Part shown: piece after piece, positions 1 through 64,000 of the stretch
How the letters are laid out: each line of letters opens with the position of its first letter
Position numbering within the stretch: the first letter of the stretch is position 1
Program-made: the position numbers and the translations under genes
DNA from: Streptomyces sp. NBC_00663
GTDB taxonomy: Bacteria; Actinomycetota; Actinomycetes; Streptomycetales; Streptomycetaceae
Assembly (NCBI RefSeq): GCF_036226885.1
Contig: NZ_CP109027.1
Span: 7,874,001 to 7,938,000 of the forward strand
Direction of reading: 5' to 3'
DNA: 64,000 bases
Notes under the pieces: generated by a model
What the model was told of the DNA's origin: nothing
The model's input: the letters and a program-made list of their open reading frames with translations, nothing else
The model's database searches: none

Positions 1-21
1 CCACCGGCCGTCGGCCGAAAA

Positions 22-696
22 CTACGCCGCTTCCTTGGCCTTCGTCGCATACATGTCCACGTACTCCTGCCCCGACAACCGCATGACCTCGGTCATCACG
101 GAATCCGTCACGGCCCGCAGCACATACCGATCCCGGTCCATCCCGTCGTACCGCGAGAACTCCATGGCCTCACCGAACCGAACGGTCACCTTGGCCGGCC
201 GCGGCATCCCCGCCCCGCCCGGCTGGATCCGATCCGTGCCGATCATGGCGAAGGGAACCACCGGCGCCCCCGTCATCAGGGTCAGCCGCGCGATGCCGGT
301 GCGCCCCCGGTACAGCCGCCCGTCGGGGGAGCGGGTGCCCTCGGGGTAGATGCCGAAGACCTTGCCCTCCTCCAGCACCCGGCGTCCGGTCATCAGTGCC
401 GCGACCCCGCCCCGGCCGCCGTCCCGGTCGACCGGGATCATGCCGGTGCCGGTGAAGAACCAGGCCATCAGCCGGCCCTTCAGCCCCTTGCCGGTGACGT
501 ACTCGTCCTTGCCGATGAAGAACACCTGCCGGTCGCAGACGAGCGGAAGGATCATCGAGTCGATGAAGGTGACGTGGTTGCCGGCCAGGATGACCGGGCC
601 GTCCCCCGGGATGTGCTCGGCGCCTTCCACCCGTGGGCGGAACATCAGGCGCATGATCGGTCCGAGCACTGCCTTGATGAGCGCGAAGCGGGACAA
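22..696 (-). CDS. plsC: 1-acyl-sn-glycerol-3-phosphate acyltransferase (PlsC family)
   Basis: The predicted enzyme acylates lysophosphatidic acid to phosphatidic acid at the membrane. The HX4D catalytic motif is at residues 41-46 (HVTFID) and the EGTR acceptor motif is near residue 119, in a 224-residue protein of normal family size. I chose the TTG start at 696 because a GGAGG Shine-Dalgarno lies about 5 bases upstream. The open frame continues to an ATG at 774, but those extra 26 residues look unlike the family. The gene is divergent from the glycerophosphodiesterase at 1020, which fits a shared lipid-turnover theme, though no co-regulation is shown. The exact acyl acceptor is inferred from the family only. 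Confidence 0.88.
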   Translation of the reverse strand: MSRFALIKAVLGPIMRLMFRPRVEGAEHIPGDGPVILAGNHVTFIDSMILPLVCDRQVFFIGKDEYVTGKGLKGRLMAWFFTGTGMIPVDRDGGRGGVAALMTGRRVLEEGKVFGIYPEGTRSPDGRLYRGRTGIARLTLMTGAPVVPFAMIGTDRIQPGGAGMPRPAKVTVRFGEAMEFSRYDGMDRDRYVLRAVTDSVMTEVMRLSGQEYVDMYATKAKEAA

Positions 697-1019
697 CGGG
701 CCCTCCGGTGTCAAGGGAATCGGTCTAAGTCTGTGCAGGTGAGGACGATACTCGCGGCCCGGGGGGTCTTGCACATCGGGTTCACCGAGGTCTTACGCAG
801 TGTTGACGCGGGTTTACCTGCGGCGGCGTGCCGAATACCGGTCGTAACCTGGCGGCCATGATGTGACGGACATCGCGCCCGAGGCCTGATGGCCCGTCAA
901 CTCCTGCCTCACGGACGACATCCCGCGTCACCCGCGTGTTCCGCCGCAGGTCTCCCCGCGGTCATGTACACGCACCTACGATCGGCCCGCAGTGACGAGC
1001 CGACGCAAGGAGGGCGCTC
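697..1019. other. Divergent intergenic region, no gene seen
   Basis: This stretch of about 320 bases separates the divergent PlsC and glycerophosphodiesterase genes. A TACGAT -10-like hexamer lies near 977-982, about 38 bases before the ATG at 1020, but it has no good -35 partner. A TTGACG at about 804 also lacks a -10. I see no coding frame with a ribosome site and no strong hairpin. Confidence 0.5.
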
Positions 1020-2210
1020 ATGGGATCGCAGGATTCTCAGGCCGTGGACGGGCAGACGGGTGTAACCGGACGGCGGGCGCTGCTCGGCGCGGCCGTGCTC
1101 GGTGCCGGGGGAGCGGTCCTCGGCCTGTCCGGCACGGCGAGAGCCGCCGAGGCCGCCGGAGCCACCGAGGCGCGGCACGGCGGCGGGCTGAGAAGCCTGC
1201 CCGTGCCGACGATCATCGGCCACCGGGGCGCCAGCGGCTACCGGCCGGAGCACACGTTCGGGTCGTACCAGCTCGCCCTCGACCTGGGCGCGCATGTCGT
1301 CGAGGCCGGCGACCTGGTGCCCACCAAGGACGGTCATCTGGTCTGCCGCCATGAGCCGGAGATCGGCGGGACGACGGACGTCGCGGACCACAAGGAGTTC
1401 GCCGACCGCAGGACGACCAAGGTCCTGGACGGTGTCTCCGTCACCGGCTGGTTCACCGAGGACTTCACGCTCGCCGAGCTGAAGACCCTTCGCGCGATCG
1501 AGCGCATCCCGGCCAACCGTCCGCACAACACCCTCTACAACGGCCGCTGGGAGATCCCCACCTTCGAAGAGGTCCTGAAGTGGCAGGACGAGCAGACCCG
1601 CAAGCGCGGCCGGCAGGTGTGGATCTACCCGGAGACCAAGCACCCCACCTACTTCCGCAAGCTGGGCCTGGGCCTTGAGGAGCGGGTCGCGAAGCTGCTG
1701 CGCAAGCACGGCAAGGACGGCCGCAACGCGCCGGTCATCCTCCAGTCCTTCGAGCCGACCAGCATCCAGCGCCTGAACCGCCTGGTCGACAACCCGCTGG
1801 TCGTCCTGCTCTCCTCCGCCACCAGCCGCCCCTGGGACTTCGTCGAGGCGGGCGACCCGCGCACGGTCGCCGACCTGATCACGCCGGCCGGGCTGCGGGA
1901 GATCGCCGGGTACGCCCAGGGCATCGGCCCCACCCTCGACCTGGTCATCCCGAAGGACGCGAACGGCGACCTCACCACGCCGACCACCCTGGTCGCCGAC
2001 GCACACAAGGTGGGCCTGATCCTCCACCCCTACACCATGCGCAACGAGAACCCGTTCCTGCCGACCAGCTTCCGCGAGGGCACCGACGCCGACGCCTACG
2101 GCGATGTCTTCGGCGCCTACAAGACGTACTTCGCCACCGGTATCGACGGTGTCTTCACCGACAACCCGGACACCGGCCTGCTGGCCCGCGAGGACTTCGT
2201 CAACCAGTGA
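1020..2210 (+). CDS. glpQ: Tat-exported glycerophosphodiester phosphodiesterase
   Basis: This is a 396-residue GDPD-family enzyme predicted to hydrolyse glycerophosphodiesters to glycerol-3-phosphate plus an alcohol outside the membrane, supplying phosphate and glycerol. The N-terminus has a twin-arginine signal (RR at 18-19, then a hydrophobic run and an ARA cleavage site near 42). The metal-binding and catalytic core starts with HRGASGYRPEHT at 68-79, followed by an E..D pair and TKDGHLV. PEHT is the usual GlpQ form. An AAGGAGG site lies just before the ATG. A hairpin follows the gene, so it looks monocistronic. The substrate range cannot be read from the sequence. Confidence 0.92.
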   Translation: MGSQDSQAVDGQTGVTGRRALLGAAVLGAGGAVLGLSGTARAAEAAGATEARHGGGLRSLPVPTIIGHRGASGYRPEHTFGSYQLALDLGAHVVEAGDLVPTKDGHLVCRHEPEIGGTTDVADHKEFADRRTTKVLDGVSVTGWFTEDFTLAELKTLRAIERIPANRPHNTLYNGRWEIPTFEEVLKWQDEQTRKRGRQVWIYPETKHPTYFRKLGLGLEERVAKLLRKHGKDGRNAPVILQSFEPTSIQRLNRLVDNPLVVLLSSATSRPWDFVEAGDPRTVADLITPAGLREIAGYAQGIGPTLDLVIPKDANGDLTTPTTLVADAHKVGLILHPYTMRNENPFLPTSFREGTDADAYGDVFGAYKTYFATGIDGVFTDNPDTGLLAREDFVNQ

Positions 2211-2238
2211 TCGCCCGGCCCCGATTGGGGTGACAACC

Positions 2239-2270
2239 GGCCGTCCGGGCAACCCGCCGCCCGGACGGCC
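2239..2270 (+). terminator. Hairpin terminator after glpQ
   Basis: Two perfectly complementary 11-base arms (2239-2249 and 2260-2270) enclose a 10-base loop. There is no T-tract, which is common for Streptomyces terminators. The hairpin ends 5 bases before the next gene. Confidence 0.7.
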
Positions 2271-2275
2271 GCGTC

Positions 2276-2791
2276 GTGAGCCATATGACGCCCGACCTGC
2301 TCACCACTCTGCGCCCGCTGCTCGCCGCCGAGGCCTCCGCGGAGGCGCACGCCTCCGGCGCCGAACCCGGCGATCTGGAACAGGCGGTCTGGCTCCGCCT
2401 CCTGGAGCGCCTCGACACCGACGGACCGCCCGTGGACCCGCCGGGCTGGCTCCGCCGGGCGGTCCGCTCCGAGGCACGCCGCTCCCGTCGTACGACGCGA
2501 CTCGAACGGCCGTATGAGACGGAACCCGCGGACGAGGCCGGCCGCAGCCCCGAGGACCATGCCCTGGCCGCCGCCCGCGGCCGGGCCCTGCGGGACGCCG
2601 TCCGCCGATTGCCGGGCCGCTGCCCCCGGCTGCTGGAGGCGCTGCTGTCCCCGATGGACCTCACCTACCGGGAAATCGCGGGGGAGTTGGGTATCTCACA
2701 GGGCAGTCTCGGTCCGGAACGTTCCAGATGCCTGGGATGTCTGCGTCGTTTGCTCACACCGGAGGTTGCGGCCCGCGGAGCGCGGGGATAG
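2276..2791 (+). CDS. Small sigma-factor-like DNA-binding protein
   Basis: This 171-residue protein resembles a trimmed ECF-type sigma factor. The N-terminal half has an acidic region-2-like helix pair (EPGDLEQAVWLRLLERL, then a WLRRAVRSEARRSRR stretch). The C-terminal half reads like sigma region 4 (LPGRCPRLLEALL, LTYREIAGELGISQGSLG). The GTG at 2276 is chosen; an in-frame ATG at 2285 is equally possible. No anti-sigma gene is adjacent. It lies directly downstream of the glpQ hairpin. Whether it directs transcription is unproven; it could be a sigma-like regulator. Confidence 0.75.
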   Translation: MSHMTPDLLTTLRPLLAAEASAEAHASGAEPGDLEQAVWLRLLERLDTDGPPVDPPGWLRRAVRSEARRSRRTTRLERPYETEPADEAGRSPEDHALAAARGRALRDAVRRLPGRCPRLLEALLSPMDLTYREIAGELGISQGSLGPERSRCLGCLRRLLTPEVAARGARG

Positions 2792-2836
2792 GAGTGAGGG
2801 ACGACAGGCGATCAGGTGAGCGGGAGGCGTGCGCAC

Positions 2837-3334
2837 ATGGGCATGAGCGTGACCATCTCTGCGGCGACCGTGCAGGACGCGGAGCAGATCTTCAGGTTGC
2901 AGTACCTGTGCTTCCAGAGCGAGGCGGCGCTGTACGGCAACTACCGCATCGATCCGCTCGTCCAGAGCCTGGACTCGGTCCGTGAGGAGGTCGCCTCGGA
3001 CTGCGTCTTCGTGGCCCGGCTCGGCGAGGAGGTCGTCGGCTCGGTCCGCGGCCATGTCACCGAGGACGGCTCGGCCGCCATCGGCAAGCTCTGCGTCCAC
3101 CCCCGCCTCCAGGGCCACGGCATCGGCGCCCGGCTGCTGCGGGCGGCGGAGTCGGCCCTGGCCGAGGAGCGCGGCGCCACCCGGTTCCGCCTGTTCACCG
3201 GCCACCGCAGCGAGGGCAACCTGCGCCTGTACCGCAAGGTGGGCTACGAGGCGGTGGGCACGTCCAAGGGTGCCGACGGAGTCCCCATGATCGTCCTGGA
3301 GAAGCCGGCGGGGACGTACGCAGCAACGGCATAG
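2837..3334 (+). CDS. GNAT-family N-acetyltransferase
   Basis: This is a single-domain GNAT acetyltransferase of 165 residues. The acetyl-CoA binding segment is visible as LCVHPRLQGHGIGARLL (motif A, R/QxxGxG/A type), followed by LYRKVGYEAVG near the C-terminus. The ATG at 2837 is preferred because GGGAGG lies 9 bases upstream; a GTG at 2816 would add 7 residues. The acceptor substrate is unknown. It converges with the membrane-protein pair at 3427-4210, with a repeat-like palindrome between them. Confidence 0.85.
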   Translation: MGMSVTISAATVQDAEQIFRLQYLCFQSEAALYGNYRIDPLVQSLDSVREEVASDCVFVARLGEEVVGSVRGHVTEDGSAAIGKLCVHPRLQGHGIGARLLRAAESALAEERGATRFRLFTGHRSEGNLRLYRKVGYEAVGTSKGADGVPMIVLEKPAGTYAATA

Positions 3335-3348
3335 CGAGGGCCTTCAGG

Positions 3349-3412
3349 GGCGCGGGGCTGTATCGATGTGCGCTCCGCCGCGTGGGCGCGACCAGCCACG
3401 GACGCAGCCGCA
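3349..3412. repeat. Streptomyces-type extragenic palindromic element, copy 1
   Basis: This is a GC-rich convergent spacer containing AGGGGCGCGGGGCTGT and, about 45 bases on, GGGCGCGACCAGCCACG. The same word pair (GGGGCGCGGGG and GCGACCAGCC) recurs at 35926 and 61946, always after a stop codon. It probably acts as a terminator or processing hairpin. Confidence 0.45.
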
Positions 3413-3426
3413 GCCGCCTGACGACC

Positions 3427-3849
3427 TCAGGCGGCATCCCCCTGCCGCGTGGTCCTCCGCAGCCAGTACAGAGCGGAAATCGGCAGCAGCACGGGAATGA
3501 AGACGTACCCCATGCCGAAGTCCGACCACACGGTGGCGTCCGGGAAGGCGGACGGCTCCACCAGCGTCCACGTACCGACGATCAGTACGCCCGCCAGTTC
3601 CGCCGCGCAGCAGACACGCGCCGCCTTGCGGGCCGTCTCGCCGCCGCGCACCAGCGAGTACGTGATGAACCCGTAGACCAGCCCCGCCACGGCGGACAGT
3701 GAGTAGGCCAGTGGCGCGCGGTCGAACTCGGTGGCGATCTGGTACGCCGAGCGCGACACCGCGCCGACCACCATCACCCCGTACAGCCAGACCAGCAGCA
3801 TCCCCGGCCCACTGATCAGCCGCGCCGGCTTCTCCTCGGTCGCCGTCAC
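3427..3849 (-). CDS. Integral membrane protein, unknown function
   Basis: This 140-residue protein has about four hydrophobic segments (for example LLVWLYGVMVVGAV and MGYVFIPVLLPISALYW). The GTG at 3849 is chosen because GGGGAGG lies 5 bases upstream. It begins one base after the stop of the preceding membrane gene, so the two should be translationally coupled. No catalytic motif is recognised. The pair looks like a two-component small membrane complex, but this is inference. Confidence 0.75.
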   Translation of the reverse strand: MTATEEKPARLISGPGMLLVWLYGVMVVGAVSRSAYQIATEFDRAPLAYSLSAVAGLVYGFITYSLVRGGETARKAARVCCAAELAGVLIVGTWTLVEPSAFPDATVWSDFGMGYVFIPVLLPISALYWLRRTTRQGDAA

Positions 3850-3850
3850 G

Positions 3851-4210
3851 TCAGCCTCCCCAGATGTCATAGAGCCGCACCTCCAGGACGGCCAGCACCA
3901 CACCGCCCGCGGCCGCCGTCACCGAGCCCCACTTCGAGCGCTCGGTCAGCGACATGAGCCCCGCCGCCGGCACGCACGCGAACGCGCCCACCAGATACGC
4001 CACGAAGATCGTCGTCCCCTGCTCCGGCTTCTCGCCCCGGGCCAGCTGCACGATCCCCACGACCAGCTGGATCAGCGCCAGCAGCGACACCACGGCCATC
4101 CCGATGAAGTGCCAGTCCTTCGTCGGCTGATCACGGTAGGCGGCCCAGCCGCACCAGGCGGCGAGCAGCAGCGCGGCGACGCCGGTCACGAGCGTCAGGG
4201 CATCAAGCAT
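3851..4210 (-). CDS. Small integral membrane protein, unknown function
   Basis: This is a 119-residue protein with four predicted membrane spans (residues about 5-23, 36-58, 67-85 and 95-112). The ATG at 4210 has AAGG about 8 bases upstream. It is the first gene of a two-gene minus-strand unit with the protein ending at 3427. I do not recognise a family and no functional residues stand out. Confidence 0.78.
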   Translation of the reverse strand: MLDALTLVTGVAALLLAAWCGWAAYRDQPTKDWHFIGMAVVSLLALIQLVVGIVQLARGEKPEQGTTIFVAYLVGAFACVPAAGLMSLTERSKWGSVTAAAGGVVLAVLEVRLYDIWGG

Positions 4211-4321
4211 GGGGCGACCTTATTACGGAGCGGAAGACCGGCCGGGGTCGGCCCCGGCCTCGCCCCGAGGCGCCGTGCAGAGAGATTCGAGCAACCGGCG
4301 CGACCCCGTAGGGTCGAGGGC

Positions 4322-4972
4322 ATGAAGATCCGTGCACAGGCCATGCTTTTCGACAACGACGGCACCCTCGTCTCCTCCCTCGCCTCCGTGGACCGCTGCT
4401 GGCGGCAGTGGGCCGAGGAGTACGGCATCACGGCCGAGGACTTCGCGCGCGTGGAGCTGCACGGGCGGCCGGCCGTCGAGATAGCCGCTGATCTGCTGCC
4501 CGCCGAGATCGTGCCCAAGGCCGTCGCGCGGATCGAGAGGCTGGAGGTGGAGGACGTGCCCAACGACGGTGTCCAGCTGCTGCCCGGCACCCGCGACTTC
4601 CTCGCCTCGCTGCCCGCCGACCGCTGGGCCGTGGTGACCTCCGCCACCCGCCGGCTCGCCGAGGCCCGCCTCGACGCCGTCGGCATCCTGCCCAAGACCC
4701 TCGTCTGCGCCGACGACATCACCCGCGGCAAGCCCGACCCCGAGCCCTACCTCCTCGCCGCCCGCGAGCTCGGTGTGGACCCCGCCGACTGCGTCGTCTT
4801 CGAGGACGCCCCCGCGGGCCTCGCGGCCGGACGCGCCGCCGGGATGATCACCGTGGCATTGACCACAACCCACCAGGCCCACGAGCTGGAGGCCGACCTG
4901 GTGATCGAGAACCTCTCGGCCTTGTCCGCCCTGGTCACGGCGGCCGGCGTGGAGATCTCCACCCGACCGTGA
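4322..4972 (+). CDS. HAD-superfamily phosphatase
   Basis: This 216-residue HAD hydrolase is of the beta-phosphoglucomutase/phosphatase type. Motif I is DNDGTL at 11-16 (nucleophile D11, acid-base D13). Motif II is VVTSATRR, motif III is the Lys in RGKPDPEPY, and motif IV is FEDAPAGLAAG. A helical cap sits between motifs I and II. The likely substrate is a small sugar phosphate, which cannot be specified. It is monocistronic, with a strong hairpin after the stop codon. Confidence 0.87.
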   Translation: MKIRAQAMLFDNDGTLVSSLASVDRCWRQWAEEYGITAEDFARVELHGRPAVEIAADLLPAEIVPKAVARIERLEVEDVPNDGVQLLPGTRDFLASLPADRWAVVTSATRRLAEARLDAVGILPKTLVCADDITRGKPDPEPYLLAARELGVDPADCVVFEDAPAGLAAGRAAGMITVALTTTHQAHELEADLVIENLSALSALVTAAGVEISTRP

Positions 4973-4979
4973 GACCTGT

Positions 4980-5010
4980 CCGCCGCTGTCCACGATGCGG
5001 ACAGCGGCGG
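4980..5010 (+). terminator. Hairpin terminator after the HAD gene
   Basis: This is a perfect 12-bp stem (4980-4991 with 4999-5010) with a 7-base loop, followed by TTGG. It separates the HAD gene from the metNIQ leader. Confidence 0.8.
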
Positions 5011-5295
5011 TTGGTAAGGACCATACGTCTGCTTTACTGATTCCATGACCACGACGAGCAGCCGCACCCTTGCGACCGAGGCGACCATGACGCCCGGTGC
5101 TCGCTGTATGTGTCGAATGTGCGCCTTCTAGAGGGCCCCCGCACCACCCCCTGAGCCTCGCGCCCCGAAGCGAGCAGCTGTGGCATGTCCGTACGTGTTT
5201 CGCCGTACGTGACCGTGCTGCCCCGCGCACACCCGTTCCTCTCGTACCAGGGCACACCCACGCCCGCGTACGAACTCGACAGTGATGGAATCCCA
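5011..5295 (+). promoter_or_regulatory. Candidate attenuating leader of metNIQ
   Basis: A weak promoter (TTGGTA at 5011, TTTACT at 5033-5038) would start transcription at or next to the ATG at 5045. A 28-codon frame ending in CMCRMCAF follows. Two hairpins come next: a 5-bp stem at 5157-5161/5170-5174 and a 6-bp stem at 5190-5195/5204-5209. About 160 bases then remain before metN. The order of peptide, hairpins and transporter suggests sulphur-amino-acid attenuation. This is inference. Confidence 0.4.
5045..5131 (+). CDS. Short Cys/Met-rich leader open reading frame
   Basis: This is a 28-codon frame whose last eight residues are CMCRMCAF, giving three Cys and two Met just before the stop. 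An internal ATG at 5087 has GAGG 5 bases upstream and would give a 14-residue peptide with the same tail. If transcription starts at 5045 the longer form is leaderless. It lies 164 bases before metN, the ATPase of a methionine importer. Polycysteine leader peptides are known to act as cysteine sensors in mycobacteria. This frame looks like the same idea applied to a methionine transporter, but translation is unproven. Confidence 0.42.
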   Translation: MTTTSSRTLATEATMTPGARCMCRMCAF

Positions 5296-6327
5296 GTGAT
5301 CACCACAACGGGCCTCACCAAGGTCTACCGCTCACGCGGCCGAGAGGTCACCGCCCTCGACGGCGTCGATCTCCACGTCCGCGAAGGCGAGGTCTACGGC
5401 GTCATCGGCCAGTCCGGCGCCGGCAAGTCCTCCCTCATCCGCTGCGTCAACCTGCTGGAGCGCCCCACCGCCGGCACGGTCACCGTCGCCGGCCGGGACC
5501 TCACCGCCCTCGCCGGGCGCGGCCCGCGGGCCGGCAAGGAACTCCGCGAGGCGCGCAGCCGTATCGGCATGGTCTTCCAGCACTTCAACCTGCTGTCCTC
5601 CCGGACCGTCCAGGACAACATCGAGCTGCCCCTCGAGATCCTCGGCAAGTCCGGCAAGGAGCGCTCGCGCAAGGCACTGGAACTGCTCGACCTCGTCGGG
5701 CTGGCCGACAAGGCGAAGGCCTACCCGGCCCAGCTCTCCGGCGGCCAGAAGCAGCGCGTCGGCATCGCCCGCGCCCTGGCCGGCGACCCCAAGGTCCTGC
5801 TCTCCGACGAGGCCACCAGCGCCCTCGACCCGGAGACCACCCGCTCCATCCTCCAGCTGCTGCGCGACCTCAACCGCCAACTGGGCCTGACCGTCCTGCT
5901 CATCACCCACGAGATGGACGTCGTGAAGTCGATCTGCGACTCCGCCGCCCTCATGGAGAACGGCCGCATCGTCGAGTCCGGGACGGTGAGCGAACTGCTC
6001 GCGACCCCCGGCTCCGAGCTCGCCACCGCGCTCTTCCCGGTCGGTGGCGAGGCCACCGGCGCCGACCGCACCGTCGTCGACGTCACCTTCCACGGCGAGG
6101 CCGCGACCCAGCCGGTCATCTCCCAGCTGTCGCGCACCTACAACATCGACATCTCCATCCTCGGCGCCGCCATCGACACCGTCGGCGGCCTCCAGGTCGG
6201 CCGGATGCGCATCGAACTGCCCGGCCGCTACGAGGACAACGTCGTGCCGATCGGGTTCCTGCGCGAGCAGGGCCTCCAGATCGACGTCGTCGACGAGCCG
6301 GTGCTCGTGAAGGAAGGTGCCAAGTGA
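5296..6327 (+). CDS. metN: D/L-methionine ABC transporter ATPase MetN
   Basis: This 343-residue ATPase powers methionine import with MetI and MetQ. The Walker A motif GQSGAGKSS is at 38-46, the signature is LSGGQKQRVGIARAL, Walker B reads VLLSDEATSALD, and the switch is ITHEMDVV. The C-terminal segment of about 80 residues is the NIL domain, which binds methionine and inhibits transport in the E. coli homologue. The GTG at 5296 gives the normal MetN start. A frame extends upstream to 5185, but those residues are unlike the family. It overlaps metI by four bases (GTGA). Confidence 0.95.
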   Translation: MITTTGLTKVYRSRGREVTALDGVDLHVREGEVYGVIGQSGAGKSSLIRCVNLLERPTAGTVTVAGRDLTALAGRGPRAGKELREARSRIGMVFQHFNLLSSRTVQDNIELPLEILGKSGKERSRKALELLDLVGLADKAKAYPAQLSGGQKQRVGIARALAGDPKVLLSDEATSALDPETTRSILQLLRDLNRQLGLTVLLITHEMDVVKSICDSAALMENGRIVESGTVSELLATPGSELATALFPVGGEATGADRTVVDVTFHGEAATQPVISQLSRTYNIDISILGAAIDTVGGLQVGRMRIELPGRYEDNVVPIGFLREQGLQIDVVDEPVLVKEGAK

Positions 6328-7049
6328 CCTGGTCCGAGATGCAGCCCCTGCTGTCCCAGGCGTGTTGGGACACCCTCTACATGGTCGGCTGGTCCACCGT
6401 CATCGCCGTCGTCGGCGGCCTTCCGCTCGGTGTCCTCCTCGTCCTCACCGACCGGGGCGGGCTCCTCCAGAACGTCGTCGCCAACAAGGTCATCGGTCAG
6501 GTCGTGAACGTCGCCCGGTCGATGCCGTTCATCATCCTGATGGTCGCGCTGATGGGCTTCACCCGCTCCATCACCGGCACCACCATCGGCCGTGAGGCCG
6601 CGATCGTGCCGCTCGCCATCGGGGCGATCCCGTTCTTCGCGCGCCTCGTCGAGACGGCGGTTCGCGAAGTGGACGGCGGACTCGTCGAGGCCGTGCAGTC
6701 GATGGGCGGCAACACCTGGACCATCGTCCGCAAGGTCCTCGTACCGGAGTCGCTGCCCTCCCTGATCGCCAGCACCACGACCACGATCGTGGCGCTGATC
6801 GGCTACTCCGCGATGGCCGGCACCGTCGGCGCCGGCGGCCTCGGCGACATCGCCATCCGCTACGGCTACCAGCGCTTCGAGACCCAGCTCATGTGGATCA
6901 CCGTCGCGATCCTCGCGGTCGTCATCTCGCTGATCCAGTTCGCCGGCGACATCGCGGCCCGCTCGCTGCACAGCCGCGGCGGCAAGACGGGTCCGGCGCC
7001 GAAGCTGCGGCTGCTGAAGGCCGCGACGGCCGACACCAAGACCGTCTGA
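6324..7049 (+). CDS. metI: Methionine ABC transporter permease MetI
   Basis: This 241-residue permease has about five membrane spans and the EAA loop EVDGGLVEAVQSMGG that docks on MetN. The GTG start overlaps the metN stop codon, with AAGGAAGG upstream, so translation is coupled. Family knowledge puts two copies in the MetN2I2 complex. A short 10-bp repeat and a new ribosome site lead into metQ. Confidence 0.95.
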   Translation: MTWSEMQPLLSQACWDTLYMVGWSTVIAVVGGLPLGVLLVLTDRGGLLQNVVANKVIGQVVNVARSMPFIILMVALMGFTRSITGTTIGREAAIVPLAIGAIPFFARLVETAVREVDGGLVEAVQSMGGNTWTIVRKVLVPESLPSLIASTTTTIVALIGYSAMAGTVGAGGLGDIAIRYGYQRFETQLMWITVAILAVVISLIQFAGDIAARSLHSRGGKTGPAPKLRLLKAATADTKTV

Positions 7050-7060
7050 CCCACCCCCTC

Positions 7061-7090
7061 GAAAGCTTCCGAAAGCTTCCGAAAACTTCC
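7061..7090 (+). repeat. Three tandem 10-bp repeats between metI and metQ
   Basis: GAAAGCTTCC occurs twice exactly and a third time with one change (GAAAACTTCC). Each unit carries the AAGCTT palindrome or its variant, so units can pair with each other. It sits 10-40 bases after the metI stop and 50 bases before metQ. Confidence 0.85.
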
Positions 7091-7139
7091 CCGCACACCC
7101 ATCGCGGGGTCGCTCTGCCCAAAAGGAAAGGCACTTTTC

Positions 7140-7973
7140 GTGCGTAACACCGCAAAGCTCACGACCGCAGTCCTCGCCGCCGGCGCCCTCACCTTCGGGC
7201 TCGCCGCATGCGGCTCGGAGAACGGCTCCGCGGGTTCCACCGACACCAGCGGCCCGCTGGTCGTCGCCGCGAGCCCCACCCCGCACGCCGAGATCCTCAA
7301 CTACGTCAAGGACAACCTGGCGAAGAAGGCGGGCCTCGACCTGGAGGTCAAGGAGTTCACCGACTACGTCACGCCGAACACGGCGACGGAGGACGGCTCG
7401 GTCGACGCCAACTACTTCCAGAACCAGCCGTACCTCGACGACTTCAACAAGAAGAACGGCACCCACATCGTGCCCGTCGTGACGGTCCACCTGGAGCCGC
7501 TCGGCCTCTACTCCCACACGGTGAAGAGCGCCGACGCGCTGAAGAGCGGCGCCACCGTCGCGGTCCCGAACGACAGCGTCAACGAGGCCCGTGCGCTCAA
7601 GCTCCTCGCCGCCAACGGGATCATCACGCTCAAGGACGGCGTGGGCAACGAGGCGACCCCCGCCGACATCACCAAGAACCCCAAGAACCTCAAGTTCAAG
7701 GAGCTGGAGGCGGCCCAGACCCCGCGCTCCCTGGACGACGTCGACGCGGCCGTCATCAACGGCAACTACGCCATCGAGGCCGACCTCTCGCCCGCCGAGG
7801 ACGCCCTCGTCCTGGAGTCCGCGACGGACAACCCGTACGGCAACTTCCTCGCGGTGAAGGACGGCAACGAGGACGACCCGCGCGTGAAGAAGCTCGCCAA
7901 GCTCCTCACCTCCGACGAGGTCAAGAAGTTCATCGAGGACAAGTACGACGGTTCCGTCATCCCGTCCTTCTGA
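7140..7973 (+). CDS. metQ: Methionine-binding lipoprotein MetQ
   Basis: This is a 277-residue NlpA-family lipoprotein that delivers methionine to MetNI at the outer face of the membrane. The lipobox is LAAC with the lipidated Cys at residue 24. The mature part starts LVVAASPTPHAEIL and contains the typical DANYFQNQPYLD segment. The GTG at 7140 follows AAAAGGAAAGG. It is the last gene of the operon, with a strong hairpin 17 bases after the stop. Confidence 0.94.
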   Translation: MRNTAKLTTAVLAAGALTFGLAACGSENGSAGSTDTSGPLVVAASPTPHAEILNYVKDNLAKKAGLDLEVKEFTDYVTPNTATEDGSVDANYFQNQPYLDDFNKKNGTHIVPVVTVHLEPLGLYSHTVKSADALKSGATVAVPNDSVNEARALKLLAANGIITLKDGVGNEATPADITKNPKNLKFKELEAAQTPRSLDDVDAAVINGNYAIEADLSPAEDALVLESATDNPYGNFLAVKDGNEDDPRVKKLAKLLTSDEVKKFIEDKYDGSVIPSF

Positions 7974-7989
7974 TACGTACCGATACGTA

Positions 7990-8022
7990 CAGGGTCCACT
8001 CGATCACCCCGAGTGGACCCTG
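7990..8022 (+). terminator. Hairpin terminator of metNIQ
   Basis: A perfect 13-bp stem (7990-8002 with 8010-8022) encloses a 7-base loop. No T-run follows. Confidence 0.82.
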
Positions 8023-8102
8023 TCGTGCGGTTGAGTGCTTTCATGCTGCATGCTGGGCAGTTCAGCAGGCCCTGAAGGTTCCCGAAGGTTACGGAGCGGC
8101 GC

Positions 8103-8741
8103 ATGACTAGCACCTTCCCCAACATCTCCATCAGCACGGAGCGGTTGGTGCTGCGTCCCCTCGACGAGGACGATGTGCCCGCGTTGACCGAGATGATGAA
8201 CGACGAGCAGGTCGCGGCCTGGACCGACGTTCCCCAGCCCTTCACCGAGGAGAACGCGCGCGGCTGGATCAGCGAGTACGCGCCCACCGAACGCGCGGCG
8301 GGCCGCGGACTGGACCTCGCCGTCACCGAGTTCCTCACCCAGCGCCTGGTCGGCGTCGTCCAGCTGACGAAGACCAACTGGCACATCCGCGCCACGGAAC
8401 TGTCGTACATCATCGCCCCCTGGGCCCGCGGCGAGGGCTACGCCTCCGAGGCCGCGCTCGCCACCGCCCAATGGCTGTTCACCGACCAGAAGTTCGAGCG
8501 CATAGAGCTCCGCACGGCCGCCGACAACACCGCCTCCCAGCAGGTCGCCCAGAAGATCGGCTGCATCAGCGAGGGCGTCCTGCGCAACGCCTGCATAGCG
8601 CGGGTCCGCACCGAGGACGACACCTGGGCCGACGTCCGCACCGACTTCATCGTCTGGAGCCTGCTGCCGGAGGACATCGAGGGCGCGGGGGAGCAGTTGG
8701 CCGACTCGGGCGGTTTCACGTCGTACGGCGACTGGAACTGA
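8103..8741 (+). CDS. RimJ/RimL-type GNAT acetyltransferase
   Basis: This 212-residue protein has the start typical of the ribosomal-protein and drug acetyltransferase subgroup (ISTERLVLRPLDEDD). A core LSYIIAPWARGEGYASEA forms the acetyl-CoA loop, followed by ELRTAADNTASQQVAQKIGC. The ATG at 8103 is chosen. The gene is isolated between the met terminator and cobL. The acceptor is unknown; N-terminal protein acetylation and small-molecule detoxification are both possible. Confidence 0.85.
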   Translation: MTSTFPNISISTERLVLRPLDEDDVPALTEMMNDEQVAAWTDVPQPFTEENARGWISEYAPTERAAGRGLDLAVTEFLTQRLVGVVQLTKTNWHIRATELSYIIAPWARGEGYASEAALATAQWLFTDQKFERIELRTAADNTASQQVAQKIGCISEGVLRNACIARVRTEDDTWADVRTDFIVWSLLPEDIEGAGEQLADSGGFTSYGDWN

Positions 8742-8845
8742 ACCAGGAGGGGCGGACGGTACCGCTTTCCGCGTTCGCCGGGTCGACCAGGTACCCTCAC
8801 GGAGCCCGCCCCTGACGACCTGCGCAAACCTGGAGACTGACGAAG

Positions 8846-10057
8846 ATGGCCGACCGGGTCACGGTGATCGGCTGGGACGGCTCGCCGCTGACGGCCGCGG
8901 CCCGCGCCGCGCTCGGTGCCGCGACCCTGGTGGCGGGCGCCGCCCACCATCTGGAACTGCCCGAGGTACCGCCCGGCGCCGAACGCACCCGCCTCGGCAG
9001 TGTCTCGCTGGCCGCCCGCCGGATCGCCGGCCACCGCGGCACCGCGGTCGTCCTCGCGGACGGCGATCCCGGCTTCTTCGGAGTCGTACGAACCCTGCGC
9101 GCACCCGAGTTCGGCCTGGAGGTCGAGGTCGTCCCCGCCGTCTCCTCGGTCGCCGCCGCCTTCGCCCGCGCCGGCATGCCCTGGGACGACGCCCAGGTGG
9201 TCGTCGCACACCGCCGCACCCTGCGCCGCGCGGTGAACGTGTGCCGCGCCCACACCAAGGTCGCCGTCCTCACCTCACCGGGCGCCGGCCCCGCCGAACT
9301 CGGCCTCCTGATGGAGGGCGTCCACCGCACCTTCGTCATCTGCGAGGAACTCGGCACCGCACGCGAACAGGTCACGGTCCTCACCTCCGACAAGGCCGCC
9401 GATCACACCTGGCGCGACCCCAACGTGGTCATCGTCATGGGCGGCCCGGTCGCCGCGGCCGACGGCGGCGGCTGGATCGCCGGCCGGGACCCCGGCACCG
9501 GACCGCGCGGCTGGGTCCAGCCCGCCGACGCCTACGACGGCCCGCTCGGCGAGGGCGAGACCGAGGTGCTGCGCGCGGCCCAACTCGCCCGTCTCGGCCC
9601 GCGCGTCGGTGACCTCGTCTGGGACATCGGCTGCGGCAGCGGTGCCTTCGCCACCGAGGCCGCCCGGGCCGGCGCCGCCGTCATCGCCGTCGACCGGGAC
9701 CTCACCGCCTGCGGCCGCACCGACGCCGCCGCCCGGCGGTTCGGCGTCCAGCTCCAGATCGTCCGCGGCACCGCCCCGCACGTCCTGGAGAACCTGCCCG
9801 AACCGGACGTCGTCCGCGTCGGCGGCGGGGGAGCCGCGGTCGTCTCCGCGGTCGCCGACCGCCGCCCCCAGCGCATCGTCGCCCACGCCTCGACCCGCGA
9901 CGAGGCCGAACTCCTCGGCCGCGACCTGACCGAACACGGCTACCGCGTCGAGTGCGCCCTCCTCCAGTCCGTCGAACTCGACACCAGGGCCTGGACGGAG
10001 ACGGAACGGAGCGTCGCGTTCCTGCTCAGCGGGGTATTGCCCGACCGCACCGGGTGA
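8846..10057 (+). CDS. cobL: Precorrin-6Y C5,15-methyltransferase (CobL; CbiE-CbiT fusion)
   Basis: This 403-residue fusion acts in cobalamin ring synthesis, methylating C5 and C15 and decarboxylating precorrin-6Y. The N-terminal half (about 1-205) is the CbiE tetrapyrrole methylase, with VVLADGDPGFFG. The C-terminal half (about 215-403) is CbiT, with a SAM-binding DIGCGSGAFATEAARAG. The neighbour is the DMB/CobT fusion, so the two supply ring and lower-ligand steps. No cobalamin riboswitch is visible upstream. Confidence 0.93.
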   Translation: MADRVTVIGWDGSPLTAAARAALGAATLVAGAAHHLELPEVPPGAERTRLGSVSLAARRIAGHRGTAVVLADGDPGFFGVVRTLRAPEFGLEVEVVPAVSSVAAAFARAGMPWDDAQVVVAHRRTLRRAVNVCRAHTKVAVLTSPGAGPAELGLLMEGVHRTFVICEELGTAREQVTVLTSDKAADHTWRDPNVVIVMGGPVAAADGGGWIAGRDPGTGPRGWVQPADAYDGPLGEGETEVLRAAQLARLGPRVGDLVWDIGCGSGAFATEAARAGAAVIAVDRDLTACGRTDAAARRFGVQLQIVRGTAPHVLENLPEPDVVRVGGGGAAVVSAVADRRPQRIVAHASTRDEAELLGRDLTEHGYRVECALLQSVELDTRAWTETERSVAFLLSGVLPDRTG

Positions 10058-10216
10058 CCCTGTTTGTCCTCCCCGTGATCCTGTTGTCGTACTGCGCGCG
10101 GTAGGCTGGCCGACTGTTGTACCGCACCCCGTGGCCCGGCCTTTCGTTCGTCAATGTCCGGAAAACGCGCCCGTTTTGGGGTGGGTGTGGTACGGCAGAA
10201 CCGGAGGACGCGCAAC

Positions 10217-10384
10217 GTGGCGCAGTCCACAGCGGGCTGTCGCGGATCAACCTGTCGCGACGGGGGAACGGCCGGGACAATGCCAGTTAATGGCTTTGTC
10301 GTCTTTCTCGGCGGGCCGTTCGTGCCGCTGGGCACGCACGCTCGTTCTTCACTGCGGGGGCGGTCGGTGCGCCGTTCCCGGTGA
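10217..10384 (+). CDS. Possible small protein upstream of the CobT fusion
   Basis: This is a 55-codon frame starting with GTG, with GGAGG 9 bases upstream. It has two Cys, a short hydrophobic stretch (GFVVFLGGPFVPLG) and a basic tail. Third-position GC is lower than in neighbouring genes, so it may not be coding. It occupies the 367-base gap before the CobT fusion and could instead be untranslated leader. Confidence 0.35.
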   Translation: MAQSTAGCRGSTCRDGGTAGTMPVNGFVVFLGGPFVPLGTHARSSLRGRSVRRSR

Positions 10385-10424
10385 GCTGGTCGTAGAAGCA
10401 CTAACCGATGGGCGAGGGGTACGC

Positions 10425-13400
10425 ATGACCGACACCGGCCAGGTCCCGGGCGAGGGACTGCCGGAGAACGTAGGCATGGTGGAACAGCCGGGCGTCCCTG
10501 CGCACGGTGCGTACACCTACCTCTCCGAGACCACCGCCGAGGACGAAGACCTGTTGCTGCTGCCGGGCGCCCAGGGCGCATGGGGCAACGAGGTCGCCCC
10601 GCCCGCGCCGGAGCCCGTCGTCGAGACCGTGCAGGCGCCGTTCGCGGACGCGGTGCAGGAGCCGTTCGCCGACGCCGCGCAGGAGCCCTTCGGGCAGCCC
10701 GCGCAGGAGCCCTTCGGGCAGCCCGCGCAGGAGCCCTTCGGGGAGTTCGCACAGGGTGCCCCTGCGGAGCCTGTGCACGAGCCCGGTCCGCATGAGACGG
10801 CCGGCCGCGACAGCGGCTCCGTCGACCTCGGCGGCGTCCGTTTCCCCAACCCGCAGCCCGTCCCGTCAGCTCCTACGACGCCGATCCCGCCGATTACCCC
10901 TCGTCGGCCCCTGCACCTCGGCCCGCCCATCCCGGACGCCTCCGCGAGCCCGGTCCGCTCCCTCGCGGACCGCGGCCCCGCAGGCGCGCCGCCCCGCCAC
11001 GCGGGCCCGCCGACCACGGGCCCCGAGTACCTCGACGTCCCGCAGTCGCTGCGTGAGATGGCCCCGCAGGGCGCCGCACCCTGGGGCGCCCAGGCCCCCG
11101 CGGGCGCGGTGGCCCAGGCTGCCGAAACGGTTGTCCCGGCGATGGACCACGCGGTCCAGCAGACCCCGGAGCCGGTGGGCGCGGCCCAGGCCACGGTCGC
11201 CCGCCTGACGGGTGAGGCGGGGGTTGCCACGGCTGTGGGGCAGGCGGGGGGTGCGCCGTCGGAGGGCGTGTATCCGGAGGGTGCGCTTCTGGAAGGTGCG
11301 CCGTCGGAAGGTGTGTATCCCGAGGCCGCGTATCAGGAGGGCGTGCAGTTCGAAGGTGCGCAGTCGGAAGGCGTGCAGTTGGAGGGTGCGTATCCGGCGG
11401 CGCAGGCTCCGGTCGGCGGTGAGGATGCTCCCGTCGCCGGTGCGGTGTCCGACACGGACGGTGGGGAGCCGCCGGTGGCCGGGGAGGTTCCGGCCGAGGC
11501 TTCCGAGACCGGCGGTGCGGACCTGGCCGGTGCCGGTGCCGGTGCCGGTGTCGATGCCGAGCAGACCGCTGCCGTGGTGAACGGTGGTGAAGTCGGTCAG
11601 GCGGTCGCCGCCGAAGCCGCCCAGGCTGCCGGAGTTGAGGCCGCCGATACTGCGGGGCAAGCCGTCGACGCGACCCCCGTTGCGGACGCCGGGCAGGCCG
11701 CGGCCACCGGGGTCCTGCCCGAGGCCGTCGCCGGTCAGGTTGCCGAGGCTCCGGTTGTACCGCCGGGTGTCGAGCCGACGGTTCCGCAGGCCGCCGAAGT
11801 CACCGAGGCGCACGTGCCGCAGGCCCAGGGCGCCCCGGAGTCGCAGGTGCCGCTGCCTCCGGAAGCCGTTGCGCCCGAGACCGGGCAGGTCGCGGATGCT
11901 GTGGCGGCCGATGAGGCCGGGGAGGCTGCCGTGGCTGAGGCCACCGGCCAGCCCGCCGTGACTCAGGCTGCCGACTCCACCGCCGAAGCCGTTGCTCTCG
12001 CTCCCGTTGCCGAAGCCACCGACCCGGCTGCCACGCCGGAAGAGGTCACCCCCGCAGTCACCGAGCCGGAGGCCACCGTTCCCACGGCCCCCGCCCCTGA
12101 CGCCGCCGCCCCGACCGTCATCGCGCCCGCGCCTGAAGCCACCGACGCCGCTGCCGTAGCCGAGACGAGCACCCCCGTAGAGGCGGCTCCCGGCGAAGCC
12201 CCCGCCGCCACGCCCGAGCCCGCCCAGGTCGCCGAAGCCCCCGCCGCCCCGTCCGAGGCCCCCGTCGCCGAGACCGTGACCGTCTCCGAGCCCCCCGCCC
12301 CGGCTCAGGCTCCGGCGCTGGCCCCGGACGCCCCCGAAGCCGTACCGACCCCGCAGGCCGCCGAAGGCGTGACGCAGCCGTCGCAGCCCGAGGCGACCTC
12401 ACCGGCGACCGCCCCCGCGGCTCCTGCCACGGACACCCCCGAGGCGACCTCACCGGCAACCGCCCCAGCGACTCCCGCCACCGACACCCCCGCGACGGCC
12501 GTCGCCGTACAGATCGCGCAGCCGGAGGACACCGCCACGGCCGCCGACCCCGTCGCCGCCGCGGAGGTCATCGCCGTGGAACCGTCGCCCGAAGCCGCCC
12601 CCGGCGCCGAGCCGTTGCCCCACCCCACGGACCTCGCACCGGGCACCCCCGATCAGCAGACCGCGGCCGAGGCGGGAGCCACCCCTCAGCCGGTCGCCGC
12701 CCCCGACCCCGCGCTCCAGGTCGTGGACGCACCTCAGCCCGAGGTTCCGGCGACGGACGCGGCCCAGCCGGGATACCTCCAGGCCGTTCCCGTTCCCGTC
12801 CCCGCTGCCGCATCCGCGCAAGCCGACGCCCCGCAGCTCTCGGCCCCCCACGGGCTCATCGCCGAACCCGCGGGCCCCCAGGTGCTGTTCATGGACCAGG
12901 CCACGCCCGCGCAGACCCCCGGCGCCTCCGCCACTCCCCATCCCGACCAACCCCTGGGCCAGTTCGTCCAGGTGGAGGGTTCCGTGCCGACGACTCCGCA
13001 CCTCGCCCCCACTCCACCGCAGCCGCTGGTCCTCCCCGCGGAGGCCGCGGGGGACGCCGGGGCTCCGCAGGACCAGGCCGCGGTCCCCGCCCCCCGCGAG
13101 GGCGACGACCCGGAACTCGTGGAACTCGTACAGAACGCCGACGACCTGGACACCCGGGCCGCCGATCAGGAAGAAAGCACGGCCACCGTGGAAGAAGTAC
13201 GTCAGTCCACCGGCCCGGCCGCGCCCGCCTACGACGACGCCGAGCGCGAGGCCGTCCTCAAGGTCATGCGCGAGCGCCGCGACATCCGCAACGGCTTCCG
13301 CAGCGACCCCATCCCGCACGAGGTGCTGCTCCGCGTCCTGGAGGCGGCCCACACGGCCCCGTCCGTGGGCCACTCGCAGCCGTGGGACTTCGTCGTCATC

Positions 13401-14945
13401 CGCTCCGCCGACACCCGCCGCAGCATGCACGAGTTGGCGATGCGCCAGCGTGACGCGTACGCCAAGTCCCTCCCCAAGGGCCGGGCGAAGCAGTTCAAGG
13501 AACTGAAGATCGAGGCCATCCTCGACACCCCGGTGAACATCGTCGTCACCGCCGACCCGACCCGCGGCGGCCGTCACACCCTCGGCCGGCACACCCAGCC
13601 GCAGATGGCGCCGTACTCCGCCGCCCTCGCCGTCGAGAACCTGTGGCTCGCCGCCCGCGCCGAGGGCCTCGGCGTCGGCTGGGTCAGCTTCTTCGACGAG
13701 CGCGAGATGGTGCGGGCGCTGGGCCTGCCCGAGCACCTCGAAGTCATCGCCTACCTGTGCGTCGGGTACGTAGACGAGTTCCCGGACGAGCCCGAGCTGA
13801 TGCAGGCCGGCTGGTCCAAGCGCCGCCCGCTGTCATGGGTCGTCCACGAGGAGACGTACGGCCGCCGCGCCCTGCCCGGCGAGGAGCCGCACGACCTGCT
13901 CGCCGAGACCGTCTCCCAGATCCGCCCGCTGGACGCGAAGGCGCTCGGCGAGGCCTGGGAGCGGCAGAAGCGGATGACCAAGCCGCCGGGCTCGCTCGGC
14001 ATGCTGGAGATCATCTCCGCCCAGCTGTCCGGCCTGTCCCGCCAGTGCCCGCCGCCGATCCCGGAGCCCGCGGCGGTCGCGATCTTCGCCGGTGACCACG
14101 GCGTGCACGCCCAGGGCGTCACCCCCTGGCCGCAGGAGGTGACGGCCCAGATGGTCGCCAACTTCCTCGGCGGCGGCGCGGTCTGCAACGCCTTCGCGAG
14201 CCAGGTGGGCGCCGAGGTCTGTGTGGTGGACGTCGGCGTCGCGGCCGACCTCCCCGCAACCCCCGGCCTGCTGCCCCGCAAGGTCCGCGCGGGCACGTCC
14301 GACATGACCACCGGCCCCGCGATGACCCGCGAGGAGGCCAAGCAGGCCATCGAGGTCGGCATCGAGACGGCCCGTGACCTGGTCGCGGCCGGCAACAAGG
14401 CGCTCCTGACGGGCGAGATGGGCATCGCGAACACCACCGCGTCCGCCGCCCTGATCTCGGTCTTCACGGACACCGACCCGGCCGAGGTGACCGGCCGCGG
14501 CACCGGCATCAACGACGAGACCCTCGCCCGCAAGACCGAGGTCGTCCGCCGTGCCCTCGAACTCCACCAGCCCGACCCCGCCGACCCGATCGGCGTCCTG
14601 GCCGCGATCGGCGGCTTCGAACACGCGGCGATCGTCGGCCTTCTCCTGGGCGGCGCCTCCCTGCGCACCCCGGTGATCCTGGACGGCGTCAGCGCCGGTG
14701 CCGCCGCCCTGGTGGCCCGCGCCATCGCCCCCGAGGTCCTCGCGGCCTGCATCGCGGGCCACCGCAGCGCGGAGCCGGGCCACGTGGCCGCCCTGAACAA
14801 GCTGGGCCTGCGCCCCCTGGTCGACCTCGACCTCCGCCTCGGCGAGGGCACCGGCGCACTGCTCGCCCTGCCGCTGGTCCAGAGCACGGCAAGGGCGATG
14901 CACGAGGTGGCGACGTTCGACTCGGCAGGGGTGACCGAGAAGTAG
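10425..14945 (+). CDS. cobT: Giant fusion: low-complexity N-terminus, BluB-like domain, CobT
   Basis: This is a 1506-residue protein. Residues 1 to about 930 are Ala/Pro/Glu/Val-rich with short peptide repeats and no recognised fold. Residues about 935-1150 form a nitroreductase-fold domain like BluB (RRDIRNGFRSDPIP, then SVGHSQPWDFVV), which makes 5,6-dimethylbenzimidazole from FMNH2. Residues about 1156-1506 are CobT, which transfers phosphoribose from nicotinate mononucleotide to that base. CobT keeps both key glutamates in GEMGIANTT and LGEGTGAL. The ATG at 10425 is chosen. The fusion would couple making and activating the lower ligand of cobalamin. The N-terminal extension is far longer than either domain requires, and its role is unknown. 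Confidence 0.88.
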   Translation: MTDTGQVPGEGLPENVGMVEQPGVPAHGAYTYLSETTAEDEDLLLLPGAQGAWGNEVAPPAPEPVVETVQAPFADAVQEPFADAAQEPFGQPAQEPFGQPAQEPFGEFAQGAPAEPVHEPGPHETAGRDSGSVDLGGVRFPNPQPVPSAPTTPIPPITPRRPLHLGPPIPDASASPVRSLADRGPAGAPPRHAGPPTTGPEYLDVPQSLREMAPQGAAPWGAQAPAGAVAQAAETVVPAMDHAVQQTPEPVGAAQATVARLTGEAGVATAVGQAGGAPSEGVYPEGALLEGAPSEGVYPEAAYQEGVQFEGAQSEGVQLEGAYPAAQAPVGGEDAPVAGAVSDTDGGEPPVAGEVPAEASETGGADLAGAGAGAGVDAEQTAAVVNGGEVGQAVAAEAAQAAGVEAADTAGQAVDATPVADAGQAAATGVLPEAVAGQVAEAPVVPPGVEPTVPQAAEVTEAHVPQAQGAPESQVPLPPEAVAPETGQVADAVAADEAGEAAVAEATGQPAVTQAADSTAEAVALAPVAEATDPAATPEEVTPAVTEPEATVPTAPAPDAAAPTVIAPAPEATDAAAVAETSTPVEAAPGEAPAATPEPAQVAEAPAAPSEAPVAETVTVSEPPAPAQAPALAPDAPEAVPTPQAAEGVTQPSQPEATSPATAPAAPATDTPEATSPATAPATPATDTPATAVAVQIAQPEDTATAADPVAAAEVIAVEPSPEAAPGAEPLPHPTDLAPGTPDQQTAAEAGATPQPVAAPDPALQVVDAPQPEVPATDAAQPGYLQAVPVPVPAAASAQADAPQLSAPHGLIAEPAGPQVLFMDQATPAQTPGASATPHPDQPLGQFVQVEGSVPTTPHLAPTPPQPLVLPAEAAGDAGAPQDQAAVPAPREGDDPELVELVQNADDLDTRAADQEESTATVEEVRQSTGPAAPAYDDAEREAVLKVMRERRDIRNGFRSDPIPHEVLLRVLEAAHTAPSVGHSQPWDFVVIRSADTRRSMHELAMRQRDAYAKSLPKGRAKQFKELKIEAILDTPVNIVVTADPTRGGRHTLGRHTQPQMAPYSAALAVENLWLAARAEGLGVGWVSFFDEREMVRALGLPEHLEVIAYLCVGYVDEFPDEPELMQAGWSKRRPLSWVVHEETYGRRALPGEEPHDLLAETVSQIRPLDAKALGEAWERQKRMTKPPGSLGMLEIISAQLSGLSRQCPPPIPEPAAVAIFAGDHGVHAQGVTPWPQEVTAQMVANFLGGGAVCNAFASQVGAEVCVVDVGVAADLPATPGLLPRKVRAGTSDMTTGPAMTREEAKQAIEVGIETARDLVAAGNKALLTGEMGIANTTASAALISVFTDTDPAEVTGRGTGINDETLARKTEVVRRALELHQPDPADPIGVLAAIGGFEHAAIVGLLLGGASLRTPVILDGVSAGAAALVARAIAPEVLAACIAGHRSAEPGHVAALNKLGLRPLVDLDLRLGEGTGALLALPLVQSTARAMHEVATFDSAGVTEK

Positions 14946-14952
14946 GGCACAG

Positions 14953-14994
14953 AGAGGTGCCCGGCGCGGCGGGTTCTGTCGTCCGGGTACCTCT
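14953..14994 (+). terminator. Hairpin after the CobT fusion
   Basis: Two 12-base arms (14953-14964 and 14983-14994), paired with one G-T wobble, enclose an 18-base loop. It lies 8 bases after the stop codon. Confidence 0.7.
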
Positions 14995-15062
14995 GGCGCC
15001 CGGACGGCGCGGTGCCTGGCGGTCACTTGTCACTTCTCGGTGTGCCGCGGTGATGGGCGGGC

Positions 15063-15288
15063 GCTCCGCACGGCGGAACGGATCGGCATGACCGCCCCGC
15101 CGGGTGAGTGCTCCGCACGGCGGAACGGATCGGCACGACCGCCCCGCCGGGTGAGTGCTCCGCACGGCGGAACGGATCGGCATGACCGCCCCGCCGGGTG
15201 AGTGCTCCGCACGACGGAACGGATCGGCACGACTGCCCCGCCGGGTGAGTGCTCCGCACGGCGGAACGGGTGGGCACGACCGCCCCGC
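15063..15288. repeat. Five-copy 47-bp tandem repeat
   Basis: Units begin at 15063, 15110, 15157, 15204 and 15251, with an exact period of 47 and only one to a few changes each; the last is about 38 bases long. Each unit opens with GCTCCGCACGGCGGAAC, which contains a TCCGC/GCGGA inverted repeat, and most end with CCGCCGGGTGAGT. A period of 47 is not a multiple of three, so a coding role is unlikely. The rest of the gap before cysG holds only a possible promoter. Confidence 0.95.
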
Positions 15289-15344
15289 ACCCGGCAGTGA
15301 CGCCCAGCCACCGGACACCCGACCCGCCGAACCCGCCCACCCCT

Positions 15345-15350
15345 TAAAAT
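15345..15350 (+). promoter_or_regulatory. Possible -10 element for cysG
   Basis: TAAAAT stands out in GC-rich DNA, 46 bases before the cysG ATG. No convincing -35 lies 16-18 bases upstream. Confidence 0.3.
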
Positions 15351-15395
15351 CTGCACGTCAGGGCCACCGCCAAGCCCCCGGAGGAGCCGCCCCTC

Positions 15396-16628
15396 ATGGC
15401 CGAAAACCCCGCCTACCCCGTAGGCCTCCGCCTCACCGGCCGCAAGGTCGTCGTCCTCGGCGGCGGCCAGGTCGCCCAGCGCCGCCTCCCGGCGTTGATC
15501 GCGGCGGGCGCGGACGTCCTCCTCGTGTCCCCCGAGGCGACCCCCTCCGTCGAAGCCATGGCGGACGCGGGTGAGATCGCCTGGGAGAAGCGCCCCTATG
15601 CGACCGGTGACCTCGCCGACGCCTGGTACGCCCTGATCGCCACCAGCGACACCGCGGCGAACACCGCGGCCTCCGCCGAAGCCGAAGCGCATCGCGTCTG
15701 GTGCGTCCGCTCCGACGACGCGGACCGGGCGACAGCCTGGACCCCGGCCACCGGCCACAGCGAGGGCGTCACGGTCGCCGTGCTCACGACCGACGCCAAG
15801 GGCCGCGACCCCCGCCACACCGCCGCCATCCGCGACGCGGTCGTCGAGGGCCTGCGCGACGGCACCCTCGTCGCGCCCCACCACCGCACCCGCACCCCCG
15901 GTGTCGCCCTCGTCGGCGGCGGCCCCGGTGACCCGGACCTGATCACGGTCCGCGGCCGCCGTCTCCTCGCCGAGGCCGATGTCGTCATCGCCGACCGCCT
16001 CGGCCCGCGCGACCTTCTCGCCGAACTCCCGCCGCATGTCGAGGTGATCGACGCGGCGAAGATCCCCTACGGCCGTTTCATGGCCCAGGAGGCCATCAAC
16101 AACGCCCTGATCGAGCACGCCGTGCAGGGCAAGTCGGTCGTACGTCTGAAGGGCGGCGACCCCTACGTCTTCGGCCGTGGCATGGAGGAGCTGCACGCCC
16201 TCGCCGAGGCCGGCATCCCGTGCACCGTGGTCCCCGGCATCTCCAGCTCGATCTCGGTCCCGGGCGCGGCCGGCATCCCGGTCACCCACCGCGGTGTCGC
16301 ACACGAGTTCACGGTGGTCAGCGGCCATGTCGCCCCTGACGACGAGCGCTCGCTCGTCGACTGGCCCTCGCTCGCCAAGCTCACCGGCACTCTCGTGATC
16401 CTCATGGGCGTCGACAAGATCGGCAGGATCGCCGAGACGCTGGTGGCGCACGGGAAGTCCCCGGACACCCCGGTCGCCCTCGTCCAGGAGGGCACCACCG
16501 CCGCCCAGCGCCGGGTGGACGCCACCCTCGCGACGGTCGGCGAGACGGTCGTGCGCGAGGACGTGAAGCCCCCGGCGGTGATCGTCGTCGGCGCGGTCGT
16601 CGGCGTGGGCCCGCAGGCATCCGCGTAA
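15396..16628 (+). CDS. cysG: Siroheme synthase CysG: uroporphyrinogen-III methyltransferase with precorrin-2 dehydrogenase domain
   Basis: This is a 410-residue bifunctional enzyme. Residues about 1-155 form the NAD-binding precorrin-2 dehydrogenase/ferrochelatase part (KVVVLGGGQVAQRR). Residues about 168-410 are the SAM uroporphyrinogen-III methyltransferase (LVGGGPGDPDLITVRG, LKGGDPYVFGRG, VPGISSSISVPG). The product precorrin-2 leads to siroheme and to the cobalamin ring, which fits the nearby cobL and CobT genes. The ATG has GGAGGAG upstream. It is shorter than E. coli CysG (457), mostly in the linker region. Confidence 0.92.
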   Translation: MAENPAYPVGLRLTGRKVVVLGGGQVAQRRLPALIAAGADVLLVSPEATPSVEAMADAGEIAWEKRPYATGDLADAWYALIATSDTAANTAASAEAEAHRVWCVRSDDADRATAWTPATGHSEGVTVAVLTTDAKGRDPRHTAAIRDAVVEGLRDGTLVAPHHRTRTPGVALVGGGPGDPDLITVRGRRLLAEADVVIADRLGPRDLLAELPPHVEVIDAAKIPYGRFMAQEAINNALIEHAVQGKSVVRLKGGDPYVFGRGMEELHALAEAGIPCTVVPGISSSISVPGAAGIPVTHRGVAHEFTVVSGHVAPDDERSLVDWPSLAKLTGTLVILMGVDKIGRIAETLVAHGKSPDTPVALVQEGTTAAQRRVDATLATVGETVVREDVKPPAVIVVGAVVGVGPQASA

Positions 16629-16692
16629 CCCCGGGTAACCCAACTCGTACCCAGCCGTTGGCACCGCACCCAGAGCAAGGCAGTATCACCCT

Positions 16693-17511
16693 GTGGCCGA
16701 TCTCATCACCGTCGAGGATCCCGACGACCCGCGCCTGCGCGACTACACAGGCCTGACCGACGTGGAGCTGCGCCGCAAGCGCGAACCGGCCGAGGGCCTG
16801 TTCATCGCCGAGGGCGAGAAGGTCATCAGACGGGCCAAGGACGCCGGCTACGAGATGCGGTCGATGCTGCTGTCGGCCAAGTGGGTCGACGTCATGCGCG
16901 ATGTCATCGACGAGCTCCCGGCGCCGGTGTACGCGGTCAGCCCGGAGCTCGCCGAGCGGGTCACCGGCTACCACGTGCACCGCGGCGCGCTCGCCTCCAT
17001 GCAGCGCAAGCCGCTCCCGACGGCGACCGACCTCCTCCAGACCGCCCACCGGGTCGTGGTCATGGAGTCGGTCAACGACCACACCAACATCGGCGCGATC
17101 TTCCGCTCGGCGGCGGCCCTCGGCATGGACGCGGTGCTGCTGTCGCCCGACTGCGCCGACCCGCTCTACCGCCGCAGCGTGAAGGTCTCGATGGGCGCGG
17201 TCTTCTCCGTCCCCTACGCCCGCCTCGACAGCTGGCCCAAGAGCCTGGAGTCGGTCCGCGAGGCGGGCTTCAGCCTCCTCGCCCTCACCCCGGACGAGAA
17301 GGCCAAGACCCTCGACGAGGCCGCCCCGCACAAGATGGACCGGGTCGCCCTGATGCTCGGCGCCGAGGGCGACGGCCTCTCCACCCAGGCCCTGGTCGCC
17401 GCCGACGAATGGGTCCGCATCCCGATGGCCCACGGCGTCGACTCCCTCAACGTCGGCGCGGCGGCGGCGGTCGCCTTCTACGCGGTGGCCACGGGCCGCC
17501 CCGAGCTGTGA
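16693..17511 (+). CDS. TrmH/SpoU-family RNA 2'-O-methyltransferase
   Basis: This 272-residue protein has all three SPOUT motifs: NDHTNIGAIFRSAAALG, LMLGAEGDGLS and IPMAHGVDSLNVGAAAAVAFY. An N-terminal RNA-binding region carries LRRKREPAEGLFIAEGEKV. It should methylate a 2'-hydroxyl in rRNA or tRNA; the target nucleotide cannot be told. The GTG at 16693 is chosen. The 3' end overlaps the Nudix start by four bases, so the two genes are coupled. Confidence 0.9.
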   Translation: MADLITVEDPDDPRLRDYTGLTDVELRRKREPAEGLFIAEGEKVIRRAKDAGYEMRSMLLSAKWVDVMRDVIDELPAPVYAVSPELAERVTGYHVHRGALASMQRKPLPTATDLLQTAHRVVVMESVNDHTNIGAIFRSAAALGMDAVLLSPDCADPLYRRSVKVSMGAVFSVPYARLDSWPKSLESVREAGFSLLALTPDEKAKTLDEAAPHKMDRVALMLGAEGDGLSTQALVAADEWVRIPMAHGVDSLNVGAAAAVAFYAVATGRPEL

Positions 17512-17909
17512 GCCCCGGGTCCCAACGCCAGGCGATCGTCGCGGTCCTCCTCCGGGGGGACCGCGTCCTGGTCGTCCGCCGTGCCCCGGGCGTGGCCCGC
17601 CCCGGCTACTGGCAGCCCCTCAGCGGCAAGCTCGAACCGGGGGAGACCCAGCGGGAAGCGGTGATCAGGGAGGTTCGTGAGGAGGTCGGCCTGACGGTCG
17701 TCCCGCTCGCCAAGGTCTGGGAGTCGCAGACCGACGACGGCGTCTTCCGCCTGCACTGGTGGACCGCCCGCGCCGACGACGGCGAGGTGGTCCCCGACCC
17801 TGCGGAAGTGGCTGACACCCGCTGGATCACCCCTGCGGAATTCCCGGCCCTGGACCCGGTCTTCGAGGGCGACCTCGAGTTCTTCGACCGCGTCCTCCCG
17901 GGCCTCTGA
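17508..17909 (+). CDS. Nudix hydrolase
   Basis: This 133-residue protein carries a perfect Nudix box spanning GKLEPGETQREAV and REVREEVGL (pattern GX5EX7REUXEEXGU), binding Mg2+ for hydrolysis of a nucleoside diphosphate derivative. The GTG start overlaps the methyltransferase stop (GTGA). It converges with the kinase, only three bases lying between the two stop codons. The substrate is unknown. Confidence 0.9.
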   Translation: MSPGSQRQAIVAVLLRGDRVLVVRRAPGVARPGYWQPLSGKLEPGETQREAVIREVREEVGLTVVPLAKVWESQTDDGVFRLHWWTARADDGEVVPDPAEVADTRWITPAEFPALDPVFEGDLEFFDRVLPGL

Positions 17910-17912
17910 GCC

Positions 17913-19328
17913 TCAGTCGGCCGTCTCCAGCGTCGACTCGAACCGCTCGGACATCAACTTCCCCTTGTCCAGCGGCGGATAGTGCACCTGCTGCTGCCGT
18001 ACGCCGTCACGGTCGTCGCCGATGCCGCGCGCGGGCCCCTGACACCCCTGGGCCGCGGCGATGCCGAGGGCCACCAGCAGGGTCACGACCACGAACACGA
18101 ACAGCCGCTGCCGCAGCAGCCTCGGATTGGCGGGCCGCCGGCCCGTCCCCGTGGTCCTGGGTGCCGGGCGCCCCGTACCACTGCGCGGCGCCGGACGGCT
18201 CCCGCCGCCCGACCGGGTCGTGTTCCGCGAGGCCGGCGTGGGCCGGGCACCGGACCGGGACGCGGGGCCACCACCCCGCGACGGCGTCCCGTTCCGCGAC
18301 GGAGCGGGCCCGCGCGAGGACGACGGCGTACCGCCGCGCGGCGCCGGAGTGCGCTGCGTGGGACCCGGCTGCGAACCTTGAGCCCCCTGAGGCCGCCGCT
18401 GCTGCACCCGCTGCTGGTCGGGATAGCTCTCGGTGACCCGCCCGGCCGGCCGGTCCATGTCGGCACCGCGTGGCGCGGGAGGCCGTACGTCCGCGAGTCC
18501 CTGCGCCTCCCGTGCGGCGATCTCCTTGAGCCGCAACGACAGTTGGAGCGTGCTGGGCCGCTCCTCCGGATCCTTGGCGAGACAGGCGCGCACGAGCGGA
18601 GCGAGGGCATCCGGTACGCCGTGCAGCTGGGCCTCCTCGTGCACCACCCGGTACAGCATCACCTCGGAACTGCCGTGCCCGAAGGGCGAGTCGCCCATCG
18701 AGGCGTACGCCAGCGTCGCGCCGAGCGAGAACACGTCGGTGGCCGGGGTGACGGCCGCGCCGCGCACCTGCTCCGGCGCGAGGAAGCCGGGCGAGCCGAC
18801 GGCGGTGCCGACGTGCGTGAGCGTCGAGGCCCCCGTCGCCCAGGCGATGCCGAAGTCGATGATCCGCGGACCCTTGGGGGAGAGCAGGATGTTGGACGGC
18901 TTCAGATCCCGGTGCACGACACCGGCCTCGTGCACGGCGACCAGCCCCTCCGACAGGGCCGCACCGATCGCGGCGACCTCCGCCGCGACCAGGGATCCCT
19001 CGTCGGCGACCTTGTCGTGCAGGGAGGGGCCGGGGACGTACTGGGTGGCGAACCACGGCCGCTCGGCGTCCAGATCGGCGGCCACGAGCCGCGCCGTACA
19101 ACCGCCCCTGATCCGCCGGGCCGCCGACACCTCACGCGCGAACCGCGAACGGAACTCCTGGTCCTCCGCCAGATCGGGCCGGATCACCTTCAGCGCTACC
19201 CGCTGCCCCTTCTTGTCGGAGCCCAGGTAGACGACGCCCATACCGCCCGCGCCGAGCCGTCTGTGAAGCCTGAACGAGCCGACGACGCGCGGGTCCTCGC
19301 GCCTCAGGCGCATCATCGCCATGTTCAT
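17913..19328 (-). CDS. Membrane-anchored Ser/Thr protein kinase
   Basis: This is a Hanks-type kinase of 471 residues. The G-loop GAGGMGVVY is near 26-34, the catalytic Lys is at 47, HRDLKPSN at 139-146, DFG at 158-160, and APEQVRG ends the activation segment. A Pro/Ser/Arg-rich basic linker (about 290-390) leads to one membrane span (FVFVVVTLLVALGIAA) and a short external tail without PASTA repeats. I chose the ATG at 19328; other starts are a GTG at 19358 and an ATG at 19322. The signal sensed is unknown. Confidence 0.9.
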   Translation of the reverse strand: MNMAMMRLRREDPRVVGSFRLHRRLGAGGMGVVYLGSDKKGQRVALKVIRPDLAEDQEFRSRFAREVSAARRIRGGCTARLVAADLDAERPWFATQYVPGPSLHDKVADEGSLVAAEVAAIGAALSEGLVAVHEAGVVHRDLKPSNILLSPKGPRIIDFGIAWATGASTLTHVGTAVGSPGFLAPEQVRGAAVTPATDVFSLGATLAYASMGDSPFGHGSSEVMLYRVVHEEAQLHGVPDALAPLVRACLAKDPEERPSTLQLSLRLKEIAAREAQGLADVRPPAPRGADMDRPAGRVTESYPDQQRVQQRRPQGAQGSQPGPTQRTPAPRGGTPSSSRGPAPSRNGTPSRGGGPASRSGARPTPASRNTTRSGGGSRPAPRSGTGRPAPRTTGTGRRPANPRLLRQRLFVFVVVTLLVALGIAAAQGCQGPARGIGDDRDGVRQQQVHYPPLDKGKLMSERFESTLETAD

Positions 19329-19524
19329 CCCCGCTGCCCGGTCCGTGTGACGTGCCACAGCTTACGTTTATGCGGCCGCCCGCGCGCAGAGGCCGCGCCC
19401 TCTCGTCCCGACGGATTGTCAGTGCCCGGTGGGAGAATTGAGGGGTGGTCAGGGAGCGTGCGCTCGGACGGGCTTTGATCTGCGCGCCTTCCCAACCATC
19501 CATCGCAGAAGGGGGATTGAACCC

Positions 19525-19764
19525 GTGAAGGGTGATCGCGTGGAGATAGTCGTGGACGCAGGGGACACGACGCGTACATACGAGGTGGTGGCGAGCAGGG
19601 CGGGCCGCCGCGTGGAGACGGCGGTCCGCCGAGGGGTCGTAGAAGTGAGCGAAGTCACCCGCAGCGGGTCCGTCGTCCGGACGGCCCGCTTCATGGCGAC
19701 CCGCGTCCTGGCGCTGGTCGAGCAGCCGGTGCCGCGCGAGGACGGCTCGGAGAAAGCACGCTAA
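19525..19764 (+). CDS. Small conserved protein, unknown function
   Basis: This 79-residue protein starts at a GTG with AAGGGGGA upstream. The body is rich in beta-prone alternating residues (DRVEIVVDAGDTTRTYEVV) and basic residues, ending in a charged tail. It is divergent from the kinase gene. Codon use matches neighbours and the ribosome site is good, so it is likely real. I recognise no family. Confidence 0.72.
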   Translation: MKGDRVEIVVDAGDTTRTYEVVASRAGRRVETAVRRGVVEVSEVTRSGSVVRTARFMATRVLALVEQPVPREDGSEKAR

Positions 19765-19917
19765 AGCGGGCGCCCCCTCGGGGAAGACCCGGAGACCTAG
19801 GTCCTCGTCTCCACCCAGGGGAGTACTCCGCAGGTCATGGCTCATCCTCCGGGAGGCCCGGCAATCGGTACGAAGGCATGACGTGCGGCGCTCGCCGTCC
19901 GCCTAGATTTGAGGTCA

Positions 19918-19963
19918 AGCGGCGGGTGCAGCACTCGTCCCCCGAGGTCAGACACCCGCCGCT
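19918..19963 (+). other. Long-arm hairpin in the leader of the small membrane gene
   Basis: Perfect 11-base arms (19918-19928 and 19953-19963) enclose a 24-base loop. It ends 33 bases before the ATG at 19997. It could be a leader structure or a terminator reading from upstream. Confidence 0.6.
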
Positions 19964-19996
19964 GCCAACGACAACAGAACGGTCAGGAGAGGGACC

Positions 19997-20194
19997 ATGG
20001 CCCACACGGCACCGCGGACGATCGTCCGCACACAGGGACGCACCACGTTCCGCCCCCGCCGCACGGGCCGTCGCCACCCGCTGGTGGCGACGCTGATGGC
20101 CCTTCCTCCTGCGGTCCTGCTCTTCCTCCTCTTCGGAGGCTGGGAGACCGTGGCCACACAGGCGTCGTCCGTGGGAGTGATGCTGGGGCGCTGA
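19997..20194 (+). CDS. Small single-span membrane protein
   Basis: This 65-residue protein has a basic N-terminus (RTQGRTTFRPRRTGRRHP) followed by one membrane span (LVATLMALPPAVLLFLLFGG) and a short tail. The ATG at 19997 follows GGAGAGGGACC. A strong terminator lies downstream, so it is monocistronic. The function is unknown. Confidence 0.75.
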   Translation: MAHTAPRTIVRTQGRTTFRPRRTGRRHPLVATLMALPPAVLLFLLFGGWETVATQASSVGVMLGR

Positions 20195-20281
20195 GCGGCG
20201 ACCCCAGGCCCGGAAGAGCGGTCCGGGCGGGGACATCCACCCATGAAACCCCGTGGGGACGGGGGTGCGGCGGACGGCACA

Positions 20282-20321
20282 AATGCCGGCGCAGCTGGGG
20301 AGCTGCGCCGGCATTGCTTTT
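20282..20321 (+). terminator. Strong intrinsic terminator
   Basis: A perfect 15-bp stem (20282-20296 with 20301-20315) with a GGGG loop is followed by GCTTTT. It is one of the clearest terminators in the window. Confidence 0.9.
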
Positions 20322-20413
20322 CCCGCGGCGCGGTCGCTTCGAGCGACCGGGCCGCGGGCGACGCGGGACCTCCCCGTACGCTCCCATCAGACCCATCGCG
20401 TCGAGGGAGCCCC

Positions 20414-21349
20414 GTGACCGCCACCGCCCTGCTCTCCGAGCTCACCACCCGAGCCGAGGCCACGGCCCACTCCCGCACCTCGACCTGTGTCTGCGGCACC
20501 AGCACCCTCGCCGACCGCCCCGACGCCACGGTGGTCCGTCATGCCGACACGGTCGCGAAGGCCCACGCCCCCGCCACACCCCCGGCCGCACTGACCGCCC
20601 GCCTCACCGCCGCCGTCCACCTTCCCGACGTCCTCCTTCCGCCGCTCAGCCCCACACCGGCGGACCTCCACGGCCGCCTCGTCACGTTCTGGCCGTACGG
20701 CACCCCCGTGGACCCGGAGAACCCGGACGCGGCCCCCTGGGAGGAGGTGGCGGCTCTCCTCGCCCGTCTCCACCGCACCCCCGCTGCCCCGGACCTGCCC
20801 CCGATGCGTGGCCCGGCCAAGGCGGCCCAGGCGGTCGACCGCCTCCGCGCGGTCCCTCCCCACCCGGCTACGGATCCCGTCCTGCGCGCCTGGGCCGCCC
20901 TCCCCGCCTGGGCCCGGGCCGAGGCGCCCATGCCGGACACCCGGACCCTCTGTCATGGCGACCTCCACCTCGGCCAACTCGTCCGCCACCCCGCACCCGA
21001 CGGTCCCTGGCTCCTCATCGACGTCGACGACCTCGGCACCGGCGTCCCCGCCTGGGACCTCGCCCGCCCGGCTGCCTGGTACGCCTGCGGTCTGCTCCCG
21101 CCCGACGAGTGGACCCGCTTCCTCGACGCCTACCGAGCCGCGGACGGACCCGCCGTACCGCCCCACGGCGACCCCTGGCCCGCCCTGGACGTCCCGGCCC
21201 GCGCCCTCACCGTCCAGACCGCGGCACGCGCGCTGACGAAGGCCCTGACCGCAGGCCGCCCGCTCGACGAGGTCGAACTGTCCCTGATCGACGCCTGTGC
21301 CCGAATGGGTTCCGCCCCACCCGAGTTGACCGGGACTTTCGCGAAGTAG
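20414..21349 (+). CDS. Aminoglycoside-phosphotransferase-fold kinase
   Basis: This is a 311-residue APH/choline-kinase-fold protein. The catalytic loop is HGDLHLGQL and the metal-binding segment is LIDVDDLGTG. The N-lobe is reduced. The GTG at 20414 has GAGGGAG about 5 bases upstream. The substrate cannot be assigned; such proteins often phosphorylate small hydroxylated metabolites rather than antibiotics. An 80-base spacer separates it from the zinc-finger protein downstream. Confidence 0.8.
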   Translation: MTATALLSELTTRAEATAHSRTSTCVCGTSTLADRPDATVVRHADTVAKAHAPATPPAALTARLTAAVHLPDVLLPPLSPTPADLHGRLVTFWPYGTPVDPENPDAAPWEEVAALLARLHRTPAAPDLPPMRGPAKAAQAVDRLRAVPPHPATDPVLRAWAALPAWARAEAPMPDTRTLCHGDLHLGQLVRHPAPDGPWLLIDVDDLGTGVPAWDLARPAAWYACGLLPPDEWTRFLDAYRAADGPAVPPHGDPWPALDVPARALTVQTAARALTKALTAGRPLDEVELSLIDACARMGSAPPELTGTFAK

Positions 21350-21429
21350 GGTGCAACCGACCGCAGCCGGACAGTGTCTGTCCTGGCGATACATGAAGCA
21401 GGACCGACCGGCGAGGAGTTGAGCCGACC

Positions 21430-21726
21430 ATGCAGTGTCCCAAGTGCCATGCACCCATGCACACGTACAACCGCAACGGCGTTCAGATCGAGCAGTGCAG
21501 TGGCTGCCGCGGGATATTCCTCGACTACGGCGAGCTTGAGGCGCTGACCCGCCTGGAGTCCCAGTGGAGCCAGCCCGCCCCGCCGCCACCGGCCGCCCCG
21601 CAGGCGTACCCCACGGCTCCCGCGGCGCCCGCCTGGGGTGCCCCGCAGCACGGCGGTCACCACGGCGGCCACTACGGTCACCACCAGCGGCACAAGAGCT
21701 TCGGCCACATGCTGTTCTCCAGCTGA
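21430..21726 (+). CDS. TFIIB-type zinc-ribbon protein
   Basis: This 98-residue protein has a zinc ribbon at the N-terminus (CPKC at 3-6 and CSGC at 23-26) followed by GIFLDYGELEAL, the usual zf-TFIIB ending. The C-terminal half is Pro/Ala-rich then His/Gly-rich (HGGHHGGHYGHH), which may bind metal. The ATG at 21430 is chosen. The role is unknown. Confidence 0.85.
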   Translation: MQCPKCHAPMHTYNRNGVQIEQCSGCRGIFLDYGELEALTRLESQWSQPAPPPPAAPQAYPTAPAAPAWGAPQHGGHHGGHYGHHQRHKSFGHMLFSS

Positions 21727-21753
21727 GCGGTCCGAGGGCCGAGCGCCCACGAA

Positions 21754-21782
21754 GAAGCCCCCGGCACAAGGCCGGGGGCTTC
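21754..21782. terminator. Bidirectional terminator between the zinc-ribbon gene and the tRNA cluster
   Basis: A 12-bp stem (21754-21765 with 21771-21782) with a 5-base loop sits between the zinc-ribbon gene and the 3' end of the minus-strand tRNA operon. It can serve both. Confidence 0.85.
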
Positions 21783-21788
21783 GGTGTG

Positions 21789-21860
21789 TGGACGATACTG
21801 GGATTGAACCAGTGACCTCTTCCGTGTCAGGGAAGCGCTCTCCCGCTGAGCTAATCGTCC
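21789..21860 (-). tRNA. tRNA-Val (GAC), copy 1
   Basis: It is 72 nt, with acceptor stem GGACGAT/ATCGTCC and anticodon stem CTTCC/GGAAG around the loop CTGACAC (anticodon GAC). The discriminator is A and CCA is not encoded. It is identical to the copy at 21997. Confidence 0.96.
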
Positions 21861-21892
21861 TCGGGGTCACAGTCGAGACTGTGGATCTTGCG

Positions 21893-21964
21893 TGCGCGAT
21901 ACTGGGATTGAACCAATGACCTCTTCCGTGTCAGGGAAGCGCTCTCCCGCTGAGCTAATCGCGC
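21893..21964 (-). tRNA. tRNA-Val (GAC), copy 2, different acceptor stem
   Basis: The body and anticodon (GAC) match the flanking copies, but the acceptor stem is GCGCGAT/ATCGCGC and one T-stem base differs (ATTGG), giving a T-G pair. All stems remain paired. CCA is not encoded. Confidence 0.95.
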
Positions 21965-21996
21965 GGGTCAGGCCTTCGATGATCTCGAAGATCCAG

Positions 21997-22068
21997 TGGA
22001 CGATACTGGGATTGAACCAGTGACCTCTTCCGTGTCAGGGAAGCGCTCTCCCGCTGAGCTAATCGTCC
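21997..22068 (-). tRNA. tRNA-Val (GAC), copy 3
   Basis: It is 72 nt and base-for-base the same as copy 1. It is four bases from the tRNA-Cys gene upstream on the minus strand. Confidence 0.96.
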
Positions 22069-22072
22069 TTGG

Positions 22073-22143
22073 AGGTGGAGACGGGATTTGAACCCGTGTA
22101 GACGGCTTTGCAGGCCGTTGCCTCGCCTCTCGGCCACTCCACC
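22073..22143 (-). tRNA. tRNA-Cys (GCA)
   Basis: It is 71 nt, with acceptor GGTGGAG/CTCCACC, anticodon loop CTGCAAA (GCA), and discriminator U as expected for Cys. CCA is not encoded. Confidence 0.96.
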
Positions 22144-22184
22144 AGGAGTGTCGGGGGTTCGGGATGATCCCCCTTGCTCTTCCG

Positions 22185-22257
22185 AGCGAACGACGAGGTT
22201 CGAACTCGCGACCTCAACCTTGGCAAGGTTGCGCTCTACCAACTGAGCTACGTTCGC
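22185..22257 (-). tRNA. tRNA-Gly (GCC)
   Basis: It is 73 nt, with acceptor GCGAACG/CGTTCGC, anticodon loop TTGCCAA (GCC) and discriminator U. It is the first gene of the minus-strand tRNA operon. Confidence 0.96.
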
Positions 22258-22298
22258 CTGTCTTTCCGTTCCGCTTGCGCGTCCCGGCGACGTGTTGA

Positions 22299-22326
22299 AC
22301 TCTAGCGGATTCCTGGGCCAGCACAA
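22299..22326 (-). promoter_or_regulatory. Promoter of the tRNA operon
   Basis: On the minus strand TTGTGC is followed after 16 bases by TAGAGT. The -10 ends about 41 bases before tRNA-Gly. This matches sigma-70-type promoters reasonably well. Confidence 0.55.
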
Positions 22327-22367
22327 AAACGCGTTTGCGCAGCGTGCTGCGCTGCGCCTGGCCACAC

Positions 22368-22428
22368 ACCTGGTCAGGGGCTCCGAAGGGACATGACCAG
22401 GTCACCCGCAGGTCACCCGCCATAGACT
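22368..22428 (+). promoter_or_regulatory. Inverted repeat, direct repeats and -10 before pabB
   Basis: An 8-base inverted repeat (22368-22375 with 22395-22402) precedes two tandem copies of GGTCACCCGC (22400-22409 and 22411-22420) and a TAGACT -10 at 22423-22428. The pabB GTG follows 7 bases later, so the message may be leaderless and the repeats may bind a regulator. Confidence 0.45.
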
Positions 22429-22434
22429 CGACGC

Positions 22435-23481
22435 GTGCTCGACCTCGCTCCCCTCGCCCGTTTCGGTGACCGTGTGGCCACCGGTCTCCTCGACGTCACC
22501 AGCGACCCGGCCGCCCTGGACTCCAGCGGCTTCTGGGCGGTCTGCGCCGACTTCGAGGGCCGTCTGACCTGCGCCCGCTTCCGGGACGTACGCCGGGAGC
22601 CGGTGCCCGCCCCGGTACCGGGGGCGTGGCAGGGCCCGGCGGTCGGCGACTGGACGTCGTCCCTCGACCGCGCCGGGTACACGGCCGGGGTGCGGCGCAT
22701 CCGCGAGCACATCGCGGCCGGCGAGGTCTATCAGGCGAACCTCTGCCGCGTCCTGAGCGCGCCCGTGGCCCCCGACGCCGACGTGGACGCGCTGACCGCG
22801 CTGCTGGCCCGCGGCAACCCGGCACCGTACGCAGGAACGATCCGGCTGCCCGAGCACGGCGTGGAGATATCCACCGCCTCCCCCGAGCTGTTCCTGCGCC
22901 GCGACGACCGGGTCGTCGAGTCCGGGCCGATCAAAGGCACCGGGCGCACCGAGGCGGACCTCCTGGAGAAGGACTACGCCGAGAACGTCATGATCGTGGA
23001 CCTGGTCCGCAACGACATCGGCCAGGTCTGCGCCACCGGCAGCGTGAGCGTCCCCGACCTGTGCGTCGTGGAGAAGCACCCCGGCCTCGTGCACCTCGTC
23101 TCGACGGTCCGCGGCGAGCTGCGCGACGGCGCGGGCTGGCCGGAGCTGCTGGCCGCCGCCTTCCCACCCGGCTCCGTCACCGGGGCGCCCAAGTCCAGCG
23201 CCCTGCGCATCATCGACGCCCTGGAGACCGCACCCCGCGGCCCGTACTGCGGGGGCGTCGGCTGGGTCGACGCCGACCGGGGTACCGGAGAGCTGGCCGT
23301 CGGCATCCGCACCTTCTGGATCGACCGCGCCCAGGGCGCGCTGCGCTTCGGCACCGGCGCGGGCATCACCTGGGGTTCCGACCCCGAGGGGGAGTGGCGG
23401 GAGACCGAGCTGAAGGCCGCCCGGCTGCTCGCGGTAGCGTCGGGAACGTACGAGGTGAGCGGAGAGGGACCAGCAACGTGA
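22435..23481 (+). CDS. pabB: Aminodeoxychorismate synthase component I-like (PabB family)
   Basis: This 348-residue chorismate-binding enzyme is predicted to make 4-amino-4-deoxychorismate for folate. The core motifs are GPIKGTGRT, IVDLVRNDIG, FPPGSVTGAPKSSALRIID, and GIRTF near the end. It lacks most of the N-terminal regulatory part of anthranilate synthase I. The GTG at 22435 lies 7 bases after a TAGACT -10, suggesting a leaderless message. It overlaps pabC by four bases, which supports the para-aminobenzoate role over anthranilate or salicylate synthesis. No glutaminase subunit is nearby. Confidence 0.88.
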   Translation: MLDLAPLARFGDRVATGLLDVTSDPAALDSSGFWAVCADFEGRLTCARFRDVRREPVPAPVPGAWQGPAVGDWTSSLDRAGYTAGVRRIREHIAAGEVYQANLCRVLSAPVAPDADVDALTALLARGNPAPYAGTIRLPEHGVEISTASPELFLRRDDRVVESGPIKGTGRTEADLLEKDYAENVMIVDLVRNDIGQVCATGSVSVPDLCVVEKHPGLVHLVSTVRGELRDGAGWPELLAAAFPPGSVTGAPKSSALRIIDALETAPRGPYCGGVGWVDADRGTGELAVGIRTFWIDRAQGALRFGTGAGITWGSDPEGEWRETELKAARLLAVASGTYEVSGEGPAT

Positions 23482-24299
23482 AGATATGGCTCGACGGCGT
23501 GCTACAGGACAGCGAGTCCGCCCGCGTCTCCGTCTTCGACCACGGGCTGACCGTGGGCGACGGCGTCTTCGAGACCGTGAAGGCGGTGGACGGCCGTCCC
23601 TTCGCCCTGACCCGGCACCTGGACCGGCTGACCCTCTCGGCGCGCGGCCTCGGTCTGCCCGACCCGGACCTGGACGAGGTGCGCCGCGCCTGCGCCGCCG
23701 TTCTCGACGCCAACCCCATGCCGCTCGGCCGGCTGCGCATCACCTACACCGGCGGCCACGGCCCGCTCGGCTCCGACCGCGGCGAACACGGCCCGACCCT
23801 GGTCGTCGCCCTCGGTGAGACGACCCGCCGCCCCGACTCCACGGCCGTGATCACGGTCCCCTGGACCCGCAACGAGCGCAGCGCGCTGACCGGCCTGAAG
23901 ACCACCTCGTACGCCGAGAACGTCGTCGCGCTCTCCCGCGCGCACGGCCAGGGTGCTTCCGAGGCGCTGTTCGCGAACACCGTCGGGCAGCTGTGCGAGG
24001 GCACCGGGTCGAACGTCTTCGTCGTCCTGGACGGTGAGATCCACACCCCGCCGCTCGCCTCCGGCTGCCTCGCGGGCATCACGCGCGCGTTGACCGTCGA
24101 ATGGACCGGCGCCCAGGAGACCGACCTGCCGCTGGACGTCCTGGAGCGGGCAGAGGAGGTCTTCCTCACCTCCACCCTGCGCGACGTACAGGCCGTGCAC
24201 CGCGTCGACGGACGCGAACTGCCCGCCACCCCGGGTCCGGTGACCGCCAAGGCCATGCGCGTCTTCGGCGAGCGGGCCGGGAACGACCTCGACCCGTAG
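23478..24299 (+). CDS. pabC: Aminodeoxychorismate lyase-like PLP enzyme (PabC)
   Basis: This 273-residue fold-type IV PLP enzyme would convert aminodeoxychorismate to para-aminobenzoate and pyruvate. The PLP lysine is K141 in TGLKTTSYAENV, and the phosphate-binding GTGSNVFVV segment follows. FDHGLTVGDGVFETV is the typical start of the family. The GTG overlaps the pabB stop, with GGAGAGGG upstream, so the pair is coupled. A branched-chain or D-amino acid transaminase is the main alternative, but the context argues against it. Confidence 0.88.
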   Translation: MKIWLDGVLQDSESARVSVFDHGLTVGDGVFETVKAVDGRPFALTRHLDRLTLSARGLGLPDPDLDEVRRACAAVLDANPMPLGRLRITYTGGHGPLGSDRGEHGPTLVVALGETTRRPDSTAVITVPWTRNERSALTGLKTTSYAENVVALSRAHGQGASEALFANTVGQLCEGTGSNVFVVLDGEIHTPPLASGCLAGITRALTVEWTGAQETDLPLDVLERAEEVFLTSTLRDVQAVHRVDGRELPATPGPVTAKAMRVFGERAGNDLDP

Positions 24300-24369
24300 A
24301 GGCTCGGCTCCCGGAGGGTGCGCGAATATTCGGCTGCTCCGGGGCGCGGCAGCGGGTAGAACACCCGTG

Positions 24370-25194
24370 ATGACCACGACCCTGCGGCCGACCGAGCCGC
24401 TCCAGCAGAACGCCGACGGCACGCGTTCGCGCCACTACCAGGTGTGCGTGAACAGCCGCCCCGTCGGCACCGTCCACCTCGGCACCTCGCCCGCCTTCGG
24501 GGCCTCGGTGGCGCGCATCCACGAGCTGCGCATCGAGGAACCCGACCGGCGACGGGGCCGCGGGACGGTGGCCGCGCTGGCCGCCGAGGAGGTCGCGCGC
24601 GGCTGGGGCTGCCGGGAGATCGAGATCAGCGTCCCCGGGACCGCCGAGGCGGCCCTGCGGCTCGTCACGGCGCTCGGCTACGTCCTGCGCAACCGCGGCA
24701 TGGAGAAGCAGCTCGACGACACCCCGCCCACCCTGCCGGACGGCTACCGGGCGCGCCCCATGACCGAGGCCGACTTCGAGACCTGGCAGGCGCACGAGAT
24801 GGAGGACTACGCGCGCACCTGGATCGATCGGGGCGTGCCCGAGGCCGAGGCCCGCGCCAAGTCCGAGCGCGACCACGAGACGCTCCTGCCCCAGGGCCTC
24901 GGTACCAAGGACATGTGGTTCAACATCCTCGAACACGAGGGCACCCGCGTGGGCGTCCTGTGGCTCGCCCTGCGCGACGGGAAGCCCTTCGTCTACGACG
25001 TCGAGGTCGACGCGGACCAGCGCGGCCACGGCCACGGCCGCGCCCTGATGCTCCTCGCGGAGACCCAGGCCCACGCCCTCGGCAAACGCACGATCGGCCT
25101 CAATGTGTTCGCGGACAACACCCCGGCCGAGCGGTTGTACGAGTCACTCGGGTACGAGACGACGAGGTACGCCTACTACAAGCGGCTGCTGTAG
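24370..25194 (+). CDS. Tandem GNAT acetyltransferase
   Basis: This is a 274-residue protein with two GNAT folds. The first (about 20-115) has HELRIEEPDRRRGRGTVAAL. The second (about 120-274) has VEVDADQRGHGHGRALML and GLNVFADNTPAERLYESLGY. The second looks catalytically complete and the first may bind substrate. The ATG at 24370 (or the GTG at 24367) lies a few bases after TAGAAC, so the message may be leaderless. The substrate is unknown. Confidence 0.83.
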   Translation: MTTTLRPTEPLQQNADGTRSRHYQVCVNSRPVGTVHLGTSPAFGASVARIHELRIEEPDRRRGRGTVAALAAEEVARGWGCREIEISVPGTAEAALRLVTALGYVLRNRGMEKQLDDTPPTLPDGYRARPMTEADFETWQAHEMEDYARTWIDRGVPEAEARAKSERDHETLLPQGLGTKDMWFNILEHEGTRVGVLWLALRDGKPFVYDVEVDADQRGHGHGRALMLLAETQAHALGKRTIGLNVFADNTPAERLYESLGYETTRYAYYKRLL

Positions 25195-25199
25195 CTTCC

Positions 25200-25228
25200 G
25201 GGGGCTTGGGGGCTTGGGGGCTTGGGGG
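25200..25228 (+). repeat. Perfect four-tract G5 repeat (G-quadruplex motif)
   Basis: Four runs of five G are separated by three identical CTT loops, six bases after the stop codon of the tandem GNAT gene and just before the convergent DsbA-like gene. Both DNA and the plus-strand transcript could form a G-quadruplex. Confidence 0.9.
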
Positions 25229-25239
25229 ACCGGTGAGCC

Positions 25240-25767
25240 TCAGGCGCCTTCGCCGGCGGCCAGCAGCCGGTCCACGATCTCCTCGATGCGCTCGCGCAGG
25301 CCCTCCTGGCTCTTGCCGCCGTCGAGACGCTCGCCGTCCACGACGTACGTCGGGGTGCCGGTCACGCCGATCGCCTTGCCCTCGGCCTGGTCGGCGTCCA
25401 CGATCAGGATGTGCCGGCCGTCGATCAGCGCGGTGTCGAACTCCTCGGCGTCGAGGCCCAGTTCACCGGCCACCTCGACCAGGAAGGGCTCTCCCTTACG
25501 GTCCAGCTCCTCGACCCGCCCCAGCACAGCCTCGACGTACTCCCACGCCTTGCCCTGCTCCGCGGCCTCCTCGGCGGCCTGCGCGGCCGCGAACGCGTGC
25601 TTGTGCTTCTCCAGCGGGAAGTGCCGCAGCCGCAACTCCAGCCGGTCGCCGTAGCGGGCGCGCAGGGCCCGGACGTCGTCCAGGGCGCCACGGCAGTCCG
25701 GGCACTGAAGCTCGCACCAGACATCAACCACGGGAACGACGGAACGCACGGGGGAGGAGTCACTCAT
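25240..25767 (-). CDS. DsbA-like thioredoxin-fold protein
   Basis: This 175-residue protein has a CPDC redox motif at 22-25 and a helical insertion (HAFAAAQAAEEAAEQGKAWEY), then the cis-Pro segment GVTGTPTYVV, as in DsbA and related cytosolic oxidoreductases. No signal peptide or lipobox is seen, so it is probably cytoplasmic. The ATG at 25767 is chosen. It ends 12 bases from the G-rich repeat. Confidence 0.87.
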   Translation of the reverse strand: MSDSSPVRSVVPVVDVWCELQCPDCRGALDDVRALRARYGDRLELRLRHFPLEKHKHAFAAAQAAEEAAEQGKAWEYVEAVLGRVEELDRKGEPFLVEVAGELGLDAEEFDTALIDGRHILIVDADQAEGKAIGVTGTPTYVVDGERLDGGKSQEGLRERIEEIVDRLLAAGEGA

Positions 25768-26139
25768 GCCCCCAGTCTCCCAGCCCACCCCCGCACAACC
25801 GAATCGGCCTGCCTCCGACGGGAACGGGCGGGGCTTGGGCGACGGAATCGGTCTGACCGCGGCGCGGCTGCCCGGCCCTGGCCGACCGAGCCGGACTCTG
25901 TCGGGCTCGGCGCGCGGGGCGGGGCTCAGGAATTCGAGCCGGTCTGGGGCGCGGCCCGCCTCGACCGGCCCTTGACACCAGCCGTCCGGTCCGCCCCTCG
26001 GTGTGCTCCCGACCGGCACCTGCGGACGACCTGACCCGGAGATGTCCCTGATGTCCCGCCGGGGCATGGCCCCGTGGGGTGCGGGCGGTGCAGGATGGAA
26101 GGGACGAAGTGCCTGACCGACCCCTGCCTGGAGGACCGG
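25768..26139. other. Intergenic region without a clear gene
   Basis: This divergent region of about 370 bases has several imperfect CG-rich inverted repeats. A consensus TTGACA lies at 25972-25977 on the plus strand, but no matching -10 is 16-18 bases downstream. No frame has both a ribosome site and gene-like codon use. Confidence 0.45.
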
Positions 26140-26583
26140 ATGATTGCCGAGACCGTCTGTTCCGCCGTCTCCGTGGCCGGCCTGGGCATCGCGGCGGTCA
26201 CGGCGTACCGCAAGCGCTTCCTGGCCGCCGCCCGGCTCGCCGCGTACTCGCTCGTGCCGATCGGCCTGGTGATGACCGGTGTCGTCGAGTGGCTGGCCGA
26301 CACCGCGTTCAGCGTCACGGCCTGGGCCGGCTTCGGGGTGCTCGGCGCCGCCTGGCTGCTTCTCTCCGCCACGCGCGCGGTGGAGCGCCGGCGTGGTGGC
26401 ACCCGCAAGGAGCGCAAGGCGGCCGCCCGCTCCGCCCAGCGGGAGGCGGTCGCCCCGGCGGCCTCGGCGCCCTCCCTCGGCCCGGCCGCGCGTCCGGCGT
26501 CCCGTCCGGCCGCCGCACCGCGCTCGGACTCCGCGGAGGACTTCAGCGACATCGAGGCCATCCTCAAGAAGCACGGCATATGA
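26140..26583 (+). CDS. Small membrane protein with charged C-terminus
   Basis: This 147-residue protein has three hydrophobic segments in the first 80 residues, then a basic and Ala/Pro-rich linker, ending in an acidic-hydrophobic tail (SAEDFSDIEAILKKHGI) that looks like a docking helix. The ATG at 26140 has GGAGG 6 bases upstream. No family is recognised. Confidence 0.75.
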   Translation: MIAETVCSAVSVAGLGIAAVTAYRKRFLAAARLAAYSLVPIGLVMTGVVEWLADTAFSVTAWAGFGVLGAAWLLLSATRAVERRRGGTRKERKAAARSAQREAVAPAASAPSLGPAARPASRPAAAPRSDSAEDFSDIEAILKKHGI

Positions 26584-26739
26584 CGGATGCGGACGGACTG
26601 AAACGACACAGGTCCGTACGCATCCGAACGCGGACGTGAACGTTTCGGACCGAAGATCACGGGATCCGGCGAACTCCCCTTGTCTTTCGGGCGTGTTGGT
26701 GACAGCAGGGGTCCTGTCTGCGTCATCATCGCCCGCGAG

Positions 26740-26892
26740 ATGCTGGACACGACACAGAGCGACACCGCGCCGCCGCAGGACGAGCCGCGTGGATGCCTTT
26801 TCGCCCTTTCCCAGCCACCGCTGATGATCTTTCTTGCGGTGATCGGGTGTCTGCTGCTCATGGCTGCGCTGCACGATCTGCTGCTGCTCTGA
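26740..26892 (+). CDS. Very small single-span membrane protein
   Basis: This 50-residue protein has a polar acidic N-terminus and one C-terminal span (PPLMIFLAVIGCLLLMAAL) ending in LLLL. The ATG at 26740 lacks a strong Shine-Dalgarno, and the frame is open further upstream. The hydrophobic pattern makes it plausible as a real gene, but support is modest. Confidence 0.55.
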   Translation: MLDTTQSDTAPPQDEPRGCLFALSQPPLMIFLAVIGCLLLMAALHDLLLL

Positions 26893-26980
26893 GCCGTACC
26901 CGCGGTACCCGGCGTCACCCGCCGGGTACCGCGTCGACACACCTGTCCCTGTGCGCAACAGCTCTGCGCAGCCCTGAGGC

Positions 26981-27541
26981 TCAGCCCGCCGCTTCCTTGC
27001 GGCGCGCCCGGTACGCGGCCACGTGCAGACGGTTCCCGCAGGTGCGGCTGTCGCAGTAGCGGCGCGAGCGATTGCGGGAGAGGTCGACGAAGGCGCGCCG
27101 GCAGTCGGGTGCCTCGCAGCGCCGCAGCCGCTCCTGCTCCCCGGCGACCACGAAGAAGGCCAGCGCCATCCCGCAGTCGGCCGCCAGGTGGTCGGCGACG
27201 GAGGCGCCCGGCGCGAAGTAGTGCACATGCCAGTCGTAGCCGTCGTGGTCCGTGAGCCGGGGCGTGGTGCCCGCGGCGGCCACCAGCTCGTTGATCATCC
27301 CGGCCGCGACCCGGGCGTCCGGGGCCGAGAAGATCGCGGCGAACCGTCCGCGGATCTTGCGCACCGCGGAGAGGTCGAACTCCGAGAGAACCCCGACATC
27401 GCTGATTTCGTTCTTTCGTACGAAATCCTCGAGAGCGGCGACGTCCGGCAGCGCGTCCGGGGTCGTGGTGTCCTCCGGTGCGGTGTTCACCAGATCCACC
27501 ACGGCATCGAGGGCACACCGGGTGTCATGGGTGATGAGCAC
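26981..27541 (-). CDS. CGNR zinc-finger (ABATE-type) protein
   Basis: This 186-residue protein has an N-terminal ABATE-like domain and a C-terminal CGNR zinc finger (CEAPDCRRAFVD, then RRYCDSRTCGNRLHVAAYR) with four Cys ligands. Such proteins are thought to be DNA-binding regulators. The GTG at 27541 has GGGAG about 7 bases upstream. It is the next minus-strand gene after ssgB, separated from it by a large terminator. Confidence 0.88.
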   Translation of the reverse strand: MLITHDTRCALDAVVDLVNTAPEDTTTPDALPDVAALEDFVRKNEISDVGVLSEFDLSAVRKIRGRFAAIFSAPDARVAAGMINELVAAAGTTPRLTDHDGYDWHVHYFAPGASVADHLAADCGMALAFFVVAGEQERLRRCEAPDCRRAFVDLSRNRSRRYCDSRTCGNRLHVAAYRARRKEAAG

Positions 27542-27657
27542 GTTTCGCTCCCTGGCCTGGGGGGTCGGGCGGGCGCCCGCCCGTGCTGGCCGATGGTAGT
27601 GGCTCCACGCGCGCCCGTAACGGCCCCGACCGTGGTGAACCCCACACCGGCGGGCGG

Positions 27658-27710
27658 ACGCACACCGGCGCCGCCCCGCGGGAATCCGCGGCGACGGCGC
27701 CGGTGTGCGT
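27658..27710 (-). terminator. Two-tier hairpin terminator after ssgB
   Basis: Outer perfect 16-base arms (27658-27673 with 27695-27710) carry an inner CCGCGG/CCGCGG stem (27676-27681 with 27686-27691) and a GAAT loop. It lies about 70 bases after the ssgB stop codon and before the CGNR gene. Confidence 0.85.
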
Positions 27711-27782
27711 ACCTATGGAGTTGTCTTGGCCCGAGCCGTCACCCCGAGTCGACGGCGCCGGGCGGCTTGGTGAGGTCTCGCC

Positions 27783-28196
27783 CTAGCTTTCCGCCAGGAT
27801 GTGCGAGAGCTCCTGATCGAGGTCGAAGTGCCGGTGCTCCGTGCCGGGCGGCACAGCAGCGTCCGTGCGCTTCAGGAACGACTCCAGGGCCCGTGCCGGG
27901 GCCTCGAGCAGTGCTTCGCCCTCCGGGGAGCTCAGGGCGATGCACACGACGCCCTGACCGTGACTGCGCGACGGCCAGACTCGGACGTCGCCGGTGCCGG
28001 TGGGCCGGTGGAGGCCCTCCGCGAGGAGGTCGCGGGCGAACACCCACTCGACGGTCTCCTCGGCTCCGGTGTGGAAGGTGGCGTGCACGGCGTAGGGGTC
28101 GGCCGTGTCGTACCGCAGGCCTGCGGGGACAGGCAGGGAGGACTCGCTCGACACAACGAGGCGCAGGTGCAGCTCGCAGCTGACCGTGGTGTTCAT
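27783..28196 (-). CDS. ssgB: Sporulation-specific cell division regulator SsgB
   Basis: This 137-residue SsgA-like protein matches the length and sequence expected of SsgB, including MNTTVSCELHLRLVV at the start and YAVHATFHTGAEETVEWVFARDLL in the middle. In Streptomyces SsgB marks future sporulation septa and recruits FtsZ, acting with SsgA, and is needed to start sporulation division. The ATG at 28196 is the conserved start, although the frame continues upstream. Its presence fixes the genus-level assignment. Confidence 0.95.
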   Translation of the reverse strand: MNTTVSCELHLRLVVSSESSLPVPAGLRYDTADPYAVHATFHTGAEETVEWVFARDLLAEGLHRPTGTGDVRVWPSRSHGQGVVCIALSSPEGEALLEAPARALESFLKRTDAAVPPGTEHRHFDLDQELSHILAES

Positions 28197-28257
28197 AAGC
28201 GCCAGGGCCTTTCGCTCAGTGTGCGCTCGGGGATTCGCACGTCGGCGAAATCGACAT

Positions 28258-28281
28258 GCCACCTACGGTGCCGTTGTAAAC
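28258..28281 (-). promoter_or_regulatory. Possible SigH-type promoter of ssgB
   Basis: On the minus strand GTTT and GGTGGC are separated by 14 bases, about 62 bases before the ATG. The ssgB gene of S. coelicolor is reported to use the stress/development sigma factor SigH. The -10 here fits only loosely, so this is tentative. Confidence 0.3.
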
Positions 28282-28387
28282 CCCTCTGAGTGTTTTGCGT
28301 GCCTTTACGTAACTCTTCCGGCCGAGGTCCTGTTCGCGAGGTACGACCATTCCGGTGACTGGTTTCTCTCCGGTAGGGTTTGGCTGT

Positions 28388-28840
28388 ATGAACACGGGGA
28401 GTGACGACCGGGCCGAGGCGGCCGTGGCGTCGGACGAGACGCAGACCAGCGTGGCGGAGAGCGGGCACGGGCTCGGCTCGAAAGCGCCGGAATTCATCAA
28501 GGCGCGCCGCATGCTGCACCTGAGCTGGCAGGTCGGGATCTTCATCATCGGCCTGGCGGTCGTGGTCCTGGGGATCATCATGCTTCCGCTGCCGGGGCCC
28601 GGCTGGGTCGTGATCTTCGGCGGCATGGCGATCTGGGCGACCGAGTTCGTCTGGGCCCAGCTGGTGCTGCGCTGGACGAAGCGCAAGGTGACCGAGGCGG
28701 CCCAGAAGGCGCTCGATCCCAAGGTCCGCCGACGCAACATCATCCTGACGTCGATCGGCCTGGTGATCGTGGCCGCGCTCGTCGGGGTCTATCTCTACAA
28801 GTTCGGCTTCGAGATGCCCTGGAACATCAAGGACCAGTGA
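28388..28840 (+). CDS. PGPGW-motif membrane protein
   Basis: This 150-residue protein is of the actinobacterial PGPGW family. A polar N-terminus is followed by a hydrophobic hairpin around LPLPGPGWVVIFGGMAI and a second span near the C-terminus. The ATG at 28388 lies 8 bases after TAGGGT, suggesting a leaderless message. The function is unknown. Confidence 0.82.
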   Translation: MNTGSDDRAEAAVASDETQTSVAESGHGLGSKAPEFIKARRMLHLSWQVGIFIIGLAVVVLGIIMLPLPGPGWVVIFGGMAIWATEFVWAQLVLRWTKRKVTEAAQKALDPKVRRRNIILTSIGLVIVAALVGVYLYKFGFEMPWNIKDQ

Positions 28841-28919
28841 GCCGCGACCGGGGGTGCCGGTACCGGTTCGCGCTGGTCACAGGCACCCTCTGACATGGGG
28901 TAATGTTCTTCCTGCGTCC

Positions 28920-28991
28920 GGGCGATTAGCTCAGTGGGAGAGCGCTTCGTTCACACCGAAGAGGTCACTGGTTCGAACCCAGTATCGCCCA
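28920..28991 (+). tRNA. tRNA-Val (CAC), copy 1
   Basis: It is 72 nt, with acceptor GGGCGAT/ATCGCCC, anticodon loop TTCACAC (CAC) and discriminator A; CCA is not encoded. A TAATGT -10-like element lies at 28901-28906. It is identical to the gene at 38933. Confidence 0.96.
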
Positions 28992-28997
28992 CCGGAC

Positions 28998-29033
28998 ACG
29001 ACGGCCCGTCTGCGAGAGCAGGCGGGCCGTCGT
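28998..29033 (+). terminator. Terminator of tRNA-Val copy 1
   Basis: A 16-bp stem with one G-T pair (28998-29013 with 29018-29033) and a GAGA loop starts 7 bases after the tRNA. Confidence 0.85.
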
Positions 29034-29245
29034 CGTTCCCACCCCCTGCCGCGCGGACCCCTCGTCGGCCGCGGAACCTCCGGCGAATTTCAGCCGGACA
29101 ACCTCCGGGCCTGGCGGGTCAGTTCATGTTCGGCCGGCCGAACCCCGGCTCCTCACCTGCGACTTCGTCGTGTGTGCCGCGGCACAGTCCGGCGATGGGC
29201 CGTCAACTCGCCGATCCGGCCCGCAAGAAATTCCTGTCCGAATCA

Positions 29246-29274
29246 TTGACGCCCTCCGAGGGGCTTCGTACCTT
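29246..29274 (+). promoter_or_regulatory. Promoter of the sugar-uptake operon
   Basis: TTGACG at 29246-29251 and TACCTT at 29269-29274 are separated by exactly 17 bases, a good vegetative sigma-factor promoter. The expected start point is near 29281. The remainder of the gap upstream, back to the tRNA terminator, shows nothing else. Confidence 0.72.
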
Positions 29275-29282
29275 GTGCCAGC

Positions 29283-29305
29283 AAGCGCTTACTTGAAACG
29301 ATTCA
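29283..29305 (+). promoter_or_regulatory. LacI-type operator pair at the transcription start
   Basis: AAGCGCTT (29283-29290) and TGAAACGATTCA (29294-29305) are both palindromic around a central CG, the hallmark of LacI-family operators. They sit at +2 to +25, where a bound repressor would block the promoter. No lacI-type gene is in the window. Confidence 0.6.
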
Positions 29306-29343
29306 TGCAGGCGGCAACGAAGCTGCGCGGGGAGGGCCCGACT

Positions 29344-30630
29344 GTGGGAACCAGCAGGAATGTTGAGAGGCGTACGATCCTGAAGGTGGCCGGTGGAGCG
29401 GCGGCCACGCTCGGGCTGGCCACGACGACGGCATGCGGAGGCGACAGCGGCTCCGGCGACGGGAATGTGACGCTCCGTTATGCGTGGTGGGGCGGCGAAC
29501 CGCGCACCATTGCCATGAAGAAGGCGATCGCGGTCTTCGAGAAGAAGTACCCGAAGATCAAGATCAAGCCCGAATTCACCGACTACGCGGCGTTCTGGGA
29601 GAAGTTCCAGACGCAGGCCTCCGGTGGAAATCCGCCGGACGTTTTCCAGAATGCCGTCGGATTTCTGCGCAAGTACGACAAGCGCGGAGTTCTGATGGAC
29701 CTCAAGTCCCAGGCGGACTCCGGGAACCTGGACCTGAAGAACTTCCGCAACGGCGTTCTGGCGAACGGTCAGGTCGACGGCAAGCAGCTCGGCATCCCCG
29801 TCGGCGCCAACACCATGGCGCTCGTCATCGACCTCAACGCCTTCAAGAAGGCGGGCGTAGAGGCGAAGATGGGCTGGACCTGGGACGAGTACTTCGACGC
29901 GCTCCAGACGATCCAGGACAAGCTGAAGATCGCCGGTGACACCGGCTACTTCAGCATCATGTACCTGTACGACCTGTACCTGCGTCAGAACGGCAAGGCG
30001 TTCTTCACCGACTCCGATCTCGGCTTCACCGAGGACGATCTGACGCAGTGGTGGTCGGACGGCTACAAGCGCGTGAAGGCCGGGCTCGTCGCCGACCCCA
30101 AGAAGATCGAGCAGGTCCAGCCCAAGTCGGGTCTGTCGGCCGGGCTCGCCGCGGGCGAGTTCACCTGGGACAACTTCTCCATCCGTTACGAGGGCGAGGG
30201 CGAGTCGGACTACGGGCTCGCGCCGATCCCCACCACCAACGGCAAGGACACCGGCCAGTACCTCGGCTCGCTGATGCTCAGCGCCTTCTCCGGGAGCAAG
30301 CACCCCAAGGAGGCCGCCCAGTTCATCAGCTTCATGGTCCACGACCCCGAGGTCGGCAAGATCATGGGCTACGACCGCGGCATCCTCTCCACGACCGAGC
30401 AGTACGACGCGTTCGTGCCCACCGACGACCAGAACAAGGGCGTCAAGGCGTACGAGGAAGAGGTCGCCAAGGCCGGTGTGCTGGGGAAGATCACCCCGCA
30501 CCCGTCCGGCGCCGATGTCGTCGAGACGGCGTTCCTGCGCATCGGCGGTGAGGTCGCCCAGGGCAAGACCAAGCCGGCCGACGCCGCCAAGGCGCTGTTC
30601 AGCGAGGCCAAGGCCGCGTTCGCGGGCTGA
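29344..30630 (+). CDS. Carbohydrate ABC transporter substrate-binding lipoprotein
   Basis: This 428-residue family-1 solute-binding protein has a combined Tat/lipoprotein signal: RR at 9-10 followed by a lipobox ending in Cys 31 (TTTAC). The fold is that of oligosaccharide binders (LRYAWWGGEP, then KKYPKIKIKPEFTDYAAFWEKFQTQ). I chose the GTG at 29344 with GGAGG about 9 bases upstream; an ATG at 29305 overlaps the operator. The downstream PL26-like lyase suggests rhamnogalacturonan oligosaccharides as ligand, which is inference. Confidence 0.88.
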   Translation: MGTSRNVERRTILKVAGGAAATLGLATTTACGGDSGSGDGNVTLRYAWWGGEPRTIAMKKAIAVFEKKYPKIKIKPEFTDYAAFWEKFQTQASGGNPPDVFQNAVGFLRKYDKRGVLMDLKSQADSGNLDLKNFRNGVLANGQVDGKQLGIPVGANTMALVIDLNAFKKAGVEAKMGWTWDEYFDALQTIQDKLKIAGDTGYFSIMYLYDLYLRQNGKAFFTDSDLGFTEDDLTQWWSDGYKRVKAGLVADPKKIEQVQPKSGLSAGLAAGEFTWDNFSIRYEGEGESDYGLAPIPTTNGKDTGQYLGSLMLSAFSGSKHPKEAAQFISFMVHDPEVGKIMGYDRGILSTTEQYDAFVPTDDQNKGVKAYEEEVAKAGVLGKITPHPSGADVVETAFLRIGGEVAQGKTKPADAAKALFSEAKAAFAG

Positions 30631-30644
30631 GGGGACGTACCACC

Positions 30645-31601
30645 ATGACGCTCGTCAAGGAAGCGCCCGCGCGCCCGGCGAAGAAGCGGTCCGCCGCTCC
30701 TGCCGCCGGGCGGCGCGGGCGGCGCCGCGAGAACATCGCCGGCTATCTTTTCATGTCGCCGTGGATCGCCGGGTTCCTGGTGCTCACGGCGGGGCCGATG
30801 ATCGCGTCGCTGTACTACGCGTTCACCCGGTACAACCTGTTCACGCCACCCGAGTGGGTGGGGCTGGACAACTTCCAGACGATGTTCCAGGACCCGCGCT
30901 GGCAGAAGTCGGTCGAGGTCACACTGAAGTACGTCGTCGTGGCCACACCGCTGAAGCTGCTGCTCGCGCTCGGTGTCGCGCTGCTGCTCGCACAGAAGCG
31001 GAGCGGACAGGGGCTGTACCGGGCCGCGTTCTACATGCCCTCGCTCATCGGCGCCAGCGTCTCCGTCGGCTTCGTGTGGCGGGCGCTGTTCTCGGACGAC
31101 GCGATCGTGGACCGTACGCAGAAGATCTTCGGGGTCGACGTCGGCGGCTGGATCGGCAACCCCGACTACGTCATCTATGCCTTGGTCGCCCTGAGCATCT
31201 GGCAGTTCGGCGCACCGATGGTCATCTTCCTGGCCGGTCTCAAGCAGGTCCCGCAGGAGCTGTACGAGGCCGCCGAGATGGACGGAGCCGGGCCCCTGCG
31301 CCGGTTCTGGAACATCACGCTGCCGATGATCTCCCCCGTGCTGTTCTTCAACGTGCTGTTGGAGTCGATCCACGCGTTCCAGGTGTTCGGGTCCGCGTAC
31401 GTCGTCTCCAACACCCAGTGCGGGCCCGCCGACGCCACCCTCGTCTACACCTGTTACCTCTACCAGAAGGGCTTCAAGGAGGCCCAGATGGGCTTCGCCT
31501 CCGCGATGGCCTGGACGCTGGTGGTCGCGGTGGCGCTCGTCACGGCGGTCCTGTTCTGGTCGCAGAAGAAGTGGGTGCACTACGAGGAGGCCGCCAAGTG
31601 A
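30645..31601 (+). CDS. Carbohydrate ABC transporter permease (MalF type)
   Basis: This 318-residue permease has six predicted spans and a basic cytoplasmic N-terminus. The EAA loop reads QELYEAAEMDGAGPLRRFWNITLP. It is the first of two permeases and overlaps the second by four bases. It likely pairs with the MalG-type protein and a shared ATPase encoded elsewhere. Confidence 0.92.
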   Translation: MTLVKEAPARPAKKRSAAPAAGRRGRRRENIAGYLFMSPWIAGFLVLTAGPMIASLYYAFTRYNLFTPPEWVGLDNFQTMFQDPRWQKSVEVTLKYVVVATPLKLLLALGVALLLAQKRSGQGLYRAAFYMPSLIGASVSVGFVWRALFSDDAIVDRTQKIFGVDVGGWIGNPDYVIYALVALSIWQFGAPMVIFLAGLKQVPQELYEAAEMDGAGPLRRFWNITLPMISPVLFFNVLLESIHAFQVFGSAYVVSNTQCGPADATLVYTCYLYQKGFKEAQMGFASAMAWTLVVAVALVTAVLFWSQKKWVHYEEAAK

Positions 31602-32473
31602 CCAGCGCCACCAGCAGTCCCGTCGTCCACACCGCGAGCGAGCGGCGGCGCTTCGGGTCGATCGCCTGGCATGTGGGCTCGCTCGCCGTCCTCGCGGTCG
31701 TCCTCTACCCGGTGATCTGGGTGCTCGGTGCCTCGTTCAAGCCGAGCAAGGACATCATCGCCAGCATCGACCTGCTGCCGACCAAGCCGGTCTGGGAGAA
31801 CTTCTCGGGGCTGGCCGACGGTATCTCCGGCATCTCCATCGGCACCTTCTTCACCAACTCCCTGCTGTACGCCGGACTTGCCGTGGCCGGGGTCGTGCTG
31901 TCCAGCTCGCTGACCGCCTACGCCTTCGCCAAGATCCGGTTCGCGGGGCGGAACCTGCTGTTCACGCTGATGATCGGCACACTGCTGCTGCCGTATCACG
32001 TGCTGCTCATCCCGCAGTACGTGATGTTCCGCAAGCTGGAACTCACCGACACCCTGGTGCCGCTCGTCGCGGGCAAGTTCCTGGCCACGGAGGCGTTCTT
32101 CGTCTTCCTGATGGTGCAGTTCATGCGCGGGCTGCCCAAGGAGCTGGACGAGGCCGCCAAGCTCGACGGCTGCGGGCACTTCAGGACCTACTGGTCCATC
32201 GTGCTGCCGCTGACCCGCCCGGCCCTCATCACCAGCGCCATCTTCACGTTCATCAACGCCTGGAACGACTTCATGGGGCCGTTGATCTACCTCAACACCC
32301 CGGACAAGTACACCGTCTCGCTCGGCCTGATGATGTTCCGCGACCAGGAGGGCATCTCCAACTACGGCAGCATGATCGCGATGTCGCTGGTGGCCCTCGT
32401 GCCGGTCATCGCCTTCTTCATGGCCTTCCAGCGGTATCTCATCGACGGCATGGCGACGTCCGGACTGAAGTGA
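31598..32473 (+). CDS. Carbohydrate ABC transporter permease (MalG type)
   Basis: This 291-residue permease has six spans and the EAA loop KELDEAAKLDGCGHFRTYW. The C-terminal IDGMATSGLK is typical of MalG proteins. The GTG overlaps the preceding stop codon (GTGA). No ATPase follows, as in many Streptomyces sugar operons that use MsiK. Confidence 0.92.
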   Translation: MTSATSSPVVHTASERRRFGSIAWHVGSLAVLAVVLYPVIWVLGASFKPSKDIIASIDLLPTKPVWENFSGLADGISGISIGTFFTNSLLYAGLAVAGVVLSSSLTAYAFAKIRFAGRNLLFTLMIGTLLLPYHVLLIPQYVMFRKLELTDTLVPLVAGKFLATEAFFVFLMVQFMRGLPKELDEAAKLDGCGHFRTYWSIVLPLTRPALITSAIFTFINAWNDFMGPLIYLNTPDKYTVSLGLMMFRDQEGISNYGSMIAMSLVALVPVIAFFMAFQRYLIDGMATSGLK

Positions 32474-32486
32474 GGCGGTTCCACCC

Positions 32487-33080
32487 ATGGCCCAAGCGCG
32501 TGTGAAGGCCCGCAGGCTGTCCTTCCTCGGGGGCGAGCGGTTCGCCGTGTTCGCCGAGTGTCTGCTCACCGGGGTGTGGATCGCGGTGGCCTCGCTCGGA
32601 GTCGTCACCTACCCCGCGGCCTTCGCCGCCGGCGCCCGGCACCTCCGGCGCCGTACCGGCCACGAGGGCGGCGGATGGGGGGAGTTCCTCGCGGACTTCC
32701 GTACGGCCCTGCGCGGCGGCTGGGTCGTCGGGGTCGCCGGGTGGGCCGTCGCCGCCGTGGTCTGGGTGGACGTCCTGGCCGCGCGGGCCGGGCTGCCCGG
32801 TGGGCCGCTCGTCGGGGCCGTCGGCATCTTCGCGCTGATCGGAGTCGTCGTGGCCCTGCTGCGGGCGGCGGCCGTCTGGGCGCCCGGTGACAGCTGGCGG
32901 GCGCTGCTCGCCGCTGCCGGGCGGCGGACCGTGCTCGATCCCGCCGGGTCCTTCCTGGTCGTCTGCGGTCTTGGCGTGGTCGCCCTGTCCGCCATGTTCG
33001 TCGCGCCGCTGGCGGTTCCCGTCCTGGGAGCCGTCGCGGCGGCCGCCGTCGCCGTCGAGGAGCGGTACCGGAACCGCTGA
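32487..33080 (+). CDS. YesL-like DUF624 membrane protein
   Basis: This 197-residue protein has about five spans and matches the DUF624/YesL pattern (LTGVWIAVASLGVVTYPAAFA near residue 28). B. subtilis yesL lies next to its rhamnogalacturonan uptake genes yesOPQ, so this position in a permease operon is telling. The ATG is 13 bases after the permease stop. The biochemical role is unknown. Confidence 0.78.
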   Translation: MAQARVKARRLSFLGGERFAVFAECLLTGVWIAVASLGVVTYPAAFAAGARHLRRRTGHEGGGWGEFLADFRTALRGGWVVGVAGWAVAAVVWVDVLAARAGLPGGPLVGAVGIFALIGVVVALLRAAAVWAPGDSWRALLAAAGRRTVLDPAGSFLVVCGLGVVALSAMFVAPLAVPVLGAVAAAAVAVEERYRNR

Positions 33081-33181
33081 CGGGCGGTGTCCTCGCACCA
33101 CAAGGTCGGCGCCCCGGGCGCCGCGCCTCTCACTGTCATGCCCCTGACCAGCCGCACAGCCGTACATGGAAAGGAATGACC

Positions 33182-35917
33182 ATGTCTCCCATCCCCCGCA
33201 GGTCCCTCCTCAAGGCAGCCGCCGTCGCCGGCGCCGCCGCGCAGTTCAGCTGGGCGCTAGGAGCGAAGGACGCGCAGGCCGCGCCCAGAGCCGCCGAGGC
33301 CGACGCCGATCCCGTGACCCTGGACTGGCTGGAGGACGGCGGACTCGGCGCCGCCCCCGGCTCCACCCTCGGTGTGCCCTGGCCGAAGGGCGTCTACCAG
33401 GAGGACCAGACCTTCGCGCTGACGGACGCCGACGGCAAATCCGTACCCGTGCAGTCCTGGCCGCTCGCCTACTGGCCGGACGGCTCCCTCAAGTGGACGG
33501 CCCACGCGGTGAGTTCGGGCAACGGCAAGCTCACGCTGGCCGCCGGCGAGGCCGCCGTGCCCGACAAGAAGGTCACCGTCGACAAGAGCGGCGGCACGAT
33601 CACCGTCTCCACCGGTGTCATCACCGCGAAGATCGGCAAGTCCGGTGCCACGCTGATCAAGTCCGTCACCCGCGGTTCCACCGAGATCGCCAAGAACGGC
33701 AAGCTCGTGCTGATCCGCCAGCCCGAGATCGAGGACGAGGACCAGGGCGCGGTCAAGACCGAGCGCTTCGACGGGGCCATCTCCGAGGTCACCGTCGAGC
33801 AGGACGGGCCGGTCCGCGCGGTCGTCCGCATCGACGGCAAACACCGCAAGGGCGACCGGAGTTGGCTGCCGTTCTCCATCCGCCTGTACTTCTACGCGGG
33901 CGCCGACTCCTTCCGCATGGTGCACACCATCACCTTCGACGGCACCCAGGAGCCGGGCAAGGCCAGCGGTGACTTCATCCGCGGCATCGGCGTCCGCTTC
34001 ACCGTGCCGATGCGCGACCAGTCCTACGACCGCCACATCCGCATCGGCGGCGAGGGCACCGGTCTGCTGCGCGAGGCCGTCAAGGGCATCACGGGCCTGC
34101 GCCGCGACCCGGGAGCCGCCGTCCAGGCCGCCCAGTACGCGGGCGAGAAGCTGCCGGATCCCGCTACCTGGGACCAGCGCGTCACGACCCGCCTCCAGTA
34201 CATCCCCGAGTGGGGCGACTACACCCTCTCCCAGCTCTCCGCCGACGGCTTCACCCTGCGCAAGCGCACCAAGAAGGGGCACGGCTGGATCGGCGCCGGC
34301 GGCGGCAAGCGGGCCTCCGGGTTCGGTTACGTCGGCGGCGTCAGCGGCGGACTCTCCTTCGGCCTCAGGGACTTCTGGGAGAAGTTCCCCGCCCAGCTCG
34401 ACATCCGTGATGCCCAGACCGACGAGGCCGAGGTCACCCTCTGGCTCTGGTCGCCCGAGGCGCAGCCCATGGACCTGCGCTTCTACCACGACGGCATGGG
34501 CCAGGACACCTTCGCCGAGCAGCTCGAGGGCCTCAACATCACCTACGAGGACTACGAGCCCGAGTTCGGCACGCCGTACGGCATCGCCCGCACCTCGGAA
34601 CTGCTGTTCTGGGCCAACGAGTCGACGCCGACCCCGGCCAAGCTCGCCGAACAGGTCGAGGCCGTACGGGTGTTGCCGCAGCTGGCCGCGCCGCCCAAGC
34701 AGCTCATCAAGGCGAAGGTCTTCGGACCCGGCCTGTACTCCGAGCCCGACCGTTCCACCGCCGCCAAGTCGAAGATCGAGGACCACCTCGACTTCCTCTT
34801 CACCTACTACAAGGACCAGGTGGAGCAGCGCCGTTGGTACGGCTTCTGGGACTACGGCGACATCATGCACACCTATGACACCGTCAGGCACCAGTGGCGG
34901 TACGACATCGGCGGCTACGCCTGGGACAACTCCGAGCTCTCGCCCGACCTCTGGCTGTGGTTCGCGTACATCCGCTCAGGCCGCGCGGACATCTTCCGGT
35001 TCGCCGAGTCGATGACCCGGCACACCGGTGAGGTCGACGTCTACCACCTCGGCAAGTGGGCCGGCCTCGGCACCCGGCACGGTGTGCAGCACTACGCCGA
35101 CAGCGCCAAGCAGCAGCGCATCGCCAACACCACCTACCGGCGCTACTACTACTTCCTCACCGCGGACGAGCGGGTCGGCGACCTCATGCACGCCAACGTT
35201 GACTCCGATGAGACGTTCCTCGTCCTCGACCCGCTGCGCAAGGTACGCACCGACGTCTACACGCCCGACCGGCACGCCCTGTCGGTCGGGTTCGGCACGG
35301 ACTGGAGCGGGCTCGTGTCGGCGTGGCTGACGGAGTGGGAGCGCAAGGGCCCCAAGTGGGAGAAGGCCAAGGCCCGCGTGCTGTCCACGATGGAGGGCAT
35401 CGCCGCACAGCCCAACGGGTTCGTCCAGGGCAGTGGGTTGTACGACCTCGACACGGGCAAGTTCGCGGTCGCGTCGGCGCCGGTGGTCGGGGTCTCGCAC
35501 CTCTCCGCCGTCTTCGGCCTCAACGAGCTGTGCGCCGAACTCATCGACCTCGTCGACATGCCCAAGTTCAACGAGGCGTACTTCGACTACTGCCGCTACT
35601 TCAACGCCACCAAGGCCGAGCAGGCGGCACGGTACGGGTCCAACTTCGGGACGCTGCTGCTGTTCCAGGGGCACTCGCGGCTCGACGCGTACGCCGCGGT
35701 GCAGACCGGGGACGAGAAGCTGGCCAAGCGGGCCTGGGACAAGTTCTACAACTCCGACGGGTACAAGGAGTCGGCGCCCTGGAAGACGGAGGAGTTGAGT
35801 GGGCCGGTGACGTTGGTCGCGGGTAGTGAGGCGGCCTGGATCTCGACCAACGACACGGCTCTGTACGGGCTTGCCGCGATCGAGAACCTGGCGCTGCTCG
35901 GGGACAAGATGCCGTAA
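33182..35917 (+). CDS. Tat-exported PL26-like exo-rhamnogalacturonan lyase
   Basis: This 911-residue protein has a twin-arginine signal (PRRSLLKAAAV, RR at 6-7) and an AQA cleavage site. The N-terminal beta domain (VQSWPLAYWPDGSLKWTAHA) and the following catalytic part resemble the PcRGLX family of exo-rhamnogalacturonan lyases (polysaccharide lyase family 26), a substantial domain rich in Tyr/Trp (RRWYGFWDYGDIMHTYDT). These cut rhamnogalacturonan I by beta-elimination. ATG 33182 has AAGGA 6 bases upstream and is preferred over the ATG at 33176. It is the last gene of the transporter operon. Confidence 0.75.
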   Translation: MSPIPRRSLLKAAAVAGAAAQFSWALGAKDAQAAPRAAEADADPVTLDWLEDGGLGAAPGSTLGVPWPKGVYQEDQTFALTDADGKSVPVQSWPLAYWPDGSLKWTAHAVSSGNGKLTLAAGEAAVPDKKVTVDKSGGTITVSTGVITAKIGKSGATLIKSVTRGSTEIAKNGKLVLIRQPEIEDEDQGAVKTERFDGAISEVTVEQDGPVRAVVRIDGKHRKGDRSWLPFSIRLYFYAGADSFRMVHTITFDGTQEPGKASGDFIRGIGVRFTVPMRDQSYDRHIRIGGEGTGLLREAVKGITGLRRDPGAAVQAAQYAGEKLPDPATWDQRVTTRLQYIPEWGDYTLSQLSADGFTLRKRTKKGHGWIGAGGGKRASGFGYVGGVSGGLSFGLRDFWEKFPAQLDIRDAQTDEAEVTLWLWSPEAQPMDLRFYHDGMGQDTFAEQLEGLNITYEDYEPEFGTPYGIARTSELLFWANESTPTPAKLAEQVEAVRVLPQLAAPPKQLIKAKVFGPGLYSEPDRSTAAKSKIEDHLDFLFTYYKDQVEQRRWYGFWDYGDIMHTYDTVRHQWRYDIGGYAWDNSELSPDLWLWFAYIRSGRADIFRFAESMTRHTGEVDVYHLGKWAGLGTRHGVQHYADSAKQQRIANTTYRRYYYFLTADERVGDLMHANVDSDETFLVLDPLRKVRTDVYTPDRHALSVGFGTDWSGLVSAWLTEWERKGPKWEKAKARVLSTMEGIAAQPNGFVQGSGLYDLDTGKFAVASAPVVGVSHLSAVFGLNELCAELIDLVDMPKFNEAYFDYCRYFNATKAEQAARYGSNFGTLLLFQGHSRLDAYAAVQTGDEKLAKRAWDKFYNSDGYKESAPWKTEELSGPVTLVAGSEAAWISTNDTALYGLAAIENLALLGDKMP

Positions 35918-35925
35918 CGGTTCGT

Positions 35926-35985
35926 GGGGAACTGCGGGACCGTTGTGGCTGGTCGCGCAGTTCCCCGCTCCCCTTGGGGCGTCAG
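35926..35985 (+). terminator. Terminator of the sugar operon (extragenic palindrome, copy 2)
   Basis: A perfect 11-bp stem (35926-35936 with 35956-35966) is extended inside by GACC/GGTC. The right arm continues into CCCCGCTCCCC, the inverse of the words seen at 3349 and 61946. It separates convergent genes. Confidence 0.8.
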
Positions 35986-38360
35986 CTCATCCTTCCCAGG
36001 ATGTTGCGCATTCTTTGGACGTCCCTGATGCGGCGCTCGTACGTCGCGCCGAGCGCGAGGAGCAGGAGGCCCGCCAGCGCCGGTGGTACCCAGCGGGGGA
36101 GCGCGTCCGTCACCTGGACTATGTACGGGGCCAGTTCGTGCAGGGCGTCCAGGGCCAGGACCGCGCCGCCCAGGACCAGGGGTGCCTGAAGGCTGTAGCC
36201 CCCGCCCAGCAGGGTGAGGGACAGGGCCGCCAGACCCAGGAGCAGGGGACGGGTCCAGTGCGGGTCGCCCCAGGCCGCGGCCAGGCTCGGCAGGAGCGTG
36301 GTGGCCAGGGCGGGGCCGTAGGCCGTCCAGGACGACGTCTGTGGGTCGCGCCGCCTGCGGAGGAAGCCGACGAGCAGCGCCGGGGCCGTGACCGGGAGGG
36401 TGTAGGCCTCGGGGGTACCGACGTCCCAGGCCGCCAGGCGCACCCAGCTGGCCAGGACGAAGAGGACGGCGGCCGCGTAGCCGACGGCGCGGCGGTCGGG
36501 GCGGAGCGCGGTGCCCGCCGCGATCACTCCGCACAGGGCCAGGACCAGGGCGAGCATCGGCGGGTCGGTCGCGGCGAGAGCGAGGGCCGGCAGAGCGGCG
36601 ACGGCTCCGGTGACCTCCACCGCCACGGTCGCCCGGGCGTCCTTGAGCCGTGCCGCCAGCAGGGCCGCGGCCACCGGGACCGCCAGCACGAGCAGGGCCG
36701 TGTACTGCGGCTGCCAGTCGGCCGCCGCTCCGGTCGCGCAGGCCAGCGCGGTGGCGTACGTGAGCGCGGTCGGGGCCGTGACGGCGGTGCACCGCCAGGA
36801 GACCACGGCGAAGAACGCCGTCAGGGCGCCGAGCGCGGTGAGGGTCGCCGACTGGGAGGCGAGGGCGGCGAAAGCCAGGTCGGCCGAGGTGGCGAGGGCC
36901 AGGACGGTAGCGGTCGGCTGGCCGTAGGGAGAGGCCAGGACCACGCCCGTCACCGACCCCAGGACCAACAGACCGAGCGTGTACGGCAGTTCCAGCACCG
37001 CGGGGAGCGTCAGCGCCGCGGCCCACGTCAGCACCAGCGCGCCGGTGAGGGCGCGTGGACGCCAGTCCGTGTGCCGTACGGCCAGGGCCAGTACCGCCGC
37101 CACGGCCACCAGGACCAGCGGAGCCGTCGCCGCGTCCGGCGGCCAGGGGGCGTCCACCGTGACCGCCTCGCGAAGGTCGGCCGGCGCCCCGGACCAGGCA
37201 TGGGCCACCCAGGCGACCGGGCCCAGCAAGGACACCGCCACGACAGGCAGGGCCCACGTCACGGCCAGGGCCTGTACGGCACCGGAGGCCGCCGCGAACC
37301 CGCGCCGCACCTGCTCCGGCAGCCTGTCCGGTCGTACGGCCGCCAACAGGGCGACACCGCAGGCGAGATGGACCGGAACCGTCCAGGTGCCGGGCAGCGC
37401 GGAGCGCGCGACGCCGCCGAGCGCGGCGACCGTCAGGAGGGCGGAGGCGACCGAGAGGCCGAGGGCGTGAGCGGTGCCCTGTGACGCCGGGGCGTTCGTC
37501 GCGGGCTGTGCGTCGCTCGCGCCTCGCCATGCCGCGGCCAGCGTGATCGCCGCGGCCAGGAGGAGGAGCGCCGCCGCACGGGCGGCGGCGCTCGGGCCGG
37601 TTGCCGTCCAGGACAGCGAACCGGCCGCCCACACGCCCGAGCCGCCCAGACCGTACGCGCCGACGACGGCGAGAAGACGTACGGGACCGGCGGTCGCTCG
37701 GAGCGCCACACCTGTGTCGAACGCGGCCGTCACCAGCAGGGCCGCCGTGACGCCGTACGAGTCGGCATCCAGCGCCAGCGCGCCGAAGAAGAGCGGCAGT
37801 TGGGCCGCCAGGAGGGCCGAGGGGAGCGGCAGACGCAGGTCCCGCAAGGGCGGCAGCAGGCCGTACGCCAGCCACAGGGCCGCCAGCAGAGTCGACGCGA
37901 CCGCCGTGTAGGGCGCGCCCTCCGCCGCTGTGAACACCGCCCCGTGCAGCGCGTACGCGTCCAGGACCGTCAGCGCCAGAGCCAGGCCCGCCACCGACTC
38001 GGCGGTGGAGCGCAGGCCCCGCTTCAGCAGCGCCGGCGGTGCGGCCAGCGTGGCCGCGGTGACCGCGCCGAGCACCAGGGCCCGCCCGGCGATCCCCAGC
38101 TCACCCCAGCTGACCAGGGTGAACGCCGTCGCCGCGATGACCAGCAGCACACCGCCGAGCACCAGCAGTACGTTCTGCACCCGCGGCGCGGCGGCCTCGG
38201 GGCGGGGCGGGGTGGACGGGCGCGGCGGAGCGGACGGTGTCTGCACCGCGGTGACCAGCCAGGCGCGGCGCCTGAGCAACTGGGTCCGGCGGGCGTCGAG
38301 ATGGAACAGCTCCGCGTCCAGGAGCCGCAACTCCTCGGCCGGGGGCGGAAAATGCGTCAT
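35982..38360 (-). CDS. Large polytopic membrane protein, unknown function
   Basis: This protein of about 790 residues has a short N-terminal helix pair (ELRLLDAELFHLDARRTQLL), a Pro-rich linker, then about 20 or more hydrophobic segments rich in Ala/Leu. No transporter or glycosyltransferase motif is recognised. The ATG at 38360 is chosen; another ATG at 38396 would place the start next to a pair of direct repeats. It is divergent from the SRPBCC gene. Confidence 0.78.
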   Translation of the reverse strand: MTHFPPPAEELRLLDAELFHLDARRTQLLRRRAWLVTAVQTPSAPPRPSTPPRPEAAAPRVQNVLLVLGGVLLVIAATAFTLVSWGELGIAGRALVLGAVTAATLAAPPALLKRGLRSTAESVAGLALALTVLDAYALHGAVFTAAEGAPYTAVASTLLAALWLAYGLLPPLRDLRLPLPSALLAAQLPLFFGALALDADSYGVTAALLVTAAFDTGVALRATAGPVRLLAVVGAYGLGGSGVWAAGSLSWTATGPSAAARAAALLLLAAAITLAAAWRGASDAQPATNAPASQGTAHALGLSVASALLTVAALGGVARSALPGTWTVPVHLACGVALLAAVRPDRLPEQVRRGFAAASGAVQALAVTWALPVVAVSLLGPVAWVAHAWSGAPADLREAVTVDAPWPPDAATAPLVLVAVAAVLALAVRHTDWRPRALTGALVLTWAAALTLPAVLELPYTLGLLVLGSVTGVVLASPYGQPTATVLALATSADLAFAALASQSATLTALGALTAFFAVVSWRCTAVTAPTALTYATALACATGAAADWQPQYTALLVLAVPVAAALLAARLKDARATVAVEVTGAVAALPALALAATDPPMLALVLALCGVIAAGTALRPDRRAVGYAAAVLFVLASWVRLAAWDVGTPEAYTLPVTAPALLVGFLRRRRDPQTSSWTAYGPALATTLLPSLAAAWGDPHWTRPLLLGLAALSLTLLGGGYSLQAPLVLGGAVLALDALHELAPYIVQVTDALPRWVPPALAGLLLLALGATYERRIRDVQRMRNILGRMS

Positions 38361-38403
38361 GCCTTCGAGTGTGGTCCGGGTCACGTCGTACGACATGAGT
38401 GCG

Positions 38404-38423
38404 CGTACTCAGAACGTACTCAG
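38404..38423. repeat. Two 9-bp direct repeats one helical turn apart
   Basis: CGTACTCAG occurs at 38404-38412 and 38415-38423, period 11, in the narrow space between two divergent genes. The arrangement is typical of an operator for a dimeric or cooperative regulator. Confidence 0.7.
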
Positions 38424-38446
38424 TTCCCTACGGGCAGACTCTGTGC

Positions 38447-38893
38447 ATGGACTGGAGCCATTACCGCTTCCACACCCGGTGGACCTTGCCCGCGCCGCCC
38501 GCCACCGTCTACGACGCGCTCGAACAGGCCGAGGAGTACCCCCGCTGGTGGCCCCAGGTCCGTGCCGTCGAGCGCCTCGACGACACCACCGGCGTCATCA
38601 GGATCCGGGCCACACTGCCGTACGACCTCGTCTTCACCGCACGCGAGGTGCGGCGCGACCGGGCGGGCGGGGTGCTGGAGATCGCCATGACCGGGGACCT
38701 GGAGGGCTGGGCACGCTGGACGATCACGGGGGACGGGGCGGGCACCCTCGCGCTGTACGACCAGGTCGTCGACGTGAACAAGCCGCTGCTGCGGCGGCTC
38801 GCCGTACCGGGGCGGCCGGTGTTCCGGGCCAACCACCGGCTGATGATGCGGGCCGGACGGCGGGGCCTTGCCGCGTACTTGGAAGCGGTTTGA
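38447..38893 (+). CDS. SRPBCC (START-like) family protein
   Basis: This 148-residue protein is of the polyketide cyclase/lipid-binding fold: TLPAPPATVYDALEQAEEYPRWWPQV at the N-terminus followed by alternating strands and a C-terminal helix. Such proteins bind hydrophobic ligands, and the catalytic role is unknown. The ATG at 38447 is chosen. The tRNA promoter overlaps its stop codon. Confidence 0.85.
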   Translation: MDWSHYRFHTRWTLPAPPATVYDALEQAEEYPRWWPQVRAVERLDDTTGVIRIRATLPYDLVFTAREVRRDRAGGVLEIAMTGDLEGWARWTITGDGAGTLALYDQVVDVNKPLLRRLAVPGRPVFRANHRLMMRAGRRGLAAYLEAV

Positions 38894-38919
38894 AGGAAGC
38901 CCGTCGGGACCTGTATTGT
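38890..38919 (+). promoter_or_regulatory. Promoter of tRNA-Val copy 2
   Basis: TTGAAG (38890-38895) and TATTGT (38914-38919) are 18 bases apart. The -35 overlaps the SRPBCC stop codon. The -10 ends 13 bases before the tRNA. Confidence 0.6.
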
Positions 38920-38932
38920 TCAGTGCGTTCCC

Positions 38933-39004
38933 GGGCGATTAGCTCAGTGGGAGAGCGCTTCGTTCACACCGAAGAGGTCACTGGTTCGAACCCAGTATCG
39001 CCCA
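38933..39004 (+). tRNA. tRNA-Val (CAC), copy 2
   Basis: It is 72 nt and identical over its full length to the gene at 28920, with anticodon CAC, discriminator A and no encoded CCA. Confidence 0.96.
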
Positions 39005-39012
39005 CCGGGAGA

Positions 39013-39046
39013 AAGCCGGTCCGCGTCACGCGGACCGGCTTCTTTT
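39013..39046 (+). terminator. Intrinsic terminator of tRNA-Val copy 2
   Basis: A perfect 13-bp stem (39013-39025 with 39029-39041) with a TCA loop is followed by CTTTTT. Confidence 0.92.
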
Positions 39047-39060
39047 TGTTCCCAGGGGGT

Positions 39061-39789
39061 TCAGGCGGCCGCGGCCGGCAGCTCGGGACGCAGCGGCCAC
39101 GACGGGTCCACCGCCTCCGGGGTGCCGCTGCGCGCGAACCACGCCTGGAGGCCCCGGGCCTGTGCCGCGTGCCAATCCGTCTGAAGCGTGTGCAGCTCGT
39201 TGGGGGACAGCCGCTCCAGACGGGTCGCGAAACGCCGGCCCACCGCGCGCACGACCTCCAGTGCGGCCAGGGCGTCCGCCCCCGCGTCATGCGCGCCGTC
39301 CAGCGTGACGCCGTAGTGCGCGCACAGGTCGGTCAGGGTGCGGCGGCCCTTGCGGTAGCGGTCCAGATGCTTGTCCAGGACCCGTGGATCGAGGACCAGC
39401 AGCGGCGCCGACTCGAACCAGCGGTCCAGGGACGAGGCCCGATGGCGGCGCAACTCCCGGTCCAGGAGCGTCAGATCGAACGGCGCGTTCATCACCACCA
39501 ACGGCCGCCCCGCGGACGCCTGTTCGCCCAGGTGCTCCGCTATCTCGTACATCACCGGCGCCGGCCAGCGGCCGTTGCGCTGGAGATGTTCGTCCGTCAG
39601 CCCGTGCACCGCCGTCGCGCCCTCGGGCACCGGCACACCCGGGTTCACCAGCCATCGGGCCACCCGCGGCCGGGTACCCGGGGCGTCCTGGACGACGACG
39701 GCGGCCGACACGATCCGGTCGGTCTCCACGTCGACGCCCGTCGTCTCCGTGTCGAAGGCGGCCAGGGGCCCCTCGTACCAGCACGTCAT
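39061..39789 (-). CDS. DnaQ-like 3'-5' exonuclease
   Basis: This 242-residue DEDDh exonuclease has Exo I AAFDTETTGVD, Exo II in VMNAPFDLTLL, and Exo III HDAGADALAAL. There is no helicase or polymerase part, so it is a stand-alone nuclease, perhaps for RNA or DNA repair. The ATG at 39789 is chosen. It converges with the tRNA-Val terminator. Confidence 0.9.
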   Translation of the reverse strand: MTCWYEGPLAAFDTETTGVDVETDRIVSAAVVVQDAPGTRPRVARWLVNPGVPVPEGATAVHGLTDEHLQRNGRWPAPVMYEIAEHLGEQASAGRPLVVMNAPFDLTLLDRELRRHRASSLDRWFESAPLLVLDPRVLDKHLDRYRKGRRTLTDLCAHYGVTLDGAHDAGADALAALEVVRAVGRRFATRLERLSPNELHTLQTDWHAAQARGLQAWFARSGTPEAVDPSWPLRPELPAAAA

Positions 39790-39957
39790 ACCAACACAAC
39801 CCCTCGTTCACCCACGGCAGCTGACGCACCGTCTTCTGCCTGTTTGGTGATACCCGGGCTGTTTGCGCCGTACGCCGGAAGGACACAACAGGAATACGGG
39901 TCTTTGCAGTTCAGAGACCCGCGGTTCGGATTCACCGAGCGTGGAAGGCTGTTGGTC

Positions 39958-40524
39958 ATGGCGATAGCGCGGCCCGAGCGGGGCGGGCTGCTGCCCGAAC
40001 GTACGGGCTCCCTGCGCGGCACACTCGCCACCACCGCCTGCATGGAGACCTTGCAGGTGGGCTATCTGCACGCCGTCGCCGCGGCGGCCGGCTGCTCGCT
40101 GTCGCAGCCCTTCCCCGACAACGGCATCGACTGGCACGTCAGTCACGGCTCGCCGGGGCACACGGTCGACGACGAGGTCACCATCAAGGTGCAGCTCAAG
40201 TGCACCTACCAGGTCGCCCCGAACCCGCCCGGCCGCTTCTTCTCCTTCACGCTCGACAACGACCATCTGCGCAAGCTCGCGCGCACCCCCGTCTCGGTGC
40301 ACAAGATCCTCGTGGTCATGCTGGTGCCGCGATCCCAGGACGACTGGCTGCGCGCCAGCCACGACCGCCTCGACCTGCGGCACTGCTGCTACTGGGTCAA
40401 TCTCGCCGGGCACCCGATCACGGGCCGGACCCGGACCACCGTGCGGATACCGACCTCACGCATCTTCGACGACCGGGCGCTGTGCGAGATCATGACGCGG
40501 GTCGGGACGGGAGGCAGACCATGA
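39958..40524 (+). CDS. DUF4365-type protein
   Basis: This 188-residue protein has an ERTGSLRGTLATTACMETL start, GIDWHVSH, then IKVQLKCTYQV. The D...QLK arrangement recalls the PD-(D/E)XK nuclease core that has been suggested for this domain family. The ATG at 39958 has GGAAGG about 10 bases upstream. It overlaps the next gene by four bases (ATGA), so the two products probably act together. Nuclease activity is a hypothesis only. Confidence 0.8.
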   Translation: MAIARPERGGLLPERTGSLRGTLATTACMETLQVGYLHAVAAAAGCSLSQPFPDNGIDWHVSHGSPGHTVDDEVTIKVQLKCTYQVAPNPPGRFFSFTLDNDHLRKLARTPVSVHKILVVMLVPRSQDDWLRASHDRLDLRHCCYWVNLAGHPITGRTRTTVRIPTSRIFDDRALCEIMTRVGTGGRP

Positions 40525-41735
40525 CCCACCGCCCCGTGGAGGAACCGCTGCGGCCGGTGCGACCGCACCCGGTGGACGCGGCCTGGCACCGCGCCCCGGA
40601 ACCGGACGAGGTCGATCCCGCCGTCCTCAGCGCCCTGCTGCACCGGCACGGCTGGCAGCGCCGCGGCGGCGCCCCCGGACGCTACGGCCGCTGGACCCCG
40701 CCCGGACCCGGTGGCGGCGGCACGAGTCTGCTCGTCCCCGAGAGCCGCGCCTTCCCCGACAGCGACGACCTGCTCGGCGAGGCGCTCGACGCCCTCGCCC
40801 GCAGCGGCACGCCCTCCGCGCGCGAGGTCCTCGTCGGCCTCGCCGTGCCGAGCGACGAGATCCGCTGGTGGCGCGACGTACCGCCCGGTCCGGCCGGAGC
40901 CGCGTCCTGGGCGGTGGAGGAGCAGTTGCGCGCCGGCGCCCGGCAGACCCTCCTCGCGGCCGCGCTCGCCACACGCGCGCGTGCCGGCTACTACGGTGCC
41001 CGGCATCGCCGTGCCGCTCTTTCGCTGCTGGAGAACGTCCTCGTCGGCGCCGCCACCGACGGCCGCCTGACCGCCTTCGTCCCCGTCGGCACCGGCCGCC
41101 CCCTCGCCGTACGTCTCCACCAGGCCCTGTACGCCGCCCGCGAGGCCATCGACTACCAGCGGGCCGCCGGCGGCATGGACGCCTTCGACGGGGCCGTCGA
41201 GGCGGGCGTCAGCCGTGAGCTCACCGAGGCCCTGATCGCGCTCGTACGCGGTACGGAAGGGGCGCGCATCGCCGTGGACTGGGCACCGGCCGCCGGGGTG
41301 CCCGAGGGGTGCGCCGCGTCCGGGGAGCCCGTCGAGTTCTCGCCCGGCGACCTGCCCGTGCTGCGCGAGGCCGGCGCCCGCTATCTGCGCGAGGAGCCGT
41401 CCGTGCCGGTGCGGGTCACCGGGACGGTGGTGCGCTTGCGCAGGTCGGGGCCGCGCGGGGAGGGCAGCGTACGGCTGCGGGTGATCGCCGGGGTGGAGGT
41501 GCCGCACATCCGGCTGACCCTGGACGAGGAGGCGTACCGGATCGCCGGGCACGCCCACCTCGTCGGGCTGCCGGTGCGGGTGCACGGGCGGCTGGAGAGC
41601 CGGGGCGGGTTCCGGCGGCTGACCGGCGCCTCCGGGGTCGTGCCGGTACAGGTGGACGAGGCGGAGCGGGACCGGCTGATGAAGTCCCTCCAGGAGAACC
41701 TCGACTTCTTCGAGGAGGCCTGCGGAGGGGACTGA
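40521..41735 (+). CDS. Partner of the DUF4365 protein, unknown function
   Basis: This is a 404-residue protein. The N-terminal 300 residues are mostly helical with no family I recognise. The C-terminal 90 residues (VPVRVTGTVVRLRRSG, IRLTLDEEAYRIAGHAH) read like an OB-fold or similar beta barrel that could bind nucleic acid. The ATG overlaps the DUF4365 stop codon. The thrS gene follows after a spacer of 90 bases. Confidence 0.78.
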   Translation: MTHRPVEEPLRPVRPHPVDAAWHRAPEPDEVDPAVLSALLHRHGWQRRGGAPGRYGRWTPPGPGGGGTSLLVPESRAFPDSDDLLGEALDALARSGTPSAREVLVGLAVPSDEIRWWRDVPPGPAGAASWAVEEQLRAGARQTLLAAALATRARAGYYGARHRRAALSLLENVLVGAATDGRLTAFVPVGTGRPLAVRLHQALYAAREAIDYQRAAGGMDAFDGAVEAGVSRELTEALIALVRGTEGARIAVDWAPAAGVPEGCAASGEPVEFSPGDLPVLREAGARYLREEPSVPVRVTGTVVRLRRSGPRGEGSVRLRVIAGVEVPHIRLTLDEEAYRIAGHAHLVGLPVRVHGRLESRGGFRRLTGASGVVPVQVDEAERDRLMKSLQENLDFFEEACGGD

Positions 41736-41825
41736 TTTCGCGGTCGGTGGGTGCGGGTCGGTACGATCCCCTATTGCGCGCGCTCACGGTATGGCGCCCG
41801 CATCCCCTTCAGTCAGGAGAGACCG

Positions 41826-43802
41826 GTGTCAGACGTCCGTGTGATCATCCAACGCGATTCCGAGCGGGAAGAGCGCACGGTGACGACGGGCACCACGGCC
41901 GCCGAGCTGTTCGCCGGCGAGCGCTCGATCGTCGCCGCGCGCGTGGCCGGTGAGCTGAAGGACCTGGCGTACGTGGTCGCCGAGGGCGACGAGGTCGAGG
42001 GTGTCGAGATCTCCTCCGAGGACGGTCTCAACATCCTGCGCCACTCCACCGCGCACGTCATGGCGCAGGCCGTGCAGGAGCTCTTCCCCGAGGCCAAGCT
42101 GGGCATCGGCCCGCCGGTCAAGGACGGCTTCTACTACGACTTCGACGTCGAGAAGCCGTTCACGCCCGAGGATCTCAAGGCCATCGAGAAGAAGATGCAG
42201 GAGATCCAGAAGCGGGGGCAGAGGTTCTCCCGCCGTGTGGTGACCGACGAGGCGGCCCGCGCGGAGCTGTCGGACGAGCCGTACAAGCTGGAGCTGATCG
42301 GCCTCAAGGGCTCGGCGTCCTCGGACGACGGCGCGGACGTCGAGGTCGGCGCCGGTGAGCTGACGATCTACGACAACCTCGACGCCAAGACCGGCGACCT
42401 GTGCTGGAAGGACCTCTGCCGCGGTCCCCACCTGCCCACGACCCGGAACATCCCGGCGTTCAAGCTGATGCGCAACGCGGCCGCCTACTGGCGCGGCAGC
42501 GAGAAGAACCCCATGCTCCAGCGCATCTACGGCACCGCCTGGCCCTCCAAGGACGAGCTGAAGGCGCACCTCGACTTCCTCGCCGAGGCCGAGAAGCGCG
42601 ACCACCGCAAGCTCGGTTCCGAGCTCGACCTGTTCTCCATCCCGGAGCAGATCGGCTCCGGCCTCGCCGTCTTCCACCCCAAGGGCGGCATCATCCGCCG
42701 GGTCATGGAGGACTACTCGCGCCGCCGTCACGAGGAGGAGGGCTACGAGTTCGTCTACACCCCGCACGCGACGAAGGGGAAGCTCTTCGAGCAGTCCGGG
42801 CACCTGGACTGGTACGCCGACGGCATGTACCCGCCCATGCAGCTCGACGAGGGCGTGGACTACTACCTCAAGCCCATGAACTGCCCGATGCACAACCTGA
42901 TCTTCGACGCGCGCGGCCGTTCCTACCGTGAGCTGCCGCTGCGCCTCTTCGAGTTCGGGACCGTGTACCGGTACGAGAAGTCAGGAGTCGTGCACGGCCT
43001 CACCCGCGCGCGCGGCTTCACGCAGGACGACGCGCACATCTACTGCACGCGTGAGCAGATGTCGGAGGAGCTCGACAAGACGCTCACCTTCGTCCTCGGC
43101 CTGCTGCGGGACTACGGCCTGACCGACTTCTACCTGGAGCTGTCCACCAAGGACCCGGAGAAGTTCGTCGGCACCGACGAGGTCTGGGAAGAGGCGACCG
43201 AGACGCTCCGCCAGGTCGCCGAGAAGCAGGGCCTCCCGCTGGTCCCGGACCCGGGCGGTGCCGCCTTCTACGGCCCGAAGATCTCCGTCCAGACCAAGGA
43301 CGCCATCGGCCGTACCTGGCAGATGTCGACGATCCAGCTCGACTTCAACCTGCCCGAGCGGTTCGACCTGGAGTACACCGGCCCCGACGGCTCCAAGCAG
43401 CGCCCGGTCATGATCCACCGCGCCCTGTTCGGCTCCATCGAGCGGTTCTTCGCGGTGCTGCTGGAGCACTACGCGGGCGCGTTCCCGGCGTGGCTGGCGC
43501 CGGTGCAGGCGGTCGGCATCCCGATCGGGGACGCGCACGTCGAGTACCTGGAGAAGTTCGCCGTCGCGGCGAGGAAGCAGGGGCTGCGCGTCGACGTGGA
43601 CTCCTCCTCGGACCGGATGCAGAAGAAGATCCGCAACGCCCAGAAGCAGAAGGTGCCCTTCATGGTCATCGCGGGCGACGAGGACATGTCGGCGGGCTCG
43701 GTGTCCTTCCGCTACCGCGACGGCTCGCAGGAGAACGGCATCCCGTTCGACGAGGCCATCGCGAAGATCGCCAAGGTGGTCGAGGAGCGGGCGCAGGTCT
43801 GA
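41826..43802 (+). CDS. thrS: Threonyl-tRNA synthetase
   Basis: This 658-residue enzyme charges tRNA-Thr. It has the N-terminal TGS domain (about 1-65), the editing domain ([12 protein letters not shown]), the class II catalytic core with zinc-binding CPMH, and the C-terminal anticodon domain ([16 protein letters not shown]). The GTG at 41826 has AGGAGAG upstream. No T-box leader was seen in the 90 bases before it. A bidirectional hairpin follows. Confidence 0.96.
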
Positions 43803-43854
43803 TCGCACTGTGGTCGACGGGGCCTTGGCAGGCTCGGGTCGCCAGTAGCACGAG

Positions 43855-43889
43855 GAGGCCCTCGGGAGGCTCAGCTTCCCGGGGGCCTC
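43855..43889. terminator. Bidirectional terminator thrS / K+ channel
   Basis: A 15-bp stem with two G-T pairs (43855-43869 with 43875-43889) and a 5-base loop spans the channel stop codon. Confidence 0.75.
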
Positions 43890-44551
43890 TCGTCGTCCTC
43901 CCGCGAGAAGACCTGGAGCAGCCAGGAGGCGAACGTGCCGGTCACGGCGGCCAGCAGGGCCAGCCCCACGGCCATGACCCCGACCGCGATCAGCCGCCCG
44001 CGCGGGGTGACGGGGGAGACGTCGCCGTACCCCACGGTCGCGAGCGTGGCGCAGGTCCACCACAGAGCGTCCCCGAAGGTGCGCATGGTCGACCCCGTCG
44101 CCCCGCGCTCCTGCTGGTAGACGGCGAGGGAACCGGCGAAGCCCAGCAGCACGGTCGAGAGTCCCGCGTAGAAGATCACGCGCGCGTGCAGTGCGAGCCG
44201 GGGGCGCCCGTGCCGGCGCTGCACGGCCTCGTACACCTTGACCACGCGCAGAGGGCGCAGCAGCGGCAGCACCAGCACCACCGTGTCCAGCCAGTGCTTC
44301 CGCACGAACCGCAGCCGCAGCCCGCTGAGCCGCCAGCGGACCGCGTAGTCGACCGCGAACAGCGCCCAGGCGGCCAGCGTCACCGCGAGACACAGGTCCC
44401 GCCAGCCGTCCGTCAGGCCCTGCGCCAGAACGCGGATCGCGTACGCGGCGAGAAACAGCAGCGACGCCACGGCGAGTGGCACCTCGGTACGCCGCTCCCA
44501 GCGGTCCTCGGCGCGCGGCTCCCGGTCGTCCTCGGTGCTGTCAGCGTCCAC
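43871..44551 (-). CDS. Two-pore-type potassium channel protein
   Basis: This protein of about 226 residues has several membrane helices and a pore loop with the K+ filter TVGYGD (WWTCATLATVGYGDVSP), followed by a last span. An Arg-rich helix before the pore (LLRPLRVVKVYEAVQRRHG) resembles a voltage-sensor S4-S5 region. The GTG at 44551 is chosen because the longer frame to 44632 would overlap the start of the divergent HIT gene. Confidence 0.82.
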   Translation of the reverse strand: MDADSTEDDREPRAEDRWERRTEVPLAVASLLFLAAYAIRVLAQGLTDGWRDLCLAVTLAAWALFAVDYAVRWRLSGLRLRFVRKHWLDTVVLVLPLLRPLRVVKVYEAVQRRHGRPRLALHARVIFYAGLSTVLLGFAGSLAVYQQERGATGSTMRTFGDALWWTCATLATVGYGDVSPVTPRGRLIAVGVMAVGLALLAAVTGTFASWLLQVFSREDDERPPGS

Positions 44552-44630
44552 CCGGTCAGCTTCGCTCGGGACGTCTTCGGCGCAACCCCGGCGACACGCC
44601 GCGAACGGGCGAAGCAATATGCTTCCCTGC

Positions 44631-45176
44631 ATGACGAGTGAGCCGGAGCAGCAGTGGGGAGTGGGGACCCAGGACGCGTTCCAGCGTCTGTGGACGCCCC
44701 ATCGGATGGCCTACATCCAGGGTGAGAACAAGCCGACCGGCCCGGGTGCCGACGACGGCTGCCCCTTCTGCTCCATCCCGGCCAAGTCCGACGAGGACGG
44801 TCTGGTCGTCCGGCGCGGCGAGCAGGTGTACGCGGTGCTGAATCTGTACCCGTACAACGGCGGCCACCTGATGGTCGTGCCGTACCGGCATGTGGCCGAC
44901 TACACGGATCTGACCGACGCGGAGACGGGCGAGCTGGCCGCCCTGACCAAGCAGGCGATGACGGCCCTGCGCACCGCGTCCGGCGCGCACGGCTTCAACA
45001 TCGGCATGAACCAGGGCACGGTGGCCGGCGCCGGCATCGCCGCCCACCTCCACCAGCACATCGTCCCGCGCTGGGGTGGCGACACGAACTTCATGCCGGT
45101 CGTCGGCCACACCAAGGTGCTGCCGCAGCTGCTCGCCGACACCCGGAAGATGCTGGCGGACGCCTGGCCCGTATAG
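44631..45176 (+). CDS. HIT-family nucleotide hydrolase/transferase
   Basis: This 181-residue protein has the histidine triad HLHQHIVP and an N-terminal CPFC pair likely to bind zinc. Actinobacterial relatives include Ap4A phosphorylases. A TATGCT -10 at 44618-44623 ends 7 bases before the ATG, so the message is probably leaderless. Its stop is 7 bases from the stop of the convergent membrane protein. Confidence 0.9.
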   Translation: MTSEPEQQWGVGTQDAFQRLWTPHRMAYIQGENKPTGPGADDGCPFCSIPAKSDEDGLVVRRGEQVYAVLNLYPYNGGHLMVVPYRHVADYTDLTDAETGELAALTKQAMTALRTASGAHGFNIGMNQGTVAGAGIAAHLHQHIVPRWGGDTNFMPVVGHTKVLPQLLADTRKMLADAWPV

Positions 45177-45183
45177 GGGCTGC

Positions 45184-46851
45184 CTACGCGTCGTAGAGGT
45201 CGGCCTTCCTGGGCGACGGGTCCTGGATCGCGGTGCTGAGGAACGCCGACCTGCTGCCGAACTTCTCCGTGTCGACGCCGTTGTCCTCCAGGACCTTGAT
45301 CGCCGCCGCGTGCACCACGCGCAGCACCGGCGTGGCCGCGCGCATGGCGTCGTCGGCCATGAAGCGGTGCCGCCAGGGCTTGTCGGCCCACACGTGCCGC
45401 AGGCCGAAGGGCTCGGGGAGGGCGATGGTCCCGCCGAGCCAGTTCAGCAGCGGCGGGTACCAGGTCAGCGGGGCGCGCACGGTCAGTCGTACGACCTCGT
45501 CGGTGGGGACCAGCGGGAGGCTCACCTTGCGGGTCTCCCACGGCTTGAACGACTTCGCGACGTCCTTCGACGGGGCCTCGGAGGCGCCCGTGAACAAGGA
45601 GTTCACGGGACCCAGCGCATGGCCGGTCACCTCGATGCGCAGCGTCTCGTGCAGCACGGTGACGGTGATCATCATGGTGAGGATCAGCTGGCCGTCCCAG
45701 AGCGTCCACTGCACGCCGAGGTAGTGCCGGTTGCCGCTGCCGAACTGCTGCTTGTTGCAGATGTCCTGTATCGAGTGCTGGCGGTGCTGGAACGCCTCGA
45801 TGTCCGCCGACTGCTCGGTGCGGGCCACCGCCTTGGCGTTCTCGCCGATCGGGGTGACGATCCAGTGGCGTATGGACGCCTTCGGGAAGCCGCCCGTGTT
45901 GATCGTGTTCCGCTCCAGCATGCGCAGCCGGGACTCGATGTTGCGGATCACGTCCCAGCTGCGGAACGGGTGGATCTCGCGGGTCGGGTCCGCCGGAGTG
46001 AGGTCCTCGGCGAGCTGCCAGCTGCCCCAGCGCGTGCCCATGCCCAGGATGCCCTTGGGGCCGGCGTAGAAGACCGAGTTCGACTGCTGCTCGGCGCTCA
46101 GCTTGGCCAGGGACTGGCGCATCTGCTCGGCCTGGGTCTCGCCGGGGCTGCTCGGCACCGCCTCGGGGACCTGCGCGCCGACGCTGCTGCCGGCGATCAG
46201 CCCGTCCCAGCGGGCCCGCAGGTCCTTCGCGGCGCCGTCGCAGATCTGCTTGGCCCAGAACCAGCCGATGACGGGCGCGACCACGCACGCGCGTGCGTAC
46301 AAGCCCCAGAAGCCCGTGAACGGCATCTTGATCAGGAAGATGACGGCGAGCGCGCCGACGCCGAGGAGCAGGGTCGTGGCCAGGGCGGAGGCTCGTTTGT
46401 TGGGGTTCTTGTCGATGGTGGTGCGGATCGCGAAGACCAGCAGCCACACAATCAGGCCGGGCAGGAACAGCACCCCGCACAGCAGCATCACGGTCGACAG
46501 CCGCAGGTCCCGCGCCCGGCGCAGCCGGTAGGCGGCCAGACAGTGGTCGACCACGACCTGGGGCTCGGTGCCGAAGGACTGGATGAGCGGCTTGCGGCCC
46601 GGACCGATCATGCGGTCGATCACGGCCCGGGAGAACGCCTCACCGAGGTTCGGCTTGAACAGGCCGCCGGTCCAGGACTGGCCCTCCTTGACCGTCGTCT
46701 CGTGCCACTCGCTGTTGGCCTTCTTGATGTCGGCGACCGGATTGTCGCGGTACGCCGCCGAGGCCAGGGCGAAGGTCGCCGTCTGGCTCTCGTCCCCCGT
46801 GCGGGGAACCTGTGGTCCGAAGACGCTCTCGTAACCGGCATCAACGGTCAT
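45184..46851 (-). CDS. Large protein with central membrane spans, unknown function
   Basis: This is a 555-residue protein. A soluble N-terminal region of about 110 residues is followed by four or so spans (TVMLLCGVLFLPGLIVWLLV, LLLGVGALAVIFLI, PVIGWFWA) and a soluble C-terminal half of about 330 residues with no motif I recognise. The ATG at 46851 has a GGGGGCGGGA site. The gene stands alone downstream of the EF-G paralogue. Confidence 0.75.
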   Translation of the reverse strand: MTVDAGYESVFGPQVPRTGDESQTATFALASAAYRDNPVADIKKANSEWHETTVKEGQSWTGGLFKPNLGEAFSRAVIDRMIGPGRKPLIQSFGTEPQVVVDHCLAAYRLRRARDLRLSTVMLLCGVLFLPGLIVWLLVFAIRTTIDKNPNKRASALATTLLLGVGALAVIFLIKMPFTGFWGLYARACVVAPVIGWFWAKQICDGAAKDLRARWDGLIAGSSVGAQVPEAVPSSPGETQAEQMRQSLAKLSAEQQSNSVFYAGPKGILGMGTRWGSWQLAEDLTPADPTREIHPFRSWDVIRNIESRLRMLERNTINTGGFPKASIRHWIVTPIGENAKAVARTEQSADIEAFQHRQHSIQDICNKQQFGSGNRHYLGVQWTLWDGQLILTMMITVTVLHETLRIEVTGHALGPVNSLFTGASEAPSKDVAKSFKPWETRKVSLPLVPTDEVVRLTVRAPLTWYPPLLNWLGGTIALPEPFGLRHVWADKPWRHRFMADDAMRAATPVLRVVHAAAIKVLEDNGVDTEKFGSRSAFLSTAIQDPSPRKADLYDA

Positions 46852-47061
46852 TCCCGCCCCCGATCGCCGCCATGGTCGCTCCTGCGGCCTTCCCGACTTG
46901 CTTGCTTCGCACACCTGTTGATCAGGTCATCAGCGTATCCGCAGCCACCGACATTCGTCGGCGGACGGCCGAAGCCGCCCGCCGACTCGGAGGGGAGCGT
47001 TCCACAAAGGCTGGTTGTCCGGGCACTTGTAGGGTGCCCCGCGCGGACGGCCGGTCAACTC

Positions 47062-49257
47062 CTAGGCGTCGCGCGTCTCTTCACGGATCCTCTCGGCGAC
47101 TTGCGCCGGCATCGGTTCGTGCCGTGCGTAGGAGCGGTTGAAGCGGGCCGTGCCGTGCGACAGGGAGCGCAGATCGACGGCGTACCGGCCGATCTCGATC
47201 TCCGGCACCTCGGCCTTGACGACGGTGCGGTTGCCGCTGGTCTGCTCGGTGCCCAGCACCCGGCCGCGCCGCCCGGACAGGTCGCTCATCACGGCGCCCA
47301 CGTAGTCGTCGCCGACCAGGATGCTCACCTCGGCGACCGGTTCCAGCAGATGGATCTTCGCGTCGGCCGCCGCCTCCCGCAGCGCCAGCGCCCCGGCCGT
47401 CTGGAAGGCGGCGTCGGAGGAGTCCACCGAGTGCGCCTTGCCGTCGAGCAAGGTGATCCGCACGTCGATGAGCGGATAGCCGGCCGCAACTCCCTTGCCG
47501 GCCTGGGCCCTCACGCCCTTCTCGACCGACGGGATGAACTGCCGCGGCACCGCCCCGCCGACGACCTTGTCCACGAACTCGATGCCCGAGCCGCCCGGCA
47601 GCGGTTCCACCTCGATCTCGCAGATCGCGTACTGCCCGTGCCCGCCGGACTGCTTCACATGCCGCCCGCGCCCGCCCGACTTGCCGGCGAACGTCTCCCG
47701 CAGGGAGACCTTGTGGGGTACGACGTCGACCTGGACGCCGTAGCGGCTGCGCAGCCTCTCCAGCGCGACGTCGGCGTGCGCCTCGCCGAGGCACCACAGC
47801 ACGACCTGGTGGGTGTCCTGGTTCTGCTCAAGACGCATCGTCGGATCCTCGGCGACCAGCCGGGACAGGCCCTGCGAGAGCTTGTCCTCGTCCGCCTTGC
47901 TGTGCGCCTGGATGGCGAGCGGCAGCAGCGGGTCGGGCATCACCCAGGGTTCCATCAGGAGCGGGTCGTCCTTGGCCGAGAGGGTGTCGCCGGTCTCCGC
48001 GCGGTTGAGCTTCGCCACGCACACCAGGTCGCCGGCGATGGCATGCGTCACCGGGCGCTGCTGCTTGCCGAAGGGCGTGGACAGGGCGCCGACGCGTTCG
48101 TCGACGTCGTGGTCCTCGTGCCCGCGGTCGGACAGCCCGTGCCCGGAGACATGGACCGTCTCGTCGGGACGCAGGGTGCCGGAGAAGACGCGGACCAGGG
48201 AGACGCGTCCCACGTAGGGGTCGGAGGACGTCTTGACGACCTCCGCGACCAACGGGCCCTCGGTGTCGCAGGCCTTGATCTCGCGCGGCTTGCCGTCGAT
48301 GGTCGTGACACCCGGCGTCGGGTGCTCGAACGGCGTCGGGAAGCCCCGGGTGATCAGCTCCAGCACCTCGACCGTGCCGAGTCCCTGCCTGCCGCCGTCG
48401 GACGCGGGGGCGGCGGCCAGGACGGGATGGAACACCCCGCGCGCGACGGCCCGTTCGAGGTCCTCGATCAGGGTCTTGACGTCGACCGGCTCACCGCCGA
48501 GATAGCGGTCCATGAGGGTCTCGTCCTCGCTCTCCGAGATGATCCCCTCGATCAGCCGGTTGCGGGCGTCCTCCAGCTCGGGGAGCTGCTCCTCGCCCGG
48601 TTCGGACTCCTTGCGCTCGCCGGTGGAGTAGTCGAACAGCTTCTGCGACAGCAGCCCGGTCAGACCGGTCACGGGCGCGTGCCCGTCGGGCCCCTGCGGG
48701 CCGCGCAGCGGCAGATAGAGCGGGAGCACGGCGTCGGGGTCGTCGCCGCCGAAGGCCTCAGCGCAGGTGCGCGTCATCTCCTCGAAGTCCGCGCGGGCGG
48801 CCTCCAGGTGCGTGATCACGATCGCGCGGGGCATGCCGACGGCCGCGCACTCCTCCCACACCATGCGGGTCGAGCCGTCCACGCCGTCCGAGGCGGAGAC
48901 GACGAAAAGGGCCGCGTCCGCGGCTCGCAGACCGGCCCTGAGTTCCCCGACGAAGTCGGCGTATCCGGGGGTGTCCAGCAGATTGACCTTGATGCCGTCC
49001 CATTCGACGGGCACCAGGGAGAGCTGCACCGAACGATTCTGCCGGTGTTCGATGTCGTCGTAGTCGGAGACGGTGCCGCCGTCCTCCACGCGGCCCGCCC
49101 GGTTCACCGCCCCCGCGGTCAGCGCGAGAGCTTCCACCAATGTCGTCTTGCCCGATCCGGAGTGGCCGACCAGCACCACATTCCGTACGGACGCGGGGTG
49201 GTCGGCCGCTGTTGCCCTTCCGGCGGCTCCGGGGTGTGCGTTCGCCTTGTCGCCCAT
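47062..49257 (-). CDS. Elongation factor G-like protein (EF-G2)
   Basis: This 731-residue EF-G paralogue keeps the P-loop GHSGSGKTT (31-39) and DTPGYADF, but the usual NKxD motif of translational GTPases reads THLE, so nucleotide specificity may be weakened. Domains II to V are present (SLRETFAGKSGGRGRHVKQSG and a C-terminal EF-G fold). Mycobacterial FusA2 is a similar paralogue. The ATG at 49257 has GGGAGG 7 bases upstream. It is not the housekeeping fusA, and its role is unknown. Confidence 0.9.
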   Translation of the reverse strand: MGDKANAHPGAAGRATAADHPASVRNVVLVGHSGSGKTTLVEALALTAGAVNRAGRVEDGGTVSDYDDIEHRQNRSVQLSLVPVEWDGIKVNLLDTPGYADFVGELRAGLRAADAALFVVSASDGVDGSTRMVWEECAAVGMPRAIVITHLEAARADFEEMTRTCAEAFGGDDPDAVLPLYLPLRGPQGPDGHAPVTGLTGLLSQKLFDYSTGERKESEPGEEQLPELEDARNRLIEGIISESEDETLMDRYLGGEPVDVKTLIEDLERAVARGVFHPVLAAAPASDGGRQGLGTVEVLELITRGFPTPFEHPTPGVTTIDGKPREIKACDTEGPLVAEVVKTSSDPYVGRVSLVRVFSGTLRPDETVHVSGHGLSDRGHEDHDVDERVGALSTPFGKQQRPVTHAIAGDLVCVAKLNRAETGDTLSAKDDPLLMEPWVMPDPLLPLAIQAHSKADEDKLSQGLSRLVAEDPTMRLEQNQDTHQVVLWCLGEAHADVALERLRSRYGVQVDVVPHKVSLRETFAGKSGGRGRHVKQSGGHGQYAICEIEVEPLPGGSGIEFVDKVVGGAVPRQFIPSVEKGVRAQAGKGVAAGYPLIDVRITLLDGKAHSVDSSDAAFQTAGALALREAAADAKIHLLEPVAEVSILVGDDYVGAVMSDLSGRRGRVLGTEQTSGNRTVVKAEVPEIEIGRYAVDLRSLSHGTARFNRSYARHEPMPAQVAERIREETRDA

Positions 49258-49473
49258 GGCCTTGCCTCCCGTGCACGGTGAGGTCACTGTGGGCGCGGAC
49301 ATGCGGATCCGCGTGCGATGGCGGCTCCGGTGACGCCCGCGGTTCTTCGAGCTTTCCACTCTCGTCACGGTGCGTCCATACGGCGGACGCGATCGCCCCG
49401 TTACCCGTATGCCATCGGGCCGTGACACGGGGCTCGGGTGCCCGGCGGTCGCACACGCGCGCGCGTGACTACG

Positions 49474-50190
49474 ATGGGCCAGCCGGTGGCCAGCAGGGGC
49501 CGCGCGGCGAAACCGACCCTCGGGAAGGCCATGCTGAACAAGTACGCGCGTGCATTCTTCACGCGTGTCCTCACACCGTTCGCCGCGTTTCTGATCCGCA
49601 GGGGCGTCAGCCCCGACACGGTCACACTCCTCGGTACCGCCGGGGTGGTCGCGGGCGCGCTGGTCTTCTACCCCATGGGCGAGTTCTTCTGGGGCACGGT
49701 CGTGATCACGCTCTTCGTGTTCTCCGACCTCGTCGACGGCAACATGGCCCGTCAGCTCGGCCGCTCCAGCCGCTGGGGCGCCTTCCTGGACTCCACCCTG
49801 GACCGGGTCGCCGACGGCGCGATCTTCGGCGGCTTCGCCCTCTGGTACGCCGGTGGCGGCGACGACATCGCGCTGTGCGCCGTCTCGATCTTCTGCCTGG
49901 CGAGCGGCCAGGTGGTGTCGTACACCAAGGCCCGGGGCGAGGCGATCGGGCTGCCGGTCGCGGTGAACGGCCTGGTCGAGCGGGCCGAGCGGCTGGTGAT
50001 CTCCCTGGTCGCGGCCGGTCTCGCGGGCCTGCACAAGTTCGGTGTGCCGGGCATCCAGTACCTGCTGCCCGTCGCCCTGTGGATCGTCGCCGTCGGCAGC
50101 CTGGTGACCCTGATCCAGCGCGTGGTCACGGTCCGCCGCGAGTCGGCGGAGGCGGACGCGGCGGCGGGCGCGCAGGAGGCGGCGAAGTGA
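49474..50190 (+). CDS. pgsA: CDP-alcohol phosphatidyltransferase (phosphatidylinositol phosphate synthase type)
   Basis: This protein of about 238 residues has several spans and the full CDP-alcohol signature: D..DG..AR followed by G...D...D (SDLVDGNMARQLG, then WGAFLDSTLDRVAD). Just downstream are an LpxL-like acyltransferase and PimA, which supports phosphatidylinositol phosphate as product rather than phosphatidylglycerol phosphate. Possible starts are a GTG at 49465, the ATG at 49474 and an ATG at 49531. Confidence 0.9.
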   Translation: MGQPVASRGRAAKPTLGKAMLNKYARAFFTRVLTPFAAFLIRRGVSPDTVTLLGTAGVVAGALVFYPMGEFFWGTVVITLFVFSDLVDGNMARQLGRSSRWGAFLDSTLDRVADGAIFGGFALWYAGGGDDIALCAVSIFCLASGQVVSYTKARGEAIGLPVAVNGLVERAERLVISLVAAGLAGLHKFGVPGIQYLLPVALWIVAVGSLVTLIQRVVTVRRESAEADAAAGAQEAAK

Positions 50191-51095
50191 GCGCTCGCGA
50201 CCGGCTGACCGACGGCGTGTACGGCCTGGGGTGGGGAGCGGTCAAGAAGCTTCCCGAGCCGGTCGCCGTACGCCTCGGACAGACCATCGCCGACCTCGCC
50301 TGGAAGAAGCGCGGCAAGGGCGTCCAGCGCCTGGAGAGCAACTACGCGCGCGTGGTGCCCGACGCGAGCCCGGAGCGGCTGGCCGAGCTGTCCCGCGCGG
50401 GCATGCGCTCGTACCTGCGCTACTGGATGGAGTCCTTCCGGCTGCCCGCGTGGAGCGCCGAGCGCGTGAAGACCGGCTTCGACCCCAAGGACGTCCACTA
50501 CCTGACCGACGGCATCGCCTCCGACCGGGGCGTCATCCTGGCGCTGCCCCACATGGGCAACTGGGACCTCGCCGGCGCCTGGGTCACCACCAAGCTGGAG
50601 ACGCCCTTCACGACCGTCGCCGAGCGCCTCAAGCCCGAGAGCCTGTACGACCGTTTCGTCGCTTATCGCGAGGGCCTCGGCATGGAGGTGCTGCCGCACA
50701 GCGGGGGCACCGCCTTCGGCACCCTGGCGCGGCGGCTGCGCGACGGTGGTCTGGTCTGCCTGGTCGCCGAGCGCGACCTGTCGTCCTCCGGTGTCGAGGT
50801 CCAGTTCTTCGGCGAGGCGACCCGGATCCCGGCCGGGCCCGCGCTGCTCGCCCAGCAGACCGGGGCGCTGCTGCTCCCCGTGACGCTCTGGTACGACGAC
50901 TCACCGGTCATGCGGGGCAGGGTGCATCCCCCGATCGAGGTGCCCGAGACAGGTACGCGGGCGGAAAAGACGTCTGTCATGGCACAGGCGCTGGCCGATG
51001 CCTTCGCCTCGGGGATCGCCGACCATCCGGAGGACTGGCACATGCTGCAACGGCTGTGGCTCAAGGATCTCGACCCCAGTAAGGCGCCCTCGTGA
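50187..51095 (+). CDS. Phosphatidylinositol mannoside acyltransferase (LpxL/PatA type)
   Basis: This 302-residue membrane-associated acyltransferase has HMGNWD as the HX4D catalytic motif and a later ERDLSSSGVEVQFFGE segment. It probably acylates mannose of PIM lipids at the inner membrane. The GTG overlaps the pgsA stop codon with AGGAGG upstream, and the end overlaps pimA, so three genes are translated as a unit. Confidence 0.9.
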   Translation: MSARDRLTDGVYGLGWGAVKKLPEPVAVRLGQTIADLAWKKRGKGVQRLESNYARVVPDASPERLAELSRAGMRSYLRYWMESFRLPAWSAERVKTGFDPKDVHYLTDGIASDRGVILALPHMGNWDLAGAWVTTKLETPFTTVAERLKPESLYDRFVAYREGLGMEVLPHSGGTAFGTLARRLRDGGLVCLVAERDLSSSGVEVQFFGEATRIPAGPALLAQQTGALLLPVTLWYDDSPVMRGRVHPPIEVPETGTRAEKTSVMAQALADAFASGIADHPEDWHMLQRLWLKDLDPSKAPS

Positions 51096-52261
51096 GGATC
51101 GGCATCGTCTGCCCGTACTCCTGGGACGTGCCGGGCGGCGTCCAGTTCCACATCCGCGACCTCGCCGAGTACTTCATCCGGCTCGGCCACGACGTCTCCG
51201 TCCTCGCCCCCGCCGACGACGACACCCCGCTGCCGCCGTACGTCGTCTCGGCCGGCCGCGCGGTGCCGGTGCCGTACAACGGCTCGGTGGCCCGGCTGAA
51301 CTTCGGGTTCCTGTCGGCGGCACGCGTGCGTAGATGGCTGCACGACGGCGAGTTCGACGTGGTCCACATCCACGAGCCGTCCTCACCCTCCCTCGGCCTG
51401 CTGACCTGCTGGGCGGCTCAGGGCCCGCTGGTCGCCACCTTCCACACCTCCAACCCGCGCTCCAAGGCGATGATCGCCGCGTACTCGATCCTCCAGGCGG
51501 CCCTGGAGAAGATCAGCGCGCGGATCGCGGTGAGCGAGTACGCCCGCCGCACGCTGGTGGAGCACCTCGGCGGCGACGCGGTCGTGATCCCCAACGGCGT
51601 CGACGTCGACTTCTTCGCCAAGGCCGAGCCCAAGCCGGAGTGGCAGGGCGAGACCATCGGCTTCATCGGCCGCATCGACGAGCCCCGCAAGGGCCTGCCG
51701 GTGCTGATGAGGGCCCTGCCGAAGATCCTTGCCGAGCGCCCGCGGACCCGGCTTCTGGTGGCGGGCCGCGGCGACGAGGAGGAGGCGGTGGAGTCGCTCC
51801 CCGCGGAACTCCGCTCCCGTGTCGAGTTCCTCGGCATGATCAGCGACGAGGACAAGGCCCGCTTCCTGCGCAGCGTCGACCTGTACATCGCCCCCAACAC
51901 CGGCGGCGAGAGCTTCGGCATCATCCTGGTCGAGGCCATGTCGGCGGGTGCCCCGGTGCTCGCCTCCGACCTGGACGCCTTCGCCCAGGTCCTCGACCAG
52001 GGCGCCGCGGGCGAGCTCTTCACCAACGAGGACGCGGACGCGCTCGCCGAGGCGGCGGTACGCCTCCTGGCAGACCCCGGCCGGCTCGCGGAACTCCGGG
52101 AGCGGGGAAGCGCACATGTACGCCGCTTCGACTGGTCGACGGTCGGCGCGGACATCCTCTCGGTCTACGAGACGGTGACGGCCGGCGCGGCGGCCGTGGC
52201 CGCGACGGACGACGACAGGTCCACGGGGCTACGGGCACGGTTGGGGTTGGCGCGGGACTGA
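51092..52261 (+). CDS. pimA: GDP-mannose-dependent phosphatidylinositol alpha-mannosyltransferase (PimA)
   Basis: This 389-residue GT4 enzyme adds the first mannose to phosphatidylinositol. The N-terminal domain starts VRIGIVCPYSWDVPGGVQFH and the C-terminal domain has IGFIGRIDEPRKGLPVL and an E-x7-E region (GESFGIILVEAMSAG). The GTG overlaps the acyltransferase stop (GTGA). The cluster order is that of actinobacterial PIM synthesis. Confidence 0.93.
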   Translation: MRIGIVCPYSWDVPGGVQFHIRDLAEYFIRLGHDVSVLAPADDDTPLPPYVVSAGRAVPVPYNGSVARLNFGFLSAARVRRWLHDGEFDVVHIHEPSSPSLGLLTCWAAQGPLVATFHTSNPRSKAMIAAYSILQAALEKISARIAVSEYARRTLVEHLGGDAVVIPNGVDVDFFAKAEPKPEWQGETIGFIGRIDEPRKGLPVLMRALPKILAERPRTRLLVAGRGDEEEAVESLPAELRSRVEFLGMISDEDKARFLRSVDLYIAPNTGGESFGIILVEAMSAGAPVLASDLDAFAQVLDQGAAGELFTNEDADALAEAAVRLLADPGRLAELRERGSAHVRRFDWSTVGADILSVYETVTAGAAAVAATDDDRSTGLRARLGLARD

Positions 52262-52349
52262 GCGCCGGGGCCCGCCCGGCCACGGTCCCGGTGAGTCCGA
52301 ACCGAGGGGCGCGTAGGGCGGTGGCCCGGCGTCGGTAGTGTTTGGGCCC

Positions 52350-52892
52350 GTGACCGCAACCCTCATCTGGACCCTCGTCGCCCTCGTGGCGGTCGGCCTG
52401 TACTTGAGCTGGACCGCAGGTCGGCTGGACCGCCTGCATGCCCGGATCGACGCCGCCCGCGCGGCGCTCGACGCGCAGTTGCTGCGCCGTGCCTCGGTGG
52501 CCCAGGAACTCGCCACGTCCGGCGTCCTCGACCCGGCCGCGTCGATCGTCCTCTACGAGGCCGCCCACGCCGCCCGGCAGGCCGAGGAGGAGCAGCGGGA
52601 GGTCGCCGAGAGCGAGCTGAGCCAGGCGCTGAGGGCGGTCTTCGCGGAGACCCCGCAGGTGGAGGCGGTGAAGGAGGCTCCCGGGGGAGAGGCCGCGATC
52701 CATGAGCTGACCGAGGCGGTACGCCGGGTGCCGATGGCCCGGCGCTTCCACAACGACGCCGTCGGCGCGGCCCGCCGGCTGCGCGAGCACCGCAAGGTCC
52801 GCTGGTTCCGGCTGGCCGGTCACGCCCCGTTCCCGCTGGCGTTCGAGATGGACGACGAGCCCCCGGTGGCCCTGGTGGACCGTGCCGGCTGA
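52350..52892 (+). CDS. LemA-like membrane-anchored coiled-coil protein
   Basis: This 180-residue protein has one N-terminal span (LIWTLVALVAVGLYLSW) and then long amphipathic helices (LDRLHARIDAARAALDAQLLRR). The layout resembles LemA proteins, though the match is loose. A TAGTGT hexamer at about 52335-52340 is near the GTG, so the leader is very short. The function is unknown. Confidence 0.8.
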   Translation: MTATLIWTLVALVAVGLYLSWTAGRLDRLHARIDAARAALDAQLLRRASVAQELATSGVLDPAASIVLYEAAHAARQAEEEQREVAESELSQALRAVFAETPQVEAVKEAPGGEAAIHELTEAVRRVPMARRFHNDAVGAARRLREHRKVRWFRLAGHAPFPLAFEMDDEPPVALVDRAG

Positions 52893-52907
52893 GGCCACGG
52901 GTCCGGT

Positions 52908-52929
52908 GATCCACTCGTAAAACGATCCA
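52908..52929. promoter_or_regulatory. Direct repeats upstream of pdxS
   Basis: GATCCA occurs at 52908-52913 and 52924-52929, 16 bases apart, about 100 bases before pdxS. MocR/PdxR-type regulators of PLP genes often bind direct repeats. No such regulator is in the window, so the link is speculative. Confidence 0.3.
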
Positions 52930-53020
52930 CCGCCTCACCATTGGCCCTTGCTGTGGCCTGGTCTCTTCACGTTTCCTCGGTGCCGTAGAAATCCTCTTTT
53001 CACATCAGTGAGGTCAACCC

Positions 53021-53926
53021 GTGTCCAGCACCGAGAACCAGACCCCCGAGACCGGCACCGCGCGCGTGAAGCGTGGCATGGCCGAGCAGCTCAAGGGTGG
53101 CGTGATCATGGACGTCGTGACCCCGGAGCAGGCGAAGATCGCCGAGGACGCGGGTGCCGTCGCCGTCATGGCCCTGGAGCGGGTCCCGGCCGACATCCGC
53201 AAGGACGGCGGCGTGGCCCGGATGTCCGACCCGGACATGATCGAGGGCATCATCAACGCGGTCTCCATCCCCGTGATGGCCAAGTCCCGCATCGGCCACT
53301 TCGTCGAGGCCCAGGTCCTCCAGTCCCTCGGCGTCGACTACATCGACGAGTCCGAGGTCCTCACTCCGGCCGACGAGGTCAACCACTCCGACAAGTGGGC
53401 CTTCACGACCCCCTTCGTCTGTGGTGCCACCAACCTCGGTGAGGCCCTGCGCCGCATCGCCGAGGGCGCGGCCATGATCCGCTCCAAGGGCGAGGCCGGC
53501 ACCGGCAACGTCGTCGAGGCCGTCCGTCACCTGCGCCAGATCAAGAACGAGATCGCCAGGCTGCGCGGCTTCGACAACAACGAGCTGTACGCCGCCGCCA
53601 AGGAGCTGCGCGCCCCGTACGAGCTCGTCAAGGAAGTCTCCGAGCTCGGCAAGCTCCCGGTCGTGCTGTTCTCCGCCGGTGGCGTCGCCACCCCGGCCGA
53701 CGCCGCGCTCATGCGCCAGCTCGGCGCCGAGGGCGTCTTCGTCGGTTCCGGCATCTTCAAGTCCGGCGACCCGGCCAAGCGTGCCGCCGCCATCGTGAAG
53801 GCCACCACCTTCTACGACGACCCGAAGATCATCGCCGACGCCTCCCGTGACCTCGGCGAGGCCATGGTCGGCATCAACTGCGACACCCTCCCCGAGGCCG
53901 AGCGTTACGCGAACCGGGGCTGGTGA
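53021..53926 (+). CDS. pdxS: Pyridoxal 5'-phosphate synthase subunit PdxS
   Basis: This 301-residue TIM-barrel subunit builds PLP from ribose 5-phosphate, glyceraldehyde 3-phosphate and ammonia from PdxT. The substrate-forming lysine is in [12 protein letters not shown] (K88), and the second conserved loop is [16 protein letters not shown]. The GTG at 53021 has GAGG 7 bases upstream. The stop codon overlaps the start of pdxT. Confidence 0.97.
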
Positions 53927-54531
53927 TGACCGACCCCGTCATCGGAGTGCTCGCACTCCAGGGCGATGTACGGGAGCACCTGATCGCCCTGGCCGCGGCT
54001 GACGTCGTGGCCAGGCCGGTCAGGCGCCCCGAGGAACTCGCCGAGGTGGACGGTCTGGTCATCCCCGGCGGCGAGTCCACGACCATCTCCAAGCTGGCCG
54101 TCCTGTTCGGCGTGATGGAGCCCCTCCGCGCGCGCGTGCGCGCCGGTATGCCGGTCTACGGCACCTGCGCGGGCATGATCATGCTCGCCGACAAGATCCT
54201 CGACCCGCGCTCGGGCCAGGAGACGATCGGCGGCATCGACATGATCGTGCGCCGCAACGCCTTCGGACGGCAGAACGAGTCCTTCGAGGCCGAGGTCGAC
54301 GTGAAGGGCGTTCCGGGCGATCCTGTCGAAGGCGTCTTCATCCGAGCCCCCTGGGTCGAGTCCGTCGGCGCCCAGGCCGAGGTGCTCGCCGAGCACGACG
54401 GCCACATCGTCGCGGTCCGCCAGGGCAACGCGCTCGCCACGTCGTTCCATCCGGAGCTGACCGGCGACCACCGCGTGCACGCCCTGTTCGTCGACATGGT
54501 GCGCGCGAACCGGGCGGCGGAGTCCTTGTAG
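53926..54531 (+). CDS. pdxT: Pyridoxal 5'-phosphate synthase glutaminase subunit PdxT
   Basis: This 201-residue class I glutaminase has the catalytic triad C81 (YGTCAGMI), H175 and E177 (FHPELTG), and an early [12 protein letters not shown] that is standard for PdxT. Its ammonia is channelled to PdxS. The ATG at 53926 overlaps the pdxS stop by one base; a GTG at 53923 would add one residue. Confidence 0.96.
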
Positions 54532-54580
54532 GATCTCTGGCGTTCGTTGTTTGGATGGGTTACGCGAAGGAGACAGGCAG

Positions 54581-55333
54581 ATGTCCGGCCACTCTAAATG
54601 GGCTACGACTAAGCACAAGAAGGCCGTGATCGACGCCAAGCGCGGCAAGCTCTTCGCGAAGATGATCAAGAACATCGAGGTCGCGGCCCGCACCGGTGGC
54701 GCCGACGTGTCCGGCAACCCGACGCTGTTCGACGCCATTCAGAAGGCCAAGAAGAGCTCGGTCCCCAACAAGAACATCGACTCCGCGGTCAAGCGCGGCG
54801 CCGGTCTCGAGGCGGGTGGCGCCGACTACGAGACGATCATGTACGAGGGCTACGGCCCGAACGGTGTCGCGGTGCTCATCGAGTGCCTCACCGACAACCG
54901 CAACCGTGCCGCCTCGGACGTGCGCGTCGCCATGACCCGCAACGGCGGTTCGATGGCCGACCCGGGTTCTGTCTCGTACCTCTTCAACCGCAAGGGCGTC
55001 GTGATCGTCCCCAAGGGCGAGCTGACCGAGGACGACGTCCTGGGAGCCGTCCTGGACGCGGGTGCCGAGGAAGTCAACGACCTCGGTGAGTCCTTCGAGA
55101 TCCTCTCCGAGGCCACCGACCTGGTCGCGGTCCGCACCGCACTCCAGGACGCGGGGATCGACTACGACTCGGCCGACGCCAACTTCGTCCCGACCATGCA
55201 GGTCGAGCTCGACGAGGACGGCGCCCGGAAGATCTTCAAGCTGATCGACGCGCTCGAGGACAGCGACGACGTGCAGAACGTCTTCGCCAACTTCGACGTG
55301 AGCGACGAGGTCATGGAGAAGGTCGACGCCTGA
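54581..55333 (+). CDS. yebC: YebC/PmpR-family protein
   Basis: This 250-residue protein starts with the diagnostic [21 protein letters not shown]. The family includes proposed transcriptional regulators of ruvCAB and factors that help ribosomes through proline runs. The AAGGAGACAGG site sets the ATG. A terminator separates it from ruvC, so regulation of ruv by YebC here is possible but unproven. Confidence 0.95.
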
Positions 55334-55352
55334 GCAGACGCTCCGGATTCGA

Positions 55353-55384
55353 ACGGGCCGACGGGACACACCCCGTCGGCCCGT
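55353..55384 (+). terminator. Terminator after yebC
   Basis: A perfect 13-bp stem (55353-55365 with 55372-55384) with a 6-base loop lies 20 bases after the stop codon. Confidence 0.85.
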
Positions 55385-55444
55385 CGCATTGTCGGTGGCA
55401 CCCGATAGCCTGCACAAACAGGCGATCGAGTGGGAGGGGGCGTG

Positions 55445-55975
55445 GTGCGCGTACTCGGGGTCGACCCCGGACTGACGCGGTGCGGTGTGGGCGTGGTCGA
55501 GGGAGTGGCGGGCCGCCCGCTGACCATGCTCGGCGTCGGTGTCGTACGGACGCCCGCCGACGCCGAGTTGGGCCACCGCCTCGTCGCCATCGAGCAGGGC
55601 ATCGAACAGTGGCTGGACGAGCACCGGCCCGAATTCGTCGCCGTGGAGCGGGTGTTCAGCCAGCACAACGTCCGTACGGTCATGGGCACCGCCCAGGCCA
55701 GCGCCGTCGCCATGCTCTGCGCCGCCCGCCGCGGCATCCCCGTCGCCCTGCACACCCCCAGCGAGGTCAAGGCCGCCGTCACCGGCAGCGGTCGCGCCGA
55801 CAAGGCCCAGGTCGGTGCCATGGTCACCCGGCTGCTGCGGCTCGACGCCCCGCCCAAGCCGGCCGACGCCGCCGACGCCCTCGCGCTCGCCATCTGCCAC
55901 ATCTGGCGCGCCCCCGCGCAGAACCGACTCCAGCAGGCCGTGGCCCTGCACGCATCGAAAGGCCGTAGGGCATGA
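55445..55975 (+). CDS. ruvC: Holliday junction endonuclease RuvC
   Basis: This 176-residue resolvase has all four acidic residues of the active site: D7 ([11 protein letters not shown]), E68 (VERVFSQHN), D141 and D144 ([10 protein letters not shown]). The GTG at 55445 sits after GGGAGGGGG; two other in-frame GTGs lie upstream. It overlaps ruvA by four bases. Confidence 0.96.
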
Positions 55976-56577
55976 TCGCCTTCGTGAGCGGCACGGTCGC
56001 CGCGCTCGCCCCCGACACCGCAGTCGTCGAGGTCGGCGGTGTCGGCATGGCGGTGCAGTGCACGCCGAACACGCTGTCCACGCTCCGCCTGGGCAAGCCG
56101 GCCAAGCTCGCCACCTCCCTCGTCGTACGAGAGGACTCGCTGACCCTCTACGGCTTCGTGGACGACGACGAACGCCAGACGTTCGAGCTGCTCCAGACCG
56201 CCAGCGGCGTCGGCCCGCGCCTGGCCCAGGCGATGCTCGCGGTGCACACCCCGGACGCGCTGCGCCGCGCGATCTCGACCGGCGACGAGAAGGCCCTCAC
56301 CGCCGTCCCCGGCATCGGCAAGAAGGGCGCCCAGAAGCTGCTCCTCGAACTCAAGGACCGGCTCGGCGAGCCGATCGGCGCCCCCGTTATCGGCGCCCCG
56401 GTCACCCAGGGCTGGCGCGACCAGCTGCACGCGGCGCTCATCGGGCTGGGCTACGCGACCCGCGAGGCCGACGAGGCGGTGTCCGCGGTGGCCCCGCAGG
56501 CCGAGGCCGCCGAGGGCACGCCCCAGGTGGGCCAGCTGCTGAAGGCCGCCCTGCAAACCCTGAACCGCGCCCGCTAG
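55972..56577 (+). CDS. ruvA: Holliday junction branch-migration protein RuvA
   Basis: This 201-residue protein has an N-terminal OB-fold ([21 protein letters not shown]), tandem helix-hairpin-helix motifs ([36 protein letters not shown]) and a C-terminal RuvB-binding domain. It tethers RuvB to the junction. The start overlaps ruvC (ATGA). Confidence 0.96.
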
Positions 56578-56587
56578 GAGAACGTCA

Positions 56588-57664
56588 GTGAACCGGGACG
56601 ACACGACCGACGAGACGGCCTCCGCCGCCGAGCGGCTGGTGGACTCTGTCGCCGACCGTGAGGACCAGGCCGTCGAGGCCGCGCTGCGCCCCAAGGACCT
56701 GGGCGAGTTCATCGGCCAGGAGAAGGTCCGCGAACAGCTCGACCTCGTCCTGCGGGCCGCACGCGCGCGGGGCGCCACCGCGGACCATGTGCTGCTCTCC
56801 GGCGCCCCCGGCCTCGGCAAGACCACCCTGTCGATGATCATCGCGGCCGAGATGGGCGCCCCCATCCGCATCACCTCCGGCCCCGCCATCCAGCACGCCG
56901 GCGACCTCGCCGCGATCCTCTCCTCCCTCCAGGAGGGCGAGGTCCTCTTCCTCGACGAGATCCACCGCATGTCCCGGCCCGCCGAGGAGATGCTCTACAT
57001 GGCGATGGAGGACTTCCGGGTCGACGTCATCGTCGGCAAGGGCCCCGGCGCCACCGCGATCCCGCTCGAACTCCCCCCGTTCACCCTGGTCGGCGCCACC
57101 ACGCGCGCGGGCCTGCTGCCGCCCCCGCTGCGCGACCGCTTCGGCTTCACCGCGCACATGGAGTTCTACGAGCCCGCCGAACTCCAGCGCGTCATCCACC
57201 GCTCCGCCAACCTCCTCGACGTCGAGATCGACACCGACGGCGCCGCCGAGATCGCCGGCCGCTCCCGCGGCACACCGCGTATCGCCAACCGCCTGCTGCG
57301 CCGCGTTCGGGACTACGCGCAGGTCAAGGCCGACGGTGTGATCACGCGCGAGATCGCGGGCGCCGCGCTGCGGGTCTATGAGGTGGACGCGCGCGGCCTC
57401 GACCGGCTGGACCGCGGTGTCCTCGAAGCCCTGCTCAAGCTGTTCGGCGGTGGCCCGGTCGGCCTGTCCACGCTCGCGGTCGCGGTGGGGGAGGAGCGCG
57501 AGACCGTCGAAGAGGTCGCCGAACCCTTCCTCGTCCGCGAGGGACTGCTCGCCCGGACCCCGCGCGGCCGGGTCGCCACTCCCGCCGCATGGGCTCATCT
57601 CGGCCTCACCCCGCCGCGCTCGGCGGGCACAGGAAACGGACAACAGGACCTGTTCGGGGCGTGA
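56588..57664 (+). CDS. ruvB: Holliday junction helicase RuvB
   Basis: This 358-residue AAA+ motor has Walker [10 protein letters not shown] at 72-80, Walker B LFLDEIH at about 120-126, sensor 1 GATTRAG and sensor 2 [12 protein letters not shown], followed by a winged-helix DNA-binding domain. The GTG at 56588 is 10 bases after ruvA. The acidic N-terminal extension of about 30 residues is common in actinobacteria. Confidence 0.97.
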
Positions 57665-57745
57665 CGACCGGTGTGACGGCCGACGTGATGGGTTTGTGAC
57701 GGCGGTGCATTGGCCGGGCCAGGAACCCGGGTGCCATGCTGAGCG

Positions 57746-57775
57746 TTGTTCCATGCGCGCGGACTCGCTTAGACT
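57746..57775 (+). promoter_or_regulatory. Promoter and leader hairpin before yajC
   Basis: TTGTTC (57746-57751) and TAGACT (57770-57775) are 18 bases apart. A 7-bp hairpin follows at once (57776-57782 with 57794-57800), which would be at the 5' end of the message. Confidence 0.6.
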
Positions 57776-57862
57776 CCGCCGATGCCGCCTTTGTCGGCGG
57801 CGCACACACCCCCAACCATCAGGCCGCTCAGCATCGCGGTCGCGTGAAGGAAGTACCGACCC

Positions 57863-58372
57863 GTGAGTCTCGTGACCCTCCTCCCGTTCATCGTGCTCAT
57901 CGGGGCCATGTTCCTGATGACCCGGTCGGCGAAGAAGAAGCAGCAGCAGGCCGCCAGCATGCGCAATGACATGCAGCCCGGCAGCGGCGTCCGCACCATC
58001 GGGGGGATGTACGCCACGGTCAAGGAGGTCAACGAGGACACGGTCCTCCTCGACGCCGGCCCGGGTGTCGACCTTCTCTTCGCGAAGAACGCGATCGGCG
58101 CCGTCCTGACGGACGACGAGTACAACCGCATCGTGCACGGCATCGAGCACGACCTGAAGACCGACGTCGTCCCCGACGACGCCTCCCCTCTTGCCGGCCC
58201 CACCGATCCCGACGAGTCCGACGACGAAGCTGCCGCCGCCTCCGACGAGAAGTCCGTCGACCTCGGCAAGAAGGACGAGCCCGCCGACGAGGCCGTGAAG
58301 GCCGACGAGGCCGCCGAGGCGAAGACGGACGACGAGCCGAAGAAGACCGACGGCGACTCCGACGCGAAGTAG
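57863..58372 (+). CDS. yajC: Preprotein translocase subunit YajC
   Basis: This 169-residue protein has one N-terminal span (LVTLLPFIVLIGAMFLM), the conserved PGSGVRTIGGMYATV beta domain, and a long acidic Asp/Lys/Glu-rich tail. It is longer than E. coli YajC (110) because of that tail. It associates with SecDF at the membrane. The GTG at 57863 is chosen. Confidence 0.93.
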   Translation: MSLVTLLPFIVLIGAMFLMTRSAKKKQQQAASMRNDMQPGSGVRTIGGMYATVKEVNEDTVLLDAGPGVDLLFAKNAIGAVLTDDEYNRIVHGIEHDLKTDVVPDDASPLAGPTDPDESDDEAAAASDEKSVDLGKKDEPADEAVKADEAAEAKTDDEPKKTDGDSDAK

Positions 58373-58501
58373 CCGTGCCCGGGGCGCGCGGGCCACGCCT
58401 GCGCGTCCTCGGATGTACGCAGCTCGCACGGGATCGACACCATGTCATGGCCGCCCGCCCGCAGACCCGGCGCGCAGCGGCCCGAGAGGGAGTACGAGAA
58501 G

Positions 58502-60268
58502 GTGGCAGCACCTAAGAGGGGCCGGAGCGCGAGCGCCCAGAGCAAGCCAGGGCGCTCGCTGGTCCTGATCCTGATCGCCATCGTGGCGCTCACCGGGGGA
58601 ATGTTCCTCTCCGGGCACACGACCCCGCGCCTCGGCATCGACCTGGCCGGCGGCACGAGCATCACGCTCGAGGCGAAGGCCGATCAAGGGTCCGCGATCA
58701 ACAAGGCCAACATGGACACCGCGGTCGAGATCATGAACCGCCGTGTCAATGGTCTGGGCGTCTCCGAGGCGGAGGTGCAGACCCAGGGCGACAAGAACAT
58801 CATCGTCAACATCCCCAAGGGCACCAACTCCAAGGAAGCCCGGGACCAGGTCGGCACCACCGCCAAGCTGTACTTCCGTCCGGTCCTGGCCCAGGACGCC
58901 ACCGGCGCCGCCGCGGCCGCCTCGCCGAGCCCCTCCGCGAGCGGCTCGTCCAGCGCCTCGCCGAGCCCCTCCGCGAGCAAGTCGGGTTCCACGGGTGAGA
59001 CGGCGACCTCGTCGTCCTCCCCGTCGGCCTCCGCCACCACCCAGGGCCGCCCCGTCACCGACGCGCTGAAGGCCGACGCCTCCCCGTCGGCGTCCGCCAC
59101 CGCGTCCTCCTCCGCGAGCCCCTCCGCCTCGGCGAGCGGCGACACCGGCACCTCCGCCGACGCCAAGCTCCAGGCCCAGTACACGGCCCTCGACTGCTCC
59201 AAGCCGGCCCAGCGCGCCAAGGCGGGCGAGGGCGCCAAGCCCGGCGAGTCCACCGTGGGCTGCGGTGAGATCTCCGGCGTCTGGTACAAGTACCTGCTCG
59301 GCCCGGCCAGCCTGGCCGGCACCGAGGTCAAGAAGGCCGACGCCATCTACAACACGCAGACGGCGGCCGGCTGGCAGGTCAACATGACCTTCACCGGCAG
59401 CGGCGCCAAGAAGTTCGGTGAGGTCACCGGCCAGCTCGCGCAGAACGCCACGCCCCCGCTGAACGAGTTCGGCATCGTCCTCGACGGCGAGGTCGTCTCC
59501 AGCCCGACCGTCAGCCAGGCCATCACCGGCGGCGAGGCCCAGATCTCCGGCAGCTTCACGCAGGAGGAGGCCCAGAGCCTCGCCAACATGCTGTCGTACG
59601 GCGCGCTCCCGCTCTCCTTCCAGGAGCAGAGCGTCACGACCGTGACCGCCGCGCTCGGCGGTGACCAGCTGCACGCCGGTCTGCTCGCCGGCGCGATCGG
59701 CCTCGCCCTGGTCGTGCTCTACCTGGTGTTCTACTACCGCGGACTGTCCGTGGTGGCCATGGCCTCGCTGCTCGTCTCCGGCATCCTCACCTACGTGATC
59801 ATGGCGCTGCTCGGCCCGGCCATCGGCTTCGCGCTGAACCTGCCGGCCGTCTGCGGTGCGATCGTCGCCATCGGTATCACCGCGGACTCGTTCATCGTGT
59901 ACTTCGAACGCATAAGGGACGAGATCCGCGAGGGCCGCTCGCTGCGCCCCGCCGTCGAGCGGGCCTGGCCGCGTGCCCGGCGCACCATCCTGGTCTCCGA
60001 CTTCGTGTCGTTCCTCGCCGCCGCGGTGCTGTTCATCGTGACGGTCGGCAAGGTCCAGGGCTTCGCGTTCACGCTGGGTCTGACCACCGTCCTCGACGTC
60101 GTCGTGGTGTTCTTCTTCACCAAGCCGCTGATGACGCTGCTGGCCCGCCGCAAGTTCTTCGCGAGCGGCAACAAGTGGTCCGGCCTCGACCCGAAGAGCC
60201 TGGGCGCCCAGCCGCCGCTGCGCCGCACCCGCCGCCCCGCCGCCCCCGTTGAGACGAAGGAGGCGTGA
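58502..60268 (+). CDS. secD: Protein translocase subunit SecD
   Basis: This 588-residue RND-type membrane protein uses the proton gradient to help pull exported proteins. It has an N-terminal span, a large external domain with LGIDLAGGTSITLEAK, and five C-terminal spans with GADSF-like ITADSFIVYFERIRDE. The external domain carries an 80-residue Ser/Ala/Pro insertion (nt about 58905-59150) absent from E. coli SecD. The GTG at 58502 has GGGAG upstream. Confidence 0.94.
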   Translation: MAAPKRGRSASAQSKPGRSLVLILIAIVALTGGMFLSGHTTPRLGIDLAGGTSITLEAKADQGSAINKANMDTAVEIMNRRVNGLGVSEAEVQTQGDKNIIVNIPKGTNSKEARDQVGTTAKLYFRPVLAQDATGAAAAASPSPSASGSSSASPSPSASKSGSTGETATSSSSPSASATTQGRPVTDALKADASPSASATASSSASPSASASGDTGTSADAKLQAQYTALDCSKPAQRAKAGEGAKPGESTVGCGEISGVWYKYLLGPASLAGTEVKKADAIYNTQTAAGWQVNMTFTGSGAKKFGEVTGQLAQNATPPLNEFGIVLDGEVVSSPTVSQAITGGEAQISGSFTQEEAQSLANMLSYGALPLSFQEQSVTTVTAALGGDQLHAGLLAGAIGLALVVLYLVFYYRGLSVVAMASLLVSGILTYVIMALLGPAIGFALNLPAVCGAIVAIGITADSFIVYFERIRDEIREGRSLRPAVERAWPRARRTILVSDFVSFLAAAVLFIVTVGKVQGFAFTLGLTTVLDVVVVFFFTKPLMTLLARRKFFASGNKWSGLDPKSLGAQPPLRRTRRPAAPVETKEA

Positions 60269-60270
60269 GC

Positions 60271-61356
60271 ATGTCGAAACTCGGCAATCTCGGCGCCCGA
60301 CTGCACCGTGGCGAGATCAGCTACGACTTCATCGGTCACCGCAAGCTCTGGTACGGCATCTCGATCCTGATCACCATCACGGCGATCGTGGGCCTCGCGG
60401 TACGCGGCCTCAACATGGGCATCGACTTCCAGGGCGGCGCGGTCTTCACCACCGAGAAGATCAGCGTCTCCGTCTCCCAGGCCGAGGACTTCGCGAAGGA
60501 AGCCTCCGGCCACGACGCGGTCGTGCAGAAGCTCGGCAACGGCACGATGCGCATCCAGATCGCCGGCATGGACACCCAGCAGTCCGACGAGATCAAGAAC
60601 AAGCTCGCCGAGGACTTCAAGGTCGACCCGGAGAAGATCGCCGCCGACCTCGTCGGCCCCAGCTGGGGTGACCAGATCGCCAACAAGGCCTGGCAGGGCC
60701 TGGCGATCTTCATGGTCCTCGTCGTGATCTATCTGGCGATCGCCTTCGAGTGGCGCATGGCCATCGCGGCGCTCGTCGCGCTGATCCACGACATCACCAT
60801 CACCGTCGGCATCTACGCCCTCGTCGGCTTCGAGGTCACGCCCGGCACGGTGATCGGTCTGCTGACGATCCTCGGTTACTCGCTCTACGACACGGTGGTC
60901 GTCTTCGACTCCCTCAAGGAGCAGACGAAGGACATCACCAAGCAGACCCGCTTCACCTACAGCGATGTCGCCAACCGTTCGATCAACGGCACCCTGGTCC
61001 GCTCCATCAACACCACGGTGGTCGCGCTGCTGCCGGTCGCCGGCCTGCTGTTCATCGGTGGCGGCTTCCTCGGCGCGGGCACGCTCAACGACATCTCGCT
61101 GTCGCTGTTCGTAGGCCTCGCGGCCGGTGCGTACTCCTCGATCTTCATCGCCACGCCGCTCGTCGCCGACCTCAAGGAGCGCGAGCCGCAGATGAAGGCC
61201 CTGCGCAAGCGAGTCCTGGCCAAGCGCGCCCAGGCCGCCGCCGAGGAGGAGCTCGCGGAGGCCCGCGGGGACGCCGCCGGTGACCCCGAGGACGCCACCC
61301 CGGCCGTCGTCGGACCGCGCTCCACGCGCCGCCGTCCCTCGGGGAAGCGCCGATGA
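60271..61356 (+). CDS. secF: Protein translocase subunit SecF
   Basis: This is a 361-residue partner of SecD with six spans and the conserved IDFQGGAVFTTEK and YDTVVVFDSLKEQ segments. AAGGAGG lies 7 bases before the ATG, which is better placed than the upstream GTG at 60265. Its end overlaps apt by four bases. Confidence 0.95.
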   Translation: MSKLGNLGARLHRGEISYDFIGHRKLWYGISILITITAIVGLAVRGLNMGIDFQGGAVFTTEKISVSVSQAEDFAKEASGHDAVVQKLGNGTMRIQIAGMDTQQSDEIKNKLAEDFKVDPEKIAADLVGPSWGDQIANKAWQGLAIFMVLVVIYLAIAFEWRMAIAALVALIHDITITVGIYALVGFEVTPGTVIGLLTILGYSLYDTVVVFDSLKEQTKDITKQTRFTYSDVANRSINGTLVRSINTTVVALLPVAGLLFIGGGFLGAGTLNDISLSLFVGLAAGAYSSIFIATPLVADLKEREPQMKALRKRVLAKRAQAAAEEELAEARGDAAGDPEDATPAVVGPRSTRRRPSGKRR

Positions 61357-61892
61357 CCGACATCCAGGAGCTGCTGCTCAGCCGCATCCGTGACGTGGCC
61401 GACTATCCGGAGCCGGGCGTGATGTTCAAGGACATCACCCCGCTCCTGGCGGACCCGGCGGCGTTCACGGCTCTGACGGACGCGCTGGCGGAGATCGCGG
61501 AGCGCACGGGTGCCACGAAGATCGTCGGCCTGGAGGCCCGCGGCTTCATCCTGGGCGCCCCGGTCGCCGTCCGCGCTGGGCTGGGCTTCATCCCCGTACG
61601 CAAGGCGGGCAAGCTCCCCGGAGCGACCCTGGCCCAGGCGTACGACCTGGAGTACGGCTCGGCGGAGATCGAGGTCCACGCCGAGGACCTGACCGGCGAC
61701 GACCGCATCCTGATCGTCGACGACGTCCTCGCCACCGGCGGCACGGCCGAGGCCGCGATCCAGCTGATCCGCCGCGCGGGCGCCGAGGTGGCGGGCCTGG
61801 CGGTCCTGATGGAGCTGGGCTTCCTGGCGGGCCGCCCCCGCCTGGAACCGGCCCTGGAGGGCGCTCCACTGGAAGCGCTGCTGGTCGTCTGA
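61353..61892 (+). CDS. apt: Adenine phosphoribosyltransferase
   Basis: This 179-residue purine salvage enzyme converts adenine plus PRPP to AMP. The PRPP-binding motif is ILIVDDVLATGGTA and the family motif is GLEARGFILGAPVA. The ATG overlaps secF (ATGA). It is followed by a terminator and then by relA, the usual actinobacterial order of secDF-apt-relA. Confidence 0.96.
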   Translation: MTDIQELLLSRIRDVADYPEPGVMFKDITPLLADPAAFTALTDALAEIAERTGATKIVGLEARGFILGAPVAVRAGLGFIPVRKAGKLPGATLAQAYDLEYGSAEIEVHAEDLTGDDRILIVDDVLATGGTAEAAIQLIRRAGAEVAGLAVLMELGFLAGRPRLEPALEGAPLEALLVV

Positions 61893-61908
61893 GGTCTCGG
61901 ACAGCACG

Positions 61909-61945
61909 GAAACGGCCGTCCTGGTATATCCAGGGCGGCCGTTTC
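61909..61945 (+). terminator. Terminator after apt
   Basis: A 16-bp stem with one G-T pair (61909-61924 with 61930-61945) with a TATAT loop lies 16 bases after the stop codon. Confidence 0.88.
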
Positions 61946-62010
61946 ACGCCCCGCGAGGGGCGGGGGGAACCGCGCGACCAGCCCCCACGGCGCGGCGGCC
62001 TGCAACGAAT
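61946..62010. repeat. Streptomyces-type extragenic palindromic element, copy 3
   Basis: GCCCCGCGAGGGGC forms a 5-bp hairpin and is followed by GGGGGGAACCGCGCGACCAGCCCCC, written here as one element of about 65 bases. It shares GGGG-AAC-GCG-GACCAGCC words with copies at 3349 and 35926. It lies in the relA leader. Confidence 0.5.
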
Positions 62011-62148
62011 CAGAGGCTCATCGACCCCTCACGTTTCACCGGTAGACGGTCCTCACATCGGCCTGAAGGCGATCCCGAGCCGCAGGCTCGCTACCATGGG
62101 TTCTCCGGAGCCTGATCGGGGGACCCGGTTCGCGCACGAGGAGTCCTC

Positions 62149-64000
<1,852 letters not shown>

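Follow-up and report, generated by a model that had tools for sequence, protein, structure and literature searches.

Conserved leader ORF overlapping a structured RNA upstream of metNIQ in Streptomyces: a candidate cysteine- and methionine-responsive attenuator

The closest described relative of the element reported here is metL of Streptomyces lividans TK24 (SLIV_29928, MSTTSDRTPATEATTTPGARCMCRRMCAF), which was published in 2021 as a leaderless ORF located before metNIQ (PMC8079986). That study, which concerned one species, lists metL as an attenuator of metNIQ, names Met and Thr as the notable, controlling residues of the peptide, and describes several hairpins downstream with no clear terminator. 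Leaderless leaders of polycysteine type are also known from mycobacteria (Canestrari et al. 2020, as cited in PMC9031893).

We analysed a window of 64,000 nt from the genome of Streptomyces sp. NBC_00663, in which a 28-codon frame precedes metNIQ (Table 1). A preliminary description of this DNA had drawn attention to the frame and suggested that a mixed Cys/Met leader of metNIQ would be new. The frame is present as described and has homologues genus-wide, and its reading as a leader peptide has held up, as the tail with Cys and Met and the frame itself are retained throughout Streptomyces. Novelty could not be upheld, the S. lividans ortholog being already in print. Homology of the peptide, the promoter geometry and the position directly upstream of metN place the frame in the metL ortholog group, and a peptide identical to that of S. 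lividans was found before metN at two of the loci that we collected.

Table 1. Coordinates of features in the metL–metNIQ region, numbered from the first nucleotide of the window
Feature	Position	Strand	Basis or remark
Palindrome TGTCCACGATGCGGACA, candidate NdgR (IclR-family) operator	4987..5003	.	42 nt 5' of the leader ATG
Extended -10 element TGC-TTTACT	5030..5038	+	6 nt 5' of the ATG; leaderless geometry
metL leader peptide ORF, MTTTSSRTLATEATMTPGARCMCRMCAF, stop TAG	5045..5131	+	Homologous frame across the genus; extended -10 upstream
Predicted three-way-junction RNA within the ORF	5051..5107	+	P1 5051-5059/5099-5107; P2 5063-5066/5071-5074; P3 5075-5083/5091-5098, A5079 bulged
Candidate regulatory codons Cys21 Met22 Cys23 Arg24(CGA) Met25 Cys26	5105..5122	+	Codon conservation
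Conserved AGGGCCCC immediately 3' of the stop	5132..5139	+	Conservation
Conserved hairpin CTCGC-GCCCCGAA-GCGAG, loop invariant	5157..5174	+	Conservation
Second small hairpin GTACG...CGTAC	5191..5208	+	Without genus-wide conservation
metN, first gene of the operon	5296..6327	+	ABC_tran and NIL domains; start GTG
metI, permease	6324..7049	+	MetI model above its cut-off
metQ, substrate-binding lipoprotein	7140..7973	+	Lipoprotein_9, 331 bits

The domain matches of the three genes downstream of the leader support a MetNIQ-type importer. The best match of MetN (VITTTGLTKVYR, read from the GTG at 5296) in the domain search was TIGR02314, yet its score was under the curated cut-off, so the substrate of the importer is the one given by annotation. 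The metN frame is open upstream as far as an ATG at 5185 (5185-5295), and owing to this open frame the metN of automatic callers may be some 37 codons too long and overlap the leader. Elsewhere in the window, five tRNA genes are clustered on the minus strand at 21789-22257, and two more lie at 28920 and 38933.

A DNA-level search for the metN region covered 199 genomes of the genus, and upstream regions were taken from 110 loci. The homologous frame was present at all 104 Streptomyces loci with a recognized metN in this first set. In another sample, a 28-position peptide profile detected the element in 127 of 134 genus genomes. Two of the seven genomes missed by the profile (G301 not among them) carry divergent forms that were found by an RNA model, and metN is absent at E 1e-60 from four others (G232, G270, G272 and G313); all six genus genomes listed without a profile match were thus explained by a divergent form or by the lack of metN. 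Six further genomes (G044, G022, G079, G110, G112 and G145) contain neither the element nor metN at E 1e-60, giving ten genomes in total that lack both the element and a detectable metN at this cut-off. In G008, the metN match is at a contig end and starts only within the gene. Loss of the element coincides with loss of metN, and the metL element thus travels with metN. The conservation of the leader frame is far beyond chance. Among the matches listed, those with an organism name are from Streptomyces throughout. Outside the genus, about 180 actinomycete genomes were scanned with the RNA model and yielded no credible match, and no Cys/Met leader was seen in the part examined of the region upstream of a Catenulispora-like metN.

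Comparative evidence establishes that the metL ORF is translated. The motif CGAATG near the end of the frame can be recognized at the DNA level, so that its distance from the ATG is a genuine test of translation. Nine different distances (69, 72, 75, 78, 81, 84, 87, 96 and 99 nt) occurred in 156 loci, and all 156 are divisible by three; a whole number of codons is therefore kept despite insertions. In the same comparison, the noncoding distances from the stop codon to the downstream hairpin take all three residues modulo 3. The stop codon is retained and alternates between TAG (108) and TGA (79) in 187 unique ORFs. Insertions in the tail are mostly rich in similar kinds of residue, for example CRLMCRMCAF and CRMCRMCAF, with exceptions such as GARCMPVRAWPSPTGRMCAR. 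The proposed 14-codon form, starting from an internal ATG at 5087, did not survive the comparison, as this codon is ATG in only 64 of 150 unique sequences and is otherwise mostly ACG or CTG.

Alignment of the regions upstream of metN, as suggested in the preliminary description, confirmed the conserved tail and frame; the synonymous changes that had been expected were largely missing, and the wobble positions are mostly invariant. The wobble bases of AGC, CGC, GCG, ACC, GAG, GCG, CCC and GGT are each identical in 63/63 forms, whilst codons 6, 8, 9, 14 and 15 vary, mainly nonsynonymously. We attribute this pattern to overlap of the frame with a conserved RNA structure: the first 63 nt of the ORF encode a predicted three-way junction (P1, nt 7-15 with 55-63; P2, nt 19-22 with 27-30; P3, nt 31-39 with 47-54), the helices and wobble bases of which are nearly invariant, and the variable codons fall in the junction and hairpin loops. 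With 70 distinct sequences aligned without gaps, 95.1% of cells were paired, against 26-48% when the partners were slid. Compensatory changes were seen at five pairs in the same 70 sequences, a number reached by none of 500 shuffles; the slid controls, however, gave similar counts of two-sided changes (2-5), which makes the covariation supportive rather than decisive. The changes stem from few divergent lineages, the clearest being those of L185-L187 (CGC/GCG to CGU/ACG, and GGCG/CGCC to GGCA/UGCC). The ORF by itself folded no better than shuffled sequences (z -0.67), whereas the whole leader did fold better (z -2.34). Taken over the alignment, constraint at the RNA level is evident.

The structure also bears on the peptide. 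Nucleotide 61, the first of the Cys21 codon, is T in 141 of 150 unique sequences and forms a G-U wobble in P1; as T is kept although C would pair better and encode Arg, this position argues that Cys itself is selected at codon 21. Preservation of a weaker pair for the sake of Cys, together with a frame strictly maintained through insertions, is difficult to reconcile with the junction being a metabolite-binding riboswitch (for SAM, methionine or cysteine, for example) to which the overlapping frame would be secondary. Riboswitches are common among methionine genes, metK and metH RNA motifs occur elsewhere in this genome, and the invariant wobbles and nonsynonymous loop variation described above would fit such an RNA. 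However, the conserved bases lie in helices and nearly all unpaired bases vary, unlike an aptamer, and the leader had no covariance-model match in Rfam 15 at the gathering score or even at E 10. We therefore regard a riboswitch as quite improbable. Identity with a known riboswitch was rejected, as Rfam gave no match and the leader matched neither the metK nor the metH RNA of this genome. The element likewise has no Pfam or NCBIfam match.

The tail of the peptide is the region where the sulphur amino acids accumulate. Among 63 unique 28-codon forms, Cys21, Cys23 and Cys26 are retained in 57, 62 and 55, and Met22 and Met25 in 58 and 63. The tails of 163 distinct peptides contain 1-5 Cys (mostly three) and 1-4 Met (mostly two), and none lacks either residue, against averages of 0.8% Cys and 1.3% Met in the genes of this region. 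Divergent leaders lean towards Cys, as in SARCCRCRMCDC with five Cys and one Met, and Met is perhaps a second signal besides Cys. The short ORF upstream of the operon, translated on the evidence of all 156 loci, and the Cys and Met codons near its end in every tail are features of an attenuator. Two points count against this: the cysteines are interleaved (C-M-C-R-M-C) rather than in a run, with neighbouring Cys only in the divergent leaders L187, L195, L222 and L223, and some tails have only one or two Cys.

Within the tail, the pair CGA-ATG (Arg24-Met25; 5114-5119) is present in 186 of 187 unique ORFs. Among the Arg codons of neighbouring genes CGA is rare (2.7%), and its constancy at the base level is not accounted for by helices P1-P3 as drawn. 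The conservation of Arg24 and Met25, which exceeds that of every Cys, would suit a nascent-chain arrest peptide, in which stalling would arise from GARCMCR-M itself, perhaps triggered by redox state or an antibiotic, rather than from tRNA supply. The operon does respond to oxidative stress: in Streptomyces coelicolor under H2O2, metN (5.2-fold), metI (3.5) and metQ (2.3) rise together with the cysteine regulon (PMC4991794), and the Cys residues of the peptide could be sensors. Arrest peptides, however, usually hold their spacing to the stall site, whereas metL peptides range from 28 to 38 residues with highly variable tails (compare GARCMPVRAWPSPTGRMCAR and SARCCRCRMCDC), and the conservation of the N-terminal part is explained by the RNA. 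An arrest peptide is consequently an unlikely account of metL. Three leaders with peptides of 37-38 residues have an in-frame tail insert of 9-10 codons that contains no Cys (MPVRAWPSPTG).

The invariant extended -10 element of the promoter is TGCTTTACT; of 104 loci, 103 carry TTTACT, in each case after TGN and with the ATG 6 or 7 nt away. With this element six nucleotides before the ATG, translation should begin at the first base of the mRNA, and the metL mRNA should thus be leaderless. Further upstream, the palindrome listed in Table 1 is conserved at about -42 in nearly all loci, and exact matches to TGTCCRCNATNCGGACA occur at only two places in the genome, upstream of the leader and upstream of leuB. 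The latter is a known target of NdgR, for which a 15-bp motif was derived by ChIP-seq (PMC4340878). The palindrome fits that motif; the metN operon is absent from the regulon table of the same paper, and control by NdgR is accordingly a prediction. A weaker NdgR-like palindrome lies before cysI in the same genome.

A conserved palindrome of this kind would be expected if the operon were controlled at its promoter by NdgR and redox regulators, the leader serving only to compete or to shield the mRNA by leaderless translation (affecting stability or access of Rho) without amino-acid sensing. The requirement of the HbpS-SenS-SenR system for induction in S. coelicolor (PMC4991794) points the same way. 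This explanation leaves the Cys and Met codons in all 163 distinct tails unaccounted for, as well as the in-frame insertions, and we give it little weight.

Downstream of the stop codon, the two small hairpins noted in the preliminary description fared differently. That at 5157-5174 is conserved, with a compensatory U-A to C-G change in L043 and L049, and is missing in L044 and L063; the one at 5191-5208 shows no genus-wide conservation and was ruled out as a common part of the element. AGGGCCCC may pair with the loop of the conserved hairpin to give a pseudoknot. No intrinsic terminator was found in the leader, the conserved hairpin having no U-run, nor was any conserved structure detected that would sequester the metN start; the approximately 100 nt preceding metN are mostly unconserved, except for the last 20 nt. 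Mutually exclusive pairing downstream of the ORF was not demonstrated as a conserved feature across loci. An alternative pairing of TGCTCGCT (5098-5105) with AGCGAGCA (5170-5177) exists in the window, needs bases that vary, and is not claimed here. Output of the leader via Rho-dependent termination and via control of translation are both possible.

Taken together, these observations lead us to favour, as a probable reading, a genus-wide metNIQ leader in which metL and the three-way junction form a leaderless attenuator that senses charged tRNA-Cys, and perhaps tRNA-Met. In using the term attenuator, we infer which amino acid is sensed, that ribosomes stall, in which direction expression shifts and whether the output is at the level of transcription or translation. 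The leaderless mRNA, the first 87 nt of which would be translated metL, would adopt the three-way junction when the ribosome is absent. Ribosomes would load at the 5'-terminal AUG and translate as far as the tail; with sufficient charged tRNA-Cys (and tRNA-Met), they would reach the stop codon and be released. When either tRNA is short, the ribosome would halt at codons 21-26, helped by the slow CGA codon, and would cover the 3' strands of P1 and P3. Folding further downstream, involving AGGGCCCC and the conserved hairpin, would be altered, more metNIQ would be made and the importer would supply methionine. Methionine can feed cysteine through reverse transsulphuration. The leader thus probably switches the importer on upon shortage of sulphur amino acids. 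The induction of the S. coelicolor operon alongside the cysteine regulon under H2O2 and the recognized Cys leader before cysI in this genome agree with this reading. If this mechanism is true, methionine import is tied to cysteine supply, and through it to the thiol and redox response. The element would then be a compact test case for a leaderless ribosome competing with RNA structure on one sequence.

More tentatively, we speculate that metL represents a Streptomyces-specific kind of attenuator that is outside Rfam, a dual-coded RNA in which the same 63 nt specify a three-way junction, whose folding the ribosome opposes, as well as the N-terminal two thirds of a Cys/Met-sensing peptide. Competition between leaderless initiation, RNA folding and stalling at the Cys/Met codons would then provide the control, with no terminator.

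Like the mycobacterial polycysteine leaders cited in PMC9031893, metL is a short leaderless ORF that carries Cys codons towards its end and lies before sulphur genes; it differs from them in that Met and Arg separate the Cys residues, in the structured RNA over the ORF and in the importer gene that follows. Three metL peptides gave zero matches to the families NF042936 (Ms4527A) and NF042934, and metL shares the leaderless start of that class without its run of consecutive Cys codons. The best reading of this analysis is that metL would work like the mycobacterial Cys leaders without being a member of their families. Such a member is present in the same genome before cysI (L357, ~719-860): the RRHVDL-type leader MSGTGIALVSRRHVDLGRMSSAICPAR matches NF042934 with 33 bits (cut-off 27) and the Ms4527A family below cut-off. 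The cysI leader and metL have in common an ORF with Cys near its end, a sulphur operon and an NdgR-like palindrome upstream, but no sequence similarity. Streptomyces-metK (RF03063) and Streptomyces-metH (RF03076), found elsewhere in this genome, are likewise Streptomyces-restricted structured leaders of methionine genes; metL is matched by neither and, unlike them, contains an ORF. With S. lividans metL, finally, the leader of the window shares gene position, leaderless organization and peptide family. The existence of the peptide is already on record, and the overlapping RNA structure is previously undescribed. Beyond the earlier report, the present comparison adds a genus-wide record in which the leader belongs to essentially every Streptomyces metNIQ operon, Cys codons that are kept and not only Met, and an RNA junction in the frame, so that the same letters hold a conserved fold.
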